64,000 bases of DNA from an uncultured Selenomonas sp. (lineage in GTDB: Bacteria; Bacillota; Negativicutes; Selenomonadales; Selenomonadaceae). This document shows positions 1-64,000 of this stretch, one piece after another. The notes under the pieces were generated by a model that was not told where the DNA came from, ran no database searches, and saw only the letters and a list, made by a program, of their open reading frames with translations. The first letter of the stretch is position 1. Each line of letters begins with the position of its first letter. The position numbers and the translations under genes were made by a program. The DNA lies in the NCBI GenBank assembly GCA_947167105.1, contig CAMVGU010000016.1, positions 1 through 64,000 on the forward strand, written 5' to 3'.

Positions 1-4
1 GGCT

Positions 5-25
5 TGAATCATGTTGCATGATTCA
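5..25 (-). repeat. Perfect 9-bp inverted repeat in the rRNA leader
   Basis: TGAATCATG and CATGATTCA are separated by TTG. The hairpin lies downstream of two rRNA-type promoters on the minus strand, just before the window edge where a 16S gene is expected. It could be a leader processing stem for RNase III or part of the antitermination leader. The 16S gene itself is not in the window. Confidence 0.55.
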
Positions 26-39
26 TCTTGCATTGTTTA

Positions 40-53
40 GTTTTCAAGGAACA
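40..53 (-). promoter_or_regulatory. boxA-like rRNA antitermination motif
   Basis: On the minus strand the leader reads TGTTCCTTGAAAAC, close to the boxA-like TGTTCTTTGA motif found in Firmicutes rRNA leaders and spacers, where NusB/S10 bind. It sits about 45 nt downstream of the P2 -10 box and points off the left edge, as expected for an rrn operon leader. Confidence 0.55.
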
Positions 54-97
54 ACCTGGCCGTTTCTCCAGCCCTGCTCTCGTTAGAAAGCTTATTT

Positions 98-126
98 ATT
101 ATACCCTGCCGCTCGCAGTATGTCAA
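98..126 (-). promoter_or_regulatory. rRNA operon promoter P2
   Basis: On the minus strand there is a perfect -35 TTGACA (121-126), a 17-bp spacer and a perfect -10 TATAAT (98-103), preceded by an A-rich AAAAAGTGC element. This is the strongest-looking promoter in the window. It transcribes leftward into a leader with a boxA-like motif and no protein gene before the edge, so a 16S rRNA gene beyond position 1 is the natural target. Confidence 0.8.
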
Positions 127-219
127 GCACTTTTTGAATTTCTTTTGCTGCCAACCAAGGCGCTATTTAATGAAGGAAACTCACTAGCGTACTTGCCGTA
201 ACTTGCGGCGACTTGTAAT

Positions 220-248
220 ATGATACAGGCTTTTGCATATCTTGTCAA
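220..248 (-). promoter_or_regulatory. rRNA operon promoter P1
   Basis: Minus-strand -35 TTGACA (243-248), 17-bp spacer, -10 TATCAT (220-225), about 120 bp upstream of P2. Tandem promoters of this kind are typical of bacterial rRNA operons. The stretch 127-309 otherwise holds no gene that I can support. Confidence 0.7.
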
Positions 249-309
249 CAGTTTTTTAGGGTCGTGTGATTTTTTTTGCCACGAAGCCTCCCCAATGCTG
301 TTTTCGCAG

Positions 310-546
310 TTACCGCAGCACCAATAAAACAATTACCCCCGGTATGCCAAAGACGCCTGCAATCAACGCTTTCAGGAATGTTATCTCGATACCAGCACCA
401 AACAGGTCTGCTACCCACAGCAGGATGGCACCGGCAAGGCTATTAGTCACTAATTTCCAGGCCAATTTCAAAGGCAGCGAGATAAGCTTAGCCAGCAGGC
501 AAAGCACAAGGACGCCTACAGCAAAAGCCACTATCAGTTCTAACAT
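310..546 (-). CDS. bofA: BofA family protein
   Basis: The 78-residue hydrophobic protein has two to three predicted membrane segments (about residues 2-22, 36-52 and 56-77) and the size and GxxxG-rich pattern of the pro-sigmaK processing inhibitor BofA family. Its ATG directly follows the recR stop (TGA ATG), and the order dnaX-ybaB-recR-bofA matches Bacillus subtilis. In Bacillus, BofA restrains the SpoIVFB protease in the mother-cell outer forespore membrane during sporulation. In this likely non-sporulating or unusual Negativicute its role is unknown. The family call rests on length, hydropathy and context, so it is good but not certain. Confidence 0.75.
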   Translation of the reverse strand: MLELIVAFAVGVLVLCLLAKLISLPLKLAWKLVTNSLAGAILLWVADLFGAGIEITFLKALIAGVFGIPGVIVLLVLR

Positions 547-1146
547 TCAGATTTCCCTTCGATTTTCCATTGCTTTGGAGAGTGTGACCTCATCCGCATA
601 CTCCAGATCCCCGCCAACAGGCAGGCCCCGTGCAATACGCGTAACTTTGATGCCCATGGGCTTAAGCATTTTCGCAATATACATAGCCGTTGCCTCACCC
701 TCTACATTAGGATTAGTGGCCATGATGACTTCCTGCACCTGTTCATCTGCCAGGCGCATCAGCAATTCGCGCACGCGGATATCGCCAGGCCCTATCCCTT
801 CCAGAGGCGAGAGCGCACCATGCAATACATGATACACGCCGTGATAATCCCGCATGCGCTCCATCGCAGCCACATCCTGGGGCTGTTCCACCACGCAGAT
901 GACAGAGTGATCCCGCTCCGCGGATGCGCAAATGGCGCACGGGTTGCAATCACTCAAATTGAAGCAGGTATTGCAAAAGCCGATTTTTTCCTTTGCTTCA
1001 ATGATAGCCCCGGCCAGTGCCTTGGCAGACTGGGCATCCATATCCAGCACGTGATATGCCAGCCGTACTGCCGTCTTGGCACCAATGCCCGGCAAGGCAC
1101 GGAAATGCTCAATGAGCTTTGCGAGAGGTGCAATATATTCCGACAC
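547..1146 (-). CDS. recR: Recombination mediator RecR
   Basis: RecR works with RecF/RecO to load RecA at ssDNA gaps. The 199 residues match family length. They show an N-terminal helix-hairpin-helix (LPGIGAKTA, about 18-26), a C4 zinc motif (C58, C61, C70, C73) and a Toprim domain beginning near [10 protein letters not shown] (about 82). The start is GTG, preceded by AAGGAG at 5 nt. It lies 9 nt downstream of ybaB and is stop-start coupled to bofA, so dnaX, ybaB, recR and bofA form one transcription unit. Confidence 0.95.
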
Positions 1147-1155
1147 AGCCGCTCC

Positions 1156-1491
1156 TTAAAAAAGTCCCGGTGGCAGGCCCAAGCCACCCGTTAGTTTCTG
1201 CATCTCAGCAGCCATCATATTGTCTACTTTCTTCGTAGATTCATTGAAGGCAGCCATCAGCAAATCCTGCAGCATCTCCACATCCTCCGGATCAACCGCA
1301 GACGGATCGATAATAAGCTGCTGCACCTGCTTCTCGCCGTCCATCACAATTTTCACCGCACCGCCGCCGGAGGTTGCCTCCACAGTCTTCCGCTTCAGCT
1401 CATCCTGCATCTTTTTCATTTCGTTCTGCATCTTCTGGACTTTTTTCATCATACCGGCCATATTGCCCATATTGCCCATGCCACCAAACAT
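1156..1491 (-). CDS. YbaB/EbfC nucleoid-associated protein
   Basis: YbaB/EbfC proteins are small dimeric DNA-binding proteins linked to the nucleoid and usually encoded between dnaX and recR, as here. The ORF track starts at 1557, but the N-terminus MFGGMGNMGNMAGMM at 1491 is the standard family start. The preceding GAGGAG then lies 7 nt away, giving 111 residues. A Met/Lys-rich helix (about 10-45, MKKVQKMQNEMKKMQ) precedes the conserved core GGGAVKIVMDG. Cytoplasmic; probably co-transcribed with dnaX. Confidence 0.93.
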   Translation of the reverse strand: MFGGMGNMGNMAGMMKKVQKMQNEMKKMQDELKRKTVEATSGGGAVKIVMDGEKQVQQLIIDPSAVDPEDVEMLQDLLMAAFNESTKKVDNMMAAEMQKLTGGLGLPPGLF

Positions 1492-1553
1492 AGTCATGCT
1501 CCTCTCTAAAATAAATAAAACTGCTATTAGACTACCAAAAAGACTGTCGGCTG

Positions 1554-3287
1554 TCAATTTTCTTCTTCCACCGCCACGATATTATCACCAAATATCTGCA
1601 CAGCCGCATCCAAAGCAGGCGGACGTTCCTCCTGCGGAACCTCGATATGCGTGGTTCCAGGCTCCGGCACAGGCTCCGGTTTAGAAGGCTTTTTTGGGGG
1701 TGACGGAGGTGCTGGCGGCAGATCTTCGCCACGCGCCACAAGCTGCAGCGGACGCCCGGCCAATTCAGCCAGGATTTCTTCCAGCGTCCTGCGGTAATTG
1801 CGCATGGTCAGCGATGCCATCAGGGAGCTGCTGAAACGTATGTGGAAATGACTATCCCCAAGCCCTGCGAAACGGCCTCCCCCCTGCAGGCAGGCAAGTA
1901 TCTGCGGTTTGTTTCGCTGCTGCAAAGTCTGCAATAACTGCTGCCAAAGCTCATGTCCCTGACCATCAATGACAGCAGCCGGAGCAGTTTCTGGCCTGGC
2001 AGCAGAAACCGGTGCTGCCGCTGCCCGGGCAGCAACCTGACGCAGCGGCTTCACCGCAGCAGGAGCAGCCGCTGCACCTTTGGCAACAGCCGCACTTAAT
2101 TGCGCCAGTTGCGCTTCCAACTGGGCAAGCCGTGCTTCACTTGCCGCACCTTGCCCGGAGGCTTGCTGCCCGATAGTTCCTGCTGCCGGGCTTGCTGCAG
2201 CCACTTCCCCCCGGCACAGCTCCAGCAATGCCACCTCCACTGCAATACGCGGCTGCGGCGACCACTTCATTTCCGTCATGGCCCCGTGCAGACGTGTCAG
2301 CATCTGCATTAGCTGCTCCGGCTGAAAGAATCCGGCCTGCTCCTGCAGCGTGGCCTCCTGTTCGTCGTACAGATCCAGCTTGCCCAGGCTGCCGGCAGCC
2401 TGAAAAATCATCAGGCTGCGCAAATGCAATGCCAGCTCCACCAGCACCTGCTTCAGATCCTTGCCCTCCCGCAGCAAGTCTGCCAATAGAGAGAGAGCAT
2501 CTTGTGCCTTGCGGGCCGCCAGTGCCGCTGTCAGCTTATAGATCCACTCATGCCCGACCAGCCCCATGATCTGGCGTACACGCTCCGCCGTAATCTCTGC
2601 CTCAGCCAAGGAAGCGCATTGATCCAGCAAGGAAAGCGCATCCCGCAGGCCGCCGTCTGCTTGCAGGGCAATAAGCGCCAGGGCTTCCGGCTCTGCAGTC
2701 AATTTCATTGCCTGAGCAACCTGTGCCAGCCGCGTTTCAATTTCCTGTGTGCCGATGCGACGAAAATCATAGCGCTGGCAGCGAGACTGGATGGTGGCCG
2801 GTACCTTATGGGCCTCAGTAGTGGCCAGTATAAAAACCACATGTTCCGGCGGCTCTTCCAAGGTCTTCAGTAAAGCGTTGAATGCCTCCGTCGTCAGCAT
2901 ATGGACTTCATCAATGATATAAACTTTATAGCGCCCGTCCACCGGTGCGAACTTCACCGTCTCGCGTAAATCCCGGATTTCATCTATGCCGCGGTTCGAG
3001 GCAGCATCAATTTCAAAAACATCCAGGGATGTCCCCTCTGCAATCTTGCGGCAGGCAGTGCACTCGCCGCAGGGTTCCGGCGTAGGCCCATGCTCGCAGT
3101 TCAGCCCGCGGGCAAAAATCTTTGCCGTACTGGTCTTGCCTGTTCCGCGCGGGCCTGAAAAAAGGTAAGCATGGCCGATGCGCCCGCTCGTAATGGCAGA
3201 TGAAAGCGTGCGGCTGATATGCTCCTGCCCTACCAGGTCACTGAATTTTTCCGGACGCCATTTACGGTATAAAGCTACATAGGCCAT
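1554..3287 (-). CDS. dnaX: DNA polymerase III subunit gamma/tau
   Basis: DnaX is the clamp-loader ATPase that organises the replicase. The start MAYVALYRKWRP at 3287 is the family N-terminus and is preceded by GAGGTGGAG; the ORF track start at 3362 runs back into the SRP RNA terminator. In 577 residues one sees Walker A GPRGTGKTS (about 45-53), zinc cysteines C64/C73/C76/C79, Walker B IIDEVH (about 124-129) and an Ala/Gln-rich linker after about 370. A Pro/Lys-rich segment near 525-545 contains an A AAA AAG slippery heptamer (codons 531-533). A -1 shift there would end translation two codons later, removing only the last 44 residues. Confidence 0.95.
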   Translation of the reverse strand: MAYVALYRKWRPEKFSDLVGQEHISRTLSSAITSGRIGHAYLFSGPRGTGKTSTAKIFARGLNCEHGPTPEPCGECTACRKIAEGTSLDVFEIDAASNRGIDEIRDLRETVKFAPVDGRYKVYIIDEVHMLTTEAFNALLKTLEEPPEHVVFILATTEAHKVPATIQSRCQRYDFRRIGTQEIETRLAQVAQAMKLTAEPEALALIALQADGGLRDALSLLDQCASLAEAEITAERVRQIMGLVGHEWIYKLTAALAARKAQDALSLLADLLREGKDLKQVLVELALHLRSLMIFQAAGSLGKLDLYDEQEATLQEQAGFFQPEQLMQMLTRLHGAMTEMKWSPQPRIAVEVALLELCRGEVAAASPAAGTIGQQASGQGAASEARLAQLEAQLAQLSAAVAKGAAAAPAAVKPLRQVAARAAAAPVSAARPETAPAAVIDGQGHELWQQLLQTLQQRNKPQILACLQGGGRFAGLGDSHFHIRFSSSLMASLTMRNYRRTLEEILAELAGRPLQLVARGEDLPPAPPSPPKKPSKPEPVPEPGTTHIEVPQEERPPALDAAVQIFGDNIVAVEEEN

Positions 3288-3301
3288 AGACTCCACCTCG
3301 C

Positions 3302-3331
3302 AAAAATGAGGGCGCGAAACCGCGCCCTCAT
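3302..3331 (-). terminator. Intrinsic terminator after the SRP RNA
   Basis: An 11-bp perfect stem (ATGAGGGCGCG / CGCGCCCTCAT) with a 4-nt loop is followed on the minus strand by TTTTT. It lies between the SRP RNA and the dnaX ribosome binding site, so it ends the stable-RNA transcript. Any read-through would supply dnaX. Confidence 0.85.
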
Positions 3332-3370
3332 AGTATCCACAAACTTTTTCACGTCGAACCACAGCTCCCA

Positions 3371-3478
3371 GGCGACCTCACGGCACACGGAACGGTTCGC
3401 TTATCGCTGCTTCCTTCCGGACCTGACGAGGTTCACGAGGTCCCATTGCGCGAGACCTGAACGCTGCGGCCCGACCTG
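3371..3478 (-). ncRNA. ffs: Signal recognition particle RNA (small bacterial type)
   Basis: On the minus strand the sequence contains the hallmark SRP RNA apical domain GTCAGGTCCGGAAGGAAGCA, i.e. the GGAA tetraloop and symmetric loop bound by Ffh, flanked by long complementary arms (5' GCGTTCAGG..., 3' CCGTGAGGTCGCC). The size of about 108 nt is that of 4.5S-like RNA rather than the longer Alu-containing Bacillus type. Exact ends are estimated. It follows tRNA-Ser by 27 nt and precedes dnaX, the same neighbourhood as scr in B. subtilis. Confidence 0.9.
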
Positions 3479-3505
3479 AAAAAGTTTTATCTGCCAAATA
3501 AAAAA

Positions 3506-3596
3506 TGGCGGAGAGTGAGAGATTCGAACTCTCGGTACAGTATCACCGTACACACGCTTTCCAGGCGTGCTCCTTCAACCACTCGGACAACTCTCC
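3506..3596 (-). tRNA. tRNA-Ser (anticodon GGA)
   Basis: The 91-nt type II tRNA begins GGAGAGTTGTCCGAGTGG, has anticodon loop CTGGAAA with anticodon GGA at 3560-3562, and a long variable arm (GTACGGTGATACTGTAC). The T arm is GAGAGTTCGAATCTCTC and the 3' end encodes CCA. The long variable arm and GGA anticodon identify a serine tRNA reading UCC/UCU. It is followed by a T-rich 27-nt gap and then the SRP RNA. Confidence 0.96.
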
Positions 3597-3658
3597 ACTG
3601 TGCTCTCAAAAAGAAGCTATTCAATTCTTGCTCGCGCTTGCCGCTCGCAACGATATAA

Positions 3659-3688
3659 AGTATAGCACTCATGCACATGCGCTGTCAA
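3659..3688 (-). promoter_or_regulatory. Promoter of the tRNA-Ser / SRP RNA transcript
   Basis: Minus-strand -35 TTGACA (3683-3688), 18-bp spacer, -10 TATACT (3659-3664). The 15 bases ending in the -35 box, AAAAAGTGCTTGACA, are identical to those at rRNA promoter P2, which suggests a shared stable-RNA promoter architecture. No other gene lies between it and the tRNA. Confidence 0.8.
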
Positions 3689-3706
3689 GCACTTTTTCAA
3701 AAAAGC

Positions 3707-3746
3707 AAAAAATCCCCAGGCGGGAAACAAGCCGCCGCCCGCCCAG
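3707..3746 (-). terminator. Terminator of the cheY-cheX unit
   Basis: Minus-strand stem CTGGGCGGG / CCCGCCTGG (two G-U pairs, 13-nt loop) is followed by GGA and six T. It begins about 20 nt after the CheX-like stop codon. Confidence 0.6.
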
Positions 3747-3765
3747 CCAGCATATCAACAGGGTT

Positions 3766-4404
3766 TCAGAAAAACTCATCAACTGCCAGCACTACCCGGA
3801 AGGAGCCGAAGGCAGTGTATATGCGCAGGCAAAGCTGCCTGCTGCCATGGGGCTGCACATCCTCACCGGAACGCGGCAACCCAAGCTCCGCATTAATCTT
3901 CCTGCGCGCCAGATCCACCGTAAAGATGCCATTGATGACATTCAGGAATTCTTCCAGACTGTCCACAGCCAATTCATCAATTTCCGGAAGTTCCTCCTCA
4001 CTGTAGCGGCGCGCTAATTCCAGAAAGACCGGATCCCTTGCCACAAGTCCAGTCACCAGGCTTATATCACCGCCAATGCCCTGGGAAGATGCACGACCCT
4101 CACCCTCAACGTAGTCCTCGGCAAGTACGGGACTCACCACAGCCTCCGTATGCATGAACTTATTCATGGAGTCCAGAAAGAGCTCCATGTAGTCAGAGTA
4201 CAGCTCCAACTCTTCGTCCCAGGCACCGCCCGCAGCACGCCCGACTGCGGTGCGCACGGGGCGAGGGTCGATCTCAACATCATCCGTTATCAGGTGTGCC
4301 AGAGTGGCACCGTCCTCCTCGGCCTTGTGCATCAGCTCCTGCATCTCATCCGTGGAATGGTTGCCTTGGTTCATCAAGCACTGAGCTATGTTGAATTCAC
4401 CCAT
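3766..4404 (-). CDS. CheX-like chemotaxis phosphatase domain protein
   Basis: The 212-residue protein has an acidic N-terminal half of unknown fold and a C-terminal part (about 150-200) with the CheX/CheC/FliN-like pattern, SLEEFLNVINGIFTVDLA followed by LGLPR. This resembles the E..N...G helix of CheY-P phosphatases. The start ATG overlaps the upstream CheY-like gene (GATGGGTGA), so the two are translationally coupled. That context fits dephosphorylation of the adjacent receiver. The track start at 4437 lies inside cheY and is not used. The remote CheX match is by pattern only; it could be another chemotaxis-type domain. Confidence 0.6.
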   Translation of the reverse strand: MGEFNIAQCLMNQGNHSTDEMQELMHKAEEDGATLAHLITDDVEIDPRPVRTAVGRAAGGAWDEELELYSDYMELFLDSMNKFMHTEAVVSPVLAEDYVEGEGRASSQGIGGDISLVTGLVARDPVFLELARRYSEEELPEIDELAVDSLEEFLNVINGIFTVDLARRKINAELGLPRSGEDVQPHGSRQLCLRIYTAFGSFRVVLAVDEFF

Positions 4405-4780
4405 CGGCCTCCACCTTCTTTCGGATGGATTCCACAACCTTCTTTATCTGTTCGCTCTGATAGGGCTTCTGGATGAATTCCATAGCACCCATCTTCAGGG
4501 TCGTCATCAATTTCTGCGGTGAACCTGCTGAAGAGAGCATTACAACGGGTATCTCAGGACTCACCTCCTTAATGACCTGCAGTGCCTCAATGCCGCCAAC
4601 CTCCGGCATAACGATATCGAGGAACACGCAGTCCGGCATCTCCTGCATCACCAGCATCACGGACTCCTTGCCATTCTCTGCCTCGATGACCTCGCAATCC
4701 AGGGCTTCCAGCTCTGACCGAAGTTTCTTGCGCAAAAGCTTAGAGTCATCCGTGATGAGTATCTTCAATTTCCTATCCAA
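4397..4780 (-). CDS. CheY-like single-domain response regulator
   Basis: The 127 residues form a stand-alone receiver domain. They include acidic pocket DD (about 11-12, ITDDS), phosphoacceptor Asp in CVFLDIVMP (about 56), Ser/Thr switch in VVMLSSAG and conserved Lys in FIQKPY. No output domain is present, so it should act by protein contact, for example at a flagellar switch or a partner enzyme. The start is TTG with GGGGAGG 8 nt upstream. It is coupled to a CheX-like protein; no histidine kinase is nearby. Confidence 0.88.
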   Translation of the reverse strand: MDRKLKILITDDSKLLRKKLRSELEALDCEVIEAENGKESVMLVMQEMPDCVFLDIVMPEVGGIEALQVIKEVSPEIPVVMLSSAGSPQKLMTTLKMGAMEFIQKPYQSEQIKKVVESIRKKVEADG

Positions 4781-4866
4781 ATCTGCCGCCTCCCCAGCTG
4801 CAATATATCTATCCTATAATTGCTTGGTGCTTAATTCGTCATAGATGCTGCCTTTTCCTTCTCCAT

Positions 4867-4892
4867 GGGAGAAAAAAACCTTTCCCGGAGGA
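4867..4892 (-). terminator. Possible weak terminator after the nucleoside transporter
   Basis: Minus-strand short stem TTTCC/GGAAA followed by GG and seven T, about 15 nt past the stop codon at 4906. The stem is short, so termination may be inefficient. Confidence 0.4.
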
Positions 4893-4905
4893 AATATGCG
4901 AAATG

Positions 4906-6105
4906 TCACCATACAAAGAGCCCGGCAATGGCTGCCGAAAGCAGGGAAACCAGTACGCCGGAAAGCATCATGTAGCCGGCATTATGGGAAATGAGCTGGC
5001 TCTTGCCCTCATCCAGCATGCCCTTGAGAACTCCAAGGGTCATGCCCAGTGTTCCGAAATTGGCAAAGCTCGTGATAAAGGTTGTAAGCACGCACTGCAT
5101 ATGACGGCTATAGTCCTCGAACAAATCCTGGACCTGCAGCATCACAACGAATTCATTCGTGATGAGCTTTGTCCCCATGTATTGCCCCAGTATAAAGGCC
5201 TCATGCACATCCAGGCCAGTCAGCCAGGCAAAGGGGAACATAATGATACCCAGCATGTTCTCCAGTGTAAAGTCCGTATGCAGCAACATCAGCAGCTTGT
5301 CAACCAAGGCTGCCAGCGCAACAAAGGCAATGACATTAGCGCAGATTATCAATACCAGGCGCCCTGCCCCCACTATGGAATTGCCCAAAAACGAAAAGAA
5401 TGGCTCTCGCTGCTTACCGCCATCAGTAATTCTTGCTATGATGTCTTCTTCCTCGGAGATCTTCACCGGATGCAAGATATTAGTGACAATAAGGGCATTG
5501 ATGATATTCAGCGGTATCGCCGTCATAATGAACTCCGCCGGCATAATGCTTGAATATATGCCTATCATGGCCGCCGTCACGCAGCTCATGGACATCATCG
5601 CGAGTGTCAGGCAGCGGTCGGCTTTCATGCGTTTCAGCTGCAAGCTGGAGATCGCCAGAGCATCAACATTGCCCAGGAACATCATCTCAATCGCAAAAAA
5701 TGACTCAAATTTAGGCTGATGTGTCAAGAGGGCCAATGCCTTGCCTGCCCATTTAATGATAAAAGGCAGCACGCCGATATATGTCAGCACATCGAACATT
5801 GGCACAACCAGCAGAATTGGCAGCAGGGCAGAAGTGAAGAAGTTCATCTGCTTCACGTGCACCCAGTCAGGAAACGCAAAGGCTATGCCATCATAGGCAA
5901 CGCTGAACAGCCAGACGAAAGCTGATGCCATGCCGCTGACAATTTCACGGCCAAAGGAAAACGAGGACAGGAACCAGGCAATTACCAGGTTCAGAACCAG
6001 CAGAGTGCTGACACCACGCCAGTTGATCTCCTTGCGCCGCTTGGACAAAAGGACACCTACGGCCAAAAAGACCAGGATGCCCAAAATATTCACTGCAAAA
6101 TACAT
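4906..6105 (-). CDS. Concentrative nucleoside transporter (NupC/CNT family)
   Basis: A 399-residue inner-membrane protein with about ten hydrophobic segments imports nucleosides using a cation gradient. The CNT family signature is visible as GTKLITNEFVVML near residue 325, with EMMFLGNVDALAISS in the middle. It is the last gene of the deoxyribonucleoside operon, 55 nt after pdp, with RBS AAGGGGAG before the ATG. It therefore supplies substrate for the phosphorylase and mutase encoded upstream. Specificity for pyrimidine nucleosides is inferred from context. Confidence 0.88.
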   Translation of the reverse strand: MYFAVNILGILVFLAVGVLLSKRRKEINWRGVSTLLVLNLVIAWFLSSFSFGREIVSGMASAFVWLFSVAYDGIAFAFPDWVHVKQMNFFTSALLPILLVVPMFDVLTYIGVLPFIIKWAGKALALLTHQPKFESFFAIEMMFLGNVDALAISSLQLKRMKADRCLTLAMMSMSCVTAAMIGIYSSIMPAEFIMTAIPLNIINALIVTNILHPVKISEEEDIIARITDGGKQREPFFSFLGNSIVGAGRLVLIICANVIAFVALAALVDKLLMLLHTDFTLENMLGIIMFPFAWLTGLDVHEAFILGQYMGTKLITNEFVVMLQVQDLFEDYSRHMQCVLTTFITSFANFGTLGMTLGVLKGMLDEGKSQLISHNAGYMMLSGVLVSLLSAAIAGLFVW

Positions 6106-6159
6106 TTGACGACTCCCCTTACAATCCCACTATTCATTTGCCCCCAAAAATAAATTCTC

Positions 6160-7482
6160 TCAATATCTCTCAACTGTATCTTTCTCAACCCGCGCATAAA
6201 CCAGCGGCTTCTCCCCCGGCTGCTCACTGCCAATCTGCACTGCCTCGCGGTACATGCGCTCAGCTTCATCCAGCATCTTCTCCCTGGACGTATACAGGGT
6301 GACAAGGCTCTCACCTCGCCGCACCGCCTCACCTTTCTTCTTATGCAGCACCAGCCCTGCCGAAAAATCTATCCCGCTGTCCTTGGTCTCCCGCCCGGCT
6401 CCCAACACAACCGAGACCACACCTACGCCCTCTGCATTCATATTCGTAATGAAGCCGTCTGTTTCAGCCAGTACTTCACGCTTATACGGTGCCTGTGGAA
6501 ATTGCGAGTAATCACGCAACACGGAGTCATCGCCTCCCTGTGCGCGTACCATGCTGCAGAAAGTCTCGAAGGCGCTGCCATCTGCGACAGCCTGCTCTGC
6601 CAGTTTGCGGCACTCTTCCGGCGTGCCCTTGCCGATAACATAGAGCATAGCTTCTGCAAGCTGCAGAGAAACTTCCCTGAGATCCTCCGGGCCTTGCCCC
6701 TTCAGTACATCCATGGCTTCCATTACTTCCAGGCTATTGCCAATACTGCAGCCAAGGGGGGTGTCCATATCAGTAATAAATGCCACCGTATGCCGGCCAG
6801 CCCCCTCGCCGATAGCAACCATGGCCTGGGCCAGCTTGATGGAATCATCAAGGGTCTTCATAAAGGCACCTGAGCCTGTCTTCACATCAAGCACAATGCA
6901 GTCCGAGCCGGCTGCCAGCTTCTTGCTCATAATGGAGGACGCAATCAGGGGAATTGAGTCCACAGTCGCAGTCACATCCCTTAGCGCATAGAGTTTCTTG
7001 TCTGCCGTGGCTAGATTGCCCGACTGTCCAATGATGCTGAGACCGCATTTGTTTACAACATCAAAGAACTCCCCCCGCCCCAGCACTGTACGGTAGCCCG
7101 GAATAGATTCGAGCTTATCGACTGTGCCACCGGTATGACCAAGGCCACGGCCGCTCATCTTCGCAACCTTGCCGCCACAGGCCGCAACAATCGGAGTTAC
7201 AATCAGGGTAGTCTTGTCGCCGACACCGCCGGTGGAATGCTTGTCAACTTTCTTGCCGGGGATGGCAGAAAGATCAATCATGTCGCCGGAATGGGCCATG
7301 CACAGAGTGAGCTCGGTGGTTTCCTCATCCGTCATACCACGGAACCAGATTGCCATCAGCAAAGCAGACATCTGGTAGTCAGGAATCTCCCCCCTGACAT
7401 AGCCCCCCACCGTGAAGGCGATTTCCTCCTTGGTGAGGGCTTCTCCATGCTTCTTCTTTGTAATCAGGTCATACATTCTCAT
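6160..7482 (-). CDS. pdp: Pyrimidine-nucleoside phosphorylase
   Basis: The 440 residues match the thymidine/pyrimidine phosphorylase family. Landmarks are an N-terminal helical domain (DLITKKKHGEALTKEE), VDKHSTGGVGDK (about 82-93, phosphate binding), the signature SGRGLGHTGGTVDKLES (about 109-125) and a C-terminal alpha/beta domain. It splits thymidine, deoxyuridine or uridine to base plus (deoxy)ribose-1-phosphate, which DeoB then converts to the 5-phosphate. It lies between deoB and the transporter in the same operon. In Gram-positives the enzyme is usually of the broad pyrimidine type, hence pdp rather than deoA. Confidence 0.93.
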   Translation of the reverse strand: MRMYDLITKKKHGEALTKEEIAFTVGGYVRGEIPDYQMSALLMAIWFRGMTDEETTELTLCMAHSGDMIDLSAIPGKKVDKHSTGGVGDKTTLIVTPIVAACGGKVAKMSGRGLGHTGGTVDKLESIPGYRTVLGRGEFFDVVNKCGLSIIGQSGNLATADKKLYALRDVTATVDSIPLIASSIMSKKLAAGSDCIVLDVKTGSGAFMKTLDDSIKLAQAMVAIGEGAGRHTVAFITDMDTPLGCSIGNSLEVMEAMDVLKGQGPEDLREVSLQLAEAMLYVIGKGTPEECRKLAEQAVADGSAFETFCSMVRAQGGDDSVLRDYSQFPQAPYKREVLAETDGFITNMNAEGVGVVSVVLGAGRETKDSGIDFSAGLVLHKKKGEAVRRGESLVTLYTSREKMLDEAERMYREAVQIGSEQPGEKPLVYARVEKDTVERY

Positions 7483-7502
7483 TGCAATCTATCTCCACTC
7501 TG

Positions 7503-8681
7503 TCATTTAAGGATACGCGGCAACAAGCTCTCTCCCTTTGTCTTCAAGTCGGCTCCGAACATATCCGCTACAGTAGCGCCAATCATTGCAAAAGTCGGAT
7601 AGGTACCCAGATTCACCCCGGCCTTGATCTGCTCGCCGTAAATCAGCAGCGGCACGTATTCCCGTGTATGGTCTGTACCGGGGGCACCAGGGTCGCAGCC
7701 GTGGTCGGCGGTAATCATCAGCACATCACCGGGACGCATCTTCGCTATGAACTCACCCAACTGCCTATCAAAAACGGCAGCGGCCCTAGCATAGCCGTCA
7801 ATATCGCGACGGTGGCCATAGGTCATATCAAAATCCACCAGGTTCACGAAGCATAGCCCCTCGAAATCTTCCTCCATGACCTTCAAGGTTTTTTCCATGC
7901 CGTCCACATTATCCTTATTGATGCCAAGGGAGCGGCTTACAGAGCGGCCCGCAAAAATGTCAGAAATCTTGCCGACGCCGATGGTCGCCAGCCCATTGCG
8001 GGCCAGTGCATCCAGTACCGTATCCCCCGTTGGATTCAATGAGAAATCATGCCGCCGCGGGGTGCGTTCATAATTCGGATAATGGCCAATAAAGGGCCTG
8101 GCAATCACACGGCCGACACCATGCTCACCTTGCAGGATTTCACGAGCCTGACGGCAATATTTATAAAGTTCTTCCACCGGCACATGCTCCTCATGGGCCG
8201 CCACCTGGAAAACACTGTCTGCGGAGGTATAGACAATCAAGTCACCGGTCTTTTCATGCTCCTGCCCATAGTCATGGATAACTGCCGTGCCGGAATAAGG
8301 CTTGTTGCAGAGAATTCTGCGACCCCACGCCTTTTCAACCTTCGCGAGCAGGTCTGCAGGAAATCCTTCAGGGTATGTGGGCAGCGACTGCTCAGAGACA
8401 ATGCCCGCAATCTCCCAATGACCAATGGTGGTATCCTTGCCCCGGGAGAGCTCACGCAGGCGGGCAAAAGAGCCGATAGGACTAGCCACTGGCGTACCGC
8501 AACCAACACCATCAATATTGAAAAGACCCAGCTTTTCCATATTGGGCGTAGCGTATTCGGGCGAGGCAGCAATACTCCTCAGCGTATTGCAAACACCATC
8601 ACCGAACTCCGCAGCGTCCGGCTCAGAGCCGATACCGTAACTGTCAAGCACAATAATAAAAGCACGCTTGATTCTGCTCAT
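7503..8681 (-). CDS. deoB: Phosphopentomutase
   Basis: DeoB interconverts (deoxy)ribose-1- and -5-phosphate using two Mn ions and a phosphothreonine. The real start is MSRIKRAFIIVLDSYGIG at 8681, overlapping the deoC stop (ATGA); the ORF-track start at 8984 is inside deoC. The 392 residues are family length. Metal Asp13 lies in VLDSYGIG, the phosphothreonine region is GKDTTIGHWE (about 81-90), and the C-terminal metal motifs ADHGCDP and DHTREYVP are intact. It is translationally coupled to deoC. Confidence 0.95.
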   Translation of the reverse strand: MSRIKRAFIIVLDSYGIGSEPDAAEFGDGVCNTLRSIAASPEYATPNMEKLGLFNIDGVGCGTPVASPIGSFARLRELSRGKDTTIGHWEIAGIVSEQSLPTYPEGFPADLLAKVEKAWGRRILCNKPYSGTAVIHDYGQEHEKTGDLIVYTSADSVFQVAAHEEHVPVEELYKYCRQAREILQGEHGVGRVIARPFIGHYPNYERTPRRHDFSLNPTGDTVLDALARNGLATIGVGKISDIFAGRSVSRSLGINKDNVDGMEKTLKVMEEDFEGLCFVNLVDFDMTYGHRRDIDGYARAAAVFDRQLGEFIAKMRPGDVLMITADHGCDPGAPGTDHTREYVPLLIYGEQIKAGVNLGTYPTFAMIGATVADMFGADLKTKGESLLPRILK

Positions 8682-9334
8682 CCCATTTCCTCCTTCAGCA
8701 CCTTCACGGCTGCGCTGGCTCCCAGGCGCGTACATCCGGCTGCCAGGAATGCTTCCATTTCCTGGCGGGTATGGATGCCGCCCGCAGCCTTCATCTGCAC
8801 CCGCGGGCCAATATGCTCCCTGAATAGCTTGATATCCGCCAAAGTCGCGCCTGCCGTGCCGAAGCCGGTGGAGGTCTTGATGAAATCTGCGCCGCCCTCG
8901 GTCACGCACCGGCATGCCGCAATCTTTTCTTCTTCGGTCAGGAAACATGTCTCTACGATGACCTTCAGCACACGCTCGCCGCACAGTGCCTTCAGCGCCT
9001 TGATTTCATCAGTCACATATTTCGTGTCCCCTGACTTCAATGCGCCTATATTGATGACCATATCTATTTCTGCGGCACCATCCGCAAGTGCCTGGGCTGT
9101 CTCTGCCAGCTTTGCCGCCGTCGAACAGTTGCCGTTCGGGAAACCGACCACTGTTGCGGCCTTAACTGCCTCACCGTAGGTCTGCCTGATGCGGGCAATG
9201 AAGCAACTGGGCACCATTACCGTCGCCGTATGGTATGCCTTTGCTTCCTCGCAGATACGCTGGATTTCTGACCAGGTAGCTGTCTGCTTCAGGAGCGTAT
9301 GGTCTACTGTAGCTAAAATCTCTGCTGCCTGCAT
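8678..9334 (-). CDS. deoC: Deoxyribose-phosphate aldolase
   Basis: DeoC cleaves 2-deoxyribose-5-phosphate to glyceraldehyde-3-phosphate and acetaldehyde. I take the start at MQAAEILATVDHTLL (9334) because GGAGG lies 7 nt upstream; the track's first Met is part of that RBS. The 218 residues carry DHTLLK at the N-terminus, DMVINIGALK (about 91-100) and the Schiff-base lysine K153 in ADFIKTSTGFG. The stop overlaps deoB by 4 nt, and the gene follows the GNAT gene by 14 nt. Confidence 0.94.
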   Translation of the reverse strand: MQAAEILATVDHTLLKQTATWSEIQRICEEAKAYHTATVMVPSCFIARIRQTYGEAVKAATVVGFPNGNCSTAAKLAETAQALADGAAEIDMVINIGALKSGDTKYVTDEIKALKALCGERVLKVIVETCFLTEEEKIAACRCVTEGGADFIKTSTGFGTAGATLADIKLFREHIGPRVQMKAAGGIHTRQEMEAFLAAGCTRLGASAAVKVLKEEMG

Positions 9335-9348
9335 ATCGCTGCCTCCTC

Positions 9349-9906
9349 TCATAGTTCCAGCCCCTGAGCCTTACGCGCACGGTATTCCCGCTCAAGCATA
9401 CCCAGGATGACCAGATTCTCATAAACGCCATTAGTGATGATAGTTTCCCGGATCAGTCCTTCCCGCACCATGCCCTCAGCTTCATAGAGGTGCAGCGCCC
9501 TGGCATTATAATCCTTGCAGTCCAGCCAGGCACGATGAAAGCCCAAGGTTTCAAAGGCCCACTTCTTTGCCAATTTCATAGTTTCATGGCCATAGCCCCT
9601 GCCCTTGGCGCCAATCAACACATGAGTCCATTCAATCTCCCTGGCCTCTGTGGTCAGGCCGCTGATAGTCATATAGCCGACGGACTCACCCGCCAATGTC
9701 TCAACTATGGCGTCCAGCGCACCTTTGCCCGTCAGCAGCCCCGTGTGGAAATCCCTGTCAAACGGCACGATGTATTTTAGATTCTCCGGCGCGAACTCCA
9801 GCTCCATGATATAATCCAAGTCACGCTCTCCTGCCCGACGCAGGCGCAGCCGCGGCCCTTCGCAAAACTTTCCCTGCAGCTTATCTGCTTCTATTTCTCT
9901 TTCCAT
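9349..9906 (-). CDS. GNAT family N-acetyltransferase
   Basis: A GNAT acyl-CoA transferase of about 185 residues resembles the RimJ/SpeG type. It has LRLRRAGERDLDYIMELE at the N-terminus, the acetyl-CoA loop IGAKGRGYGHETMKLAKKW in the middle, and the ALHLYEAEGMVREG motif typical of the family C-terminus. The substrate is not predictable. I start at MEREIEADK (9906) since the upstream Met codons lie within or above the promoter. It is the first gene of the deo operon, an unusual position that suggests a role linked to nucleoside or acyl stress. Confidence 0.8.
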   Translation of the reverse strand: MEREIEADKLQGKFCEGPRLRLRRAGERDLDYIMELEFAPENLKYIVPFDRDFHTGLLTGKGALDAIVETLAGESVGYMTISGLTTEAREIEWTHVLIGAKGRGYGHETMKLAKKWAFETLGFHRAWLDCKDYNARALHLYEAEGMVREGLIRETIITNGVYENLVILGMLEREYRARKAQGLEL

Positions 9907-9951
9907 TACGCTCTCGTCACTTCCTGAAATAATGTAAACCCATTCATACAT

Positions 9952-9980
9952 AGTATAGCGAAGCTGCAGATAGATAGCAA
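9952..9980 (-). promoter_or_regulatory. Promoter of the deo operon
   Basis: Minus-strand -35 TTGCTA (9975-9980), 17-bp spacer, -10 TATACT (9952-9957). Transcription would start near 9945, just upstream of the chosen GNAT start codon. Confidence 0.6.
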
Positions 9981-9990
9981 CCAAGGAAAA

Positions 9991-10109
9991 CTTGCGAAAT
10001 CTTGAATCCCACAGGGACTAGCTTTCGCGTCGCAATAGCGTTATAACTTCGTTGAAACGCTAATCTGAATGATTTCGCCTTGCGAAATCTTGAATAATGG
10101 CGTTATAAT
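9991..10109 (+). repeat. Dispersed hairpin-rich repeat, locus 1 (two partial copies)
   Basis: Two adjacent copies fill the gap between the GNAT gene and mscS. Copy A (9991-10046) carries CTTGCGAAATCTTGAATCCC through TAGCGTTATAA. Copy B (10051-10109) carries GTTGAAACGCT, the GATTTCGC-CTT-GCGAAATC hairpin and ends GCGTTATAAT, with an internal deletion of about 30 bp. Both match the reverse complement of 16367-16452. The TATAAT end faces mscS. Confidence 0.8.
10080..10109 (+). promoter_or_regulatory. Likely mscS promoter formed within the repeat
   Basis: -35 TTGCGA (10080-10085), 18-bp spacer and -10 TATAAT (10104-10109) lie wholly inside repeat copy B, 32 bp upstream of the TTG start of mscS. 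Confidence 0.5.
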
Positions 10110-10141
10110 AACCTGGATTTTGATTTTAGGAGGAAGAAACA

Positions 10142-11227
10142 TTGAAATTCAGTGTACTTGGAGTTTCCGGCTGGGACTCTCTCTATGAGTTCATACTAAA
10201 ACCCTTGGCCGCTCCGGCCTGCGTTCTGCTGGCGGCGCTCGTCATAGGCATTGCCCTGAACAAGATGCTTAACAGACGCCTGGCCCATCATTTTGCCGGT
10301 GAGGAGGTCACCTGGACTTACATTTTCCTGAATGCCATCAGGGGCGTCCCCATCTCGCTGACAATGGTCATCGGCCTGTATTGGAGCATTGACCTCATAG
10401 ACGTCATTCAGCCCTTCGTAAAATTCTTTTCCTATGTGCTGTTTGCGGTTATCGTGCTCTCCATCACCCGTGTCATTGCCCGCACAGTTTCCGGCTTTGT
10501 CGATATGCAGATGTCCCGCTCATCCGGGCTGCCAAAGACCACGCTGCTCACAACCATTGTCACTGTCATCATCTACGCCATGGGCGTCCTGGTCATTCTG
10601 CAGTATTACGGCATCTCGATTGCGCCAATCCTCACAGCCCTCGGCGTTGGTGGTATGGCCGTCGCCCTTGCTTTGCAGGAAACCCTGGCGAATATTTTCT
10701 CCGGCCTGCACCTGATCCTCTCAAAGCAGCTGCGCCTGGGCGACTATATACGCCTTTCGCCGACGGAAGAAGGCCGCGTCACCGATATCACCTGGCGCTT
10801 CACCACCATCGTGCCTGTCGGTGACGGAAATACGGTGGTCATTCCTAACTCAAAACTTGCTTCGGCCATCATCACTAATTACAGCCTGCCGCGCCGCGAC
10901 ATTGTCATCAAGCTGCCCATCGGCGTTGCCTATGACAGCGACCTGGACCTGGTGGAGCGCGTGACACTGGAAGTCGCCACCAAGGTTATGGAGGAAGTGG
11001 ATGAGGCCATCGACATCCCCCCTTCAGTGCGCTTCCACACCTTCGGCGAATCCAGCATAGATTTCAACGTCTTTCTGCATTCCTCGAATTTTGACCATCA
11101 ATTTATTCTGAAACATGAATTCATCAAGGCCCTGACCCGCCGCTACCGGGAGGAAGGCATTGAGATTCCTTACCCCGTAAGGACTCTGCTCACCCCCGCA
11201 GCAAGCGAAAGCACAATTGTGTCATAA
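10142..11227 (+). CDS. MscS-family mechanosensitive ion channel
   Basis: The 361-residue membrane protein opens under membrane tension to release solutes during osmotic downshock. There are four to five hydrophobic segments: about 18-38, 60-80, 95-115, 135-153 and a pore helix. The pore-lining stretch ALGVGGMAVALALQETLANIFSG (about 172-194) is the MscS TM3 pattern, followed by the beta domain (GDYIRL, VVIPNSKL) and a C-terminal alpha/beta domain. The start codon is TTG with AGGAGG 8 nt upstream. It is monocistronic, behind a dispersed repeat that may supply its promoter. Confidence 0.92.
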   Translation: MKFSVLGVSGWDSLYEFILKPLAAPACVLLAALVIGIALNKMLNRRLAHHFAGEEVTWTYIFLNAIRGVPISLTMVIGLYWSIDLIDVIQPFVKFFSYVLFAVIVLSITRVIARTVSGFVDMQMSRSSGLPKTTLLTTIVTVIIYAMGVLVILQYYGISIAPILTALGVGGMAVALALQETLANIFSGLHLILSKQLRLGDYIRLSPTEEGRVTDITWRFTTIVPVGDGNTVVIPNSKLASAIITNYSLPRRDIVIKLPIGVAYDSDLDLVERVTLEVATKVMEEVDEAIDIPPSVRFHTFGESSIDFNVFLHSSNFDHQFILKHEFIKALTRRYREEGIEIPYPVRTLLTPAASESTIVS

Positions 11228-11238
11228 TTGCCGAAAAA

Positions 11239-11286
11239 CTACTATATCTTGGACGCCTATTGACGAGGCACTACTAGATATAGTAT
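11239..11286 (+). promoter_or_regulatory. Tandem NrdR-type boxes
   Basis: Two 16-bp sites with cores CTATATCTTG (11242-11251) and CTAGATATAG (11274-11283) match the NrdR core CTATATATAG at 8 and 9 of 10 positions. They are spaced 32 bp apart, about three helical turns, the usual arrangement of NrdR boxes. The second site abuts the -10 element, so bound NrdR would block transcription of the nrd genes when (d)ATP is ample. Confidence 0.7.
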
Positions 11287-11289
11287 AAT
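11260..11289 (+). promoter_or_regulatory. Promoter of the nrdD-like/nrdG unit
   Basis: -35 TTGACG (11260-11265), 18-bp spacer, -10 TATAAT (11284-11289). The spacer overlaps NrdR-type box 2. Confidence 0.75.
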
Positions 11290-11366
11290 CAAATCACAGC
11301 CAGATAGGGGAAACACAACATATATGGCTGGCATACGATGATTCTGGAAGGGAAAAGGTGAGCGTT

Positions 11367-11651
11367 ATGACAGTGAACGGTATTGATGTGACTGTGGACG
11401 GTCTTTCTGATGTCTCCGAGCAGGAAATCCTGGGCTATATTGATTATGTCAATGAGCAGACCAGGGATCGTGTCGGCAAGTTGCATATCTCGGCGGCAGA
11501 TGATGGCTGCGTAACCCTCGATTATGCACTGATGCCCCAGAAGTTCGAGCGCATCCGCCGCATCACCGGTTATCTTGTGGGCACCATCGACCGCTGGAAC
11601 GATGCGAAGCAAGCAGAGGAGCATGACCGCGTGAAGCACGGCCTGCACTGA
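11367..11651 (+). CDS. Small NrdD C-terminal-like (glycyl-radical-type) protein
   Basis: The 94-residue protein ends with RRITGYLVGTIDRWNDAKQA followed by EEHDRVKH. This corresponds to the extreme C-terminus of class III ribonucleotide reductase NrdD, where RVxGY carries the glycyl radical. The N-terminal 60 residues lack catalytic-barrel motifs and lack the CxxC zinc pairs of full NrdD. I prefer the ATG at 11367 (AAGGTG 6 nt upstream) over the GTG at 11358. It precedes nrdG behind NrdR-type boxes. Full-length nrdD is not in the window. It may be a spare glycyl-radical domain, as GrcA is for pyruvate formate-lyase, or a regulatory partner of NrdG; this is inference. Confidence 0.65.
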   Translation: MTVNGIDVTVDGLSDVSEQEILGYIDYVNEQTRDRVGKLHISAADDGCVTLDYALMPQKFERIRRITGYLVGTIDRWNDAKQAEEHDRVKHGLH

Positions 11652-11693
11652 TTGCAAGCGGAAGCGCCCCTCCGGTATCTGAGGTGAATCAAC

Positions 11694-12224
11694 ATGAAAG
11701 ATATGGAAATCCGCCTCGCCGGCACAGTGGACGATTCCATTGTTGACGGTGACGGCCTGCGCTTTGCCATCTTCGTCCAGGGCTGCCCCCGCAGCTGCCC
11801 AGGCTGCCAAAATCCTGAAACACAGGATTTTAAGGGAGGGTACCTGACCACCACCACCGCCCTGCTGGCAGAGATTGAGAAAAATCCCCTGCTGACCGGT
11901 GTCACCTTCAGCGGAGGGGAACCCTTTGCCCAGCCCTCCCCTCTGGCTGAATTGGCCAGGGCCTGCCATGAGCGCGGTCTCGATGTCTGGAGCTATACCG
12001 GCTATACGCTGGAATACCTGCAGCATAGGCACGATCCTGATACCGATACATTGCTTGCAGAGCTGGACGTACTGGTTGACGGCGACTACCGGGAGGACAT
12101 GCGGGACTTAACGCTCCTATTTCGCGGCTCCAGCAACCAACGGGTAATAGATATGCAGAAAACTCGCAAACAACGGCGTATCGTGCTGCTCTATAACGAC
12201 GGTGCAGACGCCCAAAGCGCATAA
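11694..12224 (+). CDS. nrdG: Anaerobic ribonucleotide reductase activating protein
   Basis: NrdG is the radical SAM activase that abstracts hydrogen from the NrdD glycine. The 176 residues show the cluster-binding CxxxCxxC as CPRSCPGC (about 31-38, after FVQG) and the SAM-binding GGE in TFSGGEPFAQP (about 72-82). YTGYTLE and LDVLVDGDY are typical of the NrdG C-terminal half. RBS GAGGTGA lies 6 nt before the ATG. It is co-transcribed with the small NrdD-like protein 42 nt upstream and ends at an intrinsic terminator. Confidence 0.93.
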   Translation: MKDMEIRLAGTVDDSIVDGDGLRFAIFVQGCPRSCPGCQNPETQDFKGGYLTTTTALLAEIEKNPLLTGVTFSGGEPFAQPSPLAELARACHERGLDVWSYTGYTLEYLQHRHDPDTDTLLAELDVLVDGDYREDMRDLTLLFRGSSNQRVIDMQKTRKQRRIVLLYNDGADAQSA

Positions 12225-12230
12225 CAGCAA

Positions 12231-12258
12231 AGCCTCCCCTGCCCTGGGGAGGCTTTTT
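12231..12258 (+). terminator. Terminator of the nrd unit
   Basis: 9-bp stem AGCCTCCCC / GGGGAGGCT with a 6-nt loop and TTTTT. It lies between two convergent genes, and the reverse strand has a short T run, so it may also serve the uspA gene. Confidence 0.85.
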
Positions 12259-12270
12259 CGCCCACTGATA

Positions 12271-12690
12271 TTACTTCACTACCAGTACCGGGCACTTCGA
12301 CTGCTCTACAATGTACTGGCTGACGCTGCCCAGCAGCACGCCCTTCACCACGCCAAGGCCGCGGCTGCCCATGACAATCAGATCCGTATCATTGCTGGTT
12401 GCAAAATCCAGGATAACAACCGCCGGTGAACCGGTCTCTGAAAAGGCTTCTTTCTCAATGCCCGTGGGAACCATTTCCATGGCACGATCCAGGATGACAT
12501 TGCCCGCCTTGGTCACAGCCTCCAGAATGGCATCTGACAGGCAGGCATTGATGGCCAGTTGGTTGATATTCGCCACATACAGGAAATTCAACTTTGCGTC
12601 CAAAGCCTCTGCCATCGAAATGGCCTGCGCAATCGCGCGATCCGAGCCATCCGAGCCGTCCACCGGCACCAGGATATTCTTGATTTCCAT
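12271..12690 (-). CDS. Universal stress protein (UspA family)
   Basis: The 139-residue cytoplasmic protein has the Usp fold. The N-terminal beta strand with ATP-contacting Asp is ILVPVDGS (about 5-12). The nucleotide-binding signature G-x2-G-x9-G-S reads GSRGLGVVKGVLLGSVS (about 107-123), so it belongs to the ATP-binding subclass. It follows a second Usp gene in the same direction by 37 nt, making a tandem pair. Function is probably stress survival; the trigger is unknown. Confidence 0.9.
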   Translation of the reverse strand: MEIKNILVPVDGSDGSDRAIAQAISMAEALDAKLNFLYVANINQLAINACLSDAILEAVTKAGNVILDRAMEMVPTGIEKEAFSETGSPAVVILDFATSNDTDLIVMGSRGLGVVKGVLLGSVSQYIVEQSKCPVLVVK

Positions 12691-12727
12691 AAATAGACCC
12701 CCTTTATCAGAGTAGACCTTCCACGCT

Positions 12728-13285
12728 TCACTTATGGGGAAGCTGAGGTGTCCTTAATGCCTTAATAATATATGACAGGCGGGATGATACATCAGGCAGC
12801 AGGCTGCCTACCTCCTTCTTGTCGATCTGTCCACTGCCATCCTTCACTATAAGCACTGAAACAGGCGACTCCTCCACCAATTGCTGACTGACGCTGCCCA
12901 GCAAGAAGCCCTGCATAACGCCCAACCCCCTGCCGCCGACCACGATCAGGCTGCTCGCCAATTCCCGCGCCAGCTTGAGGATTTCATCGGCAGGCACACC
13001 CGTGCGCTGCCAGTACTCTGCAGCCACATCCTCCGGCACATGCAGTTTCGCCTGTTCCAAGGAAGACTCATGTTCTTTTCCCGCCGCACTCGTGACGATA
13101 TCCGGGAGCCAGCTATCCTCATCCTCAGCAGAATCTGTAGAACTGTCGAAATAAGATACATGCAGGATGTCCAGCCGGCCATTTACTGCACGGGCCAACT
13201 CAGCTGCGGTCTCCACGGCCAGGTCTGCACACTCCGAGCCATCTACCGGCACCAGGAACCGTGGCTCTTTTTCCGTATTGACCAT
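12728..13285 (-). CDS. Universal stress protein (UspA family), longer form
   Basis: The 185-residue protein starts at MVNTEKEPRFLVPVDGSE; the track start at 13354 adds 23 non-family residues. The ATP signature is GGRGLGVMQGFLLGSVSQQ. It is longer than its neighbour because of an acidic insert (SSTDSAEDEDSW) and a C-terminal tail of about 40 residues (KKEVGSLLPDVSSRLSYII). The tandem arrangement suggests duplication followed by divergence. An AAGGGA box lies about 10 nt before the ATG. Confidence 0.85.
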   Translation of the reverse strand: MVNTEKEPRFLVPVDGSECADLAVETAAELARAVNGRLDILHVSYFDSSTDSAEDEDSWLPDIVTSAAGKEHESSLEQAKLHVPEDVAAEYWQRTGVPADEILKLARELASSLIVVGGRGLGVMQGFLLGSVSQQLVEESPVSVLIVKDGSGQIDKKEVGSLLPDVSSRLSYIIKALRTPQLPHK

Positions 13286-13364
13286 AAGCAACCATTCCCT
13301 TCTCTCTATGGTTAATTCGCCCAAAGAAGCACAAACCCTCTTTGTAATCGCCAAAAACTTCGCA

Positions 13365-13394
13365 TTGACAAATCTTCTTGCAAAATGCTATGCT
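13365..13394 (+). promoter_or_regulatory. Promoter of the threonine ammonia-lyase gene
   Basis: -35 TTGACA (13365-13370), 18-bp spacer, -10 TATGCT (13389-13394), 58 bp upstream of the ATG. Confidence 0.6.
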
Positions 13395-13452
13395 TGGAAG
13401 GCAACAATCACTGAATTATCGCAACATCCCCTGTCTTAGGAGGCCCTGACTT

Positions 13453-14718
13453 ATGCCAAAAGAAGAAAAAAAACAAACTGCCAGCGCTCAATCCGCACCG
13501 ATGGAAACCGTTAAGCGCACTACCATCGCCGATGTCTATCAGGCAGCCAAGCAACTGGAGGGCGTGGCGCGTCATACTGAGCTCATCCACTCTGATTATT
13601 TCTCGGAAATATCCAGGAACGATGTCTACCTAAAGCCGGAAAATCTGCAGCACACCGGTGCTTTCAAGCTGCGCGGAGCCTACAATAAAATCAGCCAGCT
13701 CACTGAGGCAGAAAAGCAGCGCGGAGTCATTACCGCCTCTGCCGGCAACCACGCCCAGGGCGTCGCCTACGCTGCCCAGAAGCTGGGCGTCAAGGCCGTC
13801 ATCTGCATGCCGGCCACCACACCTATCCTGAAGGTCGAGGGCACCAAGGCTCTGGGCGCAGAGGTCGTGCTCCACGGCGATGGCTTTGACGATGCCTATG
13901 CCCACAGTCTGGAGCTGCAAAAAGAGCACGGCTACGTCTATGTGCATCCCTTCAATGATTTGCAAGTCCTCCTGGGCCAAGGCACAACCGCCCTGGAAAT
14001 AGTGCAGGATATGAAGGATGTGGATGCCATCCTCGTGCCAATCGGCGGCGGCGGCTTTGCCTCAGGCGTAGCTCTGGCCACCAAGCTGGCAGCCCCCCAG
14101 GTAAAAGTCTACGGTGTAGAGCCTGCCAATGCAGCCTGCATGAAAGAAGCGCTGAAAGCAAAGCAAATCGTTACCCTCGACTCAGCAGACACCGTGGCCG
14201 ACGGCTGCGCCGTAAAGACCGCCGGTGACCTGACTTATGCTTTCTGCCAAAATTACCTGGACGGCATCATCACCGTTTCCGAAATGGAAATCATGGGAGC
14301 GCTGCTCTCCCTCATCGAAAAGCACAAGCTGATTGCCGAAGGTGCCGGCGTGCTGTCACTGGCGGCGCTCTCCAAACTGCCCTTCAAGGGCAAGAAGGTT
14401 GCAGCCATCGTGTCAGGCGGCAATATCGACATCTCCACCATCTCCGCGCTGATTGACAAGGCGCTGATTGCCAGGGGCCGCGTATTCGCCTTCTCCGTGC
14501 AGCTGCCGGACAAGCCCGGCCAGTTGCTGAAAGTGGCGCAGCTACTCACCGATGAGAACGCCAACGTCATCAAGCTGGATCACGACCAGGCCATGGTCAC
14601 GGATTCCTTCAAAAAGGTGCAGCTCACTGTCACCTGCGAAACCCACAACGAGGAACACATCCGTCGCATCGTGCGCGCCCTGGAAAAGAACGGCTTTGAA
14701 ATCAACCGCGTCTATTGA
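13453..14718 (+). CDS. ilvA: Threonine ammonia-lyase (PLP enzyme with ACT domain)
   Basis: The enzyme deaminates threonine to 2-oxobutyrate and ammonia. The 421 residues consist of a fold-type II PLP domain (schiff-base lysine K72 in HTGAFKLRGAYNK, phosphate-binding IGGGGFASG near 196-204, substrate loop SAGNHAQGV) and one C-terminal ACT domain (about 345-421, FSVQLPDKPGQLLKV). One ACT domain is the medium form; whether it is biosynthetic (isoleucine-inhibited) or catabolic cannot be settled from sequence. RBS AGGAGG precedes the ATG by 9-10 nt. It is monocistronic with its own promoter and terminator. Confidence 0.92.
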   Translation: MPKEEKKQTASAQSAPMETVKRTTIADVYQAAKQLEGVARHTELIHSDYFSEISRNDVYLKPENLQHTGAFKLRGAYNKISQLTEAEKQRGVITASAGNHAQGVAYAAQKLGVKAVICMPATTPILKVEGTKALGAEVVLHGDGFDDAYAHSLELQKEHGYVYVHPFNDLQVLLGQGTTALEIVQDMKDVDAILVPIGGGGFASGVALATKLAAPQVKVYGVEPANAACMKEALKAKQIVTLDSADTVADGCAVKTAGDLTYAFCQNYLDGIITVSEMEIMGALLSLIEKHKLIAEGAGVLSLAALSKLPFKGKKVAAIVSGGNIDISTISALIDKALIARGRVFAFSVQLPDKPGQLLKVAQLLTDENANVIKLDHDQAMVTDSFKKVQLTVTCETHNEEHIRRIVRALEKNGFEINRVY

Positions 14719-14730
14719 ATCATTCAAAAG

Positions 14731-14758
14731 AGCCTTCCCCTATGGGGAAGGCTTTTTT
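14731..14758 (+). terminator. Terminator of ilvA
   Basis: 10-bp perfect stem AGCCTTCCCC / GGGGAAGGCT with a TAT loop and a T6 tract. It lies between convergent ilvA and lctP; the reverse strand reads CTTTTG after the stem, so it may weakly serve lctP. Confidence 0.88.
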
Positions 14759-14770
14759 ATCACTCTATGC

Positions 14771-16309
14771 TCAGCCCACAATCATCTGGCCAAAATAAAC
14801 CATACATCCCAACACAATGATGAAGGGCACATAGACCTTCACGGCAAAGGCAAGCAGCTTGCCGTCAATACCGGCCACGCCGATGGACGCGACTGCAATC
14901 GCGATGCTCTGGGGAGAAATCATCTTGCCTGCGCAGGCGCCTGCCGCATTGGAGGCGGCAATCCAGGCCCTGGCCGCCTCGGAAGCACCTATAGCCTCCG
15001 CAGAGCTGGTCTGCAACTGACCGAACAGCACGCAGGAACTGGTCGCCGAGCCGGTGATGAAAGTACCTATAGAGCCGATAAAGGCTGAAATCGACGGATA
15101 CATAGTGCCGGTAACAGCCACCGCTGTCTCAGCCATTTTCAGCGTCATGCCGCTGTGATTCATGACCTGGGCCGTAGCTATAACCGTGATGATGGTCACG
15201 ATGGTAAAGCGCAGCCCCACAATCGTGCGCTTCAGCACCCCGAGCATCTCGCCCAAACCAGCCCCCTGCACGCTTCCGCCTATAAAGGCTGCCAGGAAGA
15301 TAAGCACACCCGGCGTATTGACCCAGGTAAAGGTGTAGGGATGCCCGCCTTCGCCGCTGTAGATGAGCACAGAGCTCTTGATAGCAGACAGCGGGTCATG
15401 AATAGCCGGAATCAGCTTCGAGGTCAGCAGCAGGAATACAAAGATCAGGATAAAGGGCAGCCAGGCAACAAGCCCTTTGCCGGCTGTCACCCCGGAGCCG
15501 CCTTCTTCCTTATCCCCATGCATCGCATATTCCTCATCATGCACGGGGAACAGTTTCGCACAGGCCACGATAGCCGCCATAGCGCCTATAGAGCCTGCCA
15601 CAACAGCCAGTTCCGGGCCCATAAAGGAGGCCACAACAAACTCCGGCAGGAGGAAGCAGGCACCGGCCGCCAGGCACATAATGCCCATGCCCTTCAGAGC
15701 CTTGGGCGAGCCGCCTGCCACCATCGTCATCAGGAAGGGGCAGAGCATGGTCAAGGGCGAAAGCTGCAGAGAGGTGAATTTCGCCAGAGTCATAGCATCA
15801 ATGCCAGTCACTGAGCCTAATGTCACCAGGGGAATGCCGATGGAACCATAGGCCGTAGGCACGGAATTAGCAATCAGGCACACAGAAGCCGCCATAATAG
15901 GCGGAATGCCAAAGCCCGCCAGCATACCGGCAGGAATAGCGATAGCCGTACCAAAACCGGCCATGCCTTCAAGGAAACCGCCAAAGCCCCAGCCCACCAG
16001 CAGTATGAGCACACGGCGGTCAGCGCTGACAGAGGCCAGCATCTGCTTGATTGTCTCCATGCCTTTAGTGTGCAAGGTCAGATTATAGGTGAAGATAGCC
16101 GCAATGATGACCAGCAGAATAGGCCAGCAGGCCAGTGCCACACCGTCCAGCGCCGCCTCGGCAGTCAGCTTCGCGTCCAGGCCGAACATGGACATAGCAG
16201 CCGCAGCCGCAATGAGAAGGGCTATGGAGCAAGCCTTGTGCGCTCCCATATGCAGCACCGACAGGGCTATGACCAGCCATAGGATAGGTGAAAGTGCAAT
16301 AAAAAACAA
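14771..16309 (-). CDS. lctP: L-lactate permease (LctP family)
   Basis: The 512-residue integral membrane protein with about 12-14 hydrophobic segments takes up lactate or glycolate with protons. Family marks include GWGFGGFLEGMAGFGTAIAIPA (about 100-122) and GSIGTFITGSATSSCVLFG near 410. The C-terminus contains ACAGKMISPQSIAIA. The start is TTG with AAGGAAG 7 nt upstream. It is monocistronic, and a dispersed repeat lies in the gap upstream. A lactate carrier fits a lactate-to-propionate fermenter. Confidence 0.92.
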   Translation of the reverse strand: MFFIALSPILWLVIALSVLHMGAHKACSIALLIAAAAAMSMFGLDAKLTAEAALDGVALACWPILLVIIAAIFTYNLTLHTKGMETIKQMLASVSADRRVLILLVGWGFGGFLEGMAGFGTAIAIPAGMLAGFGIPPIMAASVCLIANSVPTAYGSIGIPLVTLGSVTGIDAMTLAKFTSLQLSPLTMLCPFLMTMVAGGSPKALKGMGIMCLAAGACFLLPEFVVASFMGPELAVVAGSIGAMAAIVACAKLFPVHDEEYAMHGDKEEGGSGVTAGKGLVAWLPFILIFVFLLLTSKLIPAIHDPLSAIKSSVLIYSGEGGHPYTFTWVNTPGVLIFLAAFIGGSVQGAGLGEMLGVLKRTIVGLRFTIVTIITVIATAQVMNHSGMTLKMAETAVAVTGTMYPSISAFIGSIGTFITGSATSSCVLFGQLQTSSAEAIGASEAARAWIAASNAAGACAGKMISPQSIAIAVASIGVAGIDGKLLAFAVKVYVPFIIVLGCMVYFGQMIVG

Positions 16310-16366
16310 TATCCTACTTCCTTTCTTATCATGGATGAGAACAGTGAAAAATACACATCTGTTTTA

Positions 16367-16452
16367 ATTATAACGCTAGTACGACGCGAAAGCTAGTCCC
16401 TTTAGGGATTCAAGATTTCGCAAGGCGAAATCATTCTTATCAGCGTTTCAAC
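16367..16452 (-). repeat. Dispersed hairpin-rich repeat, locus 2 (complete copy)
   Basis: This 86-bp element reads on the minus strand GTTGAAACGCT, then the GATTTCGC-CTT-GCGAAATC hairpin, TCCCTAAAGGGA, CTAGCTTTCGCGTCG and TAGCGTTATAAT. Terminal AACGCT/AGCGTT are inverted. It matches both partial copies at 9991-10109. As there, its TATAAT end faces the downstream gene, here lctP. The remainder of the 16310-16638 gap (16453-16579) shows nothing I recognise. Confidence 0.8.
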
Positions 16453-16579
16453 TCGTCATTGTTCAGCCAATCAGCGAAAAAATCAAAATATTCCCTAATG
16501 ATATTTTAATGCTTTAGGAGAGTATTGTAAACTTGAAAAATTCTTCCTTCCCTGCAATCTGTACGGCCGACGACACGAA

Positions 16580-16608
16580 TTGCACAGCAGGAAGCCTGAT
16601 GGTACAAT
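16580..16608 (+). promoter_or_regulatory. Promoter of yigZ
   Basis: -35 TTGCAC (16580-16585), 17-bp spacer, -10 TACAAT (16603-16608), 30 bp upstream of the ATG. Confidence 0.6.
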
Positions 16609-16638
16609 AAGGCAATAGCTGAGCGAAGGAGGAAGAAT

Positions 16639-17283
16639 ATGCAGACCTACAGAACCATCGAGGAAAAAGACGACTCCCTGGAGACGCTTTACGAGATACA
16701 AAAATCGAAATTTATCACCCATCTGAAACATGTGGAGAGTGAGACAGAAGCACGTGCCTTTATTGCCGCCCAGAAAAAGCGCTACTATGACGCGCGTCAT
16801 AACTGCTCCGCTTACTGCCTGGGTGAGGAAACCGGCAGTCAGTTGCAGAAATCCAATGACGACGGTGAGCCGGGAGGCACGGCAGGAGCACCGATGCTGG
16901 AAGCCATTAAGCAGCGCAATCTGACTGATATCGTGGTGGTGGTCACCCGCTACTTCGGCGGCATCAAGCTCGGTGCCGGTGGCCTGGTGCGTGCCTACTC
17001 CCACGCCACCGTACTGGGGCTGGATGCCGCTACCGTCATTGAGATGCAGCCCTTTCAGGAAATCAGCGTGACCCTGGACTATGACCTGCTGGCGACTGTA
17101 CAAAACTGGGCCAGGCGTGAGTCTGTCCGCATGTCTGAGCTTGTTTATGCAGAGAATGTTACCCTGCCGCTCTTGCTGCCCCCCGAGGAATGCGATAAGC
17201 GCCTGACGGAGCTTACGGATCTCACCTCGGCACGCTTCGCATACGAAAAAGGCAGGCTTTTGCGCCTGCCCGTCAAGGTTTAA
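16639..17283 (+). CDS. yigZ: YigZ/IMPACT family protein
   Basis: The 214 residues match the YigZ family. The N-terminal UPF0029/IMPACT domain (about 1-125) carries the signature DDGEPGGTAGAPMLEAI (about 75-91) and VVTRYFGGIKLGAGGLVRAY (about 100-119). A smaller C-terminal DUF1949 ferredoxin-like domain follows (about 140-205). The molecular function is not established; eukaryotic IMPACT modulates GCN2. RBS GGAGGAAG sits before the ATG. The 3' end of the gene contains the terminator of the convergent binding-protein gene. Confidence 0.92.
   Translation: MQTYRTIEEKDDSLETLYEIQKSKFITHLKHVESETEARAFIAAQKKRYYDARHNCSAYCLGEETGSQLQKSNDDGEPGGTAGAPMLEAIKQRNLTDIVVVVTRYFGGIKLGAGGLVRAYSHATVLGLDAATVIEMQPFQEISVTLDYDLLATVQNWARRESVRMSELVYAENVTLPLLLPPEECDKRLTELTDLTSARFAYEKGRLLRLPVKV
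17246..17270 (-). terminator. Terminator of the amino-acid binding protein gene, inside yigZ
   Basis: Minus-strand stem GGCAGGC / GCCTGCC with a 6-nt loop followed by TTTTT. It lies entirely within the last codons of the convergent yigZ gene. Confidence 0.75.
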
Positions 17284-17289
17284 TTTTCT

Positions 17290-18114
17290 TTATTTCTTGG
17301 TAATATCCTTGCCGAACCATTTTTCGGAAATCTTGGCCATGGTGCCGTCTGCCTTCATCTCATCCAGTACCTTCTGCACTTCATCCCGCAGGGCCTGGTT
17401 TTCCTTGGCAAAGCCGATGCCGAAGGTTGACACGGGGCCGACCGCCACATCCACGGCATCAAGCTTGTCGGCATGCTTGCTCATATAGTAGCGGCCCACG
17501 ATTTCATCGCCAACCACTGCATCCAGGCGGCCGTTTTCCAGATCCATGAAGGCCGACACGAAATCGGAGTATTTCTTGACCTCCTTGACCTCCTTCTTAA
17601 AGAAGTCATTGCCGTCCATGTATTCCTCGGAGGTGCTGGCGCTCTGGGTGCCTATGGTCTTGCCTGCCAGGCTCTTTTCATCCGCTATGGAGGTATCGCC
17701 CTTCTTCACGAAGATAATCTGGCGGTTGTCCATATAGGGATCGGAGAACAGCATGTTCTCCTTGCGCTTCTCGGTGATGTCCAGGCCGTTCCACAGCACA
17801 TCCACGCGGCCGCTCTTCAGCTCTGCCTCCTTGCTGGACCAGTCGATGGCCTTGAATTCCACTTCCCTGCCCAGACGCTTCGTGGCCTCTTTCGCCAGAT
17901 CTATATCAAAACCCGTAATCTGGCCGTCATCCCCCTTGAAGCCCATAGGCGGGAAATTGTCATCCAGGCCCACCACGATTTTCTTGTTATCTGCGGCACC
18001 GGAGCCGGAACCGGAGCTCTTGGCCTGCTCACCGCCGCAGCCTGCCGCCACCGCTGCCATCATCACTGCCGCCAGGCCGGCAGCCAGCATTTTCTGCCAG
18101 TTTCTCATATACAT
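17290..18114 (-). CDS. Amino-acid ABC transporter substrate-binding lipoprotein (SBP family 3)
   Basis: The 274-residue family 3 binding protein has a lipoprotein signal peptide ending VAAGC (Cys about 26). A low-complexity GSGSGAADN linker and the two-lobed SBP_bac_3 domain follow (VGLDDNFPPMGFKGDDGQITGFDIDLAKE, DVLWNGLDIT, AGKTIGTQSAST). It probably captures a polar amino acid. No permease or ATPase gene adjoins it, and it has its own promoter and terminator, so it is an orphan binding protein. The Met at residue 3 is an alternative start. Confidence 0.9.
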   Translation of the reverse strand: MYMRNWQKMLAAGLAAVMMAAVAAGCGGEQAKSSGSGSGAADNKKIVVGLDDNFPPMGFKGDDGQITGFDIDLAKEATKRLGREVEFKAIDWSSKEAELKSGRVDVLWNGLDITEKRKENMLFSDPYMDNRQIIFVKKGDTSIADEKSLAGKTIGTQSASTSEEYMDGNDFFKKEVKEVKKYSDFVSAFMDLENGRLDAVVGDEIVGRYYMSKHADKLDAVDVAVGPVSTFGIGFAKENQALRDEVQKVLDEMKADGTMAKISEKWFGKDITKK

Positions 18115-18156
18115 CCCATCCTTTGCTTTATTACGTTAAAGAACTAATACGTTGCT

Positions 18157-18186
18157 ATTATACGATGGCGGGCGTAAAACTGTCAA
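18157..18186 (-). promoter_or_regulatory. Promoter of the amino-acid binding protein gene
   Basis: Minus-strand -35 TTGACA (18181-18186), 18-bp spacer, -10 TATAAT (18157-18162). Both hexamers are perfect consensus. Confidence 0.8.
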
Positions 18187-18303
18187 GTATTATTTTCTTT
18201 ACGTTTTACGTCTTTTCTTGATTGCATAGCAGGTTTTCCCGCCGTAAAGGGAGAATATAGTAAATATGAATATACCCGGCCTGAATCTAAGGAGGGATTT
18301 ACA

Positions 18304-19371
18304 TTGCGCGCTATTTCCGTTGAGGATTTAAAGCCCGGCATGATACTGGCCCGCACGATCATCAATGAAGAACTGATTGTCGTGCTGTCAGAAAATACGC
18401 TTTTGACCAAAGCACATATCACAAGGCTCAGCTTCCTGAATATACCAGTCGTCTACATCAAGGATGAGTACGAACTCAGCAAGAACTACCAGACAGTCTC
18501 CAGTATCTTCAATCGCGGCAATGCTTTCGTGAAGGAATATGACAGCGTGGTACATACGGCTGAAAATATCTTCAAGGAAGCAAACAAGACCGGCACAGTC
18601 CCTGTCAAGAAGACCGAGACCATGATACACGACACGGTCGAGCCTATGGCCAAGAACAGCGGCGTCATTGACTACCTGTATGAGCTCAACCATATGGCTA
18701 CGGATGTCTATAATCATTCCCTGCGGGTTTCCATTCTGGCAGGTGTCATTGCCAAGTGGATGCATTTCGGCAAGAAGAAAACCAATGAGGTCATCCTGGC
18801 AGGCTTCCTGCACGACATCGGCAAATCCAAATTCACCCAGCGCTTGCTGGACAAGCATATCAAGACCCTGGAAGGCGAGGATTATGAAGCCTATATCCGT
18901 CATACGGTGGACGGACAGCATATGCTCAGTTCCGTGCCCAATCTTTCCGAGGGCGTAAAGCTTGCCGCAATGCAGCACCACGAGCGCATGGATGGCTCAG
19001 GCTTCCCCTTTGGCAGCACGGGCAAGGATATCCACGAATATGCACGGGTCGTTGCTATTGCCGATATTTATGACAATATCACGACAGAGCGCGAGGGCTT
19101 TGTCAAAGAGACACCTTTTGCGGCCATTGCCTACATCACCGAAAATATGTTCACCAGCCTGGACCCGCAGGTCTGCATGCCGGTGCTCACCCATATCAAG
19201 GATGCCTTCCTTGGCTCACGGGTGATGCTCTCGGATGGCACTAAGGGCATCATTGCTGCCTATCCGAAGGATTACGCCGCCCATCCCGTCATCAGCACGG
19301 AAGATGAGGAGGTCATTGACCTGAACAAGCATCCTGAGCTGCGCATCACGGAGTACAATCCCAAGCAATGA
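18304..19371 (+). CDS. HD-GYP domain protein, predicted cyclic-di-GMP phosphodiesterase
   Basis: The 355-residue protein has an N-terminal domain of about 120 residues (LKPGMILARTIINEE) and a C-terminal HD-GYP domain. Seen motifs include HSLRVSILAGVIAKW, HDIGKSKF (the HD pair), HTVDGQHML, QHHERMDGSGFP (HHExxDGxGY/FP) and VVAIADIYDNITTER. GYP is replaced by GFP, a common variant. It should hydrolyse c-di-GMP in the cytoplasm. The start codon is TTG with AAGGAGGG 7 nt upstream. Confidence 0.9.
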   Translation: MRAISVEDLKPGMILARTIINEELIVVLSENTLLTKAHITRLSFLNIPVVYIKDEYELSKNYQTVSSIFNRGNAFVKEYDSVVHTAENIFKEANKTGTVPVKKTETMIHDTVEPMAKNSGVIDYLYELNHMATDVYNHSLRVSILAGVIAKWMHFGKKKTNEVILAGFLHDIGKSKFTQRLLDKHIKTLEGEDYEAYIRHTVDGQHMLSSVPNLSEGVKLAAMQHHERMDGSGFPFGSTGKDIHEYARVVAIADIYDNITTEREGFVKETPFAAIAYITENMFTSLDPQVCMPVLTHIKDAFLGSRVMLSDGTKGIIAAYPKDYAAHPVISTEDEEVIDLNKHPELRITEYNPKQ

Positions 19372-19406
19372 AAAAGACCCCCGTTCCTGAGCGGAACGGG
19401 GGTCTT
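19371..19406 (-). terminator. Terminator of the MCP gene
   Basis: 14-bp perfect stem AAGACCCCCGTTCC / GGAACGGGGGTCTT with a 5-nt loop, followed on the minus strand by TTTTT. It lies between the convergent HD-GYP and MCP genes. Confidence 0.88.
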
Positions 19407-19411
19407 GCTGC

Positions 19412-21121
19412 TTATACCTTGAATCTGGCGATCTGCTCCAGGAGTTTTTGCGAACTCTTCTGGGATGCATTGATCTTATCCATAATGTTATTGGCGTGCT
19501 CAGCCATATCGGTGACCTTCTCGGCAATACGCGTATTGCCAACTGCACCCTCATGTGTGGCCTTGGCGATTTCATCCATGGCCTGCACCATGGTCTCGAC
19601 TCCCTGGGTCAGCTCATGAGCCGAACGGCTGCTGGCCTGGGAGAAGCCATGCAGGTAATCGGCATCCTGCTTATATTGCTCGGCAGTACGACCCATGGCA
19701 TCATAATCGGCATTCACCGTGCCATCTATGAATTTCAGGATATCAAAGGCTCCCTGGGAAAGGTTATCCACGGCAGCCGTGACCTGTCCCGTAAGGCCCT
19801 TGATCTTATCCGCAGTCTGGGTGGACTGCTCCGCCAGCTTTCTGACCTCATCCGCCACAACGGAGAAGCCCCGCCCGGCCTCACCGGCCCTGGCCGACTC
19901 TATGGCGGCATTCAGCGCCAACAGGTTGGTCTGCTCCGCGATTTCCGCGATGTCCCCGGTCAGCTGCTCGATATTGGATACAACCTTGGCTGATTCAATG
20001 GCCTTCTCCAAAGACACCTTGGTGTCCTCATAGATGCGGTTCGATGCCTCGATGGAGCGGGCCGTGCTTTCCTTCAGCTTCGCGGCCCGGTCATCTATTT
20101 CCTCCGTGTAGCTTTGGCTCTGTTTGGCCTCCCTGGAGGTTTTCTCTATGGATTCCTTCAGCTTGTCGCTGATATTCTGCAGGTTCACCGTGGAAGCAGC
20201 AGTTTCCTCCATGCCTGCCGCCATCTGCTCTGTGGTCGCCGACATATCCTGGGTGCTTTCATTCAGCTTCTCCAGGAGGGCCCTGATTTCATCCACCATG
20301 GCAGCATTGGCCTGTGACTCATCATGCACATTCTTCATGATGCTGCGCAAAGACTTCTGCATCTTGGAGACGGCCTGCACGACCTGCCCCACTTCGTCCC
20401 GGCGGCGGGCCAGTTCTTCGGGGATGTCCTGAGTGAGATCCCCCTCCGCCACCGCGTTCAGCTTCATAATGGAGCCTTCCAGGGGCTGGGCGATATCACG
20501 GGCAATCATCAGGGCAAAGACTGTGCCGACAATCAGGCCTATGACAATGATGGCAATAAAGAACTTGATGGATCTGCTGTAGGCAACCATGGCCTCACCG
20601 TAGAGCTGCTTGCCCTGAAAGACATTGTCCGGGGTCAGGACGGCAAGGGCATTTTCCACATTGCGGATGGATTGCAGATCCTTGAACATTTTGACCCTGT
20701 CCGACTGCTCCGTGCCGTAGGACTTGATGCCCCCCACCTTTGCCGTGGCATCGCTCAGGCTTTGCTCTATCTGCCCGATGGCTTCCTGGGCTCTCTCGCT
20801 CTTGTCTATCTCCTTAATCTTGGCTATATCTCCCTGTATGCTGCCCAGGCGTCCCGTCATATCATCCAGCAGGAGCTGACGGTCAGAAGGAACATAGTTC
20901 CTGAGCAGCAGGTAAGCCGCGTCCACATCAATGGCCCGCAGGTGATTATTTGCATCATTCAGGTACTGGGTGGTCATCAGATTCGAGTTGTACATTTCCT
21001 CAACTACAGTCTCTGACTGGCTGTTGTAATAGATGCCTATGCCCGCGATGACCACGACAATAACCAGCATCACACAGGTGAGCAGCAGGACTTTGATACG
21101 CACCGCAAGATTCTCAAACAT
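19412..21121 (-). CDS. Methyl-accepting chemotaxis protein
   Basis: The 569-residue chemoreceptor has a first membrane segment (about 9-29), a periplasmic four-helix-bundle-type domain (about 30-180) and a second membrane segment (about 185-208). A HAMP domain follows ([27 protein letters not shown] region). The cytoplasmic hairpin tip reads [19 protein letters not shown] and continues [17 protein letters not shown]. There is no C-terminal CheR-docking pentapeptide. AAGGAGGG lies 7 nt before the ATG. The gene follows a sugar-binding lipoprotein gene by 13 nt, so the pair may form a sensing unit. Confidence 0.94.
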
Positions 21122-21134
21122 CTGGCTGCCCTCC

Positions 21135-22073
21135 TTACTTCAGATACTGCGCGACATTCTCGCGTGTGATGGATGTATACGGCACCTCAATATCTGCAGG
21201 AGTTCCGCCCTGCAGTGAGGCTTTCACCAATTCAAATGTGGCCTTAGCCTGCCCCTCGGCATCCTGCTTGACGGTCTGGCTGAGATCGCCCGCAGCTACG
21301 GCCTTCAGCCCCGGCTCTGTTGCGTCCACAGCCGAAATGAAAACGCCTTGCAGACGGCCTGCCGAGCGCAGGGCAGCTATGGCACCGAGGGCCATGCTGT
21401 CATTGCCACAGATAACTCCGTCAATCTTGGGGAACATCTCCAGCCACAGGGACATGTCCTTCATGGCTTCCGCCGTGCTCCACTGGGCATCGGCCATAGC
21501 CAGAAGCTCTATATCCTTGCGCGTGTCCAGGCAATTTTTCTGGAAGCTTTCCCAGCGCTGGTCTGCCGACTTCTGCCCGCTTGTGCCCTTCAGATAGACG
21601 ACCTTGGCATTCTGGGGCAGATTCTTGACCATAAACTCTGCCTGCAGGCGGCCGGCTTCCAGGTCATCGGAATAGGCCTTGAAGCTCTCCCCGCCCTCTG
21701 CATAGCGATTCACGCTGATAATCGGAATGCCAGCCTCATTGGCCTGCTTGACCGTGGGGACGATAGAGACACCGTCCACGGGAATCAGCACAATAGCGCT
21801 GGGCTTCTTTTCAATGACCTCCGCTATCTGGTCGATCTGCAGATTGCCATCCCCCTTGCCGTCCAGGTACTCCACTTGCCAGCCTGCGCTGTCCGCCTGC
21901 TGCTTGAAGGCAGCTTGCAGACTGTCCGTAAAGGCATCACCGTTCTGATGGTTGGCATAGATTATGGTGCCGTTGCCGCTGCCTGCACCGCCGCAGGCAG
22001 TCAGGCTGAAACTGGCCAGGCCTGCCAGTGCCAGCGCCATAATTTTCTTTTGCAATGCTGTCTTCAAAGCCAT
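21135..22073 (-). CDS. Sugar-binding lipoprotein (Peripla_BP_4, ribose/galactose type)
   Basis: The 312-residue protein has a lipoprotein signal with lipobox LTAC (Cys about 27). The two-domain periplasmic-binding fold shows [69 protein letters not shown] and [11 protein letters not shown]. This is the pentose/hexose-binding family. No cognate permease or ATPase is adjacent. Instead the next gene is an MCP, so it more likely presents ligand to a receptor. Specificity is unknown. AGGGAGG precedes the ATG. Confidence 0.9.
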
Positions 22074-22113
22074 CCCAAGCCCTCCCTGACAGAAATCACA
22101 TCATTAATATACC

Positions 22114-22143
22114 ATTGTATTTATTTCTGCATATCACGAGCAA
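22114..22143 (-). promoter_or_regulatory. Promoter of the sugar-binding protein/MCP unit
   Basis: Minus-strand -35 TTGCTC (22138-22143), 18-bp spacer, -10 TACAAT (22114-22119). Confidence 0.45.
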
Positions 22144-22158
22144 ATCCTGCCCGGCAAG

Positions 22159-22189
22159 AAAAAAAAGCAGGCGCTGCTCTGCGTCTGCT
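22159..22189 (-). terminator. Terminator of the tolC-macAB operon
   Basis: Minus-strand stem AGCAGACGC / GCGCCTGCT (one mismatch), 6-nt loop, then eight T, starting a few nt past the MacB-permease stop. Confidence 0.8.
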
Positions 22190-22196
22190 CATAATC

Positions 22197-23495
22197 TTAT
22201 TCATATCTCAGGGCCTCTATCGGGTCCAGCTTTGCCGCCTTCCTCGCCGGGTATATGCCGAAGAACAGGCCGATGCCCACAGAGAAGAAAAAGGAGACAA
22301 AAATCGGCAAGGGCGTGATGACCGTGGTCAGGCTGCCCAGGCTTGCCCCCAGGTATTCCACCAGCTTGCTGGCACCGCAGCCCAGCACTATGCCGATAAC
22401 ACCACCCACAATGCCGATAACCATGGACTCAATCATGAATTGCAGCATGATATCATGGTAGGTGGCCCCCAGCGCCTTCCTGATGCCGATTTCCCTGGTA
22501 CGCTCCGTCACGGAAACCATCATGATATTCATGATGCCGATGCCGCCCACCAGGAGCGAAATGCCGGCGATGCAGCCCAGCAGCAGCGTCAGCATGGATG
22601 TGCTCTGGCTGACGCTCTCCATGATGCTCGTAAGGTTACGGACATGGAAATCATCCTCCTTGCCGCCCACAATATGATGGCGCTGCCTGAGCAAAGTTTC
22701 CACATTTGCCTGCACCTCATCCATGGCCTCCTGGCTCTCCACCTGCAAATTGATGGACTGCACGTAGGTGATGCCCATCATGCGCTCCTGGGCTGTGGTC
22801 AGAGGGATGTAGACCATATCATCCTGATCCTGGCCCATGGAGGACTGCCCCTTCGATTCCAAGAGGCCGATGACCTTGAAGGGCTGGTTATTGACGCGGA
22901 TGTTTTTGCCCACCGGGTTCTCTGTGCCGAACAAATTCGTTGCCACGGTGGTACCGATAACGGCAACACGCTGGCGTTTGTTCATATCATCCTGGGTGAT
23001 AAAGGAGCCGTAGCCGATGGTGAGGCTGCGTATCGAGAGGAATTCCGGTGTCACCCCCTGCACGCTCGTGTTCCAGTTCTGATTGCCGTTCACCACCTGA
23101 TAGGAGGAAGAAACTGTGGGCGACACGTATTCTATCTTTTTGATTTTCTCCTTGATAGCCAGTGCATCGTCGTATTTCAGGGTCTGCATGGAGCCGGCTG
23201 CCCCCCGCACGCCGCCTCTGTTAGAGGAGCCAGGGGAAACGATCAGCATATTGGAGCCCAGGCTGGCAAAGGAGTCGGTCACATTGGATTTCACCCCCAT
23301 ACCCACCGATACCAGGGCGATAACGGCGCCCACACCGATGATGATGCCGAGCATGGTCAGGAGGGTGCGCATCTTATTGCCTTCGAGGGCGGTGATGGCC
23401 ATGAGGAAGCACTGCCTGACAGCGTTCAGCCAGGAGGGGTGTGCCTTGGCTGTGAAGGGGGGCAGCTTGAAGGACTGCTCCTTTTCAGACGACAT
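22197..23495 (-). CDS. MacB-like ABC transporter permease
   Basis: The 432 residues have the MacB/FtsX layout: one N-terminal membrane helix (about 45-67, LTMLGIIIGVGAVIALVSVG), a large periplasmic domain (about 70-300) and three C-terminal helices within the FtsX region (EIGIRKALGATYHDIMLQF and ISLLVGGIGIMNIMMVSVTER). It is the membrane part of a MacAB-type exporter; in E. coli MacB the ATPase is fused, here it is separate. The gene overlaps the upstream ATPase by 11 nt and ends at a terminator. Confidence 0.9.
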   Translation of the reverse strand: MSSEKEQSFKLPPFTAKAHPSWLNAVRQCFLMAITALEGNKMRTLLTMLGIIIGVGAVIALVSVGMGVKSNVTDSFASLGSNMLIVSPGSSNRGGVRGAAGSMQTLKYDDALAIKEKIKKIEYVSPTVSSSYQVVNGNQNWNTSVQGVTPEFLSIRSLTIGYGSFITQDDMNKRQRVAVIGTTVATNLFGTENPVGKNIRVNNQPFKVIGLLESKGQSSMGQDQDDMVYIPLTTAQERMMGITYVQSINLQVESQEAMDEVQANVETLLRQRHHIVGGKEDDFHVRNLTSIMESVSQSTSMLTLLLGCIAGISLLVGGIGIMNIMMVSVTERTREIGIRKALGATYHDIMLQFMIESMVIGIVGGVIGIVLGCGASKLVEYLGASLGSLTTVITPLPIFVSFFFSVGIGLFFGIYPARKAAKLDPIEALRYE

Positions 23496-24207
23496 CCATC
23501 ACGACCCCCTTTCCTTCATCACGGGTGATTTTCCCGTCCCGCACTAAAAGCTGACGGCTGGCGCAGGCCGCAATCTCAGGCTCATGGGTGACCAGGATGA
23601 TGGTGCGCCCTTCCCTGTGCATGGCCTCAAAGATGCCCATAATATCCTTGGTTGATTTCGTATCCAAGTTGCCGGTAGGCTCATCTGCCATGATGATATG
23701 TGGCTCATTGACCAGGGCGCGGGCTATCGCCACCCTCTGCCGCTGGCCGCCGGACAGTTCGTTCGGCTGATGGTCGGCCCTGTCCTCCAGCCCCACCGCC
23801 CGCAGGCATTGCAGCGCCCGCTCCAACCTGTCCCGCTTGCCTACGCCTGCGTAGACCAGGGGCAGGGCCACATTTTCCAATGCCGTGATGCGGGACAGCA
23901 GATTGAAATTCTGGAAGACAAAGCCGATCTTCTTGTTGCGCGTAACGGCGAGCTGGTCATCCGACAGTCCCGCCACTTCCTCGCCGTCCAGCTTGTAGGA
24001 GCCCACCGTGGGCCTGTCCAGGCAGCCCAGGATATTCATCAGCGTGGACTTGCCTGAGCCGGAAGGGCCCATCAGGGCGGCAAATTCCCCCTGATGGATA
24101 TTGAGGTCGATGCCGTTAAGGGCCGCCAGTTCCTCGCCGCCAATCTTATAGATTTTTTTGATGCCCGTGAGCCTGATGGTCACATGGCGCTTGTCTGTTT
24201 CTGCCAT
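23485..24207 (-). CDS. MacB/LolD-type ABC transporter ATPase
   Basis: The 240-residue nucleotide-binding subunit has Walker [10 protein letters not shown] (about 47-55), Q-loop FVFQNFNLL, signature LSGGQRQR (about 150-157), Walker [13 protein letters not shown] and H-loop VTHEPEI. This is the MacB/LolD/FtsE subfamily that drives mechanotransmission rather than substrate translocation. It overlaps the permease gene, implying a stoichiometric complex with MacA and TolC. Confidence 0.93.
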
Positions 24208-24222
24208 GTCTGCCTCCCGATA

Positions 24223-25362
24223 TTACAACGGAGGCCCGCCCGGATGACCGCCGCTCCTCTTGGAAGTCGTCGTTGACTTGGAAGCCGTATAGGTGGAAAC
24301 GACTTCCTCGCCCTCTGAGAGTCCCTCCAGAATCTCCGCGTATTCATCACTGTAAATGCCCGTTGAGACATAGCGGTTTTCCTGGGAGCCGTCCGGCTGC
24401 TTCACTACCACATAGGAGCCGTTGGAATCTGTCTTTAAGGTGGAAATGGGCACAACCAGGGCCCCGGCCTTATCCGCCGTATTGATTTCCACCCGGGCGG
24501 TCATGGCTGGCAGCAGCAGCCCCTCTGGATCATCCACGTCAAGGGTCACATAGTAATAGATGACACTGGCAGAGCTGGTGCTGGAGCTGGACGTACTGGA
24601 GCTGGACGTATCCCAGGAATTGGCAGTATCGGTCTGGGAAATCTTCGACACCCTGGCCGTAAAGGTCTTGCCCGTATAGCTGTCCACCGTGAAGGTGGCT
24701 GTCTGCCCCACTTTCACGCTGCCTATATCCGTCTCATCCACCTTGGCCTGGATCTGCTTGCTGGACAGGTCTGCAATACGCATGATAACAGTCGGGTTGC
24801 TTGTGCCCTGCACAGCCATCGTGCCCGGCGTCTTGGGCTCACCCACCACCACTCCATCCATCGGTGATGTGATAACAGTCTCGTTCAGGTCGCTTTCCGC
24901 CTCTGACAGCTTGGACACAGCCGTCTCATAGTTATAGGTGGCCGTTTCCAGATCCGCATCCGTTTCCGCACCGATATCGTGCAAATACTTTGAGCGGTTG
25001 TACTTGGCCTGCCTGTTCGTGACTTCAAATCTGGCCTGGTCGCGCTGGGCTTCAAAGTCCTTGCCGTCCAGTATGGCTATGGTCTGGCCTGCAGTCACCG
25101 TATCATTCTCCTGCACCAGCACGCTCTTGATGCGGGCGGTGATTTTCGAGCTGACCTCCACGGAGTCCACCGGGCGGATAGTGCCCGTGGCGGAGACCGT
25201 GGACCTGATATCCATGCGCTGCACCGGCGTTGTCTGCACGGCCGCCGCCTGCTCCGCTGCCTGCCTGGCCTGGTAATAGCCGTAGCCCCCATAGGCTACA
25301 CCCGCCAGCAGCAGGACGGCAATGCCGGCAACCACCAGTTTTTTATTGATATTAAATGGCAT
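24223..25362 (-). CDS. MacA-like periplasmic adaptor (membrane fusion protein)
   Basis: The 379-residue HlyD/MacA family adaptor has one N-terminal membrane anchor (about 8-28), a biotinyl-lipoyl-like half (VLVQENDTVTAGQTIAILDG) and a short alpha hairpin (about 100-165). The second lipoyl half is TSPMDGVVVGEPKTPGTMAVQG, and a beta-barrel/MP domain follows. Unusual are a Ser/Thr-rich stretch (SSSSTSSSSTSSAS near 255) and a Gly/Pro-rich tail. It bridges the inner-membrane MacB pair to TolC and sits 3 nt after tolC. Confidence 0.9.
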   Translation of the reverse strand: MPFNINKKLVVAGIAVLLLAGVAYGGYGYYQARQAAEQAAAVQTTPVQRMDIRSTVSATGTIRPVDSVEVSSKITARIKSVLVQENDTVTAGQTIAILDGKDFEAQRDQARFEVTNRQAKYNRSKYLHDIGAETDADLETATYNYETAVSKLSEAESDLNETVITSPMDGVVVGEPKTPGTMAVQGTSNPTVIMRIADLSSKQIQAKVDETDIGSVKVGQTATFTVDSYTGKTFTARVSKISQTDTANSWDTSSSSTSSSSTSSASVIYYYVTLDVDDPEGLLLPAMTARVEINTADKAGALVVPISTLKTDSNGSYVVVKQPDGSQENRYVSTGIYSDEYAEILEGLSEGEEVVSTYTASKSTTTSKRSGGHPGGPPL

Positions 25363-25365
25363 TGC

Positions 25366-26745
25366 CTACTTCACCCCGTTACGTTTGGTTTCCTCAGCCA
25401 GCTCGCCTGCCGCATCCACGGCCGCAGGCATTGTCTCCAGCAGCCGGTGAGATGCAGTGCGCTCTGTCTCCGTGAGCCCTAAGCCCATCTTGTTCTCGAC
25501 TTCCGCCTTATAGCGTGCGTAGTCGTACTGGGCGCTGATATAATTCAGCCTAGCCGTGGACAGCGCCAGCTGCGCATCAATGATATCCAGCATCAGGCCC
25601 TCGCCGGCACGGTACTTCTCCCTGGCGATATAGTAATCTTCTTCAGCCTGCTGCACGGCATCCGAAGTGGACTTGAAGCGCTTCTCCGCCTCACGCATAT
25701 TATAGTAGGCCTGCCTGAGCTCCAGATCCGTCGTTTCCCGATCCTTCTGCAGGTTCAGCTTGGCGATATCCAGCTCTGTCTCTGCCGAGTCCACCTGCGC
25801 TCTGGTGACACCGCTGTCAAAAATCTGCCAGCTTACCCCGACCCCCGCCGAAAAGCTGAGGGCAGAATCACTGGAAGGATGAAAATCATTGGACTGGCTT
25901 GTGCCCATGCTTAAATCAATGCTGGGCAGATAGCCGGCTTTGGCCGCTTTCACGGACTGCTCCTTCTGCTCCACCTTGTAGGCATCCACCAGCAAATCCT
26001 TGCGGTGCAGGTGGGCGTAGACAATGGCTTCATCCATGGCTGTGTCGAATTGCTCGTAGCTGAAATCCGTCGTCAGATTGAGAGGCTCATTCCTGTCTAT
26101 ATTCAGCAGGTTGCGCAGTGTGGCCAAATCCACTTCATAGGCATTCTGGGCCTTGATCAGCGTCTGCTGGGCATCAGAGAGCTGCACAGAAGTGCGCAGC
26201 ACATCAATCCGCGCCTTGGAGCCTGCCGAGTAAAGTTGCTGCACATTGGTCAGATGAGCCCGGTAATTGTCCACGGATTCCTGGTCCACATCTATGGTCT
26301 TGCGTGCCTGCAAGGCATCATAATAAGCCTTGACGACCTGCAGCTTCAGATTTTCACGGCCGCGCTCCGTGGTAAGAAGAGCTGTATCTACGCCCAGTTC
26401 CGCCGAGCGGATATTCGCCTGGTTCTTGCCTCCCGAATAGAGAGGCAAGCTGCCATTCAGGCTCAGCACATTGCCGGTGAAATGTTCCGTTGACTCTGTC
26501 TTGCTGAAGCTCACTCTGTCGCTGGCACTGACGCTCACGCCATTATTGCCCCTGGCCTGGCGCAGGGCTGCCTCCGCAGACTCCTCCCCCTTCTGCGTCA
26601 CACGCAGCTCCGTATTCTGCGCCAAGGCCAGCTCGATGGCCTCCGGGAGGGACAAGTCCGCCGCCTGCGCCGGTCCCGCAAACGGCAATCCCCAGGCCAG
26701 CGCTCCCAGCGCCAGCCCCAGCGCCTGACGGCTGCACTTCTTCAT
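25366..26745 (-). CDS. tolC: TolC-like outer membrane efflux protein
   Basis: The 459-residue outer-membrane factor has a Sec signal peptide (about 1-28, ending AGPAQAAD). Two repeated OEP halves follow (LSLPEAIELALAQNTELRVTQ and LRQAYYNMREAEKRF), with the long coiled-coil helices of the TolC channel. The start MKKCSRQAL at 26745 is preceded by TGGAGGCGGG; the track start at 26784 adds 13 residues. As first gene of the operon it forms the exit duct for MacAB, and is direct evidence that the host has an outer membrane. Confidence 0.9.
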   Translation of the reverse strand: MKKCSRQALGLALGALAWGLPFAGPAQAADLSLPEAIELALAQNTELRVTQKGEESAEAALRQARGNNGVSVSASDRVSFSKTESTEHFTGNVLSLNGSLPLYSGGKNQANIRSAELGVDTALLTTERGRENLKLQVVKAYYDALQARKTIDVDQESVDNYRAHLTNVQQLYSAGSKARIDVLRTSVQLSDAQQTLIKAQNAYEVDLATLRNLLNIDRNEPLNLTTDFSYEQFDTAMDEAIVYAHLHRKDLLVDAYKVEQKEQSVKAAKAGYLPSIDLSMGTSQSNDFHPSSDSALSFSAGVGVSWQIFDSGVTRAQVDSAETELDIAKLNLQKDRETTDLELRQAYYNMREAEKRFKSTSDAVQQAEEDYYIAREKYRAGEGLMLDIIDAQLALSTARLNYISAQYDYARYKAEVENKMGLGLTETERTASHRLLETMPAAVDAAGELAEETKRNGVK

Positions 26746-26792
26746 GTTCCCGCCTCCAATGTATCCCTTACAGATTTTTTTCATACTAACAT

Positions 26793-26798
26793 ATCATA
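26793..26798 (-). promoter_or_regulatory. Extended -10 element upstream of tolC
   Basis: Minus-strand TGCTATGAT gives an extended -10 (TG-n-TATGAT). No good -35 is visible at normal spacing. Confidence 0.4.
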
Positions 26799-26879
26799 GC
26801 ACAATCATAAATCATGGTATAGAGTAAAAGTTATTTCTTGTGAATACATTAGGCTGCCATTAGGATTGGATTAAATCTG

Positions 26880-28340
26880 TCAGCTTTGCTGCATGATGCT
26901 GTAGCTTTCCGGGTGCATTTCCGGGCGGGCTGTTACCTTCAAATCAAGTCCGAATTCGGCAGACAGGTTCATCAGTATCTGATTCTGTTGCAATTCTTCC
27001 GCTACATGGGGATGTACCTCCAGCTCATAGCCGGCCTCGGCATGGCTTTTCCTTTCCATGCGGCGGATATCCCTGGATATGCGGATGCTGACAGTCTCCG
27101 GGCTTTCGACCCGGCCGCAGCCGTGGCAGATGGGACATTCTGCATAAATCAGGCTCTCCAGATTGGCACGGGACTTCTTGCGGGTGATTTCCACCAGCCC
27201 CAGGCTCGTAATGTCCACAATGCTCATTTTCGTGCGGTCTTTTTCCGCCAGTTCCCGCAAGCGCTGCAAGAGACTTTCCTTCTGTGCTTCCGTCTCCATA
27301 TCAATGAAATCGCAGATGATAATGCCCCCCAAATCACGCAGGCGAATCTGCTTCATGATCTCCGCTGCTGCCTCCAGATTGGCCTGATAGACCGTATCTG
27401 CCAGATTTGACTGGCCCACATACTTGCCGGTATTCACATCTATTACGGTCAGTGCCTCAGTCTTGTCTATGACCAAAAAGCCGCCGCTTATGAGCTCCAC
27501 CTGCCGCGCACCTAGTTTTTCCAGTTCTTGCTCCACTTGGTATGCCTGAAAGAGAGGCTGCCTTTCCTCATAAAGCTGCACCCTCTCCGCCAGCTCCGGC
27601 ATCAGGGCTCTTGCCAGTTCAGAAGCGCGTCCGTATGCTTCGGCATTATCTATTACCATCTTGCCCACATCTTCGGTCAGGGAATCACGCACCACCCGGA
27701 TCAGAAGATCCGCATCCCTGTAAAGCAGGCTGCTGCGCTTCTGCCCTTTGAGTCGGAAGCGGGCCATAATGCCCTGCCAAAGCTGCACCAGGCCCTGTAC
27801 TTCGGCGGACAGTCGCTTTTCTGAGGCTCCTGCCGCCGCCGTGCGCACAATCAGCCCCATGCCCTCCGGCAGCAGTTTTGCCGCCAGCCCGTGCAGGCGC
27901 TCACGCTCCGCTGCATCCGCAAGGCGGCGTGACAGACCTATATAAGAGGCTGTAGGCACCAGCACAAGCAAACGCCCCGGCAGGGAGATGTGCAATGTCG
28001 CCCGTGGCCCCTTGGAGCCCACAGCATCCTTGGTAATCTGCACGGGCAGCACCTGGCCCACATGAATTTTCTGCTTGGGATATTGGGCACCCGCTGCCTT
28101 TGCCTCCGGCGGCAGGCCATCCCCTATATACAGGAAGGCGTTCTTCTCCGCTCCTATATCTACGAAAGCCGCCTGCATGCCGGGCAGGACATTCTGCACC
28201 TTGCCTCTGTAAATATTGCCCACCAGATGCGCCTGTGAACTGCGCTCGTATTCCACCGATTCCAGCTCGCCTGCTTCATCCAGGACGGCAATGCGGGTTT
28301 CCTCTGGTACTATATTTGCCAGGATTGTCTTCATTGTCAA
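26880..28340 (-). CDS. rng: Ribonuclease G/E family endoribonuclease
   Basis: The 486 residues match RNase G, which processes rRNA ends and decays mRNA. It has an S1 domain (about 35-115, GNIYRGKVQNVLPGMQAAFVDIG), the DNase I-like catalytic region with VIDVNTGKYVGQSNLADTVY (about 295-314) and CDFIDMETE. The zinc-link is CPICHGCG. It lacks the degradosome scaffold of E. coli RNase E. The ATG overlaps the upstream radical SAM gene stop (ATGA), a pairing common in Firmicutes. Confidence 0.93.
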   Translation of the reverse strand: MTMKTILANIVPEETRIAVLDEAGELESVEYERSSQAHLVGNIYRGKVQNVLPGMQAAFVDIGAEKNAFLYIGDGLPPEAKAAGAQYPKQKIHVGQVLPVQITKDAVGSKGPRATLHISLPGRLLVLVPTASYIGLSRRLADAAERERLHGLAAKLLPEGMGLIVRTAAAGASEKRLSAEVQGLVQLWQGIMARFRLKGQKRSSLLYRDADLLIRVVRDSLTEDVGKMVIDNAEAYGRASELARALMPELAERVQLYEERQPLFQAYQVEQELEKLGARQVELISGGFLVIDKTEALTVIDVNTGKYVGQSNLADTVYQANLEAAAEIMKQIRLRDLGGIIICDFIDMETEAQKESLLQRLRELAEKDRTKMSIVDITSLGLVEITRKKSRANLESLIYAECPICHGCGRVESPETVSIRISRDIRRMERKSHAEAGYELEVHPHVAEELQQNQILMNLSAEFGLDLKVTARPEMHPESYSIMQQS

Positions 28341-30979
28341 TCATCCAAATCAATCAATCTTTTACCATGCCCATACAAGCCCGTGCGGGTGATACGGGCC
28401 TCAGCCGGACGCACAGCCAGGGAGAACTGCTCCGCAATCGCTGTCAATACTTCCAACGGCTTCACGCTGCCATCGGATGCAGACCTGATGTCAAGGAACA
28501 ACTGCAATGTTCCCTCACGGGCCTGTACCTCAATGGGCCGCAGCATATACTGCTTAACCTCGATTTCGCGTCTTTTTTTCGGTGTCACGCGCTGATAAAT
28601 GACAGAGGATGCCTGATTGAAGGAACGGATTGCCCTTTCTGCTGCCTCTGCCGTGCCCGTATAAGGCACGAGCAGGCTGTAACGCGCCTCGTCCGTTTCT
28701 GCCATCAGGGATTTATGCTTGCCCCGCAGCAATCTTAATTCCTTGAGCTCAGCCCCCAAAGGCAACTGTGCCGTAAGCCTGTCCCAGACCTCTGGCTGGG
28801 CCAGCTCCCGCGTAAGCTCAAAATCCATATACTCAGCCTCGCTGGCTACCCCCAGGGACAGTGCTGAGGCAAAGGCGACCTTCATGTGGGGGTTGAACCC
28901 CTCGGAATACGCCATCGGCAATTTGGCACGGTCAAAGGCACGCTGAAAGAGATTGGCGTAATCCAGATGGGAAACATAGCGCAGGGGTTCACCCTTCGTG
29001 ATCCATGCCCGATAAGTATAGAGCACGCGGGGCGGCCTCTCCTGCCTGATTTCCGCAACCTGCCTCTCCACATCCCGCACAGGCGGGGCTGTCTCCTGCT
29101 GCAGCCGTGCCTGCTCCTGGATCCCGTAATCAATGACCTTTACACCCAGATTCTGGCAAATGCCGCAGCCGCTGCAGGTACCGCGACGGCAATCCCCAGT
29201 CAGGGCGGCCTGCATGGCCTTATCCCATTCCTGCCGCAGCCATTTGGCACTTGCCCCCGGCGAGGTATGCGCCCAGGGCAGTGCTTCCTCGAAGCTGCGG
29301 GTGCGGGCATTGTAATAGGACATATCCACATTGCATTTGCGGAAGGCTTCACGCCAAATTTCATCCTGATAAAGATCTGACCAGCCGTCGAACTTCGCGC
29401 CATCTGCCCAGGCCCTGTGCAACACAGGAGCCAGGCGGCGATCCCCCCTGGCAAATACGCCCTCAAGGACGGACAGGTGCGCGTCGTGGTAGTTGAACGT
29501 AATCGAACGGTCATGGATATGTTCTTTCAGCAAATGCTGTCGCCGCCGGAATTCCTCAAGGGGAAGCTGGCCGAACCACTGGAAGGGGGTATGGGGCTTT
29601 GGCACAAAACAGGAGCAGGAAATGGTGACTTTCACGCCGCGGCGTCCCTTGATTTTCGCGTAGAGATCCACGACCTTTTGGGCAAGCTCCGCAATGCCGA
29701 TGATATCCTCATCCCGCTCTGTGGGGAGGCCCATCATGAAGTAGAGCTTCACCTGCTTCCAGCCCTGGCGGAAAGCAGCGCCGCAAGCCGTGAGCAAATC
29801 CTCCTCCGTCACGCCCTTATTGATAACATCCCGCAGGCGCTGGGTGCCGGCCTCCGGCGCAAAGGTCAGGCCGGATTTCCTGACCTGCTGCAGCTTATGG
29901 GCCAGGTCGATGGAGAAGCTGTCAATCCTGAGAGAAGGCAGGGAGAAGCTCACCTGCTCATGGCGAAAGTCCTCCAATAAGTCATCAACCAGACGGCCCA
30001 GGCAGGAATAATCGGCTGAAGAAAGGGAGGTCATGCTCATTTCCGCATAACCGGAGGAATCTATCAGGCCACGGGCCATAGACCGTAGTTTCTCCTCCCT
30101 GCGTTCCCGCGCCGGGCGATAGCAAATGCCGGCCTGACAGAAACGGCAGCCACGGGAGCAGCCACGAAAGAGCTCCAGCATCGCACGATTATGCACAATA
30201 TCCATGAAGGGCACCAGGGGATGCTCCACCGACATAGCCTGATTCATGTCCTGCACGACACGCTTATAAATAACAGGACGGGCTTTTTCCTGCAACGGGC
30301 GCAATTCGGTAAAATTCCCTGCCTCGTCGTAATGCGGCTCATAGCAGCCCGGCACATAAATTCCGTCAATATCCAGCAGACGTGTAAGGAACCCCTGACG
30401 GCCACCGGGGTGGCCCTCCTGCTTCCAGGCCAGCAGAGCATCCGTTACCTCACAGATGACTTCCTCGCCCTCACCGATAATAAAGAAGTCAAAGAAGTCT
30501 GCCACCGGCTCCACATTGTAGACACAGGGGCCTCCCCCCACGACAAAGGGGGCATCCTCGCCGCGTTCCCGTGCCCACAGGGGAATCCCCGCCAGATCCA
30601 GCATATTCAGCACATTGGAGTAAATCATCTCGTACTGGAGGGAAAACCCCAGAAAATCAAACTCTGCAATCCTATGCTTCGTTTCCAGCGAATACAGCGG
30701 CAGCTTGCGCGTGCGCATCTCCGCTTCCATATCGGTCCAGGGAGCGTATACCCGCTCAGCGGCAGTATCGCCGCGCCGGTTCAGTATCTCATAGAGGATG
30801 GCCAGACCCAGATTGCTCATGCCTACCTCGTAGACATCCGGCAGGGCCAGCGCCCAGCGGCATTTCACTTCAGGTGCAGTCCATTCCTTCACAGCCGCAT
30901 TCCACTCCCCCCCCGTATAGCGCGAGGGTTTCAGCACCGATTGCAGCAGGTCATGGGGCAGGCTAATTGCTTCTGACAC
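28337..30979 (-). CDS. Radical SAM protein fused to a DUF2344 domain (TIGR03960/TIGR03936)
   Basis: The 880-residue protein has a B12-binding-like N-terminal region (KCRWALALPDVYEVGMSNLG) and a radical SAM core with cluster cysteines in RGCSRGCRFCQAGICYRP. A cysteine-rich linker follows (CRRGTCSGCGICQNLG), then a C-terminal DUF2344 domain (about 660-880, YRAWITKGEPLRYVSHLDY). I place the start at GTG 30979 (GGAGG 8 nt upstream); the track start at 31054 has no RBS. The reaction is unknown. It lies between rodA and rng and is coupled to rng, suggesting an RNA- or ribosome-linked role. Confidence 0.87.
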   Translation of the reverse strand: MSEAISLPHDLLQSVLKPSRYTGGEWNAAVKEWTAPEVKCRWALALPDVYEVGMSNLGLAILYEILNRRGDTAAERVYAPWTDMEAEMRTRKLPLYSLETKHRIAEFDFLGFSLQYEMIYSNVLNMLDLAGIPLWARERGEDAPFVVGGGPCVYNVEPVADFFDFFIIGEGEEVICEVTDALLAWKQEGHPGGRQGFLTRLLDIDGIYVPGCYEPHYDEAGNFTELRPLQEKARPVIYKRVVQDMNQAMSVEHPLVPFMDIVHNRAMLELFRGCSRGCRFCQAGICYRPARERREEKLRSMARGLIDSSGYAEMSMTSLSSADYSCLGRLVDDLLEDFRHEQVSFSLPSLRIDSFSIDLAHKLQQVRKSGLTFAPEAGTQRLRDVINKGVTEEDLLTACGAAFRQGWKQVKLYFMMGLPTERDEDIIGIAELAQKVVDLYAKIKGRRGVKVTISCSCFVPKPHTPFQWFGQLPLEEFRRRQHLLKEHIHDRSITFNYHDAHLSVLEGVFARGDRRLAPVLHRAWADGAKFDGWSDLYQDEIWREAFRKCNVDMSYYNARTRSFEEALPWAHTSPGASAKWLRQEWDKAMQAALTGDCRRGTCSGCGICQNLGVKVIDYGIQEQARLQQETAPPVRDVERQVAEIRQERPPRVLYTYRAWITKGEPLRYVSHLDYANLFQRAFDRAKLPMAYSEGFNPHMKVAFASALSLGVASEAEYMDFELTRELAQPEVWDRLTAQLPLGAELKELRLLRGKHKSLMAETDEARYSLLVPYTGTAEAAERAIRSFNQASSVIYQRVTPKKRREIEVKQYMLRPIEVQAREGTLQLFLDIRSASDGSVKPLEVLTAIAEQFSLAVRPAEARITRTGLYGHGKRLIDLDD

Positions 30980-31059
30980 TTCGTTTTCCTCCAAAATACA
31001 CATACTTGATATATACACTTGCGCCCCCCACCATCGGCAGAAGGTGAGGGGCACAGATG

Positions 31060-32166
31060 CTAAAACAGCAGCTTAGGTTTCCTCAGCTGTATATTCATCA
31101 ATAATGCTATCGCCATGATATTGGTGGTAAGGGAGCTGACGCCGTAGCTCATCAGCGGCAGCGGGATACCCGTAACGGGCATAATGCCCATCGTCATGCC
31201 GACGTTGACCAAGACATGGAACGCCAGCATGGAAGTGATGCCCACAGCCAGCAGGCGGCCAAACTGGTCACTGGCATCCTTCGCAATCTGCAGGCCGCGC
31301 CACAGCACAACCAGATAAAGGAGCAGCAGGAACACCGCACCTATGAAGCCCAACTCCTCACCGACCACAGCAAAAATAAAGTCCGTATGGTTCTCCGGCA
31401 GGAAATTCAACTGGCTCTGGGTGCCTCCGAACAGCCCCTTGCCGTACAGCATGCCCGAGCCAATGGCAATCTTCGACTGGATGATGTGGTAGCCGGAGCC
31501 GAGAGGGTCTACATTCGGGTCCAGAAAGACCTTCAGGCGCATCTTCTGGTACTCCTTCAGCACGAACATCCACAGCAGGGGAAAGACCGCCACCCCTGCC
31601 GCAAAAATCCCTCCCAGGACTCTCAGGTTAATGCCCGCCGCAAAAACCATGCCGAAGAAAATGGCCATAAAGACCAGCGATGTACCCAGATCAGGCTGCT
31701 TCAGCACCAGTATGAAGGGCAGGCCCACGTAGGCGGCCACCGGGAGCAAGTCATGCAAGGTATTGAGCTTGCCGACTTTATCCTCCAGCATGGCTGCCAG
31801 ACAAACAATCATGATGAGCTTAGAGAACTCCGAGGGCTGTATGCTGATAGGGCCAAGCATAATCCAGCGCTGTGCTCCCAGAGCAGAATGGCCTGCCACC
31901 ATGACCGCAATCAGCATGATGAGATTAAATACGTAGAACCTGTTCCCATATGCCTGCAGCATTTTATAATCGAAATTCATCAGGAAAACCGCCAGCGCAA
32001 AATTCATCAACGCAAACAGCCCCTGACGCTGTACATACCAATAGCGTTCCTCAGTCGGTGTATTGATATGCGTAGCGCTGCCAATGATGATCAGGCTCAT
32101 TATGACGATACCAGCCGTCGCCAGCAACAGCGTAAAGTCCGTGCGACGCAGTAACCGTTTATTCAT
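31060..32166 (-). CDS. rodA: Rod-shape-determining protein RodA (SEDS glycosyltransferase)
   Basis: The 368-residue SEDS family membrane protein polymerises peptidoglycan glycan strands during elongation with PBP2. About ten membrane helices are visible. Family motifs include ALGAQRWIMLGPISIQPSEFSK (about 112-133), KQPDLGTSLVF with the catalytic Asp, FLPENHTDFIFAVVGEELGF and the C-terminal TGIPLPLMSYGVSSL. It follows minE by 6 nt at the end of the mre-min cluster. Identity as RodA rather than FtsW rests on that context. Confidence 0.93.
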   Translation of the reverse strand: MNKRLLRRTDFTLLLATAGIVIMSLIIIGSATHINTPTEERYWYVQRQGLFALMNFALAVFLMNFDYKMLQAYGNRFYVFNLIMLIAVMVAGHSALGAQRWIMLGPISIQPSEFSKLIMIVCLAAMLEDKVGKLNTLHDLLPVAAYVGLPFILVLKQPDLGTSLVFMAIFFGMVFAAGINLRVLGGIFAAGVAVFPLLWMFVLKEYQKMRLKVFLDPNVDPLGSGYHIIQSKIAIGSGMLYGKGLFGGTQSQLNFLPENHTDFIFAVVGEELGFIGAVFLLLLYLVVLWRGLQIAKDASDQFGRLLAVGITSMLAFHVLVNVGMTMGIMPVTGIPLPLMSYGVSSLTTNIMAIALLMNIQLRKPKLLF

Positions 32167-32172
32167 GCAGCC

Positions 32173-32451
32173 TCATCCCTTATTTTTGCCCTTGTCATGC
32201 TTCATGCGGCTTACCGGAATATTAGCCACCAATGCTACAGAATCATCATCATCTGCCAGCGAGATTTCCATATCATGCTGGTTGATTTCCATGTAATTTG
32301 AAATAACGCGGATGATATCATTCTTTAAATTGTTCATGACTTCCGGCGAGATATTCGCACGGTCATGAATCAATACGACCTTCAGGCGATCCTTGGCAAT
32401 CTTTCCGGAGGATTCCTTCTTGCCGAATATCTTCATTAAAGCTTCCAACAT
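32173..32451 (-). CDS. minE: Cell division topological specificity factor MinE
   Basis: The 92-residue protein has the anti-MinCD N-terminal segment (KIAKDRLKVVLIHDRANI, about 18-35) and the C-terminal dimerisation domain (SNYMEINQHDMEISLADDD). MinE stimulates MinD ATPase and drives pole-to-pole dynamics that place the Z-ring at mid-cell. It follows minD by 14 nt and precedes rodA. MinE instead of DivIVA as the topological factor fits a diderm cell plan. Confidence 0.94.
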   Translation of the reverse strand: MLEALMKIFGKKESSGKIAKDRLKVVLIHDRANISPEVMNNLKNDIIRVISNYMEINQHDMEISLADDDDSVALVANIPVSRMKHDKGKNKG

Positions 32452-32465
32452 ATCTCAGTCCTCCC

Positions 32466-33254
32466 TTACAGATTAAAGACGCGCTTCAGCCTTGTGAAAA
32501 AGCCTTCCTTCGGGAACTCCATAAATGGCACCGGCTCGCCGCACAGGCGGGAAACAATGTTGCGGTAAGCCTGGCCTGCCTGGGAATTCGGCATGGTAAT
32601 GCAAGGCTCGCCACGGTTCGTGCTGGTGACGACCATTTCATCATCCGGCACCTGGCCGATGCACTCAATGGACAGTATATCATTGATGTCATCCATGTCC
32701 AGCATGTCGCCGCTCTCTACCATAAGCGGGCGGATACGATTTACCACCAGCTTGATATTTTCCTTATCTGCACGTCCCAGCTCACCGATAATCTTATCCG
32801 CATCCCGCACAGCAGAGATTTCCGGCATCGTGACAACGATGGCCACATCCGCTGCCGCAATGGCGGTCTTGAATCCCTGCTCAATACCGGCCGGACAGTC
32901 AATCAGGATATAGTCGAACTCCTTTTTCATGTCATTGCAGAGCTTCACCAGTTGCTCAGGATTCACGGCAGTCTTGTCCTTGACCTGGGAAGTCGGCAAC
33001 AGGAACAGGGAATCATATTTCTTATGGCGCACCAGCGCTTTTTTGTATTCTACACGGCCTTCCGTCACATCAATCAAATCATACATGATGCGATTCTCCA
33101 GCCCCAGCAGCAGATCCAGGTTGCGGAGGCCCGTATCGGTATCGACCAGCGCGACCCTCTTGCCGCGCATGGCCAGTCCCACTCCCAGATTTGCCGTCGT
33201 AGTGGTCTTGCCCACGCCGCCCTTGCCTGATGTGATAACATAGATTTCACTCAT
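32466..33254 (-). CDS. minD: Septum site-determining protein MinD
   Basis: The 262-residue deviant Walker ATPase of the ParA/MinD family has Walker A GKGGVGKTTTTANLG (about 10-24), switch I DTDTGLRNLD and Walker B YILIDCPAGIE. A C-terminal amphipathic membrane-targeting helix is present (GFFTRLKRVFNL). It recruits MinC to the membrane and cycles with MinE. It lies 18 nt after minC in the same operon. Confidence 0.96.
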   Translation of the reverse strand: MSEIYVITSGKGGVGKTTTTANLGVGLAMRGKRVALVDTDTGLRNLDLLLGLENRIMYDLIDVTEGRVEYKKALVRHKKYDSLFLLPTSQVKDKTAVNPEQLVKLCNDMKKEFDYILIDCPAGIEQGFKTAIAAADVAIVVTMPEISAVRDADKIIGELGRADKENIKLVVNRIRPLMVESGDMLDMDDINDILSIECIGQVPDDEMVVTSTNRGEPCITMPNSQAGQAYRNIVSRLCGEPVPFMEFPKEGFFTRLKRVFNL

Positions 33255-33272
33255 TTTTTAGTCCTGCCTTTC

Positions 33273-34046
33273 CTACCGTTCGATTGGCTCTATCACTATC
33301 TGTCCATCCCTGATTAAAGCCCGTTCCGGGTGATCCGGACGGCGCTTGCGTTCCTGACGATCCATATCCCCTGTCTGCTCTACGGGCTCCGCATCATCCT
33401 GCTCTGCGGTCATATCCAAATGATCCGGAGAGCGTGCTATGAGATCCGCAATGCGGATCTGCGGCGGCATCAGTCTGTCTGCCACGATGATGGCTGACTT
33501 GTCGCCGAAGGCACCGGCATGCACCAGACCGCGGCAAATGCCACGCACATCTATGCTGCCGCCTGCAATGATCTGGGAGCCTGGGTTCACATTGCCGCAG
33601 ACCAGCACAGAACTCTGGGTGCGGATTTCCTGGCCGCCCCGCAGCGTGCGGTTCACGACCATCATCTCCTGGACGGAGTCGGACTTGGCCGTTTTTTCCT
33701 GTGCTGCTTCAGCAGAACCATCAGCCTGCTTAGGCCCGGCCTCTGCCCTCTGTGGCTGACGATTAACCGTGAACGCCCCCGGCACGGGCCTGTCGCTGTG
33801 CTCATTAGCTTTCTGCACACGGCAAATCAGGCCATGCTCATGGAAAAGATGCTGCATCTGCTCACGCTTGGCTGCAGTAAACACATCCCTTGGTATCTGC
33901 ACCAGCGTACCGCGCAGAAAAAATCCGGAGCCGGACTCCAGCTTCCCCTGCAAATGCTGCATGACATCCTCAAAGGATGCCTGGGGCGCAAAAGTCAGCA
34001 GCAGACCGGATTTGCCGCCCTTAATCTTGACCAATTCTTCACTCAT
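33273..34046 (-). CDS. minC: Septum site-determining protein MinC
   Basis: The 257-residue FtsZ assembly inhibitor has an N-terminal domain (about 1-95, LLTFAPQASFEDVMQHLQGKL), a Gln/Ala-rich linker and a right-handed beta-helix C-terminal domain (about 128-215). That domain carries TLRGGQEIRTQSSVLVCGNV and the signature GGSIDVRGICRGLVHAG. A charged C-terminal tail of about 40 residues (DRQERKRRPDHPERA) follows. It sits directly after PBP2 and before minD. Confidence 0.93.
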   Translation of the reverse strand: MSEELVKIKGGKSGLLLTFAPQASFEDVMQHLQGKLESGSGFFLRGTLVQIPRDVFTAAKREQMQHLFHEHGLICRVQKANEHSDRPVPGAFTVNRQPQRAEAGPKQADGSAEAAQEKTAKSDSVQEMMVVNRTLRGGQEIRTQSSVLVCGNVNPGSQIIAGGSIDVRGICRGLVHAGAFGDKSAIIVADRLMPPQIRIADLIARSPDHLDMTAEQDDAEPVEQTGDMDRQERKRRPDHPERALIRDGQIVIEPIER

Positions 34047-34067
34047 TGCTATCCTCGCTTTATCATC

Positions 34068-35885
34068 CTATTGCTTGGGCTGGGCAGGCTGAGCTGCCTG
34101 AGACGCCTGTACCGGCTGAGGCTGATTCAGGCCGAAAGCCGCCTCCAGTATCTTCCTGCCAATCGGCACCGCCGACTGGGCGCCGTAGCCCCCCTGCTCC
34201 ACGATTACTGCCACTACCACATTGGGCGCATCAAAAGGCCCGTATGCCACGAACCAGCCATGATCCTTGCCATGAGGGTTCTCCGCCGTGCCGGTCTTGC
34301 CGGCGATTTCTATAGGAAAGCCCGCAAAGATGCGTGCTGCCGTGCCGTATTTCGTCACGTCATGCAGTCCCGTCTGCACAAGCTTGATATCTGCAGCAGG
34401 CACATCGAGCTGGGAAAGCAGAACCGGCTTGAATTCCTTGACCAGCTTGCCATCGGGGCCCACAATGCGATTCACCATATGGGGCTGGAACCGCTTGCCA
34501 TCCGCCGCGATCTCGCCCATGACCATTGCAGCCTGCAGAGGCGTCACCAGATTGAAGCCCTGGCCTATGGCAGCATCAAAGGTTTCCGACAGATACCAGT
34601 CGCCGTCCTCGAAGTTCAGCTCCTTGTACCTGCGGTTCGCCACCAGGCCCTCCGACTCATAGGGCAGGTCAATCCCCGTGACCTTGCCCAGGCCGAACAT
34701 GCGCGCATACTTTTCCAGGCGGTCAATGCCAAGGCGGTTACCCATTTCGTAGAAATACACGTTATCGGAATGGGCCATGGCCTGCACGAAGTTGATATTG
34801 CCCAGCGCCTCGCCGTCTGCATTGCCCTTGGGAATGATCCAATGGCGGCCCGAGTCGAAGATAAGCTCCTCCGGCGAGACGACCCCTTCCGTCAGGGCAG
34901 CCGTGCCGGTCACAATCTTGAAGGTGGAGCCAGGCGGATATTCACCCGTGATGGCCTTGTTATCCATCGGATGATAGGGATTATCATTCAGCTTGCTCCA
35001 TTCCTTGCTGGAGATGCCGTGGGCAAACAAGTTAGGATTGAAAGCCGGGCGGCTGACCATGGCCAGCACCTCGCCCGTCTGCGGATTCAGTACAACGGCA
35101 GCCGCCGCGTGGGCATTGATGAGGGCCAGTTGCTCATCCACAGCCTTTTCGGCTGCCTGCTGCAACTCCTTATCAATGGTCAGGTACAGGTCAGCACCTG
35201 CAACGGGCGGCTTCATGCCCAGGCGCTGCACCGGCTTGCCCGCCACATCCACTTCCACCTGCTCACCGCCGTCCACGCCGCGGATTTCCCTGTCATAGAC
35301 CCGTTCCAGGCCGAACTTGCCTATAATGTCTCCCGATTTATAGCCTTCGTCCTTCTTTTTTTCCAGCTCCATATCGTTGATTTCGCTGACATAGCCGAAG
35401 GTATGCGCCCCCTGCTCATTCAGCACATAATCACGCACGGACTGGGTCTCGATAATGACGCCGGGATATTCTTCCTTGCGCTCCTCAATGATAGTATAGA
35501 TATCCGGCGTTACATCTGCCTTGATGCGGATTGGATTAAAGCCGGTATGTGCCGCGATTTTCTGCTCGATATCCTCCACAGGCACCTTCAATAGCCCTGA
35601 AAGCCTGGCAATCACCTCATCAGAGATAGGTGCTGCCAGGGGCATCAGCGACACGGTAAAGCCAGGCCGATTATTGACCAGTAACGCCCCATTGCGGTCG
35701 TAAAAAGTGCCTCGCGGCGCCATTGCCGGAATCAGGCGTATGCGGTTGCCATCTGCAAGGCGGGCATAATAGTCACCATCATAGACCTGCAAGTGCCCGG
35801 CCCGCCCGATCAGCACGGCAATGACCAGCACAATCAATACGCCCAGTACTTTCAGCCTGCCGATGAATTCATCATTTTCTACCAA
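34068..35885 (-). CDS. mrdA: Penicillin-binding protein 2 (elongasome transpeptidase)
   Basis: The class B PBP cross-links peptidoglycan with RodA during elongation. I place the start at TTG 35885 (N-terminus VENDEFIGRLKVLGV), with GGGGGTG 8 nt upstream, giving 605 residues. The track start at 35969 is also TTG and adds a non-family leader. One N-terminal membrane helix is followed by the dimerisation domain (GRAGHLQVYDGDYY). The transpeptidase has SxxK in YPPGSTFKIVTG, SxN as SDN (AHSDNVYF) and KTG in IAGKTGTAE. The C-terminus is Gln/Pro-rich. Confidence 0.92.
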   Translation of the reverse strand: MVENDEFIGRLKVLGVLIVLVIAVLIGRAGHLQVYDGDYYARLADGNRIRLIPAMAPRGTFYDRNGALLVNNRPGFTVSLMPLAAPISDEVIARLSGLLKVPVEDIEQKIAAHTGFNPIRIKADVTPDIYTIIEERKEEYPGVIIETQSVRDYVLNEQGAHTFGYVSEINDMELEKKKDEGYKSGDIIGKFGLERVYDREIRGVDGGEQVEVDVAGKPVQRLGMKPPVAGADLYLTIDKELQQAAEKAVDEQLALINAHAAAAVVLNPQTGEVLAMVSRPAFNPNLFAHGISSKEWSKLNDNPYHPMDNKAITGEYPPGSTFKIVTGTAALTEGVVSPEELIFDSGRHWIIPKGNADGEALGNINFVQAMAHSDNVYFYEMGNRLGIDRLEKYARMFGLGKVTGIDLPYESEGLVANRRYKELNFEDGDWYLSETFDAAIGQGFNLVTPLQAAMVMGEIAADGKRFQPHMVNRIVGPDGKLVKEFKPVLLSQLDVPAADIKLVQTGLHDVTKYGTAARIFAGFPIEIAGKTGTAENPHGKDHGWFVAYGPFDAPNVVVAVIVEQGGYGAQSAVPIGRKILEAAFGLNQPQPVQASQAAQPAQPKQ

Positions 35886-35941
35886 GCAAAAAGCACCCCC
35901 ATTGATGAACAGAAACGGTTCCCTGCCCCATACACGAAAGC

Positions 35942-35963
35942 AAGGCGCCCTTACAGGCGCCTT
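35942..35963 (-). other. Intercistronic hairpin between mreD and mrdA
   Basis: 8-bp perfect stem AAGGCGCC / GGCGCCTT with a 6-nt loop and no T run. It may stabilise the mreBCD message or modulate mrdA translation rather than terminate. Confidence 0.5.
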
Positions 35964-35969
35964 AACCAA

Positions 35970-36464
35970 CTACTTCTTTTCCCGCAGACGCTGCTCCAGC
36001 ACATAAGTCACCCTATGGACAGGATAGGCGCAAGCGAGCTGATAGACCAGCATAGGCAACAGCGTAAACTGCAACTGCCCGACCAGATTAAAGCGATACC
36101 CTAATAATACCATAAGCAACGCCAAAATAAAATAGTTAAAGGCAGTAGCACCTAAGGATGTCAGCACGGGCAGGGAGAACTGCTCCTTGAACACACGGTT
36201 CGCAAAACGCCCGCAAAACAAGCCAAGCAGGGTCTGGCTGAAGCTGCACAAACCAAAGAAAGTGCCCGTAGAAAGTTCCTGCATCAAGCCCGTCAGGAAA
36301 CCCATCAGCCCCCCCTGGCGCGTACCTCGCAGGAAGGCAAAGGAAACGGTCAGCAAAAGCATTAAATTCGGCGATACGCCATGATATGCGATAATCGGCA
36401 GCAAAGAAGTCTGCAAAACGTAGAGCCCTGCAGCAAAAGCCGCCCAAATACCGAATTCCCTCAT
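35970..36464 (-). CDS. mreD: Rod-shape-determining protein MreD
   Basis: The 164-residue membrane protein with five hydrophobic segments is the usual MreD size and composition. MreD is a poorly conserved elongasome component. It overlaps mreC by 4 nt (ATGA type) and precedes mrdA, as expected for an mreBCD-mrdA cluster. Recognition rests mainly on size, topology (SPNLMLLLTVSFAFLRG) and position. Confidence 0.88.
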   Translation of the reverse strand: MREFGIWAAFAAGLYVLQTSLLPIIAYHGVSPNLMLLLTVSFAFLRGTRQGGLMGFLTGLMQELSTGTFFGLCSFSQTLLGLFCGRFANRVFKEQFSLPVLTSLGATAFNYFILALLMVLLGYRFNLVGQLQFTLLPMLVYQLACAYPVHRVTYVLEQRLREKK

Positions 36465-37396
36465 TGCTGCTTTGCCTCCTGTGCCGCTGCTTTCGGATCT
36501 GTCTCCGTGCCGGGTGTCTGCGCCGGCGGCGTCATCGGCTCCGGCGGCGCCTCACGGGATGCCGTTATGACCATCACATCTTCCAGGCGCTGGAAATCCA
36601 CGGCCGGTTCCAGGAGAGCCACCTTCAGCAGCCCGCCCGTATCATTTTTCAGCTCCGAAACCAATCCGACAACTAATCCCTTCGGATATATGCCGCCGAA
36701 GCCCGAGGTAACAATAATATCCCCCACGATCACATCAGCGGTCTTCGGGATGTTCACCATGCGCGGCATAGTCGGATTATCAAGATCACCCTCGACAATA
36801 CCCGCTACCCTGGACTCCGGACGCTGCACCAGCGTGCCCACAGAGGTTCGTGGGTCAAGAATTAGCTGCACCTTGGAAGAATTCGGCCCCGCTTCCACTA
36901 CACGACCGACCAGCCCCTTATCCGTCACCACAGGCATATCTTTCTGAACGCCGTCCCCAAGGCCCCTGTTGATGACAATCATGCTGGACCAGGTAGCTGA
37001 TTCCCTGCCAATCACCCTGGCTGCCACCAAATCGAACTGCAATGCCGACTGCTTGTAGCCCAAAAGTGCCCTGAGCCGCTCGTTTTCAGCCGCATATTCG
37101 CTGGCTGTAAGGTTCTGCTCGCGCAACTGAGTCACTTCGTTTCTCAGCATTTCGTTCTGCTCGTAAACAGTTGCCATTTCCCAGATGAATGCCGTACCCT
37201 GGCGAAGCTCATCCCCAATCCAGGAAACTATCGACTGGAAGGGGGACAATACCAGCGAAACCGCCTGGCTGGACACAGGCATCTGCACGCGTCCGCGTGC
37301 CGCGAAGAAAATCAGGCAAAAGAGACTGACGAGGACAAAGATGAGCGCCCAGATTTTCTTCGGCGAATTCTTGTCACGTCTTACCCTGTTGCTCAT
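36461..37396 (-). CDS. mreC: Cell shape-determining protein MreC
   Basis: The 311-residue bitopic protein has one N-terminal membrane helix (about 13-32) and a coiled coil (about 75-112, [17 protein letters not shown]). Two beta-barrel domains follow, with [24 protein letters not shown] and [17 protein letters not shown] Pro-rich tail ([15 protein letters not shown]) ends the protein. It links cytoplasmic MreB to periplasmic PBP2. It overlaps mreB by 4 nt and mreD by 4 nt. Confidence 0.94.
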
Positions 37397-38433
37397 GAAT
37401 TCAACTTCTTAGAGGTCATTACGACACGCTTCAAAAGCTCGATGTTTTCCAGCGAGCGGCCCGTACCCTCGCCGACGCAGGACAGGGCATCTTCGGAGAC
37501 CAGTACCGGCATGCCTGTCTCATGGGAAAGGAGCTTGTCAAGATTCGTCAGGAGAGCGCCGCCCCCCGTCATCATAATGCCGTGATCCATAACATCAGCG
37601 GCAAGCTCCGGCGGCGTCTTCTCCAGTGTGGACTTGACCGCGTCAATAATCTTGTAAATAGGCTCATTCAGGGCTTCGCGGATTTCCTCTGCCTGGATGG
37701 TCAATGTCTTCGGCAAGCCAGAAACCAGGTCGCGCCCACGGATATCCATGGTGCGGTTCGTATCCGGCGTAACGATAGCCGTGCCAATGCTGATCTTGAT
37801 TTCCTCAGCCGTGCGCTCACCGATCATCAGGTTATACTGCCGCTTAATGTATTGGATGATGGAAGAATCCATTTCATCGCCGCCGATGCGGATGGAGCGG
37901 CTCGTCACGATTCCCCCCAGGGAAATAACCGCTATCTCTGTCGTACCGCCGCCGATATCGACGACCATCGAGCCTGTCGCGTCCTCCACAGGCAGGCCCG
38001 CGCCGATGGCGGCTGCCATAGGCTCCTCGATCAAATATGCCTCACGCGCACCGGCCTGCTGCGCAGCGTCAATAACCGCACGCTTTTCCACCTCGGTGAC
38101 GCCGGAGGGCACGCCCACCACGACCCGGGGCTTCACAAAGGACTTCGAGTTCATTGCCTTGCGGATGAAGTACTTCAGCATAGCCTGGGTAACATCGAAG
38201 TCTGCAATCACGCCATCCTTCATGGGACGGATAGCCACGATATTGCCGGGGGTACGGCCAATCATACGCTTTGCTTCCTCACCCACGGCCAGCACGTCAC
38301 CGGTATCACTCTTTATTGCAACGACAGACGGCTCGCGCAGGACAATGCCCCTGCCCTTCACATGCACGAGCGTATTAGCCGTGCCAAGATCTATGCCCAT
38401 GTCGTGTGAAAAACCACCAAAAAGACTCCACAT
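37393..38433 (-). CDS. mreB: Rod-shape-determining protein MreB
   Basis: The 346-residue actin homologue has phosphate-1 [18 protein letters not shown] (about 12-29), phosphate-2 [19 protein letters not shown] and the adenosine motif [16 protein letters not shown]. It forms membrane filaments directing wall synthesis. The N-terminal [10 protein letters not shown] suits membrane binding. The ATG has only a distant AAGGAG (13 nt). It is the first gene of the mreBCD-mrdA-minCDE-rodA block. Confidence 0.96.
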
Positions 38434-38494
38434 GTTATCTGAATAACTCCTTCCAGAAACTTAATAATCTGCCATTAAATGCTGCTACCAAAAA

Positions 38495-38533
38495 CAGCAC
38501 CTCCATTGTAGCACAAAATGGAAGTGCTGTGGG
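38495..38533. promoter_or_regulatory. Inverted repeat over the mreB promoter region
   Basis: ACAGCACCTCCATT and AATGGAAGTGCTGT form an inverted repeat with one mismatch. The loop covers the minus-strand extended -10 TGCTACAAT (-10 at 38505-38510). This could be an operator or a hairpin at the 5' end of the mreB mRNA. Confidence 0.45.
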
Positions 38534-38549
38534 AATTTTTTTTAAAGCA

Positions 38550-38584
38550 AAATGCCCGCAGGCACGGAGGCTTGCAGGGCATTT
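38550..38584 (-). terminator. Second, weaker terminator-like hairpin after mmdC
   Basis: AAATGCCC / GGGCATTT with additional inner pairing, followed on the minus strand by TTTTG. It is tandem with the stronger terminator at 38598-38636 and insulates mreB from the propionate operon. Confidence 0.45.
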
Positions 38585-38597
38585 GGCACACACATTG

Positions 38598-38636
38598 AAA
38601 AACGACTTCCGCAGAAGCGGAAGCCGTTTTTTTTTT
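38598..38636 (-). terminator. Terminator of the propionate operon
   Basis: Stem AACG-CTTCCGC / GCGGAAG-CGTT (one mismatch) with an AGAA loop. T runs lie on both sides (TTTTT on the minus strand, T10 on the plus strand), just past the mmdC stop codon. Confidence 0.85.
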
Positions 38637-38642
38637 CAGCTA

Positions 38643-39026
38643 TCAGCCAAGGATAACGAGGGAATCATGCACCTTGACGCTCTGGCCAGCATCAACATTG
38701 AAAGCCTTGACCACGCCATCAGCATCTGCCGCTATCTCATTCTGCATCTTCATGGCCTCAAGAATCAGCAGCACATCGCCGGCCTTGACCTGCTGGCCCA
38801 CATTGGCGACGAGCTTAATGATCTTGCCCGGCATCGGCGCATCAATGGAATGCTCACCGGCACCGGCAGCCTGGGCTGCCTTGGCAGGAGCCGCCGGGGC
38901 GGCCGGTGCAGGTGCTGCCTTCGGAGCAGGTGCAGCAGCCCGTGGAGCGGCTGCCACAGCGGACTTGACTTCCTCGACTTCGACCTCATAAGCCTGGCCG
39001 TTGACAGTGATATTGAACTTCTTCAT
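38643..39026 (-). CDS. mmdC: Methylmalonyl-CoA decarboxylase biotin carrier subunit (gamma)
   Basis: The 127-residue biotin carrier protein has a short N-terminal region (MKKFNITVNGQAYEVEVEE) and an Ala/Pro-rich flexible linker (about 24-58). The biotinyl domain has biotinylated Lys in EAMKMQNEI (about 93). In Na+-pumping methylmalonyl-CoA decarboxylase this subunit shuttles CO2 from the MmdA carboxyltransferase to the membrane MmdB pump. It is the last gene of the operon; mmdB does not follow. GGAGG lies 9 nt before the ATG. Confidence 0.9.
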   Translation of the reverse strand: MKKFNITVNGQAYEVEVEEVKSAVAAAPRAAAPAPKAAPAPAAPAAPAKAAQAAGAGEHSIDAPMPGKIIKLVANVGQQVKAGDVLLILEAMKMQNEIAADADGVVKAFNVDAGQSVKVHDSLVILG

Positions 39027-39049
39027 ATTGCCATTCCTCCCAACAATTC

Positions 39050-39193
39050 TTACAGGCGTGCCGTACGGGCAGCCATGGCCCAGGCCGTGCTGGGCTTAAT
39101 GCGTACTGCGCGAACCTTGCCGCCGCCCATCATCTGGACTGCCGCCGTGATAGCCGCAATTACTTCCGGCTTGATATTCTTATCAGCGTGCAT
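39050..39193 (-). CDS. Small decarboxylase subunit, MmdE/MmdD-like (47 residues)
   Basis: This short gene is missing from the ORF track. GGAGG lies 7 nt upstream of its ATG, and it encodes 47 residues: MHADKNIKPEVIAAITAAVQ, a Gly/Lys turn, then RAVRIKP and a STAWAMAARTARL end. The pattern (P-E-V-I-A-A-I-x-A-A-V, then V-R-x-I/V-R, then W-A-x-A-x-R) resembles the epsilon subunit and the C-terminal part of the delta subunit of Veillonella-type methylmalonyl-CoA decarboxylase. Those help assemble the MmdA-biotin carrier-pump complex. It lacks the membrane anchor of MmdD. It lies 26 nt after mmdA and 23 nt before mmdC. Confidence 0.75.
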   Translation of the reverse strand: MHADKNIKPEVIAAITAAVQMMGGGKVRAVRIKPSTAWAMAARTARL

Positions 39194-39219
39194 ATGAAAG
39201 CCTCCTTAACCAGTTATCA

Positions 39220-40749
39220 TTAAAGAGGAATATTGCCATGCTTCTTCGCCGGTCCGATCTCCCGCTTGCTCTGCAGGGCATTCAGTGCCGTGATGATATA
39301 CGGGCGGGTCTCGGAAGGCTCAATGACCTGATCTACGTAGCCGCGCTCAGCAGCAACATAGGGAGTCGCGAACTGCTCCACATACTCTGCAGTCTTGGCC
39401 TCTTTGTCCGGGTCCTTGCGGAAGATGATATTCGCCGCACCTGCCGGCCCCATGACAGCGATCTCGGACGTAGGCCAGGCCATGACCTGGTCAGCGCCCA
39501 GCTCGCGGCAGCACATAGCAATGTAGGAGCCGCCATAGGCCTTGCGGGTAATAACCGTGACCTTGGGCACAGTCGCCTCGCTGTACGCATACAGCATCTT
39601 CGCGCCGTGACGGATAATGCCGCCGTATTCCTGATCAGTACCCGGCAGGAAGCCCGGCACATCCACGAGGTTGACCAGCGGAAGGTTGAAAGCATCGCAG
39701 AAACGGATGAAGCGTGCAGCCTTGTCCGAGGCATCAATATCGAGGCAGCCGGCCATCACATTCGGCTGGTTGGCCAGTATGCCGACGCTGCGCCCATCGA
39801 AGCGGGCGAAGCAGGTGATGATATTGGTGGCGAAATGCTCATGCACCTCATAGAACTCACCGTTATCAACAATGGAGCGAATGATGTCCTTCATGTCGTA
39901 AGGAGCATTCGGATTATCCGGGATGACCGTATTGAGGCTCTCATCCTGACGATCCGGATCATCTCCGGTCTCCACAATCGGCGCATCCTCCATATTGTTG
40001 CTGGGCAGGAAGGACAGCAGGTAGCGAATCTGCTTGATGCAGTCTTCCTCGTCCTCAGCCGCGAAATGGGCTACACCGGAGCGGGAGTTATGGGTCATGG
40101 CACCGCCAAGCTGCTCCGCCGTGACTTCCTCAGCCGTAACGGACTTGATGACCGCTGGGCCGGTAATGAACATCTGGCTGGTGTTCTTCACCATGTAGAT
40201 GAAATCTGTGATAGCCGGGCTGTAGACCGCGCCGCCGGCGCAGGGGCCCATGATGACAGAAATCTGGGGAATGACGCCCGAAGCTGCCGTATTGCGGAAA
40301 AAGATGCCGCCGTAGCCGGACAGGGCATCGACCGCTTCCTGGATGCGGGCGCCGCCGGAATCATTGATGCCGATGCAGGGAGCACCCATCTTCATGGCCA
40401 GGTCCATAACCTTCCAGATCTTGTGTGCATGCTTCTCGCCCAGCGAGCCGCCCTCGACCGTGAAGTCCTGGGCAAAGGCATAGACCAAGCGGCCATCAAC
40501 CGTGCCGTAGCCGGTAACAACGCCCTCACCCGGCAGATCCTTCTTATCCTGCCCGAAATTCGTGCAGCGGTGCTTCATGAACATGTCCAGTTCAACGAAG
40601 GTGCCTTCATCAAAGAGCATCTCAATGCGCTCACGGGCAGTATGCTTGCCCTTGGCATGCTGCTTCTCGATGCGCGAGGCACCGCCGCCCTGCATGATAT
40701 GCTCTTTCTTGGACCTCATCAATTCAATTTTCTCTTGAACTGTAGCCAA
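39220..40749 (-). CDS. mmdA: Methylmalonyl-CoA decarboxylase alpha subunit (carboxyltransferase)
   Basis: The 509-residue carboxyltransferase belongs to the propionyl-CoA carboxylase beta/MmdA family and moves the carboxyl group from (S)-methylmalonyl-CoA to biotin. Motifs include GGGASRIEKQHAKGKHTARER at the N-terminus and the acyl-CoA oxyanion region DSGGARIQEAVDALSGYGGIF. The C-terminal half shows VDVPGFLPGTDQEYGGIIRHG and the motif KAYGGSYIAMCCRELGAD. The start is TTG with AGGAGGGG upstream. It lies in the operon after the epimerase and before the small and biotin-carrier subunits. Confidence 0.92.
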   Translation of the reverse strand: MATVQEKIELMRSKKEHIMQGGGASRIEKQHAKGKHTARERIEMLFDEGTFVELDMFMKHRCTNFGQDKKDLPGEGVVTGYGTVDGRLVYAFAQDFTVEGGSLGEKHAHKIWKVMDLAMKMGAPCIGINDSGGARIQEAVDALSGYGGIFFRNTAASGVIPQISVIMGPCAGGAVYSPAITDFIYMVKNTSQMFITGPAVIKSVTAEEVTAEQLGGAMTHNSRSGVAHFAAEDEEDCIKQIRYLLSFLPSNNMEDAPIVETGDDPDRQDESLNTVIPDNPNAPYDMKDIIRSIVDNGEFYEVHEHFATNIITCFARFDGRSVGILANQPNVMAGCLDIDASDKAARFIRFCDAFNLPLVNLVDVPGFLPGTDQEYGGIIRHGAKMLYAYSEATVPKVTVITRKAYGGSYIAMCCRELGADQVMAWPTSEIAVMGPAGAANIIFRKDPDKEAKTAEYVEQFATPYVAAERGYVDQVIEPSETRPYIITALNALQSKREIGPAKKHGNIPL

Positions 40750-40826
40750 TTATACCCCTCCTAATGATCAGGAATAATTCTTGCATATACTATTCTGCTA
40801 CAAAATGCACAAAATTGCAAGAAAAA

Positions 40827-41240
40827 TTAGTCGTGCTGGCACAGCTCAAGCAAAATGCCGGAAGCCTTCGGATGCACGAAAGCAATCATGGCACCGCCGG
40901 CACCCTTGCGCGGCTTCTCATCGATCAGGCGCACGCCTTTCTCCTTCAGGTCAGCCAGGGCCTGCTCCAAGTTATCCACCCGCAAGGCAACATGCTGGAT
41001 GCCGGCACGGCCGCCGTTCTTTTCCAGGTACTTGGCAATGGGGCTGTCAGGCTCAGTGGCCTCAAGCAGCTCAATCTCTGCTCCGTTGGGAGTGGGGAAG
41101 AAGCCGGTGGTGACCTTCTGGTCGGCAACAGTCTCTTTGCCGGAATAATCCATGCCCAGCGTCTCGTTCCAGAACTTGGTTGCTTCCTCAAGATTGGGGA
41201 CAGCAGCACCAATGTGGTCGATACCTAAAATCTTGAACAT
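40827..41240 (-). CDS. mce: Methylmalonyl-CoA epimerase
   Basis: The 137-residue glyoxalase-fold enzyme converts (R)- to (S)-methylmalonyl-CoA, linking the mutase to the decarboxylase. Metal ligands are visible as [13 protein letters not shown] (His about 9), the GAEIELLEA segment, [12 protein letters not shown] (His about 85) and SGILLELCQ near the end. It sits between meaB and mmdA in the operon, exactly where the pathway needs it. Confidence 0.93.
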
Positions 41241-41261
41241 AAGAAAGACCTCCTAATAAAA

Positions 41262-42194
41262 TTATTTAAGCATTTCTGCCAAAATCCCATTAACCAGCGT
41301 ATAAGGATCTGTCTCGTGCTTCTTCATCTGCTCGACATAGCCATTGAGACGATCCGAAATGTGCGTCTTGATGCGACGTTCAATGCCGGCACCGAGGATA
41401 TCCAGCAGCTCGTCTTTCGCGCGCTTGGTGCGGCGGCGAGCAAGTTCCCCGTTACCTTCTATGTACTGCCTGTGCTTGCCCACATCTGCCAGCAGGAGGT
41501 CAATGCCCTCACCCTGGCTGGCGATGACCTTGGAAATCGGCGGACGCCAATCCGTCATCAGGCTGTCAAGATCCAGCATCATATTTATTTCACGCACTAG
41601 CTTATCGGCACCATCCAAATCGGATTTATTTACGGTAAACAGATCACCGATTTCCAGGATGCCGGCCTTGATGGCCTGGATATCATCACCCATGCCGGGA
41701 ATCAGCACGACTATCGTCGTATCAGCCGCCTTCACTATGTCCACTTCGGACTGTCCTACCCCGACGGTCTCCACGATTATGATGTCCTTGCCGAAAGCGT
41801 CCAATGCTTTTACGGCATCTGCCGTTTTGTGGGAAAGGCCCCCCAGACTGCCCCTGGTGCCCATGCTGCGAATAAAGACACCTTCATCCAGAGTCAGCGA
41901 ATTCATGCGGATGCGGTCACCTAAGATGGCCCCGCCCGTAAACGGGCTGGTGGGATCTACCGCAATAATGCCCACAGTCTTCCCCTGCTCACGATATGCT
42001 TTGGCGATTTTTTCCGTGAGCGTGCTCTTGCCGGCCCCCGGAGGTCCTGTAATGCCGAGTACATAAGCATGGCCGGTATGGGGGTAGAGCTCCTTCATAA
42101 TATCAGTCGCTTCCTCATACTCGTTCTCGATGGCTGTAATAGCCCGCGAGAGAGCCAGCCGGTTTCCGGCCAGGAGTTCCTTGGCTACTTCCAC
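41262..42194 (-). CDS. meaB: Methylmalonyl-CoA mutase-associated GTPase MeaB
   Basis: The 310-residue G3E-family GTPase loads and protects adenosylcobalamin in the mutase. Walker A is GITGPPGAGKST (about 48-59), the base-recognition element is VNKSDLDGADK, and the switch region has IIVETVGVGQSEVDI. It follows the small mutase gene after an intercistronic hairpin and precedes the epimerase. The start at 42194 gives the normal family N-terminus (LLAGNRLALSRAITAIEN). Confidence 0.94.
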   Translation of the reverse strand: MEVAKELLAGNRLALSRAITAIENEYEEATDIMKELYPHTGHAYVLGITGPPGAGKSTLTEKIAKAYREQGKTVGIIAVDPTSPFTGGAILGDRIRMNSLTLDEGVFIRSMGTRGSLGGLSHKTADAVKALDAFGKDIIIVETVGVGQSEVDIVKAADTTIVVLIPGMGDDIQAIKAGILEIGDLFTVNKSDLDGADKLVREINMMLDLDSLMTDWRPPISKVIASQGEGIDLLLADVGKHRQYIEGNGELARRRTKRAKDELLDILGAGIERRIKTHISDRLNGYVEQMKKHETDPYTLVNGILAEMLK

Positions 42195-42221
42195 TGCTGC
42201 CTATGCCCCCTTCACTATTCA

Positions 42222-42260
42222 GGGCACCCCGCCACCATCTCAGGCGGTGGTGGGGTGCCC
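42222..42260 (-). other. Strong intercistronic hairpin between mcmA2 and meaB
   Basis: GGGCACCCC-G-CCACC and GGTGG-T-GGGGTGCCC form a 14- to 15-pair stem around a 9-nt loop, with no T run on the minus strand. It is likely an RNA stability or differential-expression element in the propionate operon. Confidence 0.6.
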
Positions 42261-42267
42261 CGTGAGA

Positions 42268-42663
42268 TTACATTTTTACGTTGTTCTTAATGAAGTCAAC
42301 CACATCGGACGTATTCGTGCCCGGTGTGAATACTGCTGCAATACCCGCTTCCTTCAAGGCCGGTATATCCGCCTCGGGGATGACACCGCCGCCGATGATC
42401 AGCACATCCTTCATGCCCTTCTCATGCAAAAGGTTCACGACCTTAGGGAAGAGATGGGGATGCGCACCCGACAGGATACTCATGGCGACAACATTCACAT
42501 CTTCCTGCAAAGCTGCCTCAGCTATCTGCTCCGGCGTCTGGCGCAGCCCCGTGTAGATGACCTCAAAGCCTGCGTCACGCAGGGCACGGGCAATGACTTT
42601 CGCGCCGCGGTCATGGCCATCGAGGCCGGGCTTAGCTACCAATACTCTGATTTTCTTTTCCAT
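42268..42663 (-). CDS. mcmA2: Methylmalonyl-CoA mutase small (cobalamin-binding) subunit
   Basis: The 131-residue B12-binding domain has the DxHxxG motif as [10 protein letters not shown] (about 14-23; His is the cobalt ligand), then [11 protein letters not shown] and [16 protein letters not shown], the Ser-x-Leu and GG elements of the fold. It corresponds to the C-terminal quarter of a full-length mutase, encoded separately 30 nt after the large subunit, as in archaeal and Clostridium-type enzymes rather than the MutAB heterodimer. Confidence 0.93.
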
Positions 42664-42692
42664 CTCGAATTACCTCCATCCAGAACCGGAAA

Positions 42693-44339
42693 TTACAGGC
42701 TGATATGTGCTTCGTACTCACCGAAGACACCGCGCATCACATTGCAGATCTCGCCCAGTGTTGCATAGGTCTTGACTGCAGCCAGGATATGCGGCATGAG
42801 GTTCTCATTCTCATCCTCGCAAGCCTTCTTCAGGTCGGCCAGGGCAGCCTTCACGGCTTCGTTGTCACGGCCTGCCTTCATCTCATGCAGCTTCTTGACC
42901 TGCTTCTCACCGACGGAGGCGTCAACCTTCAGGAGGCCCTTGGGCGGCTCCTCCTCCACCTGGAACTTGTTCACGCCGACAATCGTGCGGGCGCCGGACT
43001 CGACGTCCATCTGCCACTTGTAGGCGCTGTCCTGGATTTCCTTCTGGATGTAACCCTTCTCGATAGCAGCCACAGCGCCGCCCATTTCGTCGATCTTCTT
43101 GATGTACTCCATCGCTTCTTTCTCGATGCGATCCGTCATGGCCTCGACGTAGTAAGAGCCTGCCAGCGGGTCGATGACATCGGCCAGGCCGCTCTCGTAA
43201 GCCACAATCTGCTGAGTACGGAGGGCAATCTGCACAGAAGCCTCGGAAGGCAGCGCTAGTGCCTCGTCGCGGGAGTTCGTATGCAGGGACTGAGTGCCGC
43301 CCATGACGGCAGCAGCAGTCTGCAGGGCAACACGGACAATATTGTTATCCGGCTGCTGGGCAGTCAGCATGGAACCGGCGGTCTGAGTATGGAAGCGGAG
43401 CATCATGGATTTCGGCTTCTCGGCATGGAAGCGGTCACGCATAATCTTCGCCCAGATGCGGCGGGAAGCGCGGAACTTCGCAACCTCCTCCAGCACGTTG
43501 TTATGAGCGTTCCAGAAGAAGGACAGACGGCCGGCGAAATCATCGACGTTCAGGCCGGCCTTGATAGCAGCCTCGACGTAGGCAATGCCGTCAGCAATCG
43601 TGAAGGCGATTTCCTGTGCAGCCGTAGAGCCGGCCTCACGGATGTGGTAGCCGGAGATGGAGATGGTGTTCCACTTCGGCACATTCTTCGAGCAATACTC
43701 AAAGATGTTGGTAATGAGGCGCATGGAGGGACGTGGCGGGAAGATGTAGGTGCCGCGTGCCGCATACTCCTTCAGGATATCATTCTGGATGGTACCTTTC
43801 AGCTGATCCGGAGACACGCCCTGCTTCTCAGCCACGGCAATATACATGGCAAGCAGCACGGAAGCCGGCGCATTGATGGTCATGGAGGTAGAAACCTTGC
43901 CAAGATCGATCTGGTCGAAAAGTTTCTCCATATCAGCCAGGGAATCAATGGCAACGCCAACCTTGCCAACCTCGCCCTCGGAAATCGGGTCATCGGAATC
44001 GTAGCCGATCTGGGTCGGAAGATCGAAGGCGCAGGACAGGCCCGTAGCACCATTCTCGATCAGCAGGCGGTAGCGCTTGTTGGACTCCTCAGCCGTAGAG
44101 AAACCAGCGTACATGCGCATCGTCCAGAAGCGGCCACGGTACATCGTCGGCTGTACGCCGCGGGTGTACGGGAACACGCCAGGGAAGCTGATCTCCTCAG
44201 CATAATCGTCACCCTTGATATCAAGTGGCGTATAGAGACGCTGCTCCGGCAGATGCGGGCGCTCCGGGAAACGGGCGATGGCCTTGGCTACGCTGGCCTC
44301 GTACTTCTCTTTCTCGGCTTGGATTTTCTCATTGCTCAT
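42693..44339 (-). CDS. mcmA1: Methylmalonyl-CoA mutase large (catalytic) subunit
   Basis: The 548-residue TIM-barrel subunit rearranges succinyl-CoA to (R)-methylmalonyl-CoA using adenosylcobalamin. Characteristic segments include [50 protein letters not shown] and [32 protein letters not shown] lies in the second half. The start [12 protein letters not shown] at 44339 is preceded by TAGGAGG; the track start at 44366 is too long. The cobalamin domain is in the next gene. It follows the CoA transferase gene by 82 nt. Confidence 0.95.
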
Positions 44340-44421
44340 GATTTTTCCTCCTACCAGGTATTTCATTCAGATAGACCGCATGAGACGGATAACGCCCCCG
44401 CAGCCTTTATCTTTTTAAATC

Positions 44422-45921
44422 TCAGCGCATGGAGCCTGTCTCGAGGAATCTCTCGTGGAACGAAAGGGCTTCCTTCAGGATATGCGGTGTATGGGCATTC
44501 TTTGTAGCCGTCACGGCACGGTTGTAATAATCCAGCAACATGGGCCTGTAGTCAGGATGGGCACAGTTATTGATAATCTCAAGCGCACGGGCGTGGGGTG
44601 CCAGGCCGCGCAAGTCAGCAATGCCCTGCTCGGTGATGATGATATCAACATCATGCTCCGTGTGGTCGATGTGAGAGCACATCGGCACCACAGAGGATAT
44701 CTTGCCGTCCTTCGCCACAGAGGGTGTGTAGAAGATGGTCAGGAAAGCGTTGCGGGCGAAGTCGCCGCTGCCGCCGATGCCGTTCATCATCTTCGTGCCC
44801 GCGATATGGGTCGAATTCACATTGCCGTAAATATCCACCTCAATGGCTGTATTCATGGCTATGACACCAATGCGGCGCACGACTTCCGGCGAGTTGGAAA
44901 TTTCCTCCGGGCGGAGCAGCAGGTACTTCTTGTACTTGGCCACATCCTTGTAGAAGCGAGCCATGCCCTCCGGCGACGGCGAGAAGGCCGTGCCCGAAGC
45001 AAACTTCAGCTTGCCCGCGTCGATAAGGTCGAGCATGCCGTCCTGAATGACCTCAGTGTAGACCGACAAATCCTCCAGATCGGAATCCACAAACCCGGCC
45101 ATGACTGCGTTGGCCACATTGCCGACACCGGACTGCAGGGGCAGCAGGTTCTTCGGCATATGCCCGGCCGCGACTTCCTTCTTCAGGAATTCCAGGGTGA
45201 ACTCACTCATCTTCTTGGAATTATCATCAATAGCGGAGAGCGGGCGGGTATGGTCAGGCACGTCGCAAGGAACGATGTACTTAATCTTCTCCGGCGTGCA
45301 GGGAATGTACGACGTACCAACGCGGTCATCTGCCTTGACGATAGGAATGGGCAGACGATTGGGCGGGTCCAGCGGCACATACACATCATGCATGCCCTCC
45401 AGTTCCAGGGGCTGGGTCGTATTCACCTCGACTATGACCACATCAGCCTGTTGCACGTAGGAAGCTGTATTGCCCAGGGAAGTTGTCGGGATAAGGTTGC
45501 CCTCCTCCGTAATCGCGCAGACCTCCACAAGTGCCACATCCACTTTGCCCAGGTAGCCGTAACGACCAAGCTGGGCGGACTCGGACAGATGCAGATCAAG
45601 GTACTCAACCGAGCCGTCATTGATTTCGTTGCGCAGGATCTTGTCCGTCTGATAAGGCAGACGCCCCTTGATGCCATGCACCTCAGCCAGTGCATCATCA
45701 AGCTCCGGCCCTGTAGAAGCACCTGTCCAGATGTTCACCGTGAACGGTTCCTTCTTCATGCGTTCAGCCAGCGCCAGAGGCACCGCTTTCGGGTAGCCCG
45801 AGGCCGTAAAGCCGCTGCAGGCCACATTCATGCCTGGCTTGAAGAAAGCAGCCGCTTCCTCTGCCGTGACAATCTTCTCCTGCAGTGCCTTGTTCTTCAC
45901 GCGATCGAGAATATCAATCAT
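44422..45921 (-). CDS. scpC: Acetyl-CoA hydrolase/transferase family, likely propionyl-CoA:succinate CoA transferase
   Basis: The 499-residue class I CoA transferase (cat1/scpC type) would pass CoA from propionyl-CoA to succinate, releasing propionate and priming the mutase. Motifs include GMNVACSGFTASGYPKAVP at the N-terminus and VDIYGNVNSTHIAG. The region GGSGDFARNAF lies near 385, and the active-site glutamate is expected in TEQGIADLRGLAPHARA. It heads the propionate operon. Succinate specificity follows from context; an acetyl-CoA-specific enzyme cannot be excluded. Confidence 0.88.
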   Translation of the reverse strand: MIDILDRVKNKALQEKIVTAEEAAAFFKPGMNVACSGFTASGYPKAVPLALAERMKKEPFTVNIWTGASTGPELDDALAEVHGIKGRLPYQTDKILRNEINDGSVEYLDLHLSESAQLGRYGYLGKVDVALVEVCAITEEGNLIPTTSLGNTASYVQQADVVIVEVNTTQPLELEGMHDVYVPLDPPNRLPIPIVKADDRVGTSYIPCTPEKIKYIVPCDVPDHTRPLSAIDDNSKKMSEFTLEFLKKEVAAGHMPKNLLPLQSGVGNVANAVMAGFVDSDLEDLSVYTEVIQDGMLDLIDAGKLKFASGTAFSPSPEGMARFYKDVAKYKKYLLLRPEEISNSPEVVRRIGVIAMNTAIEVDIYGNVNSTHIAGTKMMNGIGGSGDFARNAFLTIFYTPSVAKDGKISSVVPMCSHIDHTEHDVDIIITEQGIADLRGLAPHARALEIINNCAHPDYRPMLLDYYNRAVTATKNAHTPHILKEALSFHERFLETGSMR

Positions 45922-46042
45922 CGGGAATCCTCCTTACTGGTTACCGGGGCACAATAACGCTAGGTTATGACAGTCATTGTTCATAAGTATAGCTTATCGT
46001 ACCAACATATAAAAATTATGTTCCAGCTATTAGAATAGCACG

Positions 46043-46079
46043 AAAAAAAAACGCCGTCAAGCCTTGACTTGACAGCGTT
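46043..46079 (-). terminator. Terminator of the valS-folC-ligase-rex unit
   Basis: 12-bp stem AACGCTGTCAAG / CTTGACGGCGTT (one G-U or mismatch) with a 6-nt loop and a T8 tract on the minus strand, shortly after the rex stop. The rest of the 45922-46042 gap holds the scpC leader. Confidence 0.85.
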
Positions 46080-46100
46080 CAGCGTTTTTTGTGACACTCT

Positions 46101-46751
46101 TCACGTTCTTGTAAGATAATAAGACAGGCTGGAGAGTCCGATGGACAAATCTTCATTGACAATGTGCATTGTCTCCGGCACCTGCATCTTGATGGGCGCA
46201 AAATTCCATATGCCCTGGACACCGGCCTCCACCAGCTCATCCGCGACACCCTGGGCAAAAGCCGCCGGAACCGCGATAATGCCTATATGGATCTTGCGCT
46301 GCCTGACGATTTCCCTGATGCGGCGGCTGTCCTCCACTTTCACATGGTTCACCACCGTACCGATGACATGGGGGTCCTGATCAAAAAGCGCCACCAGGTT
46401 GAAACCAAGAGCCACGAAATTCTGATAGTTAGCCAGGGCTGCCCCCAGATGGCCTATACCGACCACTGCAATGTTCCAATGGTTATCCAGGCCCAGAATG
46501 TTGCCTACATTATGCTTCAGCTCATTCACATAGTAACCTACGCCCTTTTTGCCAAACTGTCCGAAGGAAGCCAGGTCCTTGCGGATCTGCTCCGGCGTAA
46601 TGCCAAGCCTGCGACCCAGCTCATCAGAGGAGATTATGTCCCTGCCCTCGTCCTGTACCAGCCGAAGCGTGCGGAAATACAGCGGCAGGCGGTCAATGGT
46701 TGCACCGGAAATGCCGCCCTGCCCTTTAGTTTTCACTGCCACCGGATTCAC
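46101..46751 (-). CDS. rex: Redox-sensing transcriptional repressor Rex
   Basis: The 216-residue repressor has an N-terminal winged helix (about 15-85, TIDRLPLYFRTLRLV and SSDELGRRLGITPEQIRKDLASFG) and a Rossmann domain with VVGIGHLGAALA (about 95-106). A C-terminal swapped helix follows (LSSLSYYLT). Rex senses NADH/NAD+ and controls fermentation genes. It overlaps the O-antigen ligase gene by 26 nt and lies directly upstream of the propionate operon, which makes that operon a natural candidate target. Confidence 0.95.
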   Translation of the reverse strand: MNPVAVKTKGQGGISGATIDRLPLYFRTLRLVQDEGRDIISSDELGRRLGITPEQIRKDLASFGQFGKKGVGYYVNELKHNVGNILGLDNHWNIAVVGIGHLGAALANYQNFVALGFNLVALFDQDPHVIGTVVNHVKVEDSRRIREIVRQRKIHIGIIAVPAAFAQGVADELVEAGVQGIWNFAPIKMQVPETMHIVNEDLSIGLSSLSYYLTRT

Positions 46752-48180
46752 CCTCCTCCACAGGCAATGCCTGCATCAGCATTAACACCCCGGTCAATGC
46801 AGCCATCAGCCACAGCAACATGGATGTAGGTATGTTGAACAGCAAATCATCTGTCAGCCCGTTCAGCGCCACCGAGACCAGTGCCAGCCCTAAGCCCAGC
46901 GCACAGCCCGACAGCAGCCGCTGTTCCGGCCAGTATAGCGCAAGTTTCCAGAACTGCCGTGCCTGGCGCGGCATCTGTGCTTCAAGGGAGCGCACGACCT
47001 CCGCCAGCTCTGCATCGGCAGCCCCCTGGCTCAGCGTGAAGGGCCCCGGCAGCAGCAGAGGCTCATTCGGCGCCTCAAAGCGTGCGCTGAAAGCCAGCCA
47101 AATCGTGCCAAAGAAGAACCAGCAAAAAGCCAGCATCCCCGGCAGCCCGATTTCAGCGGCATAGTTCAGATAAACATTATGGGCATGCACGATCAACACG
47201 GGTGCCCCCTGCAAGTAGAAGTCATACTCGGGGTAGACCATATAATAAGCTCCCCAGCCGATTCCCAGAAAAGGATGATCCTGAATCATCGCCACCGTGC
47301 TTTCCCACAGGGCCATACGCATCTCCATGGAGGTATCAACCTTCGTGAATACCGAAAGTACGCGGTCGTAGAGCACCGGGTCAGCCAGCAGCGCCACAGC
47401 CGCCACACCGGCGCAGCCGGCCAGCACACGCCAGTCCCGGAAAACGCCGTACACTGCTATGATGATGGCAATCACCAGCAGGGCGCCCCGCGCGTAAGTC
47501 ATTGCCAGACATGCCACCCCTAAGAGCATCAGCGCCCCCATCAGGATACGCTGCTCCTTGGAGCCGCTTCTCACCAGAAGTCCGAAGGCCATGCAGATAA
47601 CGATATCCAGGTAGCCGGCCAGGATATTCGGATTTTCCCAGGTGGAGAACACGCGTTTCTTCAGCTCGGGGAAGGCATCGCCGTCCACCCATTTCATGGA
47701 GGCGGTATCAATGCCAAAGATGAATTGGTAGAAGCCGTAGAGAATCACCAGCACAGCCGCCGCAGCGCTGACAGCCAGCAGTTTTTTCACCTGCTGGCGC
47801 TCACGCAGCACCTGTCCTGCCAGGATATAGGTCAGCACATAAACGCCCACCAGATTATAGTAATTGTACAGGCTGAAATTCCTGTCCGGAGAAACCAATA
47901 CAGATGCCGCGCCGATTAACGCGAACAGGGTTGCCGGCACATCCAGCGGCAAATGACGGAATTTGAAATTCTTATCTATGCAGAAGCGTATCAGCAGCAG
48001 GACGACACCGGCCAGCAGCGCAATGGTCGCCCCCGTCGGCCACAGAGCCAGCAGAAATGCCTCCACCAGAAGCGCCGTCTGTGTCCAGCTGGCAAAACGC
48101 TGACACCACCGTTCGTGGGCAGCCTCCTTGCGCCTGGCCTTGACCTCATCTGCCAGCGACTTATCCGTCACCTCAGGCAT
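46726..48180 (-). CDS. O-antigen ligase / Wzy-type membrane protein
   Basis: The 484-residue membrane protein with 10-12 hydrophobic segments has the Wzy_C signature with GIGWGAYYMVYPEYDF and VHAHNVYLNYAAEIGLPG (HNxYLxxxxExG, about 318-335). Family members ligate or polymerise surface glycans on the periplasmic face. A charged N-terminus (KARRKEAAHERW) precedes the first helix. It overlaps folC by 8 nt and rex by 26 nt, an unexpected place for a glycan enzyme. Whether it acts on LPS, S-layer glycan or another polymer is open. Confidence 0.82.
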   Translation of the reverse strand: MPEVTDKSLADEVKARRKEAAHERWCQRFASWTQTALLVEAFLLALWPTGATIALLAGVVLLLIRFCIDKNFKFRHLPLDVPATLFALIGAASVLVSPDRNFSLYNYYNLVGVYVLTYILAGQVLRERQQVKKLLAVSAAAAVLVILYGFYQFIFGIDTASMKWVDGDAFPELKKRVFSTWENPNILAGYLDIVICMAFGLLVRSGSKEQRILMGALMLLGVACLAMTYARGALLVIAIIIAVYGVFRDWRVLAGCAGVAAVALLADPVLYDRVLSVFTKVDTSMEMRMALWESTVAMIQDHPFLGIGWGAYYMVYPEYDFYLQGAPVLIVHAHNVYLNYAAEIGLPGMLAFCWFFFGTIWLAFSARFEAPNEPLLLPGPFTLSQGAADAELAEVVRSLEAQMPRQARQFWKLALYWPEQRLLSGCALGLGLALVSVALNGLTDDLLFNIPTSMLLWLMAALTGVLMLMQALPVEEGESGGSEN

Positions 48181-49510
48181 CCACCGCGCACCGTCCTTTC
48201 TGTATCAGATACTCCCGCACATCGCCTACCAGATACAGTGACCCGGATGCCACCAGCAGCCGCTTGCCTGCTGCCAGTTCCAGGGCACGGTCAGCGGCCT
48301 CGTAAGGATCGGCAACGGCCTCCACATGCTGCACCCGCCCCAGGATGCGCTGGGCCAAATCCTCAGGCGGCTCTGCGCGCCTGGAAGCAGGTCGCGTCAC
48401 AACAACGGTATCATTCGGACGCAGCAGAATATCAATAATTTCCTCGATGGCTTTATCGTGCAATATCCCCAGCAGGAACACCCGTTCCTGCACTGGGAAA
48501 TACTCAGCCAGGCTGCTGCGCAAGGCTCTGGCTCCGGCCGGATTATGAGCCCCATCCACAACAATATGCTGTTCTACCGGGCCGAGCTTCAGGCGCAGCA
48601 CCTCAAACCTGGCCGGCCAATCCACCAGCCGCAGCCCCTCCGCCGCAGTCTGGCGATCAATCCTCGGCTCTCCGTTGTGCAGCAGCGCCGTCGCCATAAT
48701 GGCACAGGCGGCATTCTGCCGCTGATGGTATCCCAAGAGGTGCAGATCAAAATCCAGGTTGGCAATCCCCAGGAGCTCAGAGCTGAAACTAAGGCTCTGG
48801 GTGCCACGCTCCGCATCGAACCCTCCCGGCTCCACTGTGAAATCTTCACCAAGCACAAAAATATCTGCATTCTTCGCCTCAGCCTGTGCGCGTATGATGT
48901 CAAGGGGCTCACCCGTGGCAGCAGTAACGACCGGCACACCCTCCTTGATGATGCCGGCCTTATGCTCTGCGACACCGGCCAAAGTTCCTCCGCAGCGATC
49001 GGCATGCTCTAAGCTCACATTCGTGATGACCGAGACTTCTGGCACTATGACATTGGTTGAGTCAAGCAGCCCTCCCAACCCAACCTCAATTACCGCGTAA
49101 TCCACCCGCTTCATTGCGAAATAGAAAAACGCCAGCGCCGTCAGCACCTCGAACTGTGTGGGACACTCATCCCCTTCCTGAACCATACGCTCCGCATAGG
49201 TCTTGATGGTCTCTACGCAATCAACAAACTCCTGCTCAGGTATATTTTGCCCATCCAGGCGAATCCGCTCCGTATAGCTGGTCAGATGCGGCGATGTATA
49301 CAGGCCGACATGCAAGCCAGACTGGCGCAATATCCGTGCCAGCATGGCAGAGGCAGACCCCTTGCCATTAGTCCCTGTCACATGTATGCTGCGATAGCGT
49401 TCCTGGGGCAAATCCAGTAATTCCAGCAGGCGCCTGATTCGCGACAGACCAAGCTTGATGCCAAATATTTCCAAGCTTTCAAGATAGCCCAGGGCTTCCT
49501 GATAAGTCAT
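48173..49510 (-). CDS. folC: Folylpolyglutamate synthase / dihydrofolate synthase
   Basis: FolC adds glutamates to folates and may make dihydrofolate. The 445 residues show the P-loop VTGTNGKGSASAML (about 44-57), the YTSPHLTSYTERIRLDG folate loop, the Omega loop EVGLGGLLDSTNVI, and VVDGAHNPAGARALRSSL in the C-terminal Mur ligase domain. I prefer ATG 49510 (GGGAG 8 nt upstream) over GTG 49516. It follows valS by 13 nt, an arrangement found widely in Firmicutes. Confidence 0.94.
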   Translation of the reverse strand: MTYQEALGYLESLEIFGIKLGLSRIRRLLELLDLPQERYRSIHVTGTNGKGSASAMLARILRQSGLHVGLYTSPHLTSYTERIRLDGQNIPEQEFVDCVETIKTYAERMVQEGDECPTQFEVLTALAFFYFAMKRVDYAVIEVGLGGLLDSTNVIVPEVSVITNVSLEHADRCGGTLAGVAEHKAGIIKEGVPVVTAATGEPLDIIRAQAEAKNADIFVLGEDFTVEPGGFDAERGTQSLSFSSELLGIANLDFDLHLLGYHQRQNAACAIMATALLHNGEPRIDRQTAAEGLRLVDWPARFEVLRLKLGPVEQHIVVDGAHNPAGARALRSSLAEYFPVQERVFLLGILHDKAIEEIIDILLRPNDTVVVTRPASRRAEPPEDLAQRILGRVQHVEAVADPYEAADRALELAAGKRLLVASGSLYLVGDVREYLIQKGRCAVDA

Positions 49511-49523
49511 GCCCACAGCTCCC

Positions 49524-52202
49524 TCACCTCAATTTTTCCAAGTCAGCCAGACGGGCCTCCAGAGCACGCCGCTGCTCCTCCAGGCCGGAAAGCTTCTCAC
49601 GCTCGCCAGCCACAACCTCAGCCGGAGCCTTGGCCAGGAACTTCTCGTTCGCAAGCTTCTTGGAAGTACCCAGAATAACCTTTGCCAGCTTATCAAGCTC
49701 TTTAGTCAGGCGGGCGCTCTCCTTATCCACATCAATCAAGCCCTTCAGCGGCAGATAGACTTCGACACCTGCTGCCACACCTGCCATGGCATTCTCCGGC
49801 TTGGCCGCGCCAACGGCCAGCAGCGTCACTGGCTCAGCCGCCGCCAGTGTCTGTATGTAGCTTTCATTGGCCGCAACCACGGAGCGCAATTTCTCATCAG
49901 CAACGCCCAGAATAACTTCGCTCTTATGTCCAGGTGCCACACCTACCTCTGCCCGCAGGTTGCGTGCAGTCTTGATGACCTCCATAACCGCAGTCATTTC
50001 CGCTTCAGCCGTCTTATCAATGCGGCTCTCATCAAGATCCAGGCTCGGCCAGTCAGCCACCATGATGCTCTTTACCCTCTCATCATGGGGCACCTTCTGC
50101 CAGATTTCCTCGGTCAGGAACGGCATGAAGGGATGCAGCAGGCGCAATGTGCGCTCCAGCACATAGGACAGTACATAGATAGCCGTATGACGGGCGCGCT
50201 CATTTTCCTTATCGTAGAGGCGAGCCTTGGTCAGCTCGATATACCAGTCGCAGAACTCATTCCAGATAAATTCGTAAATCATACGGCCGGCTTCGCCCAG
50301 CTCGAATTTATCAAGGTTCTCCGTCACGCCCTTGGCAGTCTGGGTGTAGCGGGACAGTATCCAGCGGTCGGCCAGGGTCAAATCCTCATCTGTCGGTACA
50401 AAGGTCTTATCATAGCCCTCGCCCTGAATATTCATCAGCATATAGCGGGATGCGTTCCAAATCTTATTCGCAAAGTTACGGGAGCTCTCCACCCGTTCCC
50501 AATAGAAGCGCATATCATTGCCCGGCGTATTGCCGGTAATCAGCATGAAACGCAGGGTATCCGCACCGTATTTCTCGATGACCTCCAAAGGATCAATGCC
50601 GTTGCCCAGGGACTTGGACATCTTGCGGCCCTGGCTGTCGCGCACGAGGCCATGAATGAACACATGGCGGAAGGGGATATCCTTGCCAAACTCCAGGCCC
50701 ATCATGACCATACGCGCCACCCAGAAGAAAATAATATCGTAGCCCGTAACCAGCGTAGCCGTAGGATAGAAATGCTTCAGTTCCTCTGTCTCATCCGGCC
50801 AGCCCAAGGTCTCGAAAGGCCAGAGTCCGGAAGAAAACCAGGTATCCAGCACATCTTCGTCCTGGCAGATGTGCTGACTGTGGCAGTGGGGGCACTCAGT
50901 GAGGTCAGTGCGGGAGACGGAGGTCTCGCCGCAATCCTCACAGTACCATGCAGGTATGCGGTGGCCCCACCAGAGCTGGCGGGAAATGCACCAATCGCGG
51001 ATATTTTCCAGCCAGTTTTCGTAAATCTTCGTGAAGCGGGAGGGCACAAACTCAATCCGCCCGTCCCGTACTGCCTCGATGGCGGGCCTTGCCAGGCTCT
51101 CCATCTTCACAAACCACTGCTTGGAAACCAGGGGCTCAATGGTGGAATGACAGCGGGAGCAGTGGCCGACAGCGTGCTCATGTTCCTCAACTGAGACCAG
51201 CACCCCCGTTTCCTCCAGCTCCTTGACCAGTGCCTTGCGGCATTCATAGCGATCCATGCCCTCGTATTTGCCTGCGCCTTCCAGCATATGGCCATCATTG
51301 CCGATGACCTTGACCTGCTCCAAATTATGGCGCAGGCCCATCTCGAAGTCATTGGGGTCATGGGCCGGCGTAACCTTAACAGCACCCGTGCCGAACTCCT
51401 TGTCCACATACTCATCTGCAAAAAGCGGAATACGGCGGTTCACGATAGGCAGGATCAGCGTCTTGCCGATCAAATCCTTATAGCGCTCATCATCCGGGTG
51501 GACTGCGACACCGGTATCGCCAAACATTGTCTCAGGACGGGTCGTGGCTATCTCAACATATCTATCCTCGCCTTCAATCTGATAGCGCAGGTGCCACAGA
51601 TGCCCCTGCTCCGTCTCATGCTCCACCTCGATATCAGAAATGGCGGTATTGCAGGAGGGACACCAGTTCGTAATGCGCGTGCCCTGATAGATGAGCCCTT
51701 TTTCATACAGACTTACAAAGACCTCACGCACTGCACGAGAGCAGCCTTCGTCCATGGTGAAACGCTCACGCTCCCAGTCGCAGGAAGACCCCAGGGAGCG
51801 CAACTGGTACATGATGCGGCTGCCATACTGCTCCTTCCAGTCCCACACGCGTTCCAGGAATTTCTCACGCCCAAGCTCATAGCGGTTTGTGCCTTCTTCA
51901 CGGAGAGTTCCCTCAACCTTGGCCTGGGTAGCAATGCCTGCATGGTCACAGCCCGGTACCCAGGTTGTATTAAAGCCCTGCATGCGATGGTAGCGAATCA
52001 GAATGTCCTGCAGCGTCTCGTCCAGGGCATGACCCATATGCAGCTGTCCCGTGACATTCGGCGGCGGTATCACCATGCTGTAGGGCTGTTTGCTCCTATC
52101 TACTTCTGCATGAAAAAACTTATTTTCTTCCCAGAACTGATACCATTTCTTCTCAAAGGACTGCGGGTCATAGACCTTGGGGATATTCGTCTCCTCTGCC
52201 AT
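49524..52202 (-). CDS. valS: Valine-tRNA ligase
   Basis: The 892 residues match ValRS. There is HMGH (about 55-58) in [16 protein letters not shown], a large CP1 editing domain (about 190-340, [17 protein letters not shown]) and [15 protein letters not shown]. An anticodon-binding helical domain and a C-terminal coiled-coil arm follow ([23 protein letters not shown]). It is the first gene of a valS-folC-ligase-rex transcript. The start ATG lies 24 nt downstream of an intrinsic terminator in a long leader, suggesting attenuation control. Confidence 0.96.
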
Positions 52203-52226
52203 CTTACGGCTCCTTCCTGCACTTGC

Positions 52227-52264
52227 TCAAAAATAAACGCCCTCGCCCAAAGGACGAAGGCGTT
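52227..52264 (-). terminator. Intrinsic terminator (attenuator) in the valS leader
   Basis: On the minus strand AACGCCTTCGTCC-TTT-GGGCGAGGGCGTT forms a 13-bp stem with two G-U pairs, followed by TTTATTTTTG. It lies between the valS promoter and the valS RBS, so transcription must read through it to reach valS. The 5' arm can alternatively pair with GACGAAGACG in the upstream palindrome (52325-52334). Confidence 0.8.
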
Positions 52265-52269
52265 ATATA

Positions 52270-52425
52270 GGAACTGTAGACTTATAACCTAGACATCTTG
52301 CTGGTCTAAATCCGCGTGGATCTGCGTCTTCGTCAGTCGGCATAGCCCGCTATGCCTCCTTCCTCATCCTTGACCACACGAATTTATCCTCAGCAATCTT
52401 GTCTAGTTTATTTCGCTACAGTTCC
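52270..52425. repeat. 156-bp near-palindromic element in the valS leader
   Basis: The ends are perfect inverted 10-mers (GGAACTGTAG / CTACAGTTCC) and the centre is GGCATAGC-CC-GCTATGCC. Between them the arms share inverted blocks CTAGACA, TTGCTG and TAAATnCGnGTGG. The symmetry axis falls exactly mid-element at 52347/52348. It codes for nothing and looks like a MITE-type or large-hairpin repeat lying inside the valS leader. Confidence 0.8.
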
Positions 52426-52457
52426 ATAGTCTGATCGTCTCTTAGATATTCCCAAGA

Positions 52458-52486
52458 ATTTTACCATATAACAGTACAAAATGCAA
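52458..52486 (-). promoter_or_regulatory. Promoter of valS
   Basis: Minus-strand -35 TTGCAT (52481-52486), 17-bp spacer, -10 TAAAAT (52458-52463). It gives a leader of roughly 250 nt containing the palindrome and attenuator. Confidence 0.65.
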
Positions 52487-52531
52487 TTCACGGACAGTTC
52501 AGGTCAATACCTGCAATTTCCAACAGAAAAA

Positions 52532-52560
52532 GCCCTCATCTTATGGATAAGGGCCATCTG
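52532..52560 (-). terminator. Terminator of the DapF-like gene
   Basis: Minus-strand stem GCCCTTATC / GATGAGGGC (one U-G pair) with a CATAA loop and a T5 tract, about 35 nt past the stop at 52592. Confidence 0.75.
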
Positions 52561-52591
52561 CTCTCCCCGTAGCTCAGGACAAGCACTTCCA

Positions 52592-52918
52592 TTAGCTGGC
52601 CAGGAACTGCTCCTCGGCGGCATCTGCGGCACGCAGGCACCGAACGAAGGAATCTGTCAGGCGCATTTCACAGCTCGGAACCGCATGCAACAAAACCTGA
52701 TAGTCAGTTGACGACAGCCTGCCGGCAGTGCCATCGGCGGCATAGGCCACGAAACCATCACCTATCCTGATAAGCACACGGTCTGCACCTACACCCTCGC
52801 AACGATGGGCAAGCAAGCGAATAGCAGCGGGGCCCGGCATGAAATCCGACCTGCCGTCCATCACCAAATATTCCTTATCATCGACCACAAAATCCTGCAT
52901 AAGCAGCATGCCTGTCAC
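52592..52918 (-). CDS. Small protein resembling the N-terminal half of diaminopimelate epimerase
   Basis: Up to 108 residues. The segment AAIRLLAHRCEGVGADRVLI followed by GFVAYAADGTAG resembles the DapF N-terminal region (xxLxxRHxGxGADxxLxx...FNADGSEAEMCGNG). However, the catalytic-Cys segment is replaced by RLSSTDYQVLL and the second DapF lobe is missing. It cannot be a normal epimerase; it may be a degenerate or repurposed domain, or the likeness may be superficial. The start is uncertain (GTG 52918, or Met at residue 4 or 7). It has its own -10 (TATACT, 52950-52955) and terminator, which argues for expression. Confidence 0.5.
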   Translation of the reverse strand: MTGMLLMQDFVVDDKEYLVMDGRSDFMPGPAAIRLLAHRCEGVGADRVLIRIGDGFVAYAADGTAGRLSSTDYQVLLHAVPSCEMRLTDSFVRCLRAADAAEEQFLAS

Positions 52919-53015
52919 CAGCCTTTCTTCATCAAATTCTATGGCCTTAGTATAGCAGGCATTTTACTGCAAGAAAACCACATAATATGCCTTAAATATT
53001 GCAAAAAATGCATTT

Positions 53016-53672
53016 TCAGTCACTCTGCCAGAATTCCCGCGTCAGCACATCAATAGCCGAGATGTGGCCGTCCCTTAGGAATGAGCCAGTATCCAGCATA
53101 ATAAGATTCTTTTTAAGGATGGGCGTGGTCTGTCCCTCCGCCACGGCCTGCACAGGCGTATGTCCGCCGACAATAATTGCCTCGCCTGTATAGTGATTGT
53201 AATATTCCTCACGTACCCACAGCAGGTCATCCTCAGTCTGCTGCTCCAAGGGCTTGGCCGGATTAACACCGGCATGAGCGAAGAAATAACGCTGTCCCCC
53301 CTGCTCTATCTCATAGTGGCAAGGCAGTTTGTGCACAAAATCCAGGTATTTTTGCCAGCCAAATAAGCTCTTTTTCATTGCCTGCAAGGTGGACAAGCCG
53401 CTGTTCAGCAGCCAGCCCCAGCCGCTTTCGCCTGAATCTGCATAGTCAAGCAGCATCTGCTCATGGTTGCCCCGCAGTATCACAACATTCTTTTGTCCTG
53501 CGTGCTCCAGCATCCAGTCCAGCACCTTGACGGAGTCCGGGCCACGGTCTATATAATCACCCAAAAATATCAGGAAATCCCTTTCCGGTTCATAATCCAT
53601 CTTGTGATATACCGACTGAAAACGATCATACATGCCATGGATATCCCCCACTGCTATAATACGTCGATACAT
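53016..53672 (-). CDS. PPP-family serine/threonine-type metallophosphatase
   Basis: The 218 residues carry all PPP signatures: GDIHGMYD (about 9-16), GDYIDRGPDS (about 37-46) and LRGNHEQM (about 66-73), with further metal-ligand histidines in FFAHAGVNP and VGGHTPV. Relatives include bacteriophage-lambda-type protein phosphatases and diadenosine tetraphosphatases (ApaH/PrpE). The substrate, phosphoprotein or Ap4A, cannot be told from sequence. It lies 23 nt after the metal ABC permease gene. Confidence 0.88.
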   Translation of the reverse strand: MYRRIIAVGDIHGMYDRFQSVYHKMDYEPERDFLIFLGDYIDRGPDSVKVLDWMLEHAGQKNVVILRGNHEQMLLDYADSGESGWGWLLNSGLSTLQAMKKSLFGWQKYLDFVHKLPCHYEIEQGGQRYFFAHAGVNPAKPLEQQTEDDLLWVREEYYNHYTGEAIIVGGHTPVQAVAEGQTTPILKKNLIMLDTGSFLRDGHISAIDVLTREFWQSD

Positions 53673-53695
53673 AGGGCCAACTCCTTTCCATCATA

Positions 53696-54532
53696 CTAAT
53701 CATTACGGCGCCAGGCCAGAGTGATAAAGAAAAACAGAGATGATACCACCACAATGGTCGCACCGGCAGCCATATTGCAATAATAGGCTAGTATCAGGCC
53801 GATTACACCGGAGCAGAATGCTATCAATACGGACAGGCAATGATACTGCTTGACATTTGCTGCCACATTGCAGGCAGCAGCGGCCGGCAGCACCAACAGC
53901 GCATTGATGATAAGGAGGCCGACCCACTGGATGCTGATGGCCACCACCACAGCCAGCGTGGCGGCAAACAGGCTCTCCGTCAGGAACACCTTCAGGCCGC
54001 GGCTGCGCGCAAAAGATTGGTTCAGCGACAGCACCAGCAGTTGATTGAACAACCAGGCCCAAATCACTATTACAAGCACAAAGACCGCCAGCAAAGCCTG
54101 TAAATCCTCGACTGTGATGCTGAGAATATCACCTATGAGAAACGCAGAAAATTTATTGAAGCTGCCGCCGTAGCTCATCAGCATCAAGCCAACGGCTATA
54201 GCCGTAGACGAGAACACGCCGATAATCGTATCGGTGGAGGCCGTACTGCGATGCTTGATATAGGTGATGAAAAATGCGAACAGCACCGAGAAGGCAATCA
54301 GGGACATAAGCGGCGACACAGCCCCCAACAGCGCCCCCAGTGCTATGCCTGTGAAGGCGCCATGTCCCAGTGAGTCCGAAAAAAATGCCATGCGATTGGA
54401 CACAACCATGGTGCTGAGCAGCCCGAAAAGCGGTGTCACCAGCAGTACCGCCAGCAGCGCATGCTGCATAAAGGTATGATGCAGCCACCCAAAAGGCAAG
54501 TTGCCCAAAAATCCGGAAATGTATTCTATCAC
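53696..54532 (-). CDS. Metal ABC transporter permease (ZnuB/MntB family)
   Basis: The 278-residue membrane protein with eight to nine helices belongs to the ABC-3 family that imports Zn, Mn or Fe. Family segments include MQHALLAVLLVTPLFGLLSTMVVSNRMAFFSDSLGHGAFTG and LIINALLVLPAAAACNVA. I start at GTG 54532 (IEYISGFLGNLPFG), because GGAGGTGA lies 4 nt upstream; the track start is inside the ATPase gene. The partner ATPase is upstream; no metal-binding lipoprotein gene is in the window. Confidence 0.9.
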   Translation of the reverse strand: MIEYISGFLGNLPFGWLHHTFMQHALLAVLLVTPLFGLLSTMVVSNRMAFFSDSLGHGAFTGIALGALLGAVSPLMSLIAFSVLFAFFITYIKHRSTASTDTIIGVFSSTAIAVGLMLMSYGGSFNKFSAFLIGDILSITVEDLQALLAVFVLVIVIWAWLFNQLLVLSLNQSFARSRGLKVFLTESLFAATLAVVVAISIQWVGLLIINALLVLPAAAACNVAANVKQYHCLSVLIAFCSGVIGLILAYYCNMAAGATIVVVSSLFFFITLAWRRND

Positions 54533-54536
54533 TGCC

Positions 54537-55394
54537 TCACCTCCCCCGCATAGCGTCATCGGGGTGACGCCTGCGTCCCGCCTCCTCAGGCGCTGCGGCC
54601 GCTACCGGCGCCACGCGCTCTGCCTCCTCGCCTGCCAGCAGGCCGAAGATTTCCTTGGTACGTTGGTCGCGAAAAACTTCCTGGGGCGTGCCGCTGCAAA
54701 TGACACCCTTATCCAGCAGCACGACCTGATCCGCATGACGTGCCACCATGTTCAGGTCATGGGATATTAAGATAATGGCCATATCCTCCTGAGCACGCAG
54801 TTCCGCCACAATCTCATAGAACAGTTCCAGACCGTTCTGGTCAACGCCTGAAACCGGCTCATCCAAGAGCAGCAAATCCGGCAACGGGTCCAGGGCCAGC
54901 GCCAGCAACACCCGTTGCAGTTCCCCCCCGGACAGGGCACCGAGCCGCCGGTCAATCAAGTGCTCCGCCCGCACCCTGGAGAGACTTTTTTCAATCCGGG
55001 GGCGCAGGGATTTAGAGGGCCAGAACCAAACGGGTTTCCTGGTCAGGCAGGCCATAAATAGGTCCTGCACCGAAGTCGGCGCACTTACATCGAAGCTCAG
55101 ATACTGAGGCACATAGCCGATAATCGGATGGCCTGTATGCTTGCCCTTGGCATCCACATACTGGAGCTGGCCAGTATGCTTCACTTCCCCAAGAATGGCC
55201 TTCAGCAGCGTAGATTTGCCCGCACCGTTCGGCCCTATAAGGGCGGTCAGTTGGCCACAGTGGACATGCAGGTTTACATCAGAAAATATAACCAGGCTTC
55301 CGGCTTTTACGCCGAAATGCTCTATCTTGGTGCAACAGAGCTTCGCGCAGTCCCCACACGAAGCTGCCTGATGATGCAGTATATTCTTCATCAA
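54537..55394 (-). CDS. Metal ABC transporter ATPase with Cys-rich N-terminus
   Basis: The 285-residue ZnuC/MntA-type ATPase has Walker A IGPNGAGKST (about 53-62), signature ALSGGELQRVLLALA, Walker B LLLDEPVSGVD and H-loop ISHDLNM. The N-terminal 25 residues are unusual: HHQAASCGDCAKLCCTKIEH holds four cysteines and three histidines before the core starts, which could bind metal and sense cytoplasmic supply (inference). The C-terminus is an Ala/Glu/Arg-rich tail. It follows the ABC-2 permease gene by 15 nt. Confidence 0.87.
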   Translation of the reverse strand: MMKNILHHQAASCGDCAKLCCTKIEHFGVKAGSLVIFSDVNLHVHCGQLTALIGPNGAGKSTLLKAILGEVKHTGQLQYVDAKGKHTGHPIIGYVPQYLSFDVSAPTSVQDLFMACLTRKPVWFWPSKSLRPRIEKSLSRVRAEHLIDRRLGALSGGELQRVLLALALDPLPDLLLLDEPVSGVDQNGLELFYEIVAELRAQEDMAIILISHDLNMVARHADQVVLLDKGVICSGTPQEVFRDQRTKEIFGLLAGEEAERVAPVAAAAPEEAGRRRHPDDAMRGR

Positions 55395-55409
55395 AGCAAG
55401 GAAGTCCCC

Positions 55410-56156
55410 CTAACATGTCAAGCGACTAAAAGCCCTGCGGCAGAGCCAGAAACATAGCGCTGCATAGATAAGCAGCACCGCCACCGAAACGGCGGATGCC
55501 GTCCCTCCCGCCCCCAGCTCACGCAGAAGGTAACTGGTGTGGGTCAGCGGCAGGAGCTCAATAATGATACGCAATGCCTCCGGCAGTGCCGTAGTCTTAA
55601 AGAAAGTACCACACAGGAAGGACATGGGCAGCAGGATGTAGGTATTGACCTGGCTCATTTCTTCATAGGTACTGACCTTCATGGCAGCAATAAAGCCGAT
55701 TTCCGCAAAGATGATGCAGTTCAGCACCAGCACCAGCAGAAATAAAGGTGTCAGCATAAGCTGCGTGCCGAAGGCCCAGGCCAGTGCCAGGATGATAGAC
55801 GAGGAAATAAGCCCCCGAAGCACTGCGGCCAGCACCTTGCCAATCACGAAGGCATGGGGCCAAATCGGCGCAATCAGGTATTCTTCCAGGCTCTTGTGGT
55901 AGACACGCTCCGCATGTACCGGCGTAATGCTGTTGAAGCTGATATTCATGGAATTCAGCGCCAGGATACCCGGTACCAAAAAATCCAGATAAGTACCGCT
56001 CTCCACCTGGATGCTGCGCCCCAGCCCCCAGCCGAAGGCCACAAGGTACAGGAGCGGCGCAACCATGCGCGAGAAAATGAATTTTGCCAGCCGCCTGCGC
56101 AGCACGAGCCAGTCACGCCAGAAGACTGTCCAGATATCGAGAATAGCCATACGCAT
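55410..56156 (-). CDS. ABC-2 type transporter permease
   Basis: The 248-residue permease with six membrane helices belongs to the ABC-2/DrrB-NodJ family (YLVAFGWGLGRSIQVESGTYLDFLVPGILALNSM near 36-70, FLCGTFFKTTALPEALR, PLTHTSYLLRE). Such permeases export drugs, polysaccharides or lipids. Its start overlaps the stop of the upstream ATPase gene, so the two are coupled. The substrate is unknown. Confidence 0.88.
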   Translation of the reverse strand: MRMAILDIWTVFWRDWLVLRRRLAKFIFSRMVAPLLYLVAFGWGLGRSIQVESGTYLDFLVPGILALNSMNISFNSITPVHAERVYHKSLEEYLIAPIWPHAFVIGKVLAAVLRGLISSSIILALAWAFGTQLMLTPLFLLVLVLNCIIFAEIGFIAAMKVSTYEEMSQVNTYILLPMSFLCGTFFKTTALPEALRIIIELLPLTHTSYLLRELGAGGTASAVSVAVLLIYAALCFWLCRRAFSRLTC

Positions 56157-56911
56157 CAGACAGCCCCCCTCGTCTCTGTCAGCTTCAGGAAAACATCCTC
56201 CAGATGTGCGGCCTCAAACTGCTTGCGCAGGTTCTCGGGACTGTCCACGGCCACCAGTTCTCCCTTGTTCAGGATAGCAACACGGTCGCATAAGGCCTCT
56301 GCTTCCTCAATATAATGGGTGGTGAGAAACACAGTCACACCATCGGCTGCCATTGACTGCACCATTGCCCAGATACGCCGCCTGACCTGGGGGTCCAAAG
56401 CCACAGTCGGCTCGTCCAGAAACAGGATGCGCGGCCTGTGGAGCAATGCCCTCGCAATCAGGAGGCGCCGCTTCATGCCCCCGGACAGACGCCGCACGCC
56501 ATCATTCACTGACTCGCTGAGCTCAACATAGTCCAGCAGCTCACTAATGCGCTGCTCCCGCTCCGCGCGGGCCAGATGGTGCAGGCGGGCATGCAGTTCC
56601 AGATTTTCCCCCACAGTCAGATCCTGGTCAAAATTCACATGCTGCGGCACGACCCCGATTAAGTTTTTGAGTTCACGGGCATGGGCATAAAGTTCCTTGC
56701 CGCCGTAATAAATCGCCCCGGCTGTCGGCAGGAGCTGCATGGTCAGCAGGCGTATGGTCGTAGTCTTGCCTGCGCCATTCGGCCCAAGCAGGCCGAAAAC
56801 CTCGCCGCTCCTGATGGAGAGCGTCAGTCCCTTCAATGCTTCCTTCCAGCCGTTCCTGCCGGATGCGTCCTTATGGGGATATTTCTTTTGCAGATTCTTG
56901 ATTTCTATCAT
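56156..56911 (-). CDS. ABC-2 transporter ATPase (DrrA/NatA type)
   Basis: The 251-residue ATPase has Walker A GLLGPNGAGKTTT (about 39-51), Q-loop GVVPQHVNF, signature RLSGGMKRRLLIARAL, Walker B ILFLDEPTVALDPQVRRR and H-loop LTTHYIEEAEALCDR. The GGMKRR signature and QVRRRIW are typical of the DrrA/NodI export class. It is the first gene of a run that continues with the ABC-2 permease, the metal ABC pair and the phosphatase. Confidence 0.9.
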   Translation of the reverse strand: MIEIKNLQKKYPHKDASGRNGWKEALKGLTLSIRSGEVFGLLGPNGAGKTTTIRLLTMQLLPTAGAIYYGGKELYAHARELKNLIGVVPQHVNFDQDLTVGENLELHARLHHLARAEREQRISELLDYVELSESVNDGVRRLSGGMKRRLLIARALLHRPRILFLDEPTVALDPQVRRRIWAMVQSMAADGVTVFLTTHYIEEAEALCDRVAILNKGELVAVDSPENLRKQFEAAHLEDVFLKLTETRGAV

Positions 56912-56937
56912 GAATTGACCTAGTACACTCTTGTCAT

Positions 56938-56968
56938 AAAGAGGCTGCCCCGGACCGGAGCAGCCTCT
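56938..56968 (-). terminator. Terminator-like hairpin after pnp
   Basis: Stem AGAGGCTGC / GCAGCCTCT with a partly paired GC-rich loop. The minus-strand tail is only TTTATG, so it may act more as a 3' stabilising hairpin. Confidence 0.55.
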
Positions 56969-56991
56969 CTATTCCCACAAAGGAGGCCCGC

Positions 56992-59061
56992 TTACAGCAG
57001 CACCTTATGGCTGACATTCACGCGGCCCTTTTCATCGATCTCCACGACCTTGACCTGCAGCTGGTCGCCCACCTGCACCACATCCTCCACCTTCTCCACA
57101 CGGCGCTTGGCCAGCTGGGAGATATGGCAAAGCCCCTCACGGCCAGGCAGAAGCTCCACGAAGGCACCGAATTTCAGCAAGCGAGTAACCCTGCCGGTGT
57201 AAACCTCGCCCACCGCAATCTCATGCACGATTTCTTCAATCATCTCTTTCGCGCGGCGCATGCCCTCTGCATCATTCGAGGTGATGAAGATATTGCCGTC
57301 CTCATGGATATCCATCTGGACACCTGTCTCCTCGGTGATACCGCGCACCACCTTGCCGCCAGTGCCGATGACATCGCGGATTTTGTCGATGTCGATTTTG
57401 ACCGTCTCCACGCGGGGAGCATAGGGTGAAAGCTCCTTGGCAGGCTCGGGGATGCACTCCAGCATCTTGCCGAGGATAAACCCACGGCCCCGCTTTGCCT
57501 GTTCAAGGGCTGACCACAGTATATCACGGGTAATGCCCGCCACCTTGATATCCATCTGGATAGCGGTGACGCCCTGCTCGGTACCCGCCACCTTGAAGTC
57601 CATATCACCCAGGGCGTCCTCCATGCCCTGGATATCGGTCAGGATGGTATAGGCATCTCCATCCTTCACAAGTCCCATGGCTACGCCGGACACCGGGCGC
57701 TTGATAGGCACGCCGGCATTCATCAGGGACAAGGTGCTGCCGCAGACGGAGCCCATGGAACTGGAGCCGTTGGACTCCAGCACCTCGGACACAAGGCGGA
57801 TGGTATAGGGGAATTCCTCGATAGAGGGAATAACCGGCACCAGCGCACGCTCAGCCAGTGCTCCGTGGCCGATTTCGCGGCGGCCGGGGGAGCGCATGGG
57901 ACGCGCCTCGCCCACAGAGTAGCCGGGGAAATTGTAGTGATGTATGTAATGCTTTGTCGTCTCGGGGCCAAGGCCGTCAATAATCTGCTCATCCCCCAGG
58001 GCGCCCAGCGTCGTAACATTCAGGATCTGGGTCTGCCCCCTGGTAAAGAGTCCGGAACCGTGGGTGCGCGGCAAAACGCCCACTTCGCAGGAAACGGGGC
58101 GCACCTCATCCAGCGCCCGGCCATCCGGGCGGATTTTTTCATGGGTAATCATCCTGCGGACAATTTCCTTTTCCAGCTTGTAAAGCATGTAGGAAATCTC
58201 CTTATCGGACTCCGGCCAGTCAGCGAGAAAATGCTCCAGGGTATCCGCCTTGATGTCCGCGATATGCGCATCACGATCCAGCTTATCGGGGTTGCGGGTT
58301 GCTTCATCCAAACGTGCGGCCGCATACTCGCGAATACCCTGCTGCAATTCTTCCGGCACTGAGAAAAGCTTCACCTCACGCTTCTCCTTGCCGCAGGCTT
58401 GCTGGATTTGAGCCTGGAACTCGACCAGTCGCTTGATTTCCTCATGGCCGAACAGAATGGCGTCAAGTATGACCTCCTCCGGCAGCTCATTGGCACCGGC
58501 CTCCACCATCATCACGGCATCACGGGAACCGGCCACTGTCAGGTTAAGCGTGGACTCCTCACGCTGGGCCTCAGTCGGATTGATAACAAACTCGCCGTTC
58601 ACGCGGCCAACGCGCACACCGGCAATGGGCCCCAGGAAGGGGATATCGGAAACGGTCAGCGCACAAGAGGCACCGAGCATGGCAATGATTTCCGGGGCAT
58701 TGTCCTGATCCACGGACAGTACAGTCGCAACAATCTGCACATCATTGCGGAATCCCTCCGGAAACAGGGGGCGAATTGGTCGGTCAATGAGGCGCGCACA
58801 GAGAACGGCATCACTGGAAGGACGGCCCTCGCGCTTGATGAAGCCCCCCGGTATCTTGCCGGCAGCATACATCTTCTCCTCATAATCGACAGTGAGGGGG
58901 AAGAAATCCACGCCCTCCCTCGGCTCTGCCGAAGCCGTAGCCGTCACCAGCACCACTGTATCGCCATAGCGCACCAGCACCGCACCGTTAGCCTGTTTCG
59001 CCATCTTGCCCTGCTCGACGATGAGCCGGCGTCCGCCCAACTCCATGCTGAAACTATTCAT
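56992..59061 (-). CDS. pnp: Polyribonucleotide nucleotidyltransferase (PNPase)
   Basis: The 689-residue 3'-5' phosphorolytic exoribonuclease has two RNase PH domains (first about 8-140, with [25 protein letters not shown]; second about 320-540, with [14 protein letters not shown] and the [18 protein letters not shown] catalytic region). A KH domain (about 555-610, [23 protein letters not shown]) and an S1 domain (about 620-688, [23 protein letters not shown]) follow. It lies downstream of rpsO but beyond a terminator, so it may be expressed separately or by read-through. Confidence 0.96.
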
Positions 59062-59154
59062 CAGTTTCCCTCCTGCTTAATATTCCCGATACATACATGT
59101 TTGTATACTTCTGCTTTAATTGCGTAAATCCTGCCGAAATAGTTTAGTAACCAT

Positions 59155-59181
59155 GAAAAAAAGCGGGAACGAATCCCGCTT
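59155..59181 (-). terminator. Terminator of rpsO
   Basis: 8-bp stem AAGCGGGA / TCCCGCTT with a 5-nt loop, followed on the minus strand by a T run. It separates rpsO from pnp. Confidence 0.85.
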
Positions 59182-59205
59182 TCTCTCCGTATGCTGAATG
59201 GACAA

Positions 59206-59472
59206 TTACTTGCGCAGGTTCAGGCGGGAGATAATGGAGCGATAGCGCTCAATATCCGTCTTGTAGAGGTAGCTGAGGAGACGGCGGCGATGACCGACCA
59301 TCTTCAGCAGGCCGCGACGGGAATGATGATCCTTCTTGTGCTCCTTCAGATGCTCGGTGAGGTACTGGATACGAGCCGTCAGCACCGCAATCTGCACCTC
59401 CGGCGAACCGGTATCGCCTTCGTGCACCGCATACTTCTGCATGATTTCTGTCTTTGCTTCCTGAGTCAACAT
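59206..59472 (-). CDS. rpsO: 30S ribosomal protein S15
   Basis: The 88-residue protein is full length. The family core reads [27 protein letters not shown] (about 20-46) and [24 protein letters not shown], the 16S-binding helices. S15 is a primary binding protein of the 30S central domain. It has its own promoter, a 90-nt leader with potential autoregulatory structure, a strong GGAGG RBS and its own terminator. Confidence 0.97.
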
Positions 59473-59560
59473 GTTTCTGTTCCTCCTGATTTATGAAAAT
59501 AAATTGCCAATGGCTAAGAAGACGTCGGAGTGTCGCCATCCGAGCCAAGGCTCCTAAGAC
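59473..59560 (-). promoter_or_regulatory. rpsO leader, candidate S15 autoregulatory RNA
   Basis: The untranslated leader contains GGCTCGGATGGCGACACTCCGA (TCGG/CCGA stem) and a longer-range pairing of TTAGGAG/TTGGC with TCTTCTTAGCC/GCCATTGG segments. S15 represses its own mRNA in many bacteria through varied leader structures. This one is a candidate by position and structure only. Confidence 0.4.
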
Positions 59561-59567
59561 CTCTACC

Positions 59568-59597
59568 AGTATATCACAGGATTTCAAGCCCTGTAAA
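59568..59597 (-). promoter_or_regulatory. Promoter of rpsO
   Basis: Minus-strand -35 TTTACA (59592-59597), 18-bp spacer, -10 TATACT (59568-59573). It lies just past the ribF stop codon (59601). Confidence 0.65.
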
Positions 59598-59600
59598 CAT

Positions 59601-60545
59601 TTATCTGCTAACTGAACGATATTTCTGCCAGACTTTTTTTGCCGCTTCCCTGTCCCGGTGCATCTGCTTCACCAGCAGCTCCGCTGATGCGAATTTCCTT
59701 TCACCGCGCAACTGCTCAAAGAAGCTCACCGCCAGGACCTGATCGTATATATTCTTGCTGAACTCCTGGATATTCACTTCCATGCGGGTCTCTCTTTCGC
59801 CTGCAAATGTCGGATTGCGGCCGATATTCGCCAGGGCTGCATAGGTTCTTCCGCCATAGGCTGCCTCCGCTGCATAGACTCCTGCAGGCAGCATGGCCCG
59901 CTGCGGGCCGATGGCGATGTTGGCAGTGGGGAAGCCCAGCAAGCGTCCGCGTTTGTCACCGTGTCGCACCCTGTCCAGCACAGTGAAGGGATAACCGAGA
60001 AAGGCATTGGCAGAGGCCAGGTCGCCGGCCAGCAGGCACTCGCGGATACGGGTGCTGCTGACCGCCCTGCCCTCCATTTCCACCGTCGGACAGATTTCCG
60101 CTGCAAATCCATAGGTACTGCCTGCACGTTGCAGCAGACGCCGTGTGCCACGGCCCCGCTCGCCAAAAGTGTAATTCGCACCTGTTACCACGTAGCGCGG
60201 CGCGAAATGCGCCTGCAGCAGCAGCAGGAAGTCCTCGGGGCTGACCTGGGAAAACTCCCGCGTGAAGGGCACCGACATAAGAACGTCCACTCCCAGAGTC
60301 TCCAGACGTGACTGCCGCAGCAGGTTGTTGCCAATCTGGGGCGGCAGGCTCTCCGGGGCCAGCACGGACAGGGGATGATTGCTGAAAGTATAGACCAGCG
60401 ACTTGCCGCCGACTTCCCTGGCCAGCTCCACGGCCCGCCTGACAATGCACTGATGCCCCAGATGCACGCCGTCGAACATACCCAGGGCTACAACAAGTTT
60501 AGGATATTTTTTTCGCAGATCCGTCAGCTTAGTATAGACTTCCAT
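59601..60545 (-). CDS. ribF: Bifunctional riboflavin kinase / FAD synthetase
   Basis: The 314-residue enzyme makes FMN then FAD. The N-terminal FAD synthetase domain has VALGMFDGVHLGHQCIV (about 16-32) and VVTGANYTFGERGRGT. The C-terminal riboflavin kinase domain has VRHGDKRGRLLGFPTANIAI (about 190-210) and MEVNIQEFSKNIYDQ. I start at ATG 60545 (MEVYTKLTDL); TTG 60554 is possible. It lies 21 nt after truB in the conserved infB-rbfA-nrnA-truB-ribF-rpsO order. Confidence 0.94.
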   Translation of the reverse strand: MEVYTKLTDLRKKYPKLVVALGMFDGVHLGHQCIVRRAVELAREVGGKSLVYTFSNHPLSVLAPESLPPQIGNNLLRQSRLETLGVDVLMSVPFTREFSQVSPEDFLLLLQAHFAPRYVVTGANYTFGERGRGTRRLLQRAGSTYGFAAEICPTVEMEGRAVSSTRIRECLLAGDLASANAFLGYPFTVLDRVRHGDKRGRLLGFPTANIAIGPQRAMLPAGVYAAEAAYGGRTYAALANIGRNPTFAGERETRMEVNIQEFSKNIYDQVLAVSFFEQLRGERKFASAELLVKQMHRDREAAKKVWQKYRSVSR

Positions 60546-60566
60546 CGAAAACAAAATCTCCTGATT

Positions 60567-61418
60567 CTAATTTTGCACAATGACCTTGCGCGCCGTCACG
60601 GACTGCGTGCCAGCATCGTAATAACCTATGCCGAGGAACTCGCCCTCCGCATAAACACGCAGCTCACCGCTCTCACCCGGATAGCAGCGTTCTGTGCTTG
60701 AAAGCCCATTGCAAAAGGCCCTGCGGCGTCCCTTACGCAGCTCATAGCGCGGCAACTGCCCGAGGCAAAGATCCGGGGGCAGCAGGGCTGCCGCCCCCTG
60801 GGCGGCCAGTTCCTCCAGGCTCACAGCCTCCGCCAGCACAAAGGCACCTACGCGCCGCCGCACCAGAAAAGACATGGCAGCCGGAATGCCCAGTGCCTTG
60901 CCTATATCCGCACACAGGCTGCGAATATAGGTTCCCTTAGAGCAATCCACATCAAGGATGATGCTATCTGCATGCACGGCCAAAAGTTCCAGGCGATAAA
61001 TCTCCACCTCACGCTCCGGCATCTCTACCTCCATGCCCTCACGCACCAGGTCGCAAGCCCTCCTGCCTTCTATCTTGATGGCTGAATGGGCTGGCGGCAC
61101 CTGCTTGATTCTGCCTTTGAACTGCCGTAAAGCCGCCTCTATGCTCTCCCTGGAAGGCAGCACAAAATCCTGCTGCTTTGCTATTATCTCGCCTGTATCG
61201 TCGCCGCTGTCCGTAGCAAAGCCGAATCGCACCTCGGCACGGTAAGTCTTGCCCGTGGCCTCCAGGTATTCAATGAGGCGAGCCGAAGGGCCGACGGCCA
61301 CCGGCAGTACCCCTGACGCCCCAGGATCCAATGTCCCCGCATGGCCGACACGCTTCTGATGCAGCACGTGGCGCACATAGCCCACCACATCATGGGATGT
61401 CATGCCGGGAGGCTTCAA
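60567..61418 (-). CDS. truB: tRNA pseudouridine(55) synthase TruB, uncertain N-terminus
   Basis: TruB makes pseudouridine 55 in the tRNA T loop. The 283 residues contain KPPGMTSHDVVGYVR and the catalytic motif GHAGTLDPGASGVLPVAVG (Asp about 31), plus DCSKGTYIRSLCADIG and a C-terminal PUA-like domain (about 225-283). The only in-frame start is a TTG with no RBS. The frame remains open upstream and encodes SGFLNI just before it, which family members normally have. Either a non-standard start or a small frameshift relative to the ATG that follows the nrnA stop (TAAATG) is likely. Confidence 0.9.
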   Translation of the reverse strand: MKPPGMTSHDVVGYVRHVLHQKRVGHAGTLDPGASGVLPVAVGPSARLIEYLEATGKTYRAEVRFGFATDSGDDTGEIIAKQQDFVLPSRESIEAALRQFKGRIKQVPPAHSAIKIEGRRACDLVREGMEVEMPEREVEIYRLELLAVHADSIILDVDCSKGTYIRSLCADIGKALGIPAAMSFLVRRRVGAFVLAEAVSLEELAAQGAAALLPPDLCLGQLPRYELRKGRRRAFCNGLSSTERCYPGESGELRVYAEGEFLGIGYYDAGTQSVTARKVIVQN

Positions 61419-61477
61419 GATGTTCAGGAAGCCGCTGAGGTTGGCAGCCGCAGCTTCCTCTGCCGGAGCGCCCTCAT

Positions 61478-62518
61478 TTACTGCGCCGCCGCCCCTATGG
61501 CTGCCGACGGCTGCGTAGGGTCCCCTGCACCTGCTGCTTCCCGCAGCGCGGCCTGGGCCTCATCAACCTTGTCAGTCGGAGCGAGGGCCGCATCTATTGC
61601 CGCCTTCAGCTCTTGCCTGGCCTCATCATAAGGTTTTTCAATGCCGCAGCCTGCAGCACGCTTATGCCCGCCGCCGCCAAACTTAGTGGCGATAGCACTG
61701 ACATCTATGCCGTTGGAGCGCATGCTGACCCGCGCCTTGCCCTCCTCCTTGTACTTCAGCACAGTAGCGATTTCTACGCCCTCAATCACACGCAGCATAT
61801 CAATCAGGCTGTCCGTGGCCTCAATTTCCTGCATCTGCTCATAACTCAGGAACACACCGGCTGCACGGCCCTCATGCCAGAGCTCTACATGCTGCAACGC
61901 ATCCGCCAGCCCTTTCACATGGCTATAAGGGCGGATCTCCATCGCCTCAGAGATGATGTTCGGCTCTACCCCCGCCTCCAGCAGACGCGCCGCCGAGCGC
62001 ATCGTGAAGGGCGAAGTATTGGAGAACTTGAAAAAACCTGTATCGGTGGCAATGCCGGTATAAAGTGCCATAGCCAGGGGCAGCGTCAGCTCCACGCCGG
62101 AAAGCTCCCAGAGCTGGTAGATAATTTCCGCAGTAGCCGCGCGGTGGCCGTCCAGATAAAGGAAATCTGCCGCGCCCCCGTTGGTCGGATGATGGTCGAT
62201 ATTCAGTATCGTTGCCTGTACAGCATCGCGCACAGCGCCTATACGGTCAAGGGATGCATCGAGGACAACCAGCAAATCCGCCTGATAGGTCTTGCCCTCC
62301 TCCGGCTTCTGGATGAGTTCATGGCCCGGCAGCACATCATAGCGCGTCGGCACATCGTCATCCAGCAGCAGCAGGATATCCTTGCCCAGGGCCTGCAGCA
62401 TATGCCCCAGCCCCAGCAGGGAGCCGATGGCATCCCCGTCAGGATTCTGGTGCGCAGTCAGCACCAATTTCCTGGCCTTCCTCAATTCAGCCAAGGCTTC
62501 TTCCAATGTGATGGTCAT
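61478..62518 (-). CDS. nrnA: NrnA-type DHH phosphoesterase (nanoRNase / pAp phosphatase)
   Basis: The 346-residue bifunctional oligoribonuclease degrades 2-5 nt RNAs and may dephosphorylate pAp. The DHH domain shows LTAHQNPDGDAIGSLLGL (about 20-37), VVLDASLDRIG and the namesake NIDHHPTNGGAADF. The DHHA1 domain ends with ATKFGGGGHKRAAGCGI. An Ala/Pro-rich tail of about 30 residues follows. It overlaps rbfA by 4 nt (ATGA). Confidence 0.94.
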   Translation of the reverse strand: MTITLEEALAELRKARKLVLTAHQNPDGDAIGSLLGLGHMLQALGKDILLLLDDDVPTRYDVLPGHELIQKPEEGKTYQADLLVVLDASLDRIGAVRDAVQATILNIDHHPTNGGAADFLYLDGHRAATAEIIYQLWELSGVELTLPLAMALYTGIATDTGFFKFSNTSPFTMRSAARLLEAGVEPNIISEAMEIRPYSHVKGLADALQHVELWHEGRAAGVFLSYEQMQEIEATDSLIDMLRVIEGVEIATVLKYKEEGKARVSMRSNGIDVSAIATKFGGGGHKRAAGCGIEKPYDEARQELKAAIDAALAPTDKVDEAQAALREAAGAGDPTQPSAAIGAAAQ

Positions 62519-62913
62519 TCGGCACCTCCGTTGTCTGCGGCCTCTGACTGGGCTTTGCGCTGGGCCTGCTCCTCACGCTGCACTTTCAGCAGCAGCTCCT
62601 GGATATGCGCGCTGTAATCCAGCGATTTATCCAGGGCGAAGGTAAGCTCCGGCGTGAAACGCAGGCGGATGCGCTTCCCGATCTCCCGGCGGATAAAGCC
62701 CAGAGAACTCATAAGTCCCGCCCATGAGTCCTTGACCTGCTGCTCGCTGCCCATCAGGCTCACATAGATTTTGGCTTCGCGCAGGTCGCCAGTACACTCC
62801 ACAGAGGTCACAGTGGCAAAGCCAATGCGCGGATCTTTCAGCTCACGCAGAATTATTTCGCTGATTTCCTGCTTCATAAGCTCCTGTACCTTTTCCACCC
62901 GTAACTGGCTCAT
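62515..62913 (-). CDS. rbfA: 30S ribosome-binding factor RbfA
   Basis: The 132-residue KH-fold ribosome maturation factor acts late in 30S assembly. I start at MSQLRVEKVQELMKQE (62913), with GGGAGG 6 nt upstream; the track start at 62934 adds seven residues. The family pattern EISEIILRELKDPRIGFATVTSVECTGD is clear, and ELTFALDKSLDYSAHIQELL closes the domain, followed by a Gln/Ala-rich tail. It lies 91 nt after infB. Confidence 0.94.
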   Translation of the reverse strand: MSQLRVEKVQELMKQEISEIILRELKDPRIGFATVTSVECTGDLREAKIYVSLMGSEQQVKDSWAGLMSSLGFIRREIGKRIRLRFTPELTFALDKSLDYSAHIQELLLKVQREEQAQRKAQSEAADNGGAE

Positions 62914-63004
62914 AAAAAACCTCCCATATAGCAAGGCAGGAAACGACAGAGCCGCCCTGATAGAGCCAGCCTGCGTTCCCTGTCCGCTGCTTATTCCTTA
63001 TGTT

Positions 63005-64000
63005 TTAGTCTTCTGTCTGGGCAGACTCAGCCTCGGCCTTGGCCTGCTCCTCACGTTTCCTGGCAGCAGCCTGGTTTGCCTCGGCAATGGAAGTAGCCAC
63101 TTCCTCCATGGTGTAGGCTTCGATGATATCGCCTTCCTGGAAATCACGGAAATCGACGATGGAAATACCGCACTCATAACCGGCGGCCACTTCCTTCACC
63201 TCGTCCTTGAAGCGGCGCAAGGAGTCGATTTCGCCATCAAAGATCTCGATATTATCGCGGATAATGCGGATCTTTGAATTATTGTAAATCTTGCCATCCA
63301 GCACATAGGAACCGGCTACCAGAGCCTTGGAGAATTTCATGACCTTGCGGATCTCGACACGGCCCTGGATGACCTCTTTGTACTTCGGCTTCAGCATGCC
63401 GCTCATGGCATCCTTTACATCATTCAGTGCATCATAGATGACACGATAGGTACGGATATCTATATCCTCACTGTCAGCCAGCTTGCGCGCATTCGCGTCC
63501 GGACGCACATTGAAGGCGATAATGAGCGCATTGGAAGCCGAAGCCAGCATGACATCGGATTCATTGACCGCGCCCACGCCGGAATGAACGATGGAAACGC
63601 GAACCTCGTCATTCTTGTTGAGACCCAGCAGGGAGGAATTGAGGGCCTCGACAGACCCTTGCACATCCGCCTTGACCACGATATTGAGATCCTTGATCTC
63701 GCCTTCCTGGATCTGCTGGAACAGCGCATCCAGGGAAACCTTCTTCGACTTGATGAGCTGCGTGCGCTGGCGTTCGACGCGGGCCTCCGCAATGGACTTC
63801 GCCTGCTTCTCATCCAACACGGCCAGCACATCGCCTGCCGAGGGTACATCATTCAGGCCAAGAATCTCCACCGGAACGGAGGGGCCGGCCTTTTTCACAT
63901 TATCGCCCCGGTCATTGACCATGGCGCGAACCTTGCCGTAAGTCGTGCCGCAGACGATGGAATCACCGATGCGGAGCGTACCGTTCTGCACCAGCACGGT
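63005..64000 (-). CDS. infB: Translation initiation factor IF-2 (C-terminal part, cut by window edge)
   Basis: Only the last 330 or so residues are present; the gene continues past 64000. Seen are domain II (LVQNGTLRIGDSIVCGTTYGKVRAMVND), domain III (LNIVVKADVQGSVEALNSSLLGL, then VSIVHSGVGAVNESDVMLASAS) and C-terminal domain IV (SYVLDGKIYNNSKIRIIRDNIEIFDGEIDSLRRFKDEVKEV), which binds fMet-tRNA. The extra C-terminal Ala/Glu/Gln-rich tail (AAARKREEQAKAEAESAQ) goes beyond the usual IF-2 end. It is the most upstream visible gene of the infB-to-rpsO operon. Confidence 0.95.
   Translation of the reverse strand, partial: TVLVQNGTLRIGDSIVCGTTYGKVRAMVNDRGDNVKKAGPSVPVEILGLNDVPSAGDVLAVLDEKQAKSIAEARVERQRTQLIKSKKVSLDALFQQIQEGEIKDLNIVVKADVQGSVEALNSSLLGLNKNDEVRVSIVHSGVGAVNESDVMLASASNALIIAFNVRPDANARKLADSEDIDIRTYRVIYDALNDVKDAMSGMLKPKYKEVIQGRVEIRKVMKFSKALVAGSYVLDGKIYNNSKIRIIRDNIEIFDGEIDSLRRFKDEVKEVAAGYECGISIVDFRDFQEGDIIEAYTMEEVATSIAEANQAAARKREEQAKAEAESAQTED

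What the first reader, a model, noticed from the sequence alone, without database searches (positions are those of the whole stretch)
11367..11651. Stand-alone glycyl-radical-type C-terminus of NrdD beside its activase
The 94-residue protein ends in RRITGYLVG...DRVKH, the NrdD region bearing the radical glycine, but has no catalytic barrel and no zinc CxxC pairs. Encoded just before nrdG, it could be a spare radical domain that rescues O2-cleaved NrdD, in the way GrcA (YfiD) rescues pyruvate formate-lyase, or part of a split reductase. I know of no established function for such short NrdD-like proteins.
Basis: partly seen in the sequence, partly recalled or inferred. Interest (0 to 1): 0.65.

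Follow-up and report, generated by a model that had tools for sequence, protein, structure and literature searches.

The report
Stand-alone radical subunit of NrdD
In this anaerobic bacterium the only enzyme that makes DNA building blocks has been cut in two, and a 94-residue protein next to its activator carries the essential radical-bearing glycine; relatives of it are widespread in related bacteria and their phages and appear to be undescribed.

Summary
The 94-aa ORF is real, conserved and more than chance. It is the missing glycyl-radical tail of the genome's only ribonucleotide reductase. The sole NrdD (772 aa, another contig) has ATP-cone, barrel, radical cysteine and zinc site but stops just before the radical loop; no class I or II reductase was found. 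In the family sample 60 of 60 genomes with tail-less NrdD also encode the small protein; outside the family 17 of 17 do. The three family genomes found with intact NrdD only lack a glycine-bearing copy. nrdG follows the small gene in 70 of 80 loci; several genera have an nrdD-small-nrdG operon; two genomes have a fusion to NrdG; paired NrdR-like boxes precede both the small gene and the tail-less nrdD. The NrdD tail changed state at least 8 times. So here it is most likely an obligate radical subunit (split class III reductase), not a spare part. In many relatives with intact NrdD, and in phages, the same family could act as a GrcA-like spare; the papers held describe only PFL spare parts. Radical formation and docking were not tested; the fold of a read-through big+small chain failed. 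Novelty: a new variant of a known kind.

The parts
11239..11286 (.). Pair of NrdR-box-like sites (11239-11254 and 11271-11286, 32 bp apart) upstream of the small gene
   Evidence: Only pair in the 64-kb window with summed match of 21 or more of 32 to the NrdR consensus at 31/32 bp spacing; similar pairs in 51 of 71 related loci and upstream of the tail-less nrdD, L001 1053+1084. NrdR is in the genome. Consensus from own knowledge; binding inferred.
11367..11651 (+). Stand-alone glycyl radical subunit of class III ribonucleotide reductase, 94 aa (stop included)
11367..11543 (+). N-terminal beta-alpha-beta-beta domain (residues 1-59), likely docking or regulatory, no known family
   Evidence: AlphaFold2 model pLDDT about 80 in this part; no significant PDB fold match; no Pfam match
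11544..11648 (+). Glycyl-radical segment FERIRRITGYLVGTIDRWNDAKQAEEHDRVKHGLH (residues 60-94)
   Evidence: PF13597 positions 532-562; family profile matches P. copri NrdD 8p23 residues 701-739
11568..11570 (+). Codon of the predicted radical glycine, Gly68
   Evidence: Invariant in 59 close and 35 diverse stand-alone proteins; lies in the segment that holds Gly711 of P. copri NrdD
11694..12224 (+). nrdG, radical-SAM activase with the CxxxCxxC motif (CPRSCPGC)
   Evidence: TIGR02491 136 bits, above its cut-off 126.1; PF13353, PF04055

Best explanation
The gene encodes the glycyl-radical subunit of a two-piece class III ribonucleotide reductase. The large piece, NrdD on another contig, keeps the ATP-cone, barrel, finger-loop cysteine and zinc site but stops before the radical loop. 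The 94-aa piece carries that loop on a small N-terminal domain of its own. NrdG, encoded directly downstream, installs the radical on Gly68; the tail then inserts into the NrdD barrel next to the cysteine and starts nucleotide reduction. Shown: the split, its conservation, co-occurrence, co-localisation with nrdG, box pairs before both genes. Inferred: radical on Gly68, activation by this NrdG, docking in the barrel, the N-domain's role.
For: Own genome (99.7% complete) has only two NrdD-type matches, profile 1-534 and 532-562, which together make one complete enzyme. The large gene ends cleanly after CPHCHRREVEQGSFTIKRRKA; no tail follows in any frame. No class I/II reductase, PF02867, so this should be the dNTP source. 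The large piece keeps MGCRTRV, aligned to P. copri NrdD. Same split in all 6 genus genomes and nearly the whole family. Small protein present in 60/60 sampled family genomes with tail-less NrdD and 17/17 outside; G015, G034, G055 with intact NrdD only have no glycine-bearing small protein. nrdG follows in 70/80 loci; nrdD-small-nrdG operons. Natural small::NrdG fusions in L312, L315. Box pairs before both genes. NrdD tree without the tail: 15 changes of tail state, at least 8 forced by well supported branches. Splits also in phages and other Bacillota. Tail sequence matches the NrdD subtype of the lineage.
Against: No biochemical evidence. The fold of a read-through NrdD+small chain failed (mean pLDDT 59), so docking is untested. 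In the small-alone model the radical loop has low confidence. The genome is a 66-contig draft, so a missed intact nrdD is possible, though unlikely given six congeneric genomes with the same split. Many relatives carry the small protein beside an intact NrdD, so its first role may not be that of an obligate subunit.
Confidence: 0.88

Rival explanations
1. Spare part: the protein replaces the oxygen-cleaved C-terminus of an intact NrdD, as GrcA/YfiD does for pyruvate formate-lyase.
For: Stand-alone copies sit beside only intact NrdDs in many other Negativicutes, e.g. G152, G154, G157, G183, G219, and as single genes in phage contigs. Tail sequence matches the NrdD subtype present.
Against: In this genome there is no NrdD with a tail to damage, and tail-less NrdD goes with the small protein 60/60 and 17/17.
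Confidence: 0.06
2. Regulator or decoy: the protein binds NrdG or NrdD and limits their activity, without carrying a radical.
For: The family has a glycine-less paralogue in this same genome, L333:1501-1734, and N-domain proteins without the tail elsewhere.
Against: The glycine and the whole loop are invariant in the form next to nrdG, and without it the cell would have no radical glycine for its only reductase.
Confidence: 0.04
3. The split is an artefact: a sequencing frameshift, recoding or trans-splicing gives a normal full-length NrdD.
For: Split nrdD genes from introns or inteins are known in phages (PMC3653736); an intein-like insert sits in nrdD of G004.
Against: The pieces lie on different contigs; the small gene has its own start, extra N-domain and upstream boxes; the state is conserved across genera.
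Confidence: 0.02

Closest known systems
Intact class III reductase NrdD, e.g. Prevotella copri NrdD (8p23)
   Same: ATP-cone, barrel, MGCRTR finger loop and zinc region in the large piece; radical-loop sequence in the small piece
   Different: The radical loop is on a separate protein from another gene, with an extra N-terminal domain
GrcA: YfiD of E. coli and Y06I of phage T4
   Same: Small stand-alone glycyl-radical protein; also found in phages
   Different: PFL type (PF01228), not NrdD type; restores a damaged intact enzyme, whereas here the partner never has the tail. Only PFL spare parts had been validated (PMC8683613)
Split class II reductase NrdJa/NrdJb of Pseudomonas aeruginosa
   Same: One reductase encoded as two polypeptides
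   Different: Class II (adenosylcobalamin); [quoted passage not shown] PMC4520616)
Split nrdD genes of phages (PMC3653736)
   Same: nrdD in pieces
   Different: Described there as intron, intein or fragmentation events, not a conserved separate radical subunit

Membership tests
Class III ribonucleotide reductase (NrdD/NrdG system) | Catalytic barrel with finger-loop cysteine (here with ATP-cone) | tested here: met
   L001 NrdD: PF13597 1-534, PF03477; MGCRTRV aligned to 8p23
Class III ribonucleotide reductase (NrdD/NrdG system) | Radical glycine motif in the system (R..GYL) | tested here: met
   In trans, on the small protein, RRITGYL, invariant
Class III ribonucleotide reductase (NrdD/NrdG system) | Glycyl radical domain on the C-terminus of the same chain | tested here: not met
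   Large NrdD stops at profile 534; no tail downstream in any frame
Class III ribonucleotide reductase (NrdD/NrdG system) | Radical-SAM activase NrdG | tested here: met
   TIGR02491 above cut-off, CxxxCxxC
Class III ribonucleotide reductase (NrdD/NrdG system) | Glycyl radical and NTP reduction | not testable with these tools
   Needs anaerobic biochemistry and EPR
NrdD proper (TIGR02487) for the small protein alone | Equivalog score | tested here: not met
   34 bits against a cut-off of 326: it is a part, not an NrdD
GrcA/YfiD autonomous glycyl radical cofactor | PFL-type Gly_radical domain, PF01228 | tested here: not met
   No PF01228 match in the protein; the genome's only match is elsewhere
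GrcA/YfiD autonomous glycyl radical cofactor | Small stand-alone protein with a radical glycine motif | tested here: met
   94 aa, RRITGYL
GrcA/YfiD autonomous glycyl radical cofactor | Partner enzyme has its own tail that can be damaged | tested here: not met
   Not in this genome; met in many relatives
Split class II reductase (NrdJab) | Class I/II large-subunit barrel PF02867 | tested here: not met
   No match in the genome

The most novel reading that the evidence does not exclude
[quoted passage not shown] phages carry their own copies to keep or capture the host's reductase. A spare part would have turned into an obligate subunit repeatedly.
Probability: 0.35. Interest if true: 0.92.

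Novelty: new variant of a known kind. Interest (0 to 1): 0.82.

Why it matters
Class III reductases are described with the radical glycine on the same chain as the active site. Here most of a bacterial family appears to have separated it into a 94-aa protein on which DNA synthesis would depend. A 2021 paper notes that only PFL spare parts were validated and asks whether other glycyl radical enzymes have them (PMC8683613); this family is a direct candidate. It gives a natural two-piece system for watching radical installation and insertion separately, corrects the annotation of truncated NrdDs, and points to a short, mostly unannotated phage gene for dNTP supply.

Tried and rejected
1) Spare part for an intact NrdD in this genome: rejected, none was found. 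2) Assembly break or frameshift: rejected by clean gene ends and conservation. 3) Another reductase class supplying dNTPs: PF02867 absent. 4) Structure of big+small as one read-through chain of L073: failed, mean pLDDT 59, shallow alignment; not used. 5) Fold relatives of the N-domain: best PDB match E 0.076, prob 0.66, a tRNA-splicing endonuclease; not significant. 6) A 'mirror' claim that family genomes with intact NrdD carry a truncated version of this very small gene: withdrawn, because a similar glycine-less paralogue also exists in the window's own genome. 7) Literature: eight searches found no paper on a stand-alone NrdD glycyl radical protein; subscription journals are largely not held, so an earlier description is possible.

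Full report
What is there. The ORF at 11367-11651 (+) encodes 94 aa and is followed after 42 bp by nrdG at 11694-12224. Residues 60-94 match only the last 31 positions of the NrdD model (PF13597 532-562). Residues 1-59 match no family and are predicted as a beta-alpha-beta-beta domain (pLDDT about 80) without a significant PDB relative.

The other half. The own genome (3.15 Mb, 99.7% complete) has just one more NrdD match: a 772-aa protein on contig C5 covering profile positions 1-534. It has the ATP-cone and barrel, the finger-loop MGCRTRV in register with P. copri NrdD, and the zinc region, and ends CGYTGIIENECPHCHRREVEQGSFTIKRRKA. A hairpin-like sequence follows, read by eye; no tail is found in any frame. 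In P. copri NrdD the tail after the zinc site carries Gly711, which lies beside the radical cysteine (PMC11226230). No class I or II reductase was found in the genome (PF02867), so this split enzyme should supply the dNTPs.

Conservation. The same split is in all six genomes of the genus and almost all of 151 family genomes; 80 loci of named contigs come mostly from Selenomonas, Mitsuokella, Anaerovibrio, Schwartzia, Megamonas and relatives. In 59 aligned copies the stretch ERIRRITGYL is invariant while the N-domain varies; codon changes in the tail are mostly synonymous. nrdG lies next to 70 of 80. In Anaerovibrio, Schwartzia and Megamonas the order is tail-less nrdD, small gene, nrdG. In the family sample, 60 of 60 genomes with tail-less NrdD have the small protein; G015, G034 and G055, whose only NrdD is intact, have no glycine-bearing copy. 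These genomes are related and not independent points, so the tree below matters more.

Beyond the family. Other Negativicutes have stand-alone copies in two sequence types that match two NrdD subtypes: RITGYLVGT..RWN (long NrdD, about 780-830 aa) and RITGYLST..FN (short NrdD, about 670 aa). Tail-less short NrdDs occur too, some ending right at the motif (L207 ...SSIRRVRKIIE, L199 ...QVRRVKKA) and lying directly before nrdG; 17 of 17 such genomes have a stand-alone copy. Many genomes have a stand-alone copy beside intact NrdDs only. Some other Bacillota have tail-less NrdD, a tail-only ORF of about 60-70 aa and nrdG in a row, and two genomes have the small protein fused to NrdG in one ORF.

Independent events. 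On a tree of 74 NrdDs built without the tail, tail state changes 15 times, at least 8 forced by well supported branches. The tree cannot tell loss from regain. Repeated loss in lineages that have the stand-alone protein is what a working replacement would allow.

Regulation. The only pair of NrdR-box-like sites at 31/32 bp spacing in the window (summed match 21 or more of 32) lies just before the small gene (11239, 11271); a pair also precedes the tail-less nrdD (L001 1053, 1084), and 51 of 71 related loci have one before the small gene or the nrdD operon. NrdR is present. The consensus used is from own knowledge.

Phages. IMG/VR contigs carry many stand-alone copies, some with tail-less NrdD and NrdG; neighbours include tail fibre and integrase, minor head and tail genes. 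Eggerthella phage EL753P1 has a tail-less NrdD with the tail encoded nearby but across a change of frame.

Mechanism. Best reading: NrdG makes the radical on Gly68 of the small protein, whose tail then enters the NrdD barrel. Steps shown: presence, separation, co-occurrence, gene order, box pairs before both genes. Steps inferred: radical, activation, docking. The fold of a read-through NrdD+small chain failed.

Relation to the known. It works like a class III reductase whose radical domain has become a subunit, and resembles GrcA in being stand-alone; it is not a GrcA (no PF01228) and there is no intact NrdD here to repair. PMC8683613 states that only PFL spare parts are validated; no paper on an NrdD counterpart was found in the library.

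Noticed in passing
L333:1501-1734 (own genome, contig C11): A 77-aa paralogue with the same N-domain that stops after PFERVRRI and lacks the glycine loop; similar proteins in G015, G034, G055 (L327-L329). Possibly a decoy, regulator or decayed copy.
   Followed up: partly
L312:2352-3236 and L315:1425-2534: Stand-alone radical protein fused to NrdG in one ORF in two genomes of one genus.
   Followed up: partly
L224-L303 (IMG/VR viral contigs): Stand-alone NrdD-type radical proteins in many phage contigs, mostly without nrdD within 4 kb; the PHROGs search showed no family of their own for them.
   Followed up: partly
L304:2505-3078 (Eggerthella phage EL753P1): Tail-less NrdD; the radical segment is encoded downstream but broken by a frame change (FERIRRI stop / LTTGYLTG), unannotated. 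Frameshifting, intron remnant or sequence error not resolved.
   Followed up: partly
L306-L308, L324, L325, L309, L310: Tail-less NrdD with a tail-only mini-ORF of about 60-70 aa without the N-domain, then nrdG: a further type of split.
   Followed up: partly
L008/L009 (G004:C233): NrdD reading frame of 1230 aa interrupted by an intein-like insert at the NCCQIDL motif.
   Followed up: no
L195:1102-3489: NrdD with a glutaredoxin-like C-terminal extension (CPNC...).
   Followed up: no

Follow-up and report, generated by a model that had tools for sequence, protein, structure and literature searches.

A valS leader in an uncultured Selenomonas sp. that very probably lost its T-box body, kept the T-box terminator, and carries a MITE-like element

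Results

The window, a 64,000-nucleotide stretch of DNA from an uncultured Selenomonas sp. of the family Selenomonadaceae (genome G000), contains a valS leader that is very probably a gutted T-box: the T-box body was lost, the promoter and terminator were kept, and a MITE-like element was inserted, most likely later, where it remains passive, with valS most likely expressed by read-through. The gene itself (49524 to 52202, minus strand) encodes a valyl-tRNA synthetase of 892 amino acids, as indicated by its open reading frame and by Pfam domains PF00133, PF08264, and PF10458, and it is 84 to 92% identical to valS, or valS fragments, from five congeners. Read on the minus strand toward valS, a candidate promoter is followed by a 156-bp palindrome, a 13-bp terminator, the Shine-Dalgarno sequence AAGGAG (52210 to 52215, minus strand; read from the sequence), and valS. 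The probable promoter, TTGCAT-17-TAAAAT with an extended −10 (52458 to 52486), would combine a possible −35 element TTGCAT (52481 to 52486, minus strand), which agrees with the consensus at three of six positions, with a possible extended −10 element, TGG-TAAAAT (52458 to 52463, minus strand), located 17 nt away; a consensus promoter scan of the leader did not report this combination. Between the putative promoter and the palindrome, GACGATCA (52432 to 52439, minus strand) could be a faint remnant of the start of T-box Stem I, which reads GGCGATGA in congeners.

A survey published in 2008 found that T-box control is most widespread for ileS, leuS, and valS (PMC2494555), and an earlier note on this DNA had remarked that no T-box was visible in the valS leader. 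A covariance model search of the leader for the T-box (RF00230) gave no match, either at the gathering score or at E values of up to 5, the T-box sequence GGTGGNACCRCG was absent even when one mismatch was allowed, and a search of Rfam for known RNAs of any kind returned chance-level matches only. The absence noted earlier was thus borne out, and a valS T-box was present in all five congeners searched, where it scored 121 to 126 bits and ended in CTTTCGTCCTTTGGG; in the window, CCTTCGTCCTTTGGG is still there but the T-box body is not. No displaced T-box body was found in G000, and a query with the G003 leader matched only the terminator piece. Four other, weaker T-box matches are retained in G000, one of which precedes a trpF-like gene.

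The 13-bp intrinsic terminator that the earlier note had reported lies at 52264 to 52236 on the minus strand (AACGCCTTCGTCCTTTGGGCGAGGGCGTT), where it forms 13 pairs at −20.2 kcal/mol and is followed by the tail TATTTTTGAG. T-box terminators of congeners start with GCGCTTTCGTCCTTTGGG, for which the window counterpart is ACGCCTTCGTCCTTTGGGCGAGGGCGT, and the 13-mer TTCGTCCTTTGGG is common to the window terminator and the T-box terminators of the congeners. The 13-mer occurs once in the window, compared with a shuffled expectation of 0.00. We conclude from these sequence matches that the window terminator is homologous to the T-box terminators of relatives and that the leader, by the features tested, is no longer a T-box but descends from one. 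Like a valS T-box riboswitch (RF00230), it has the same leader position, the same promoter-leader-terminator order, and the same kind of terminator sequence; unlike a valS T-box, it has lost Stem I, the specifier, the T-box sequence, and the antiterminator.

Intergenic terminators are common, and the hairpin could instead belong to the upstream gene, with the valS promoter located downstream of it. Only about 30 nt separate the terminator from the start codon in the window, however, and fewer do so in G012 and G465. Moreover, the upstream open reading frame already has its own terminator (52555 to 52531), and the sequence in the valS leader fits T-box terminators, all of which makes assignment to the upstream gene very unlikely.

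A second synthetase T-box may also have been lost in G000. A weak T-box match was found beside an ileS-like gene in five of five congeners, and none was reported near the ileS-like gene of G000 (L241, C9:600-2000), the leader of which is very short.

The valS leader was surveyed in about 60 genomes of the family, with a few hits (e.g., G442) that stop short of the leader left unjudged. Most of the genomes carry a T-box sequence and a CTTTCGTCC terminator in the valS leader, and both the T-box and the CTTTCGTCC-type terminator are lacking in some of the more distant members of the family. In G018, G465, G012, G446, and G462, a promoter-like sequence is followed after 20 to 50 nt by the terminator alone, with no element; the leaders of G007 and G006 follow this pattern less clearly, and that of G007 is probably terminator-only without the element. 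At 30 of 30 bases, the G465 terminator matches that of the T-box in its relative G456. In addition, the G465 leader sequence AAGGCGA-AAAAGCAGGCGCTTTCGTCC resembles the start of a T-box fused to its end (in G005, AAGGCGATGACGG ... CCACGAAAGCAGGCGCTTTCGTCC), a form that deletion between short repeats would produce. In a tree of valS proteins, G000 groups as the sister of four congeners that carry the T-box (support, 99/97), and the terminator-only state requires about five changes on the tree, at least two of which are forced by well-supported branches. The comparison with relatives proposed in the earlier note thus did turn up the terminator without the element, and because terminator-only relatives lack it, we conclude that loss of a T-box needs no element. 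Terminator-only T-box remnants were not found described in the limited collection of literature searched.

One way in which a terminator could be retained is if the terminator-only leader works as an attenuator without the T-box and answers to some signal or antitermination factor. Strong terminators (−22 to −30 kcal/mol) are present in three g8 species and two g14 species, some of them a few nucleotides from the Shine-Dalgarno sequence, and their retention in three species within a single genus (g8) is a hint that function was kept. Nonetheless, no conserved antiterminator or aptamer-like sequence was seen, leaders of 20 to 50 nt offer little room, and the T tracts are interrupted in two of the three g8 species (TTTCTTTC), so that we regard such an attenuator as unlikely. 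We likewise give little credence to a convergent mode of valS control, in which the T-box body would have been lost several times over while the strong terminator stayed, creating a promoter-proximal, terminator-only attenuator opened by a factor or by the state of the polymerase, the mobile-hairpin insertion being harmless.

The palindrome (52270 to 52425) is a MITE-like element, here called family 1, which was recognized from its copies in the genome and from a copy in congener G005 that is 98% identical and lies at a different locus. The earlier note had described a near-palindrome of 156 bp whose terminal inverted repeats match exactly over 10 bp and whose core is perfectly centered, and each of these held: the repeat GGAACTGTAG lies at 52270 to 52279 (plus strand) and again at the other end at 52416 to 52425 (minus strand; CTACAGTTCC on the opposite reading), and the central hairpin, GGCATAGC-CC-GCTATGCC, lies at 52339 to 52356, within a core common to several element families. 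The 26-nt arms of the palindrome are 81% complementary, and its RNA fold reaches −73.7 kcal/mol (z = −11.0), with none of 200 shuffles as stable. The element has no open reading frame. The left flank, ATA (52267 to 52269), equals the right flank (52426 to 52428), consistent with a putative 3-bp target duplication.

A genome-wide search, as the earlier note had suggested, indicated that the element is multicopy and dispersed, with 4 near-full copies and about 8 short derivatives of 50 to 59 bp in which the middle is missing; these numbers come from search tools rather than from a whole-genome sequence file. Long copies away from valS were found near-full at C1:71886 and, with one end missing, at C53:44 and C11:78283, and sister families in G000 have other ends but the same central core. 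Across the fetched loci, 33 element copies have TAA or TTA on both sides, compared with ATA on both sides of the valS copy; matching TAA or TTA flanks of this kind indicate that 3 bp of the target were duplicated. The proposed examination of covariation among copies indicated that the central stem is preserved through paired changes (CATAGC/GCTATG, CGTAGC/GCTACG, and CATAC/GTATG), and the two flanks of the stem remain dissimilar to each other. The core, CGTTGTCGTCAGTCGRC...GYCTCCTTCCTCCGCCTTG, was found in Selenomonas, Schwartzia, Megasphaera, and other members of the class and also in some bins labelled Lachnospiraceae or Blautia.

By the features tested, we conclude that the palindrome is a MITE: it has exact 10-bp terminal inverted repeats, it is short, free of open reading frames, dispersed, and multicopy, and it has target-site duplications in the 33 copies flanked by TAA or TTA, with the ATA/ATA of the valS copy being weaker. 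Bacterial MITEs include BOX, RUP, and SPRITE in pneumococcus and QMITEs in Coxiella (PMC10969869). The element resembles these (PMC10969869) in being a short, dispersed sequence without an open reading frame, with terminal inverted repeats, a short target duplication, and an RNA hairpin, and differs from them in that one conserved asymmetric central core is common to several families whose ends have diverged and in that no parent transposase was found. Strings of the core sequence had no match in the text of the literature searched, in which MITEs and Selenomonas are named together but on a different topic.

A parent transposase was sought in family PF01609. None bracketed by the terminal inverted repeat of the element was found in G000 or G003, and no long inverted-repeat pair enclosing a transposase was found in the fetched loci. 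IS5-type elements generate a TNA target duplication. As a lead only, the element is like IS5-type elements in its 3-bp T(A/T)A duplication and in a terminal inverted repeat that starts with GGAACTGT, and unlike them in having no such bracketed PF01609 transposase in G000 or G003. A span of 878 bp in G001, enclosed by two TIR-like ends, proved to be an ordinary element beside an acetyltransferase-like gene. Copies in G003 (L233, L234, L235, and L236; 182 to 200 bp) have extra small hairpins in the central loop and, in some copies, also beside the core. Another palindromic family, with ends TAGGGCGTGTTGATTAA and a related center (CATAGCCCCACTATG), was observed in L152 near 1518 to 1720 (G000 C3), directly next to a solitary end of the family to which the valS element belongs.

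The matched ATA/ATA flanks favor insertion after the deletion and suggest that the leader was already shortened when the element arrived. Against this reading, ATA departs from the usual TWA, and three matching base pairs would arise by chance once in 64 cases. Alternatively, the element itself could have caused the loss by inserting into an intact T-box, after which the body was removed, and the upstream order altered, through a deletion next to the element or through recombination between copies. Consistent with such a sequence of events, the element lies exactly at the deletion site, the upstream genes differ from those of congeners, and two other long copies (L003 and L004) are truncated at one end. 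T-box bodies are gone without the element in several other leaders, however, and matched flanks would be unexpected after an adjacent deletion, such that loss caused by the element is possible but the less probable course. The earlier note had suggested that a MITE replaced the T-box; both the MITE and the absence of the T-box were supported, but "replaced" is too strong, as several relatives lost the T-box body free of the element. Because the gene order upstream of valS is unlike that of congeners, with a NiaR-like gene on another contig, a rearrangement by way of the element is possible, as is a join made inside the repeat during assembly. Even with an assembly join, the junction of the element and the terminator would still be T-box-free.

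The earlier note had also offered the palindrome as a new attenuation element, in which GACGAAGACG would pair with the terminator arm as an antiterminator. Complementarity at 9 of 10 positions does exist between the two, although as evidence it is weak, with a P value of 0.025 when only Watson-Crick pairs are considered and 0.34 once G-U pairs are counted. Competition with the terminator fails on energy, as the forced antiterminator fold was −58.9 kcal/mol compared with −104.9 kcal/mol for the free fold, a cost of about 46 kcal/mol. Moreover, GACGAAGACG lies inside the core, which is shared by copies beside unrelated genes and by copies from other genomes. Both the fold energy and the conservation of the pairing segment in copies at unrelated places led to rejection of the antiterminator model, and we consider a role for the palindrome as an attenuation element extremely improbable. 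In the minimum free energy fold of the leader, the element hairpin and the terminator form side by side, and because the two fold separately and the forced antiterminator is costly, the element looks passive.

Discussion

We infer that an ancestor of G000 had valS under the control of a tRNA-sensing T-box and that deletion of the body, from Stem I to the antiterminator, left the promoter and the T-box terminator. A 156-bp nonautonomous MITE-like element would then have landed between them with a 3-bp target duplication, and its transcript would form its own long hairpin and leave the terminator intact, that is, a passive 5′ hairpin. Transcription of valS would proceed by constitutive read-through, or leakage, of the old terminator without tRNA sensing.

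The retained terminator raises the question of how an essential gene such as valS stays expressed or controlled. The related valS leaders represent an in-between state of an RNA regulator, with the sensor deleted, the terminator kept, and an essential gene downstream, and they make it possible to test how such a regulator comes apart and whether a terminator left on its own is tolerated or put to new use.

Mobile hairpins settle in leader RNAs, including a TPP riboswitch in G000 itself. A review of MITEs only suggests that they could form parts of riboswitches or terminators, and T-box-like motifs are mentioned there in BOX elements (PMC10969869). In G000, a 50-bp short element copy with TAA duplications lies inside the TPP riboswitch (L239 1-401, C20:37300-37700; L311), which scores 37.6 bits with the insertion counted, below the gathering score, and precedes a thiM-thiE-thiD-like operon, with gene names taken from reading the translations rather than from a family search. 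In the same genome, a T-box terminator and a trpF-like gene are separated by an element that belongs to another family but shares the core (L242, C8:64800-66300). In G001, a very short TIR-TIR remnant of about 26 bp separates a T-box terminator from a pheS-like start (L243, C8:624400-625300), and in G003, a promoter-like sequence and a purine riboswitch scoring 61.3 bits flank a 200-bp copy (L234 96-385, C46).
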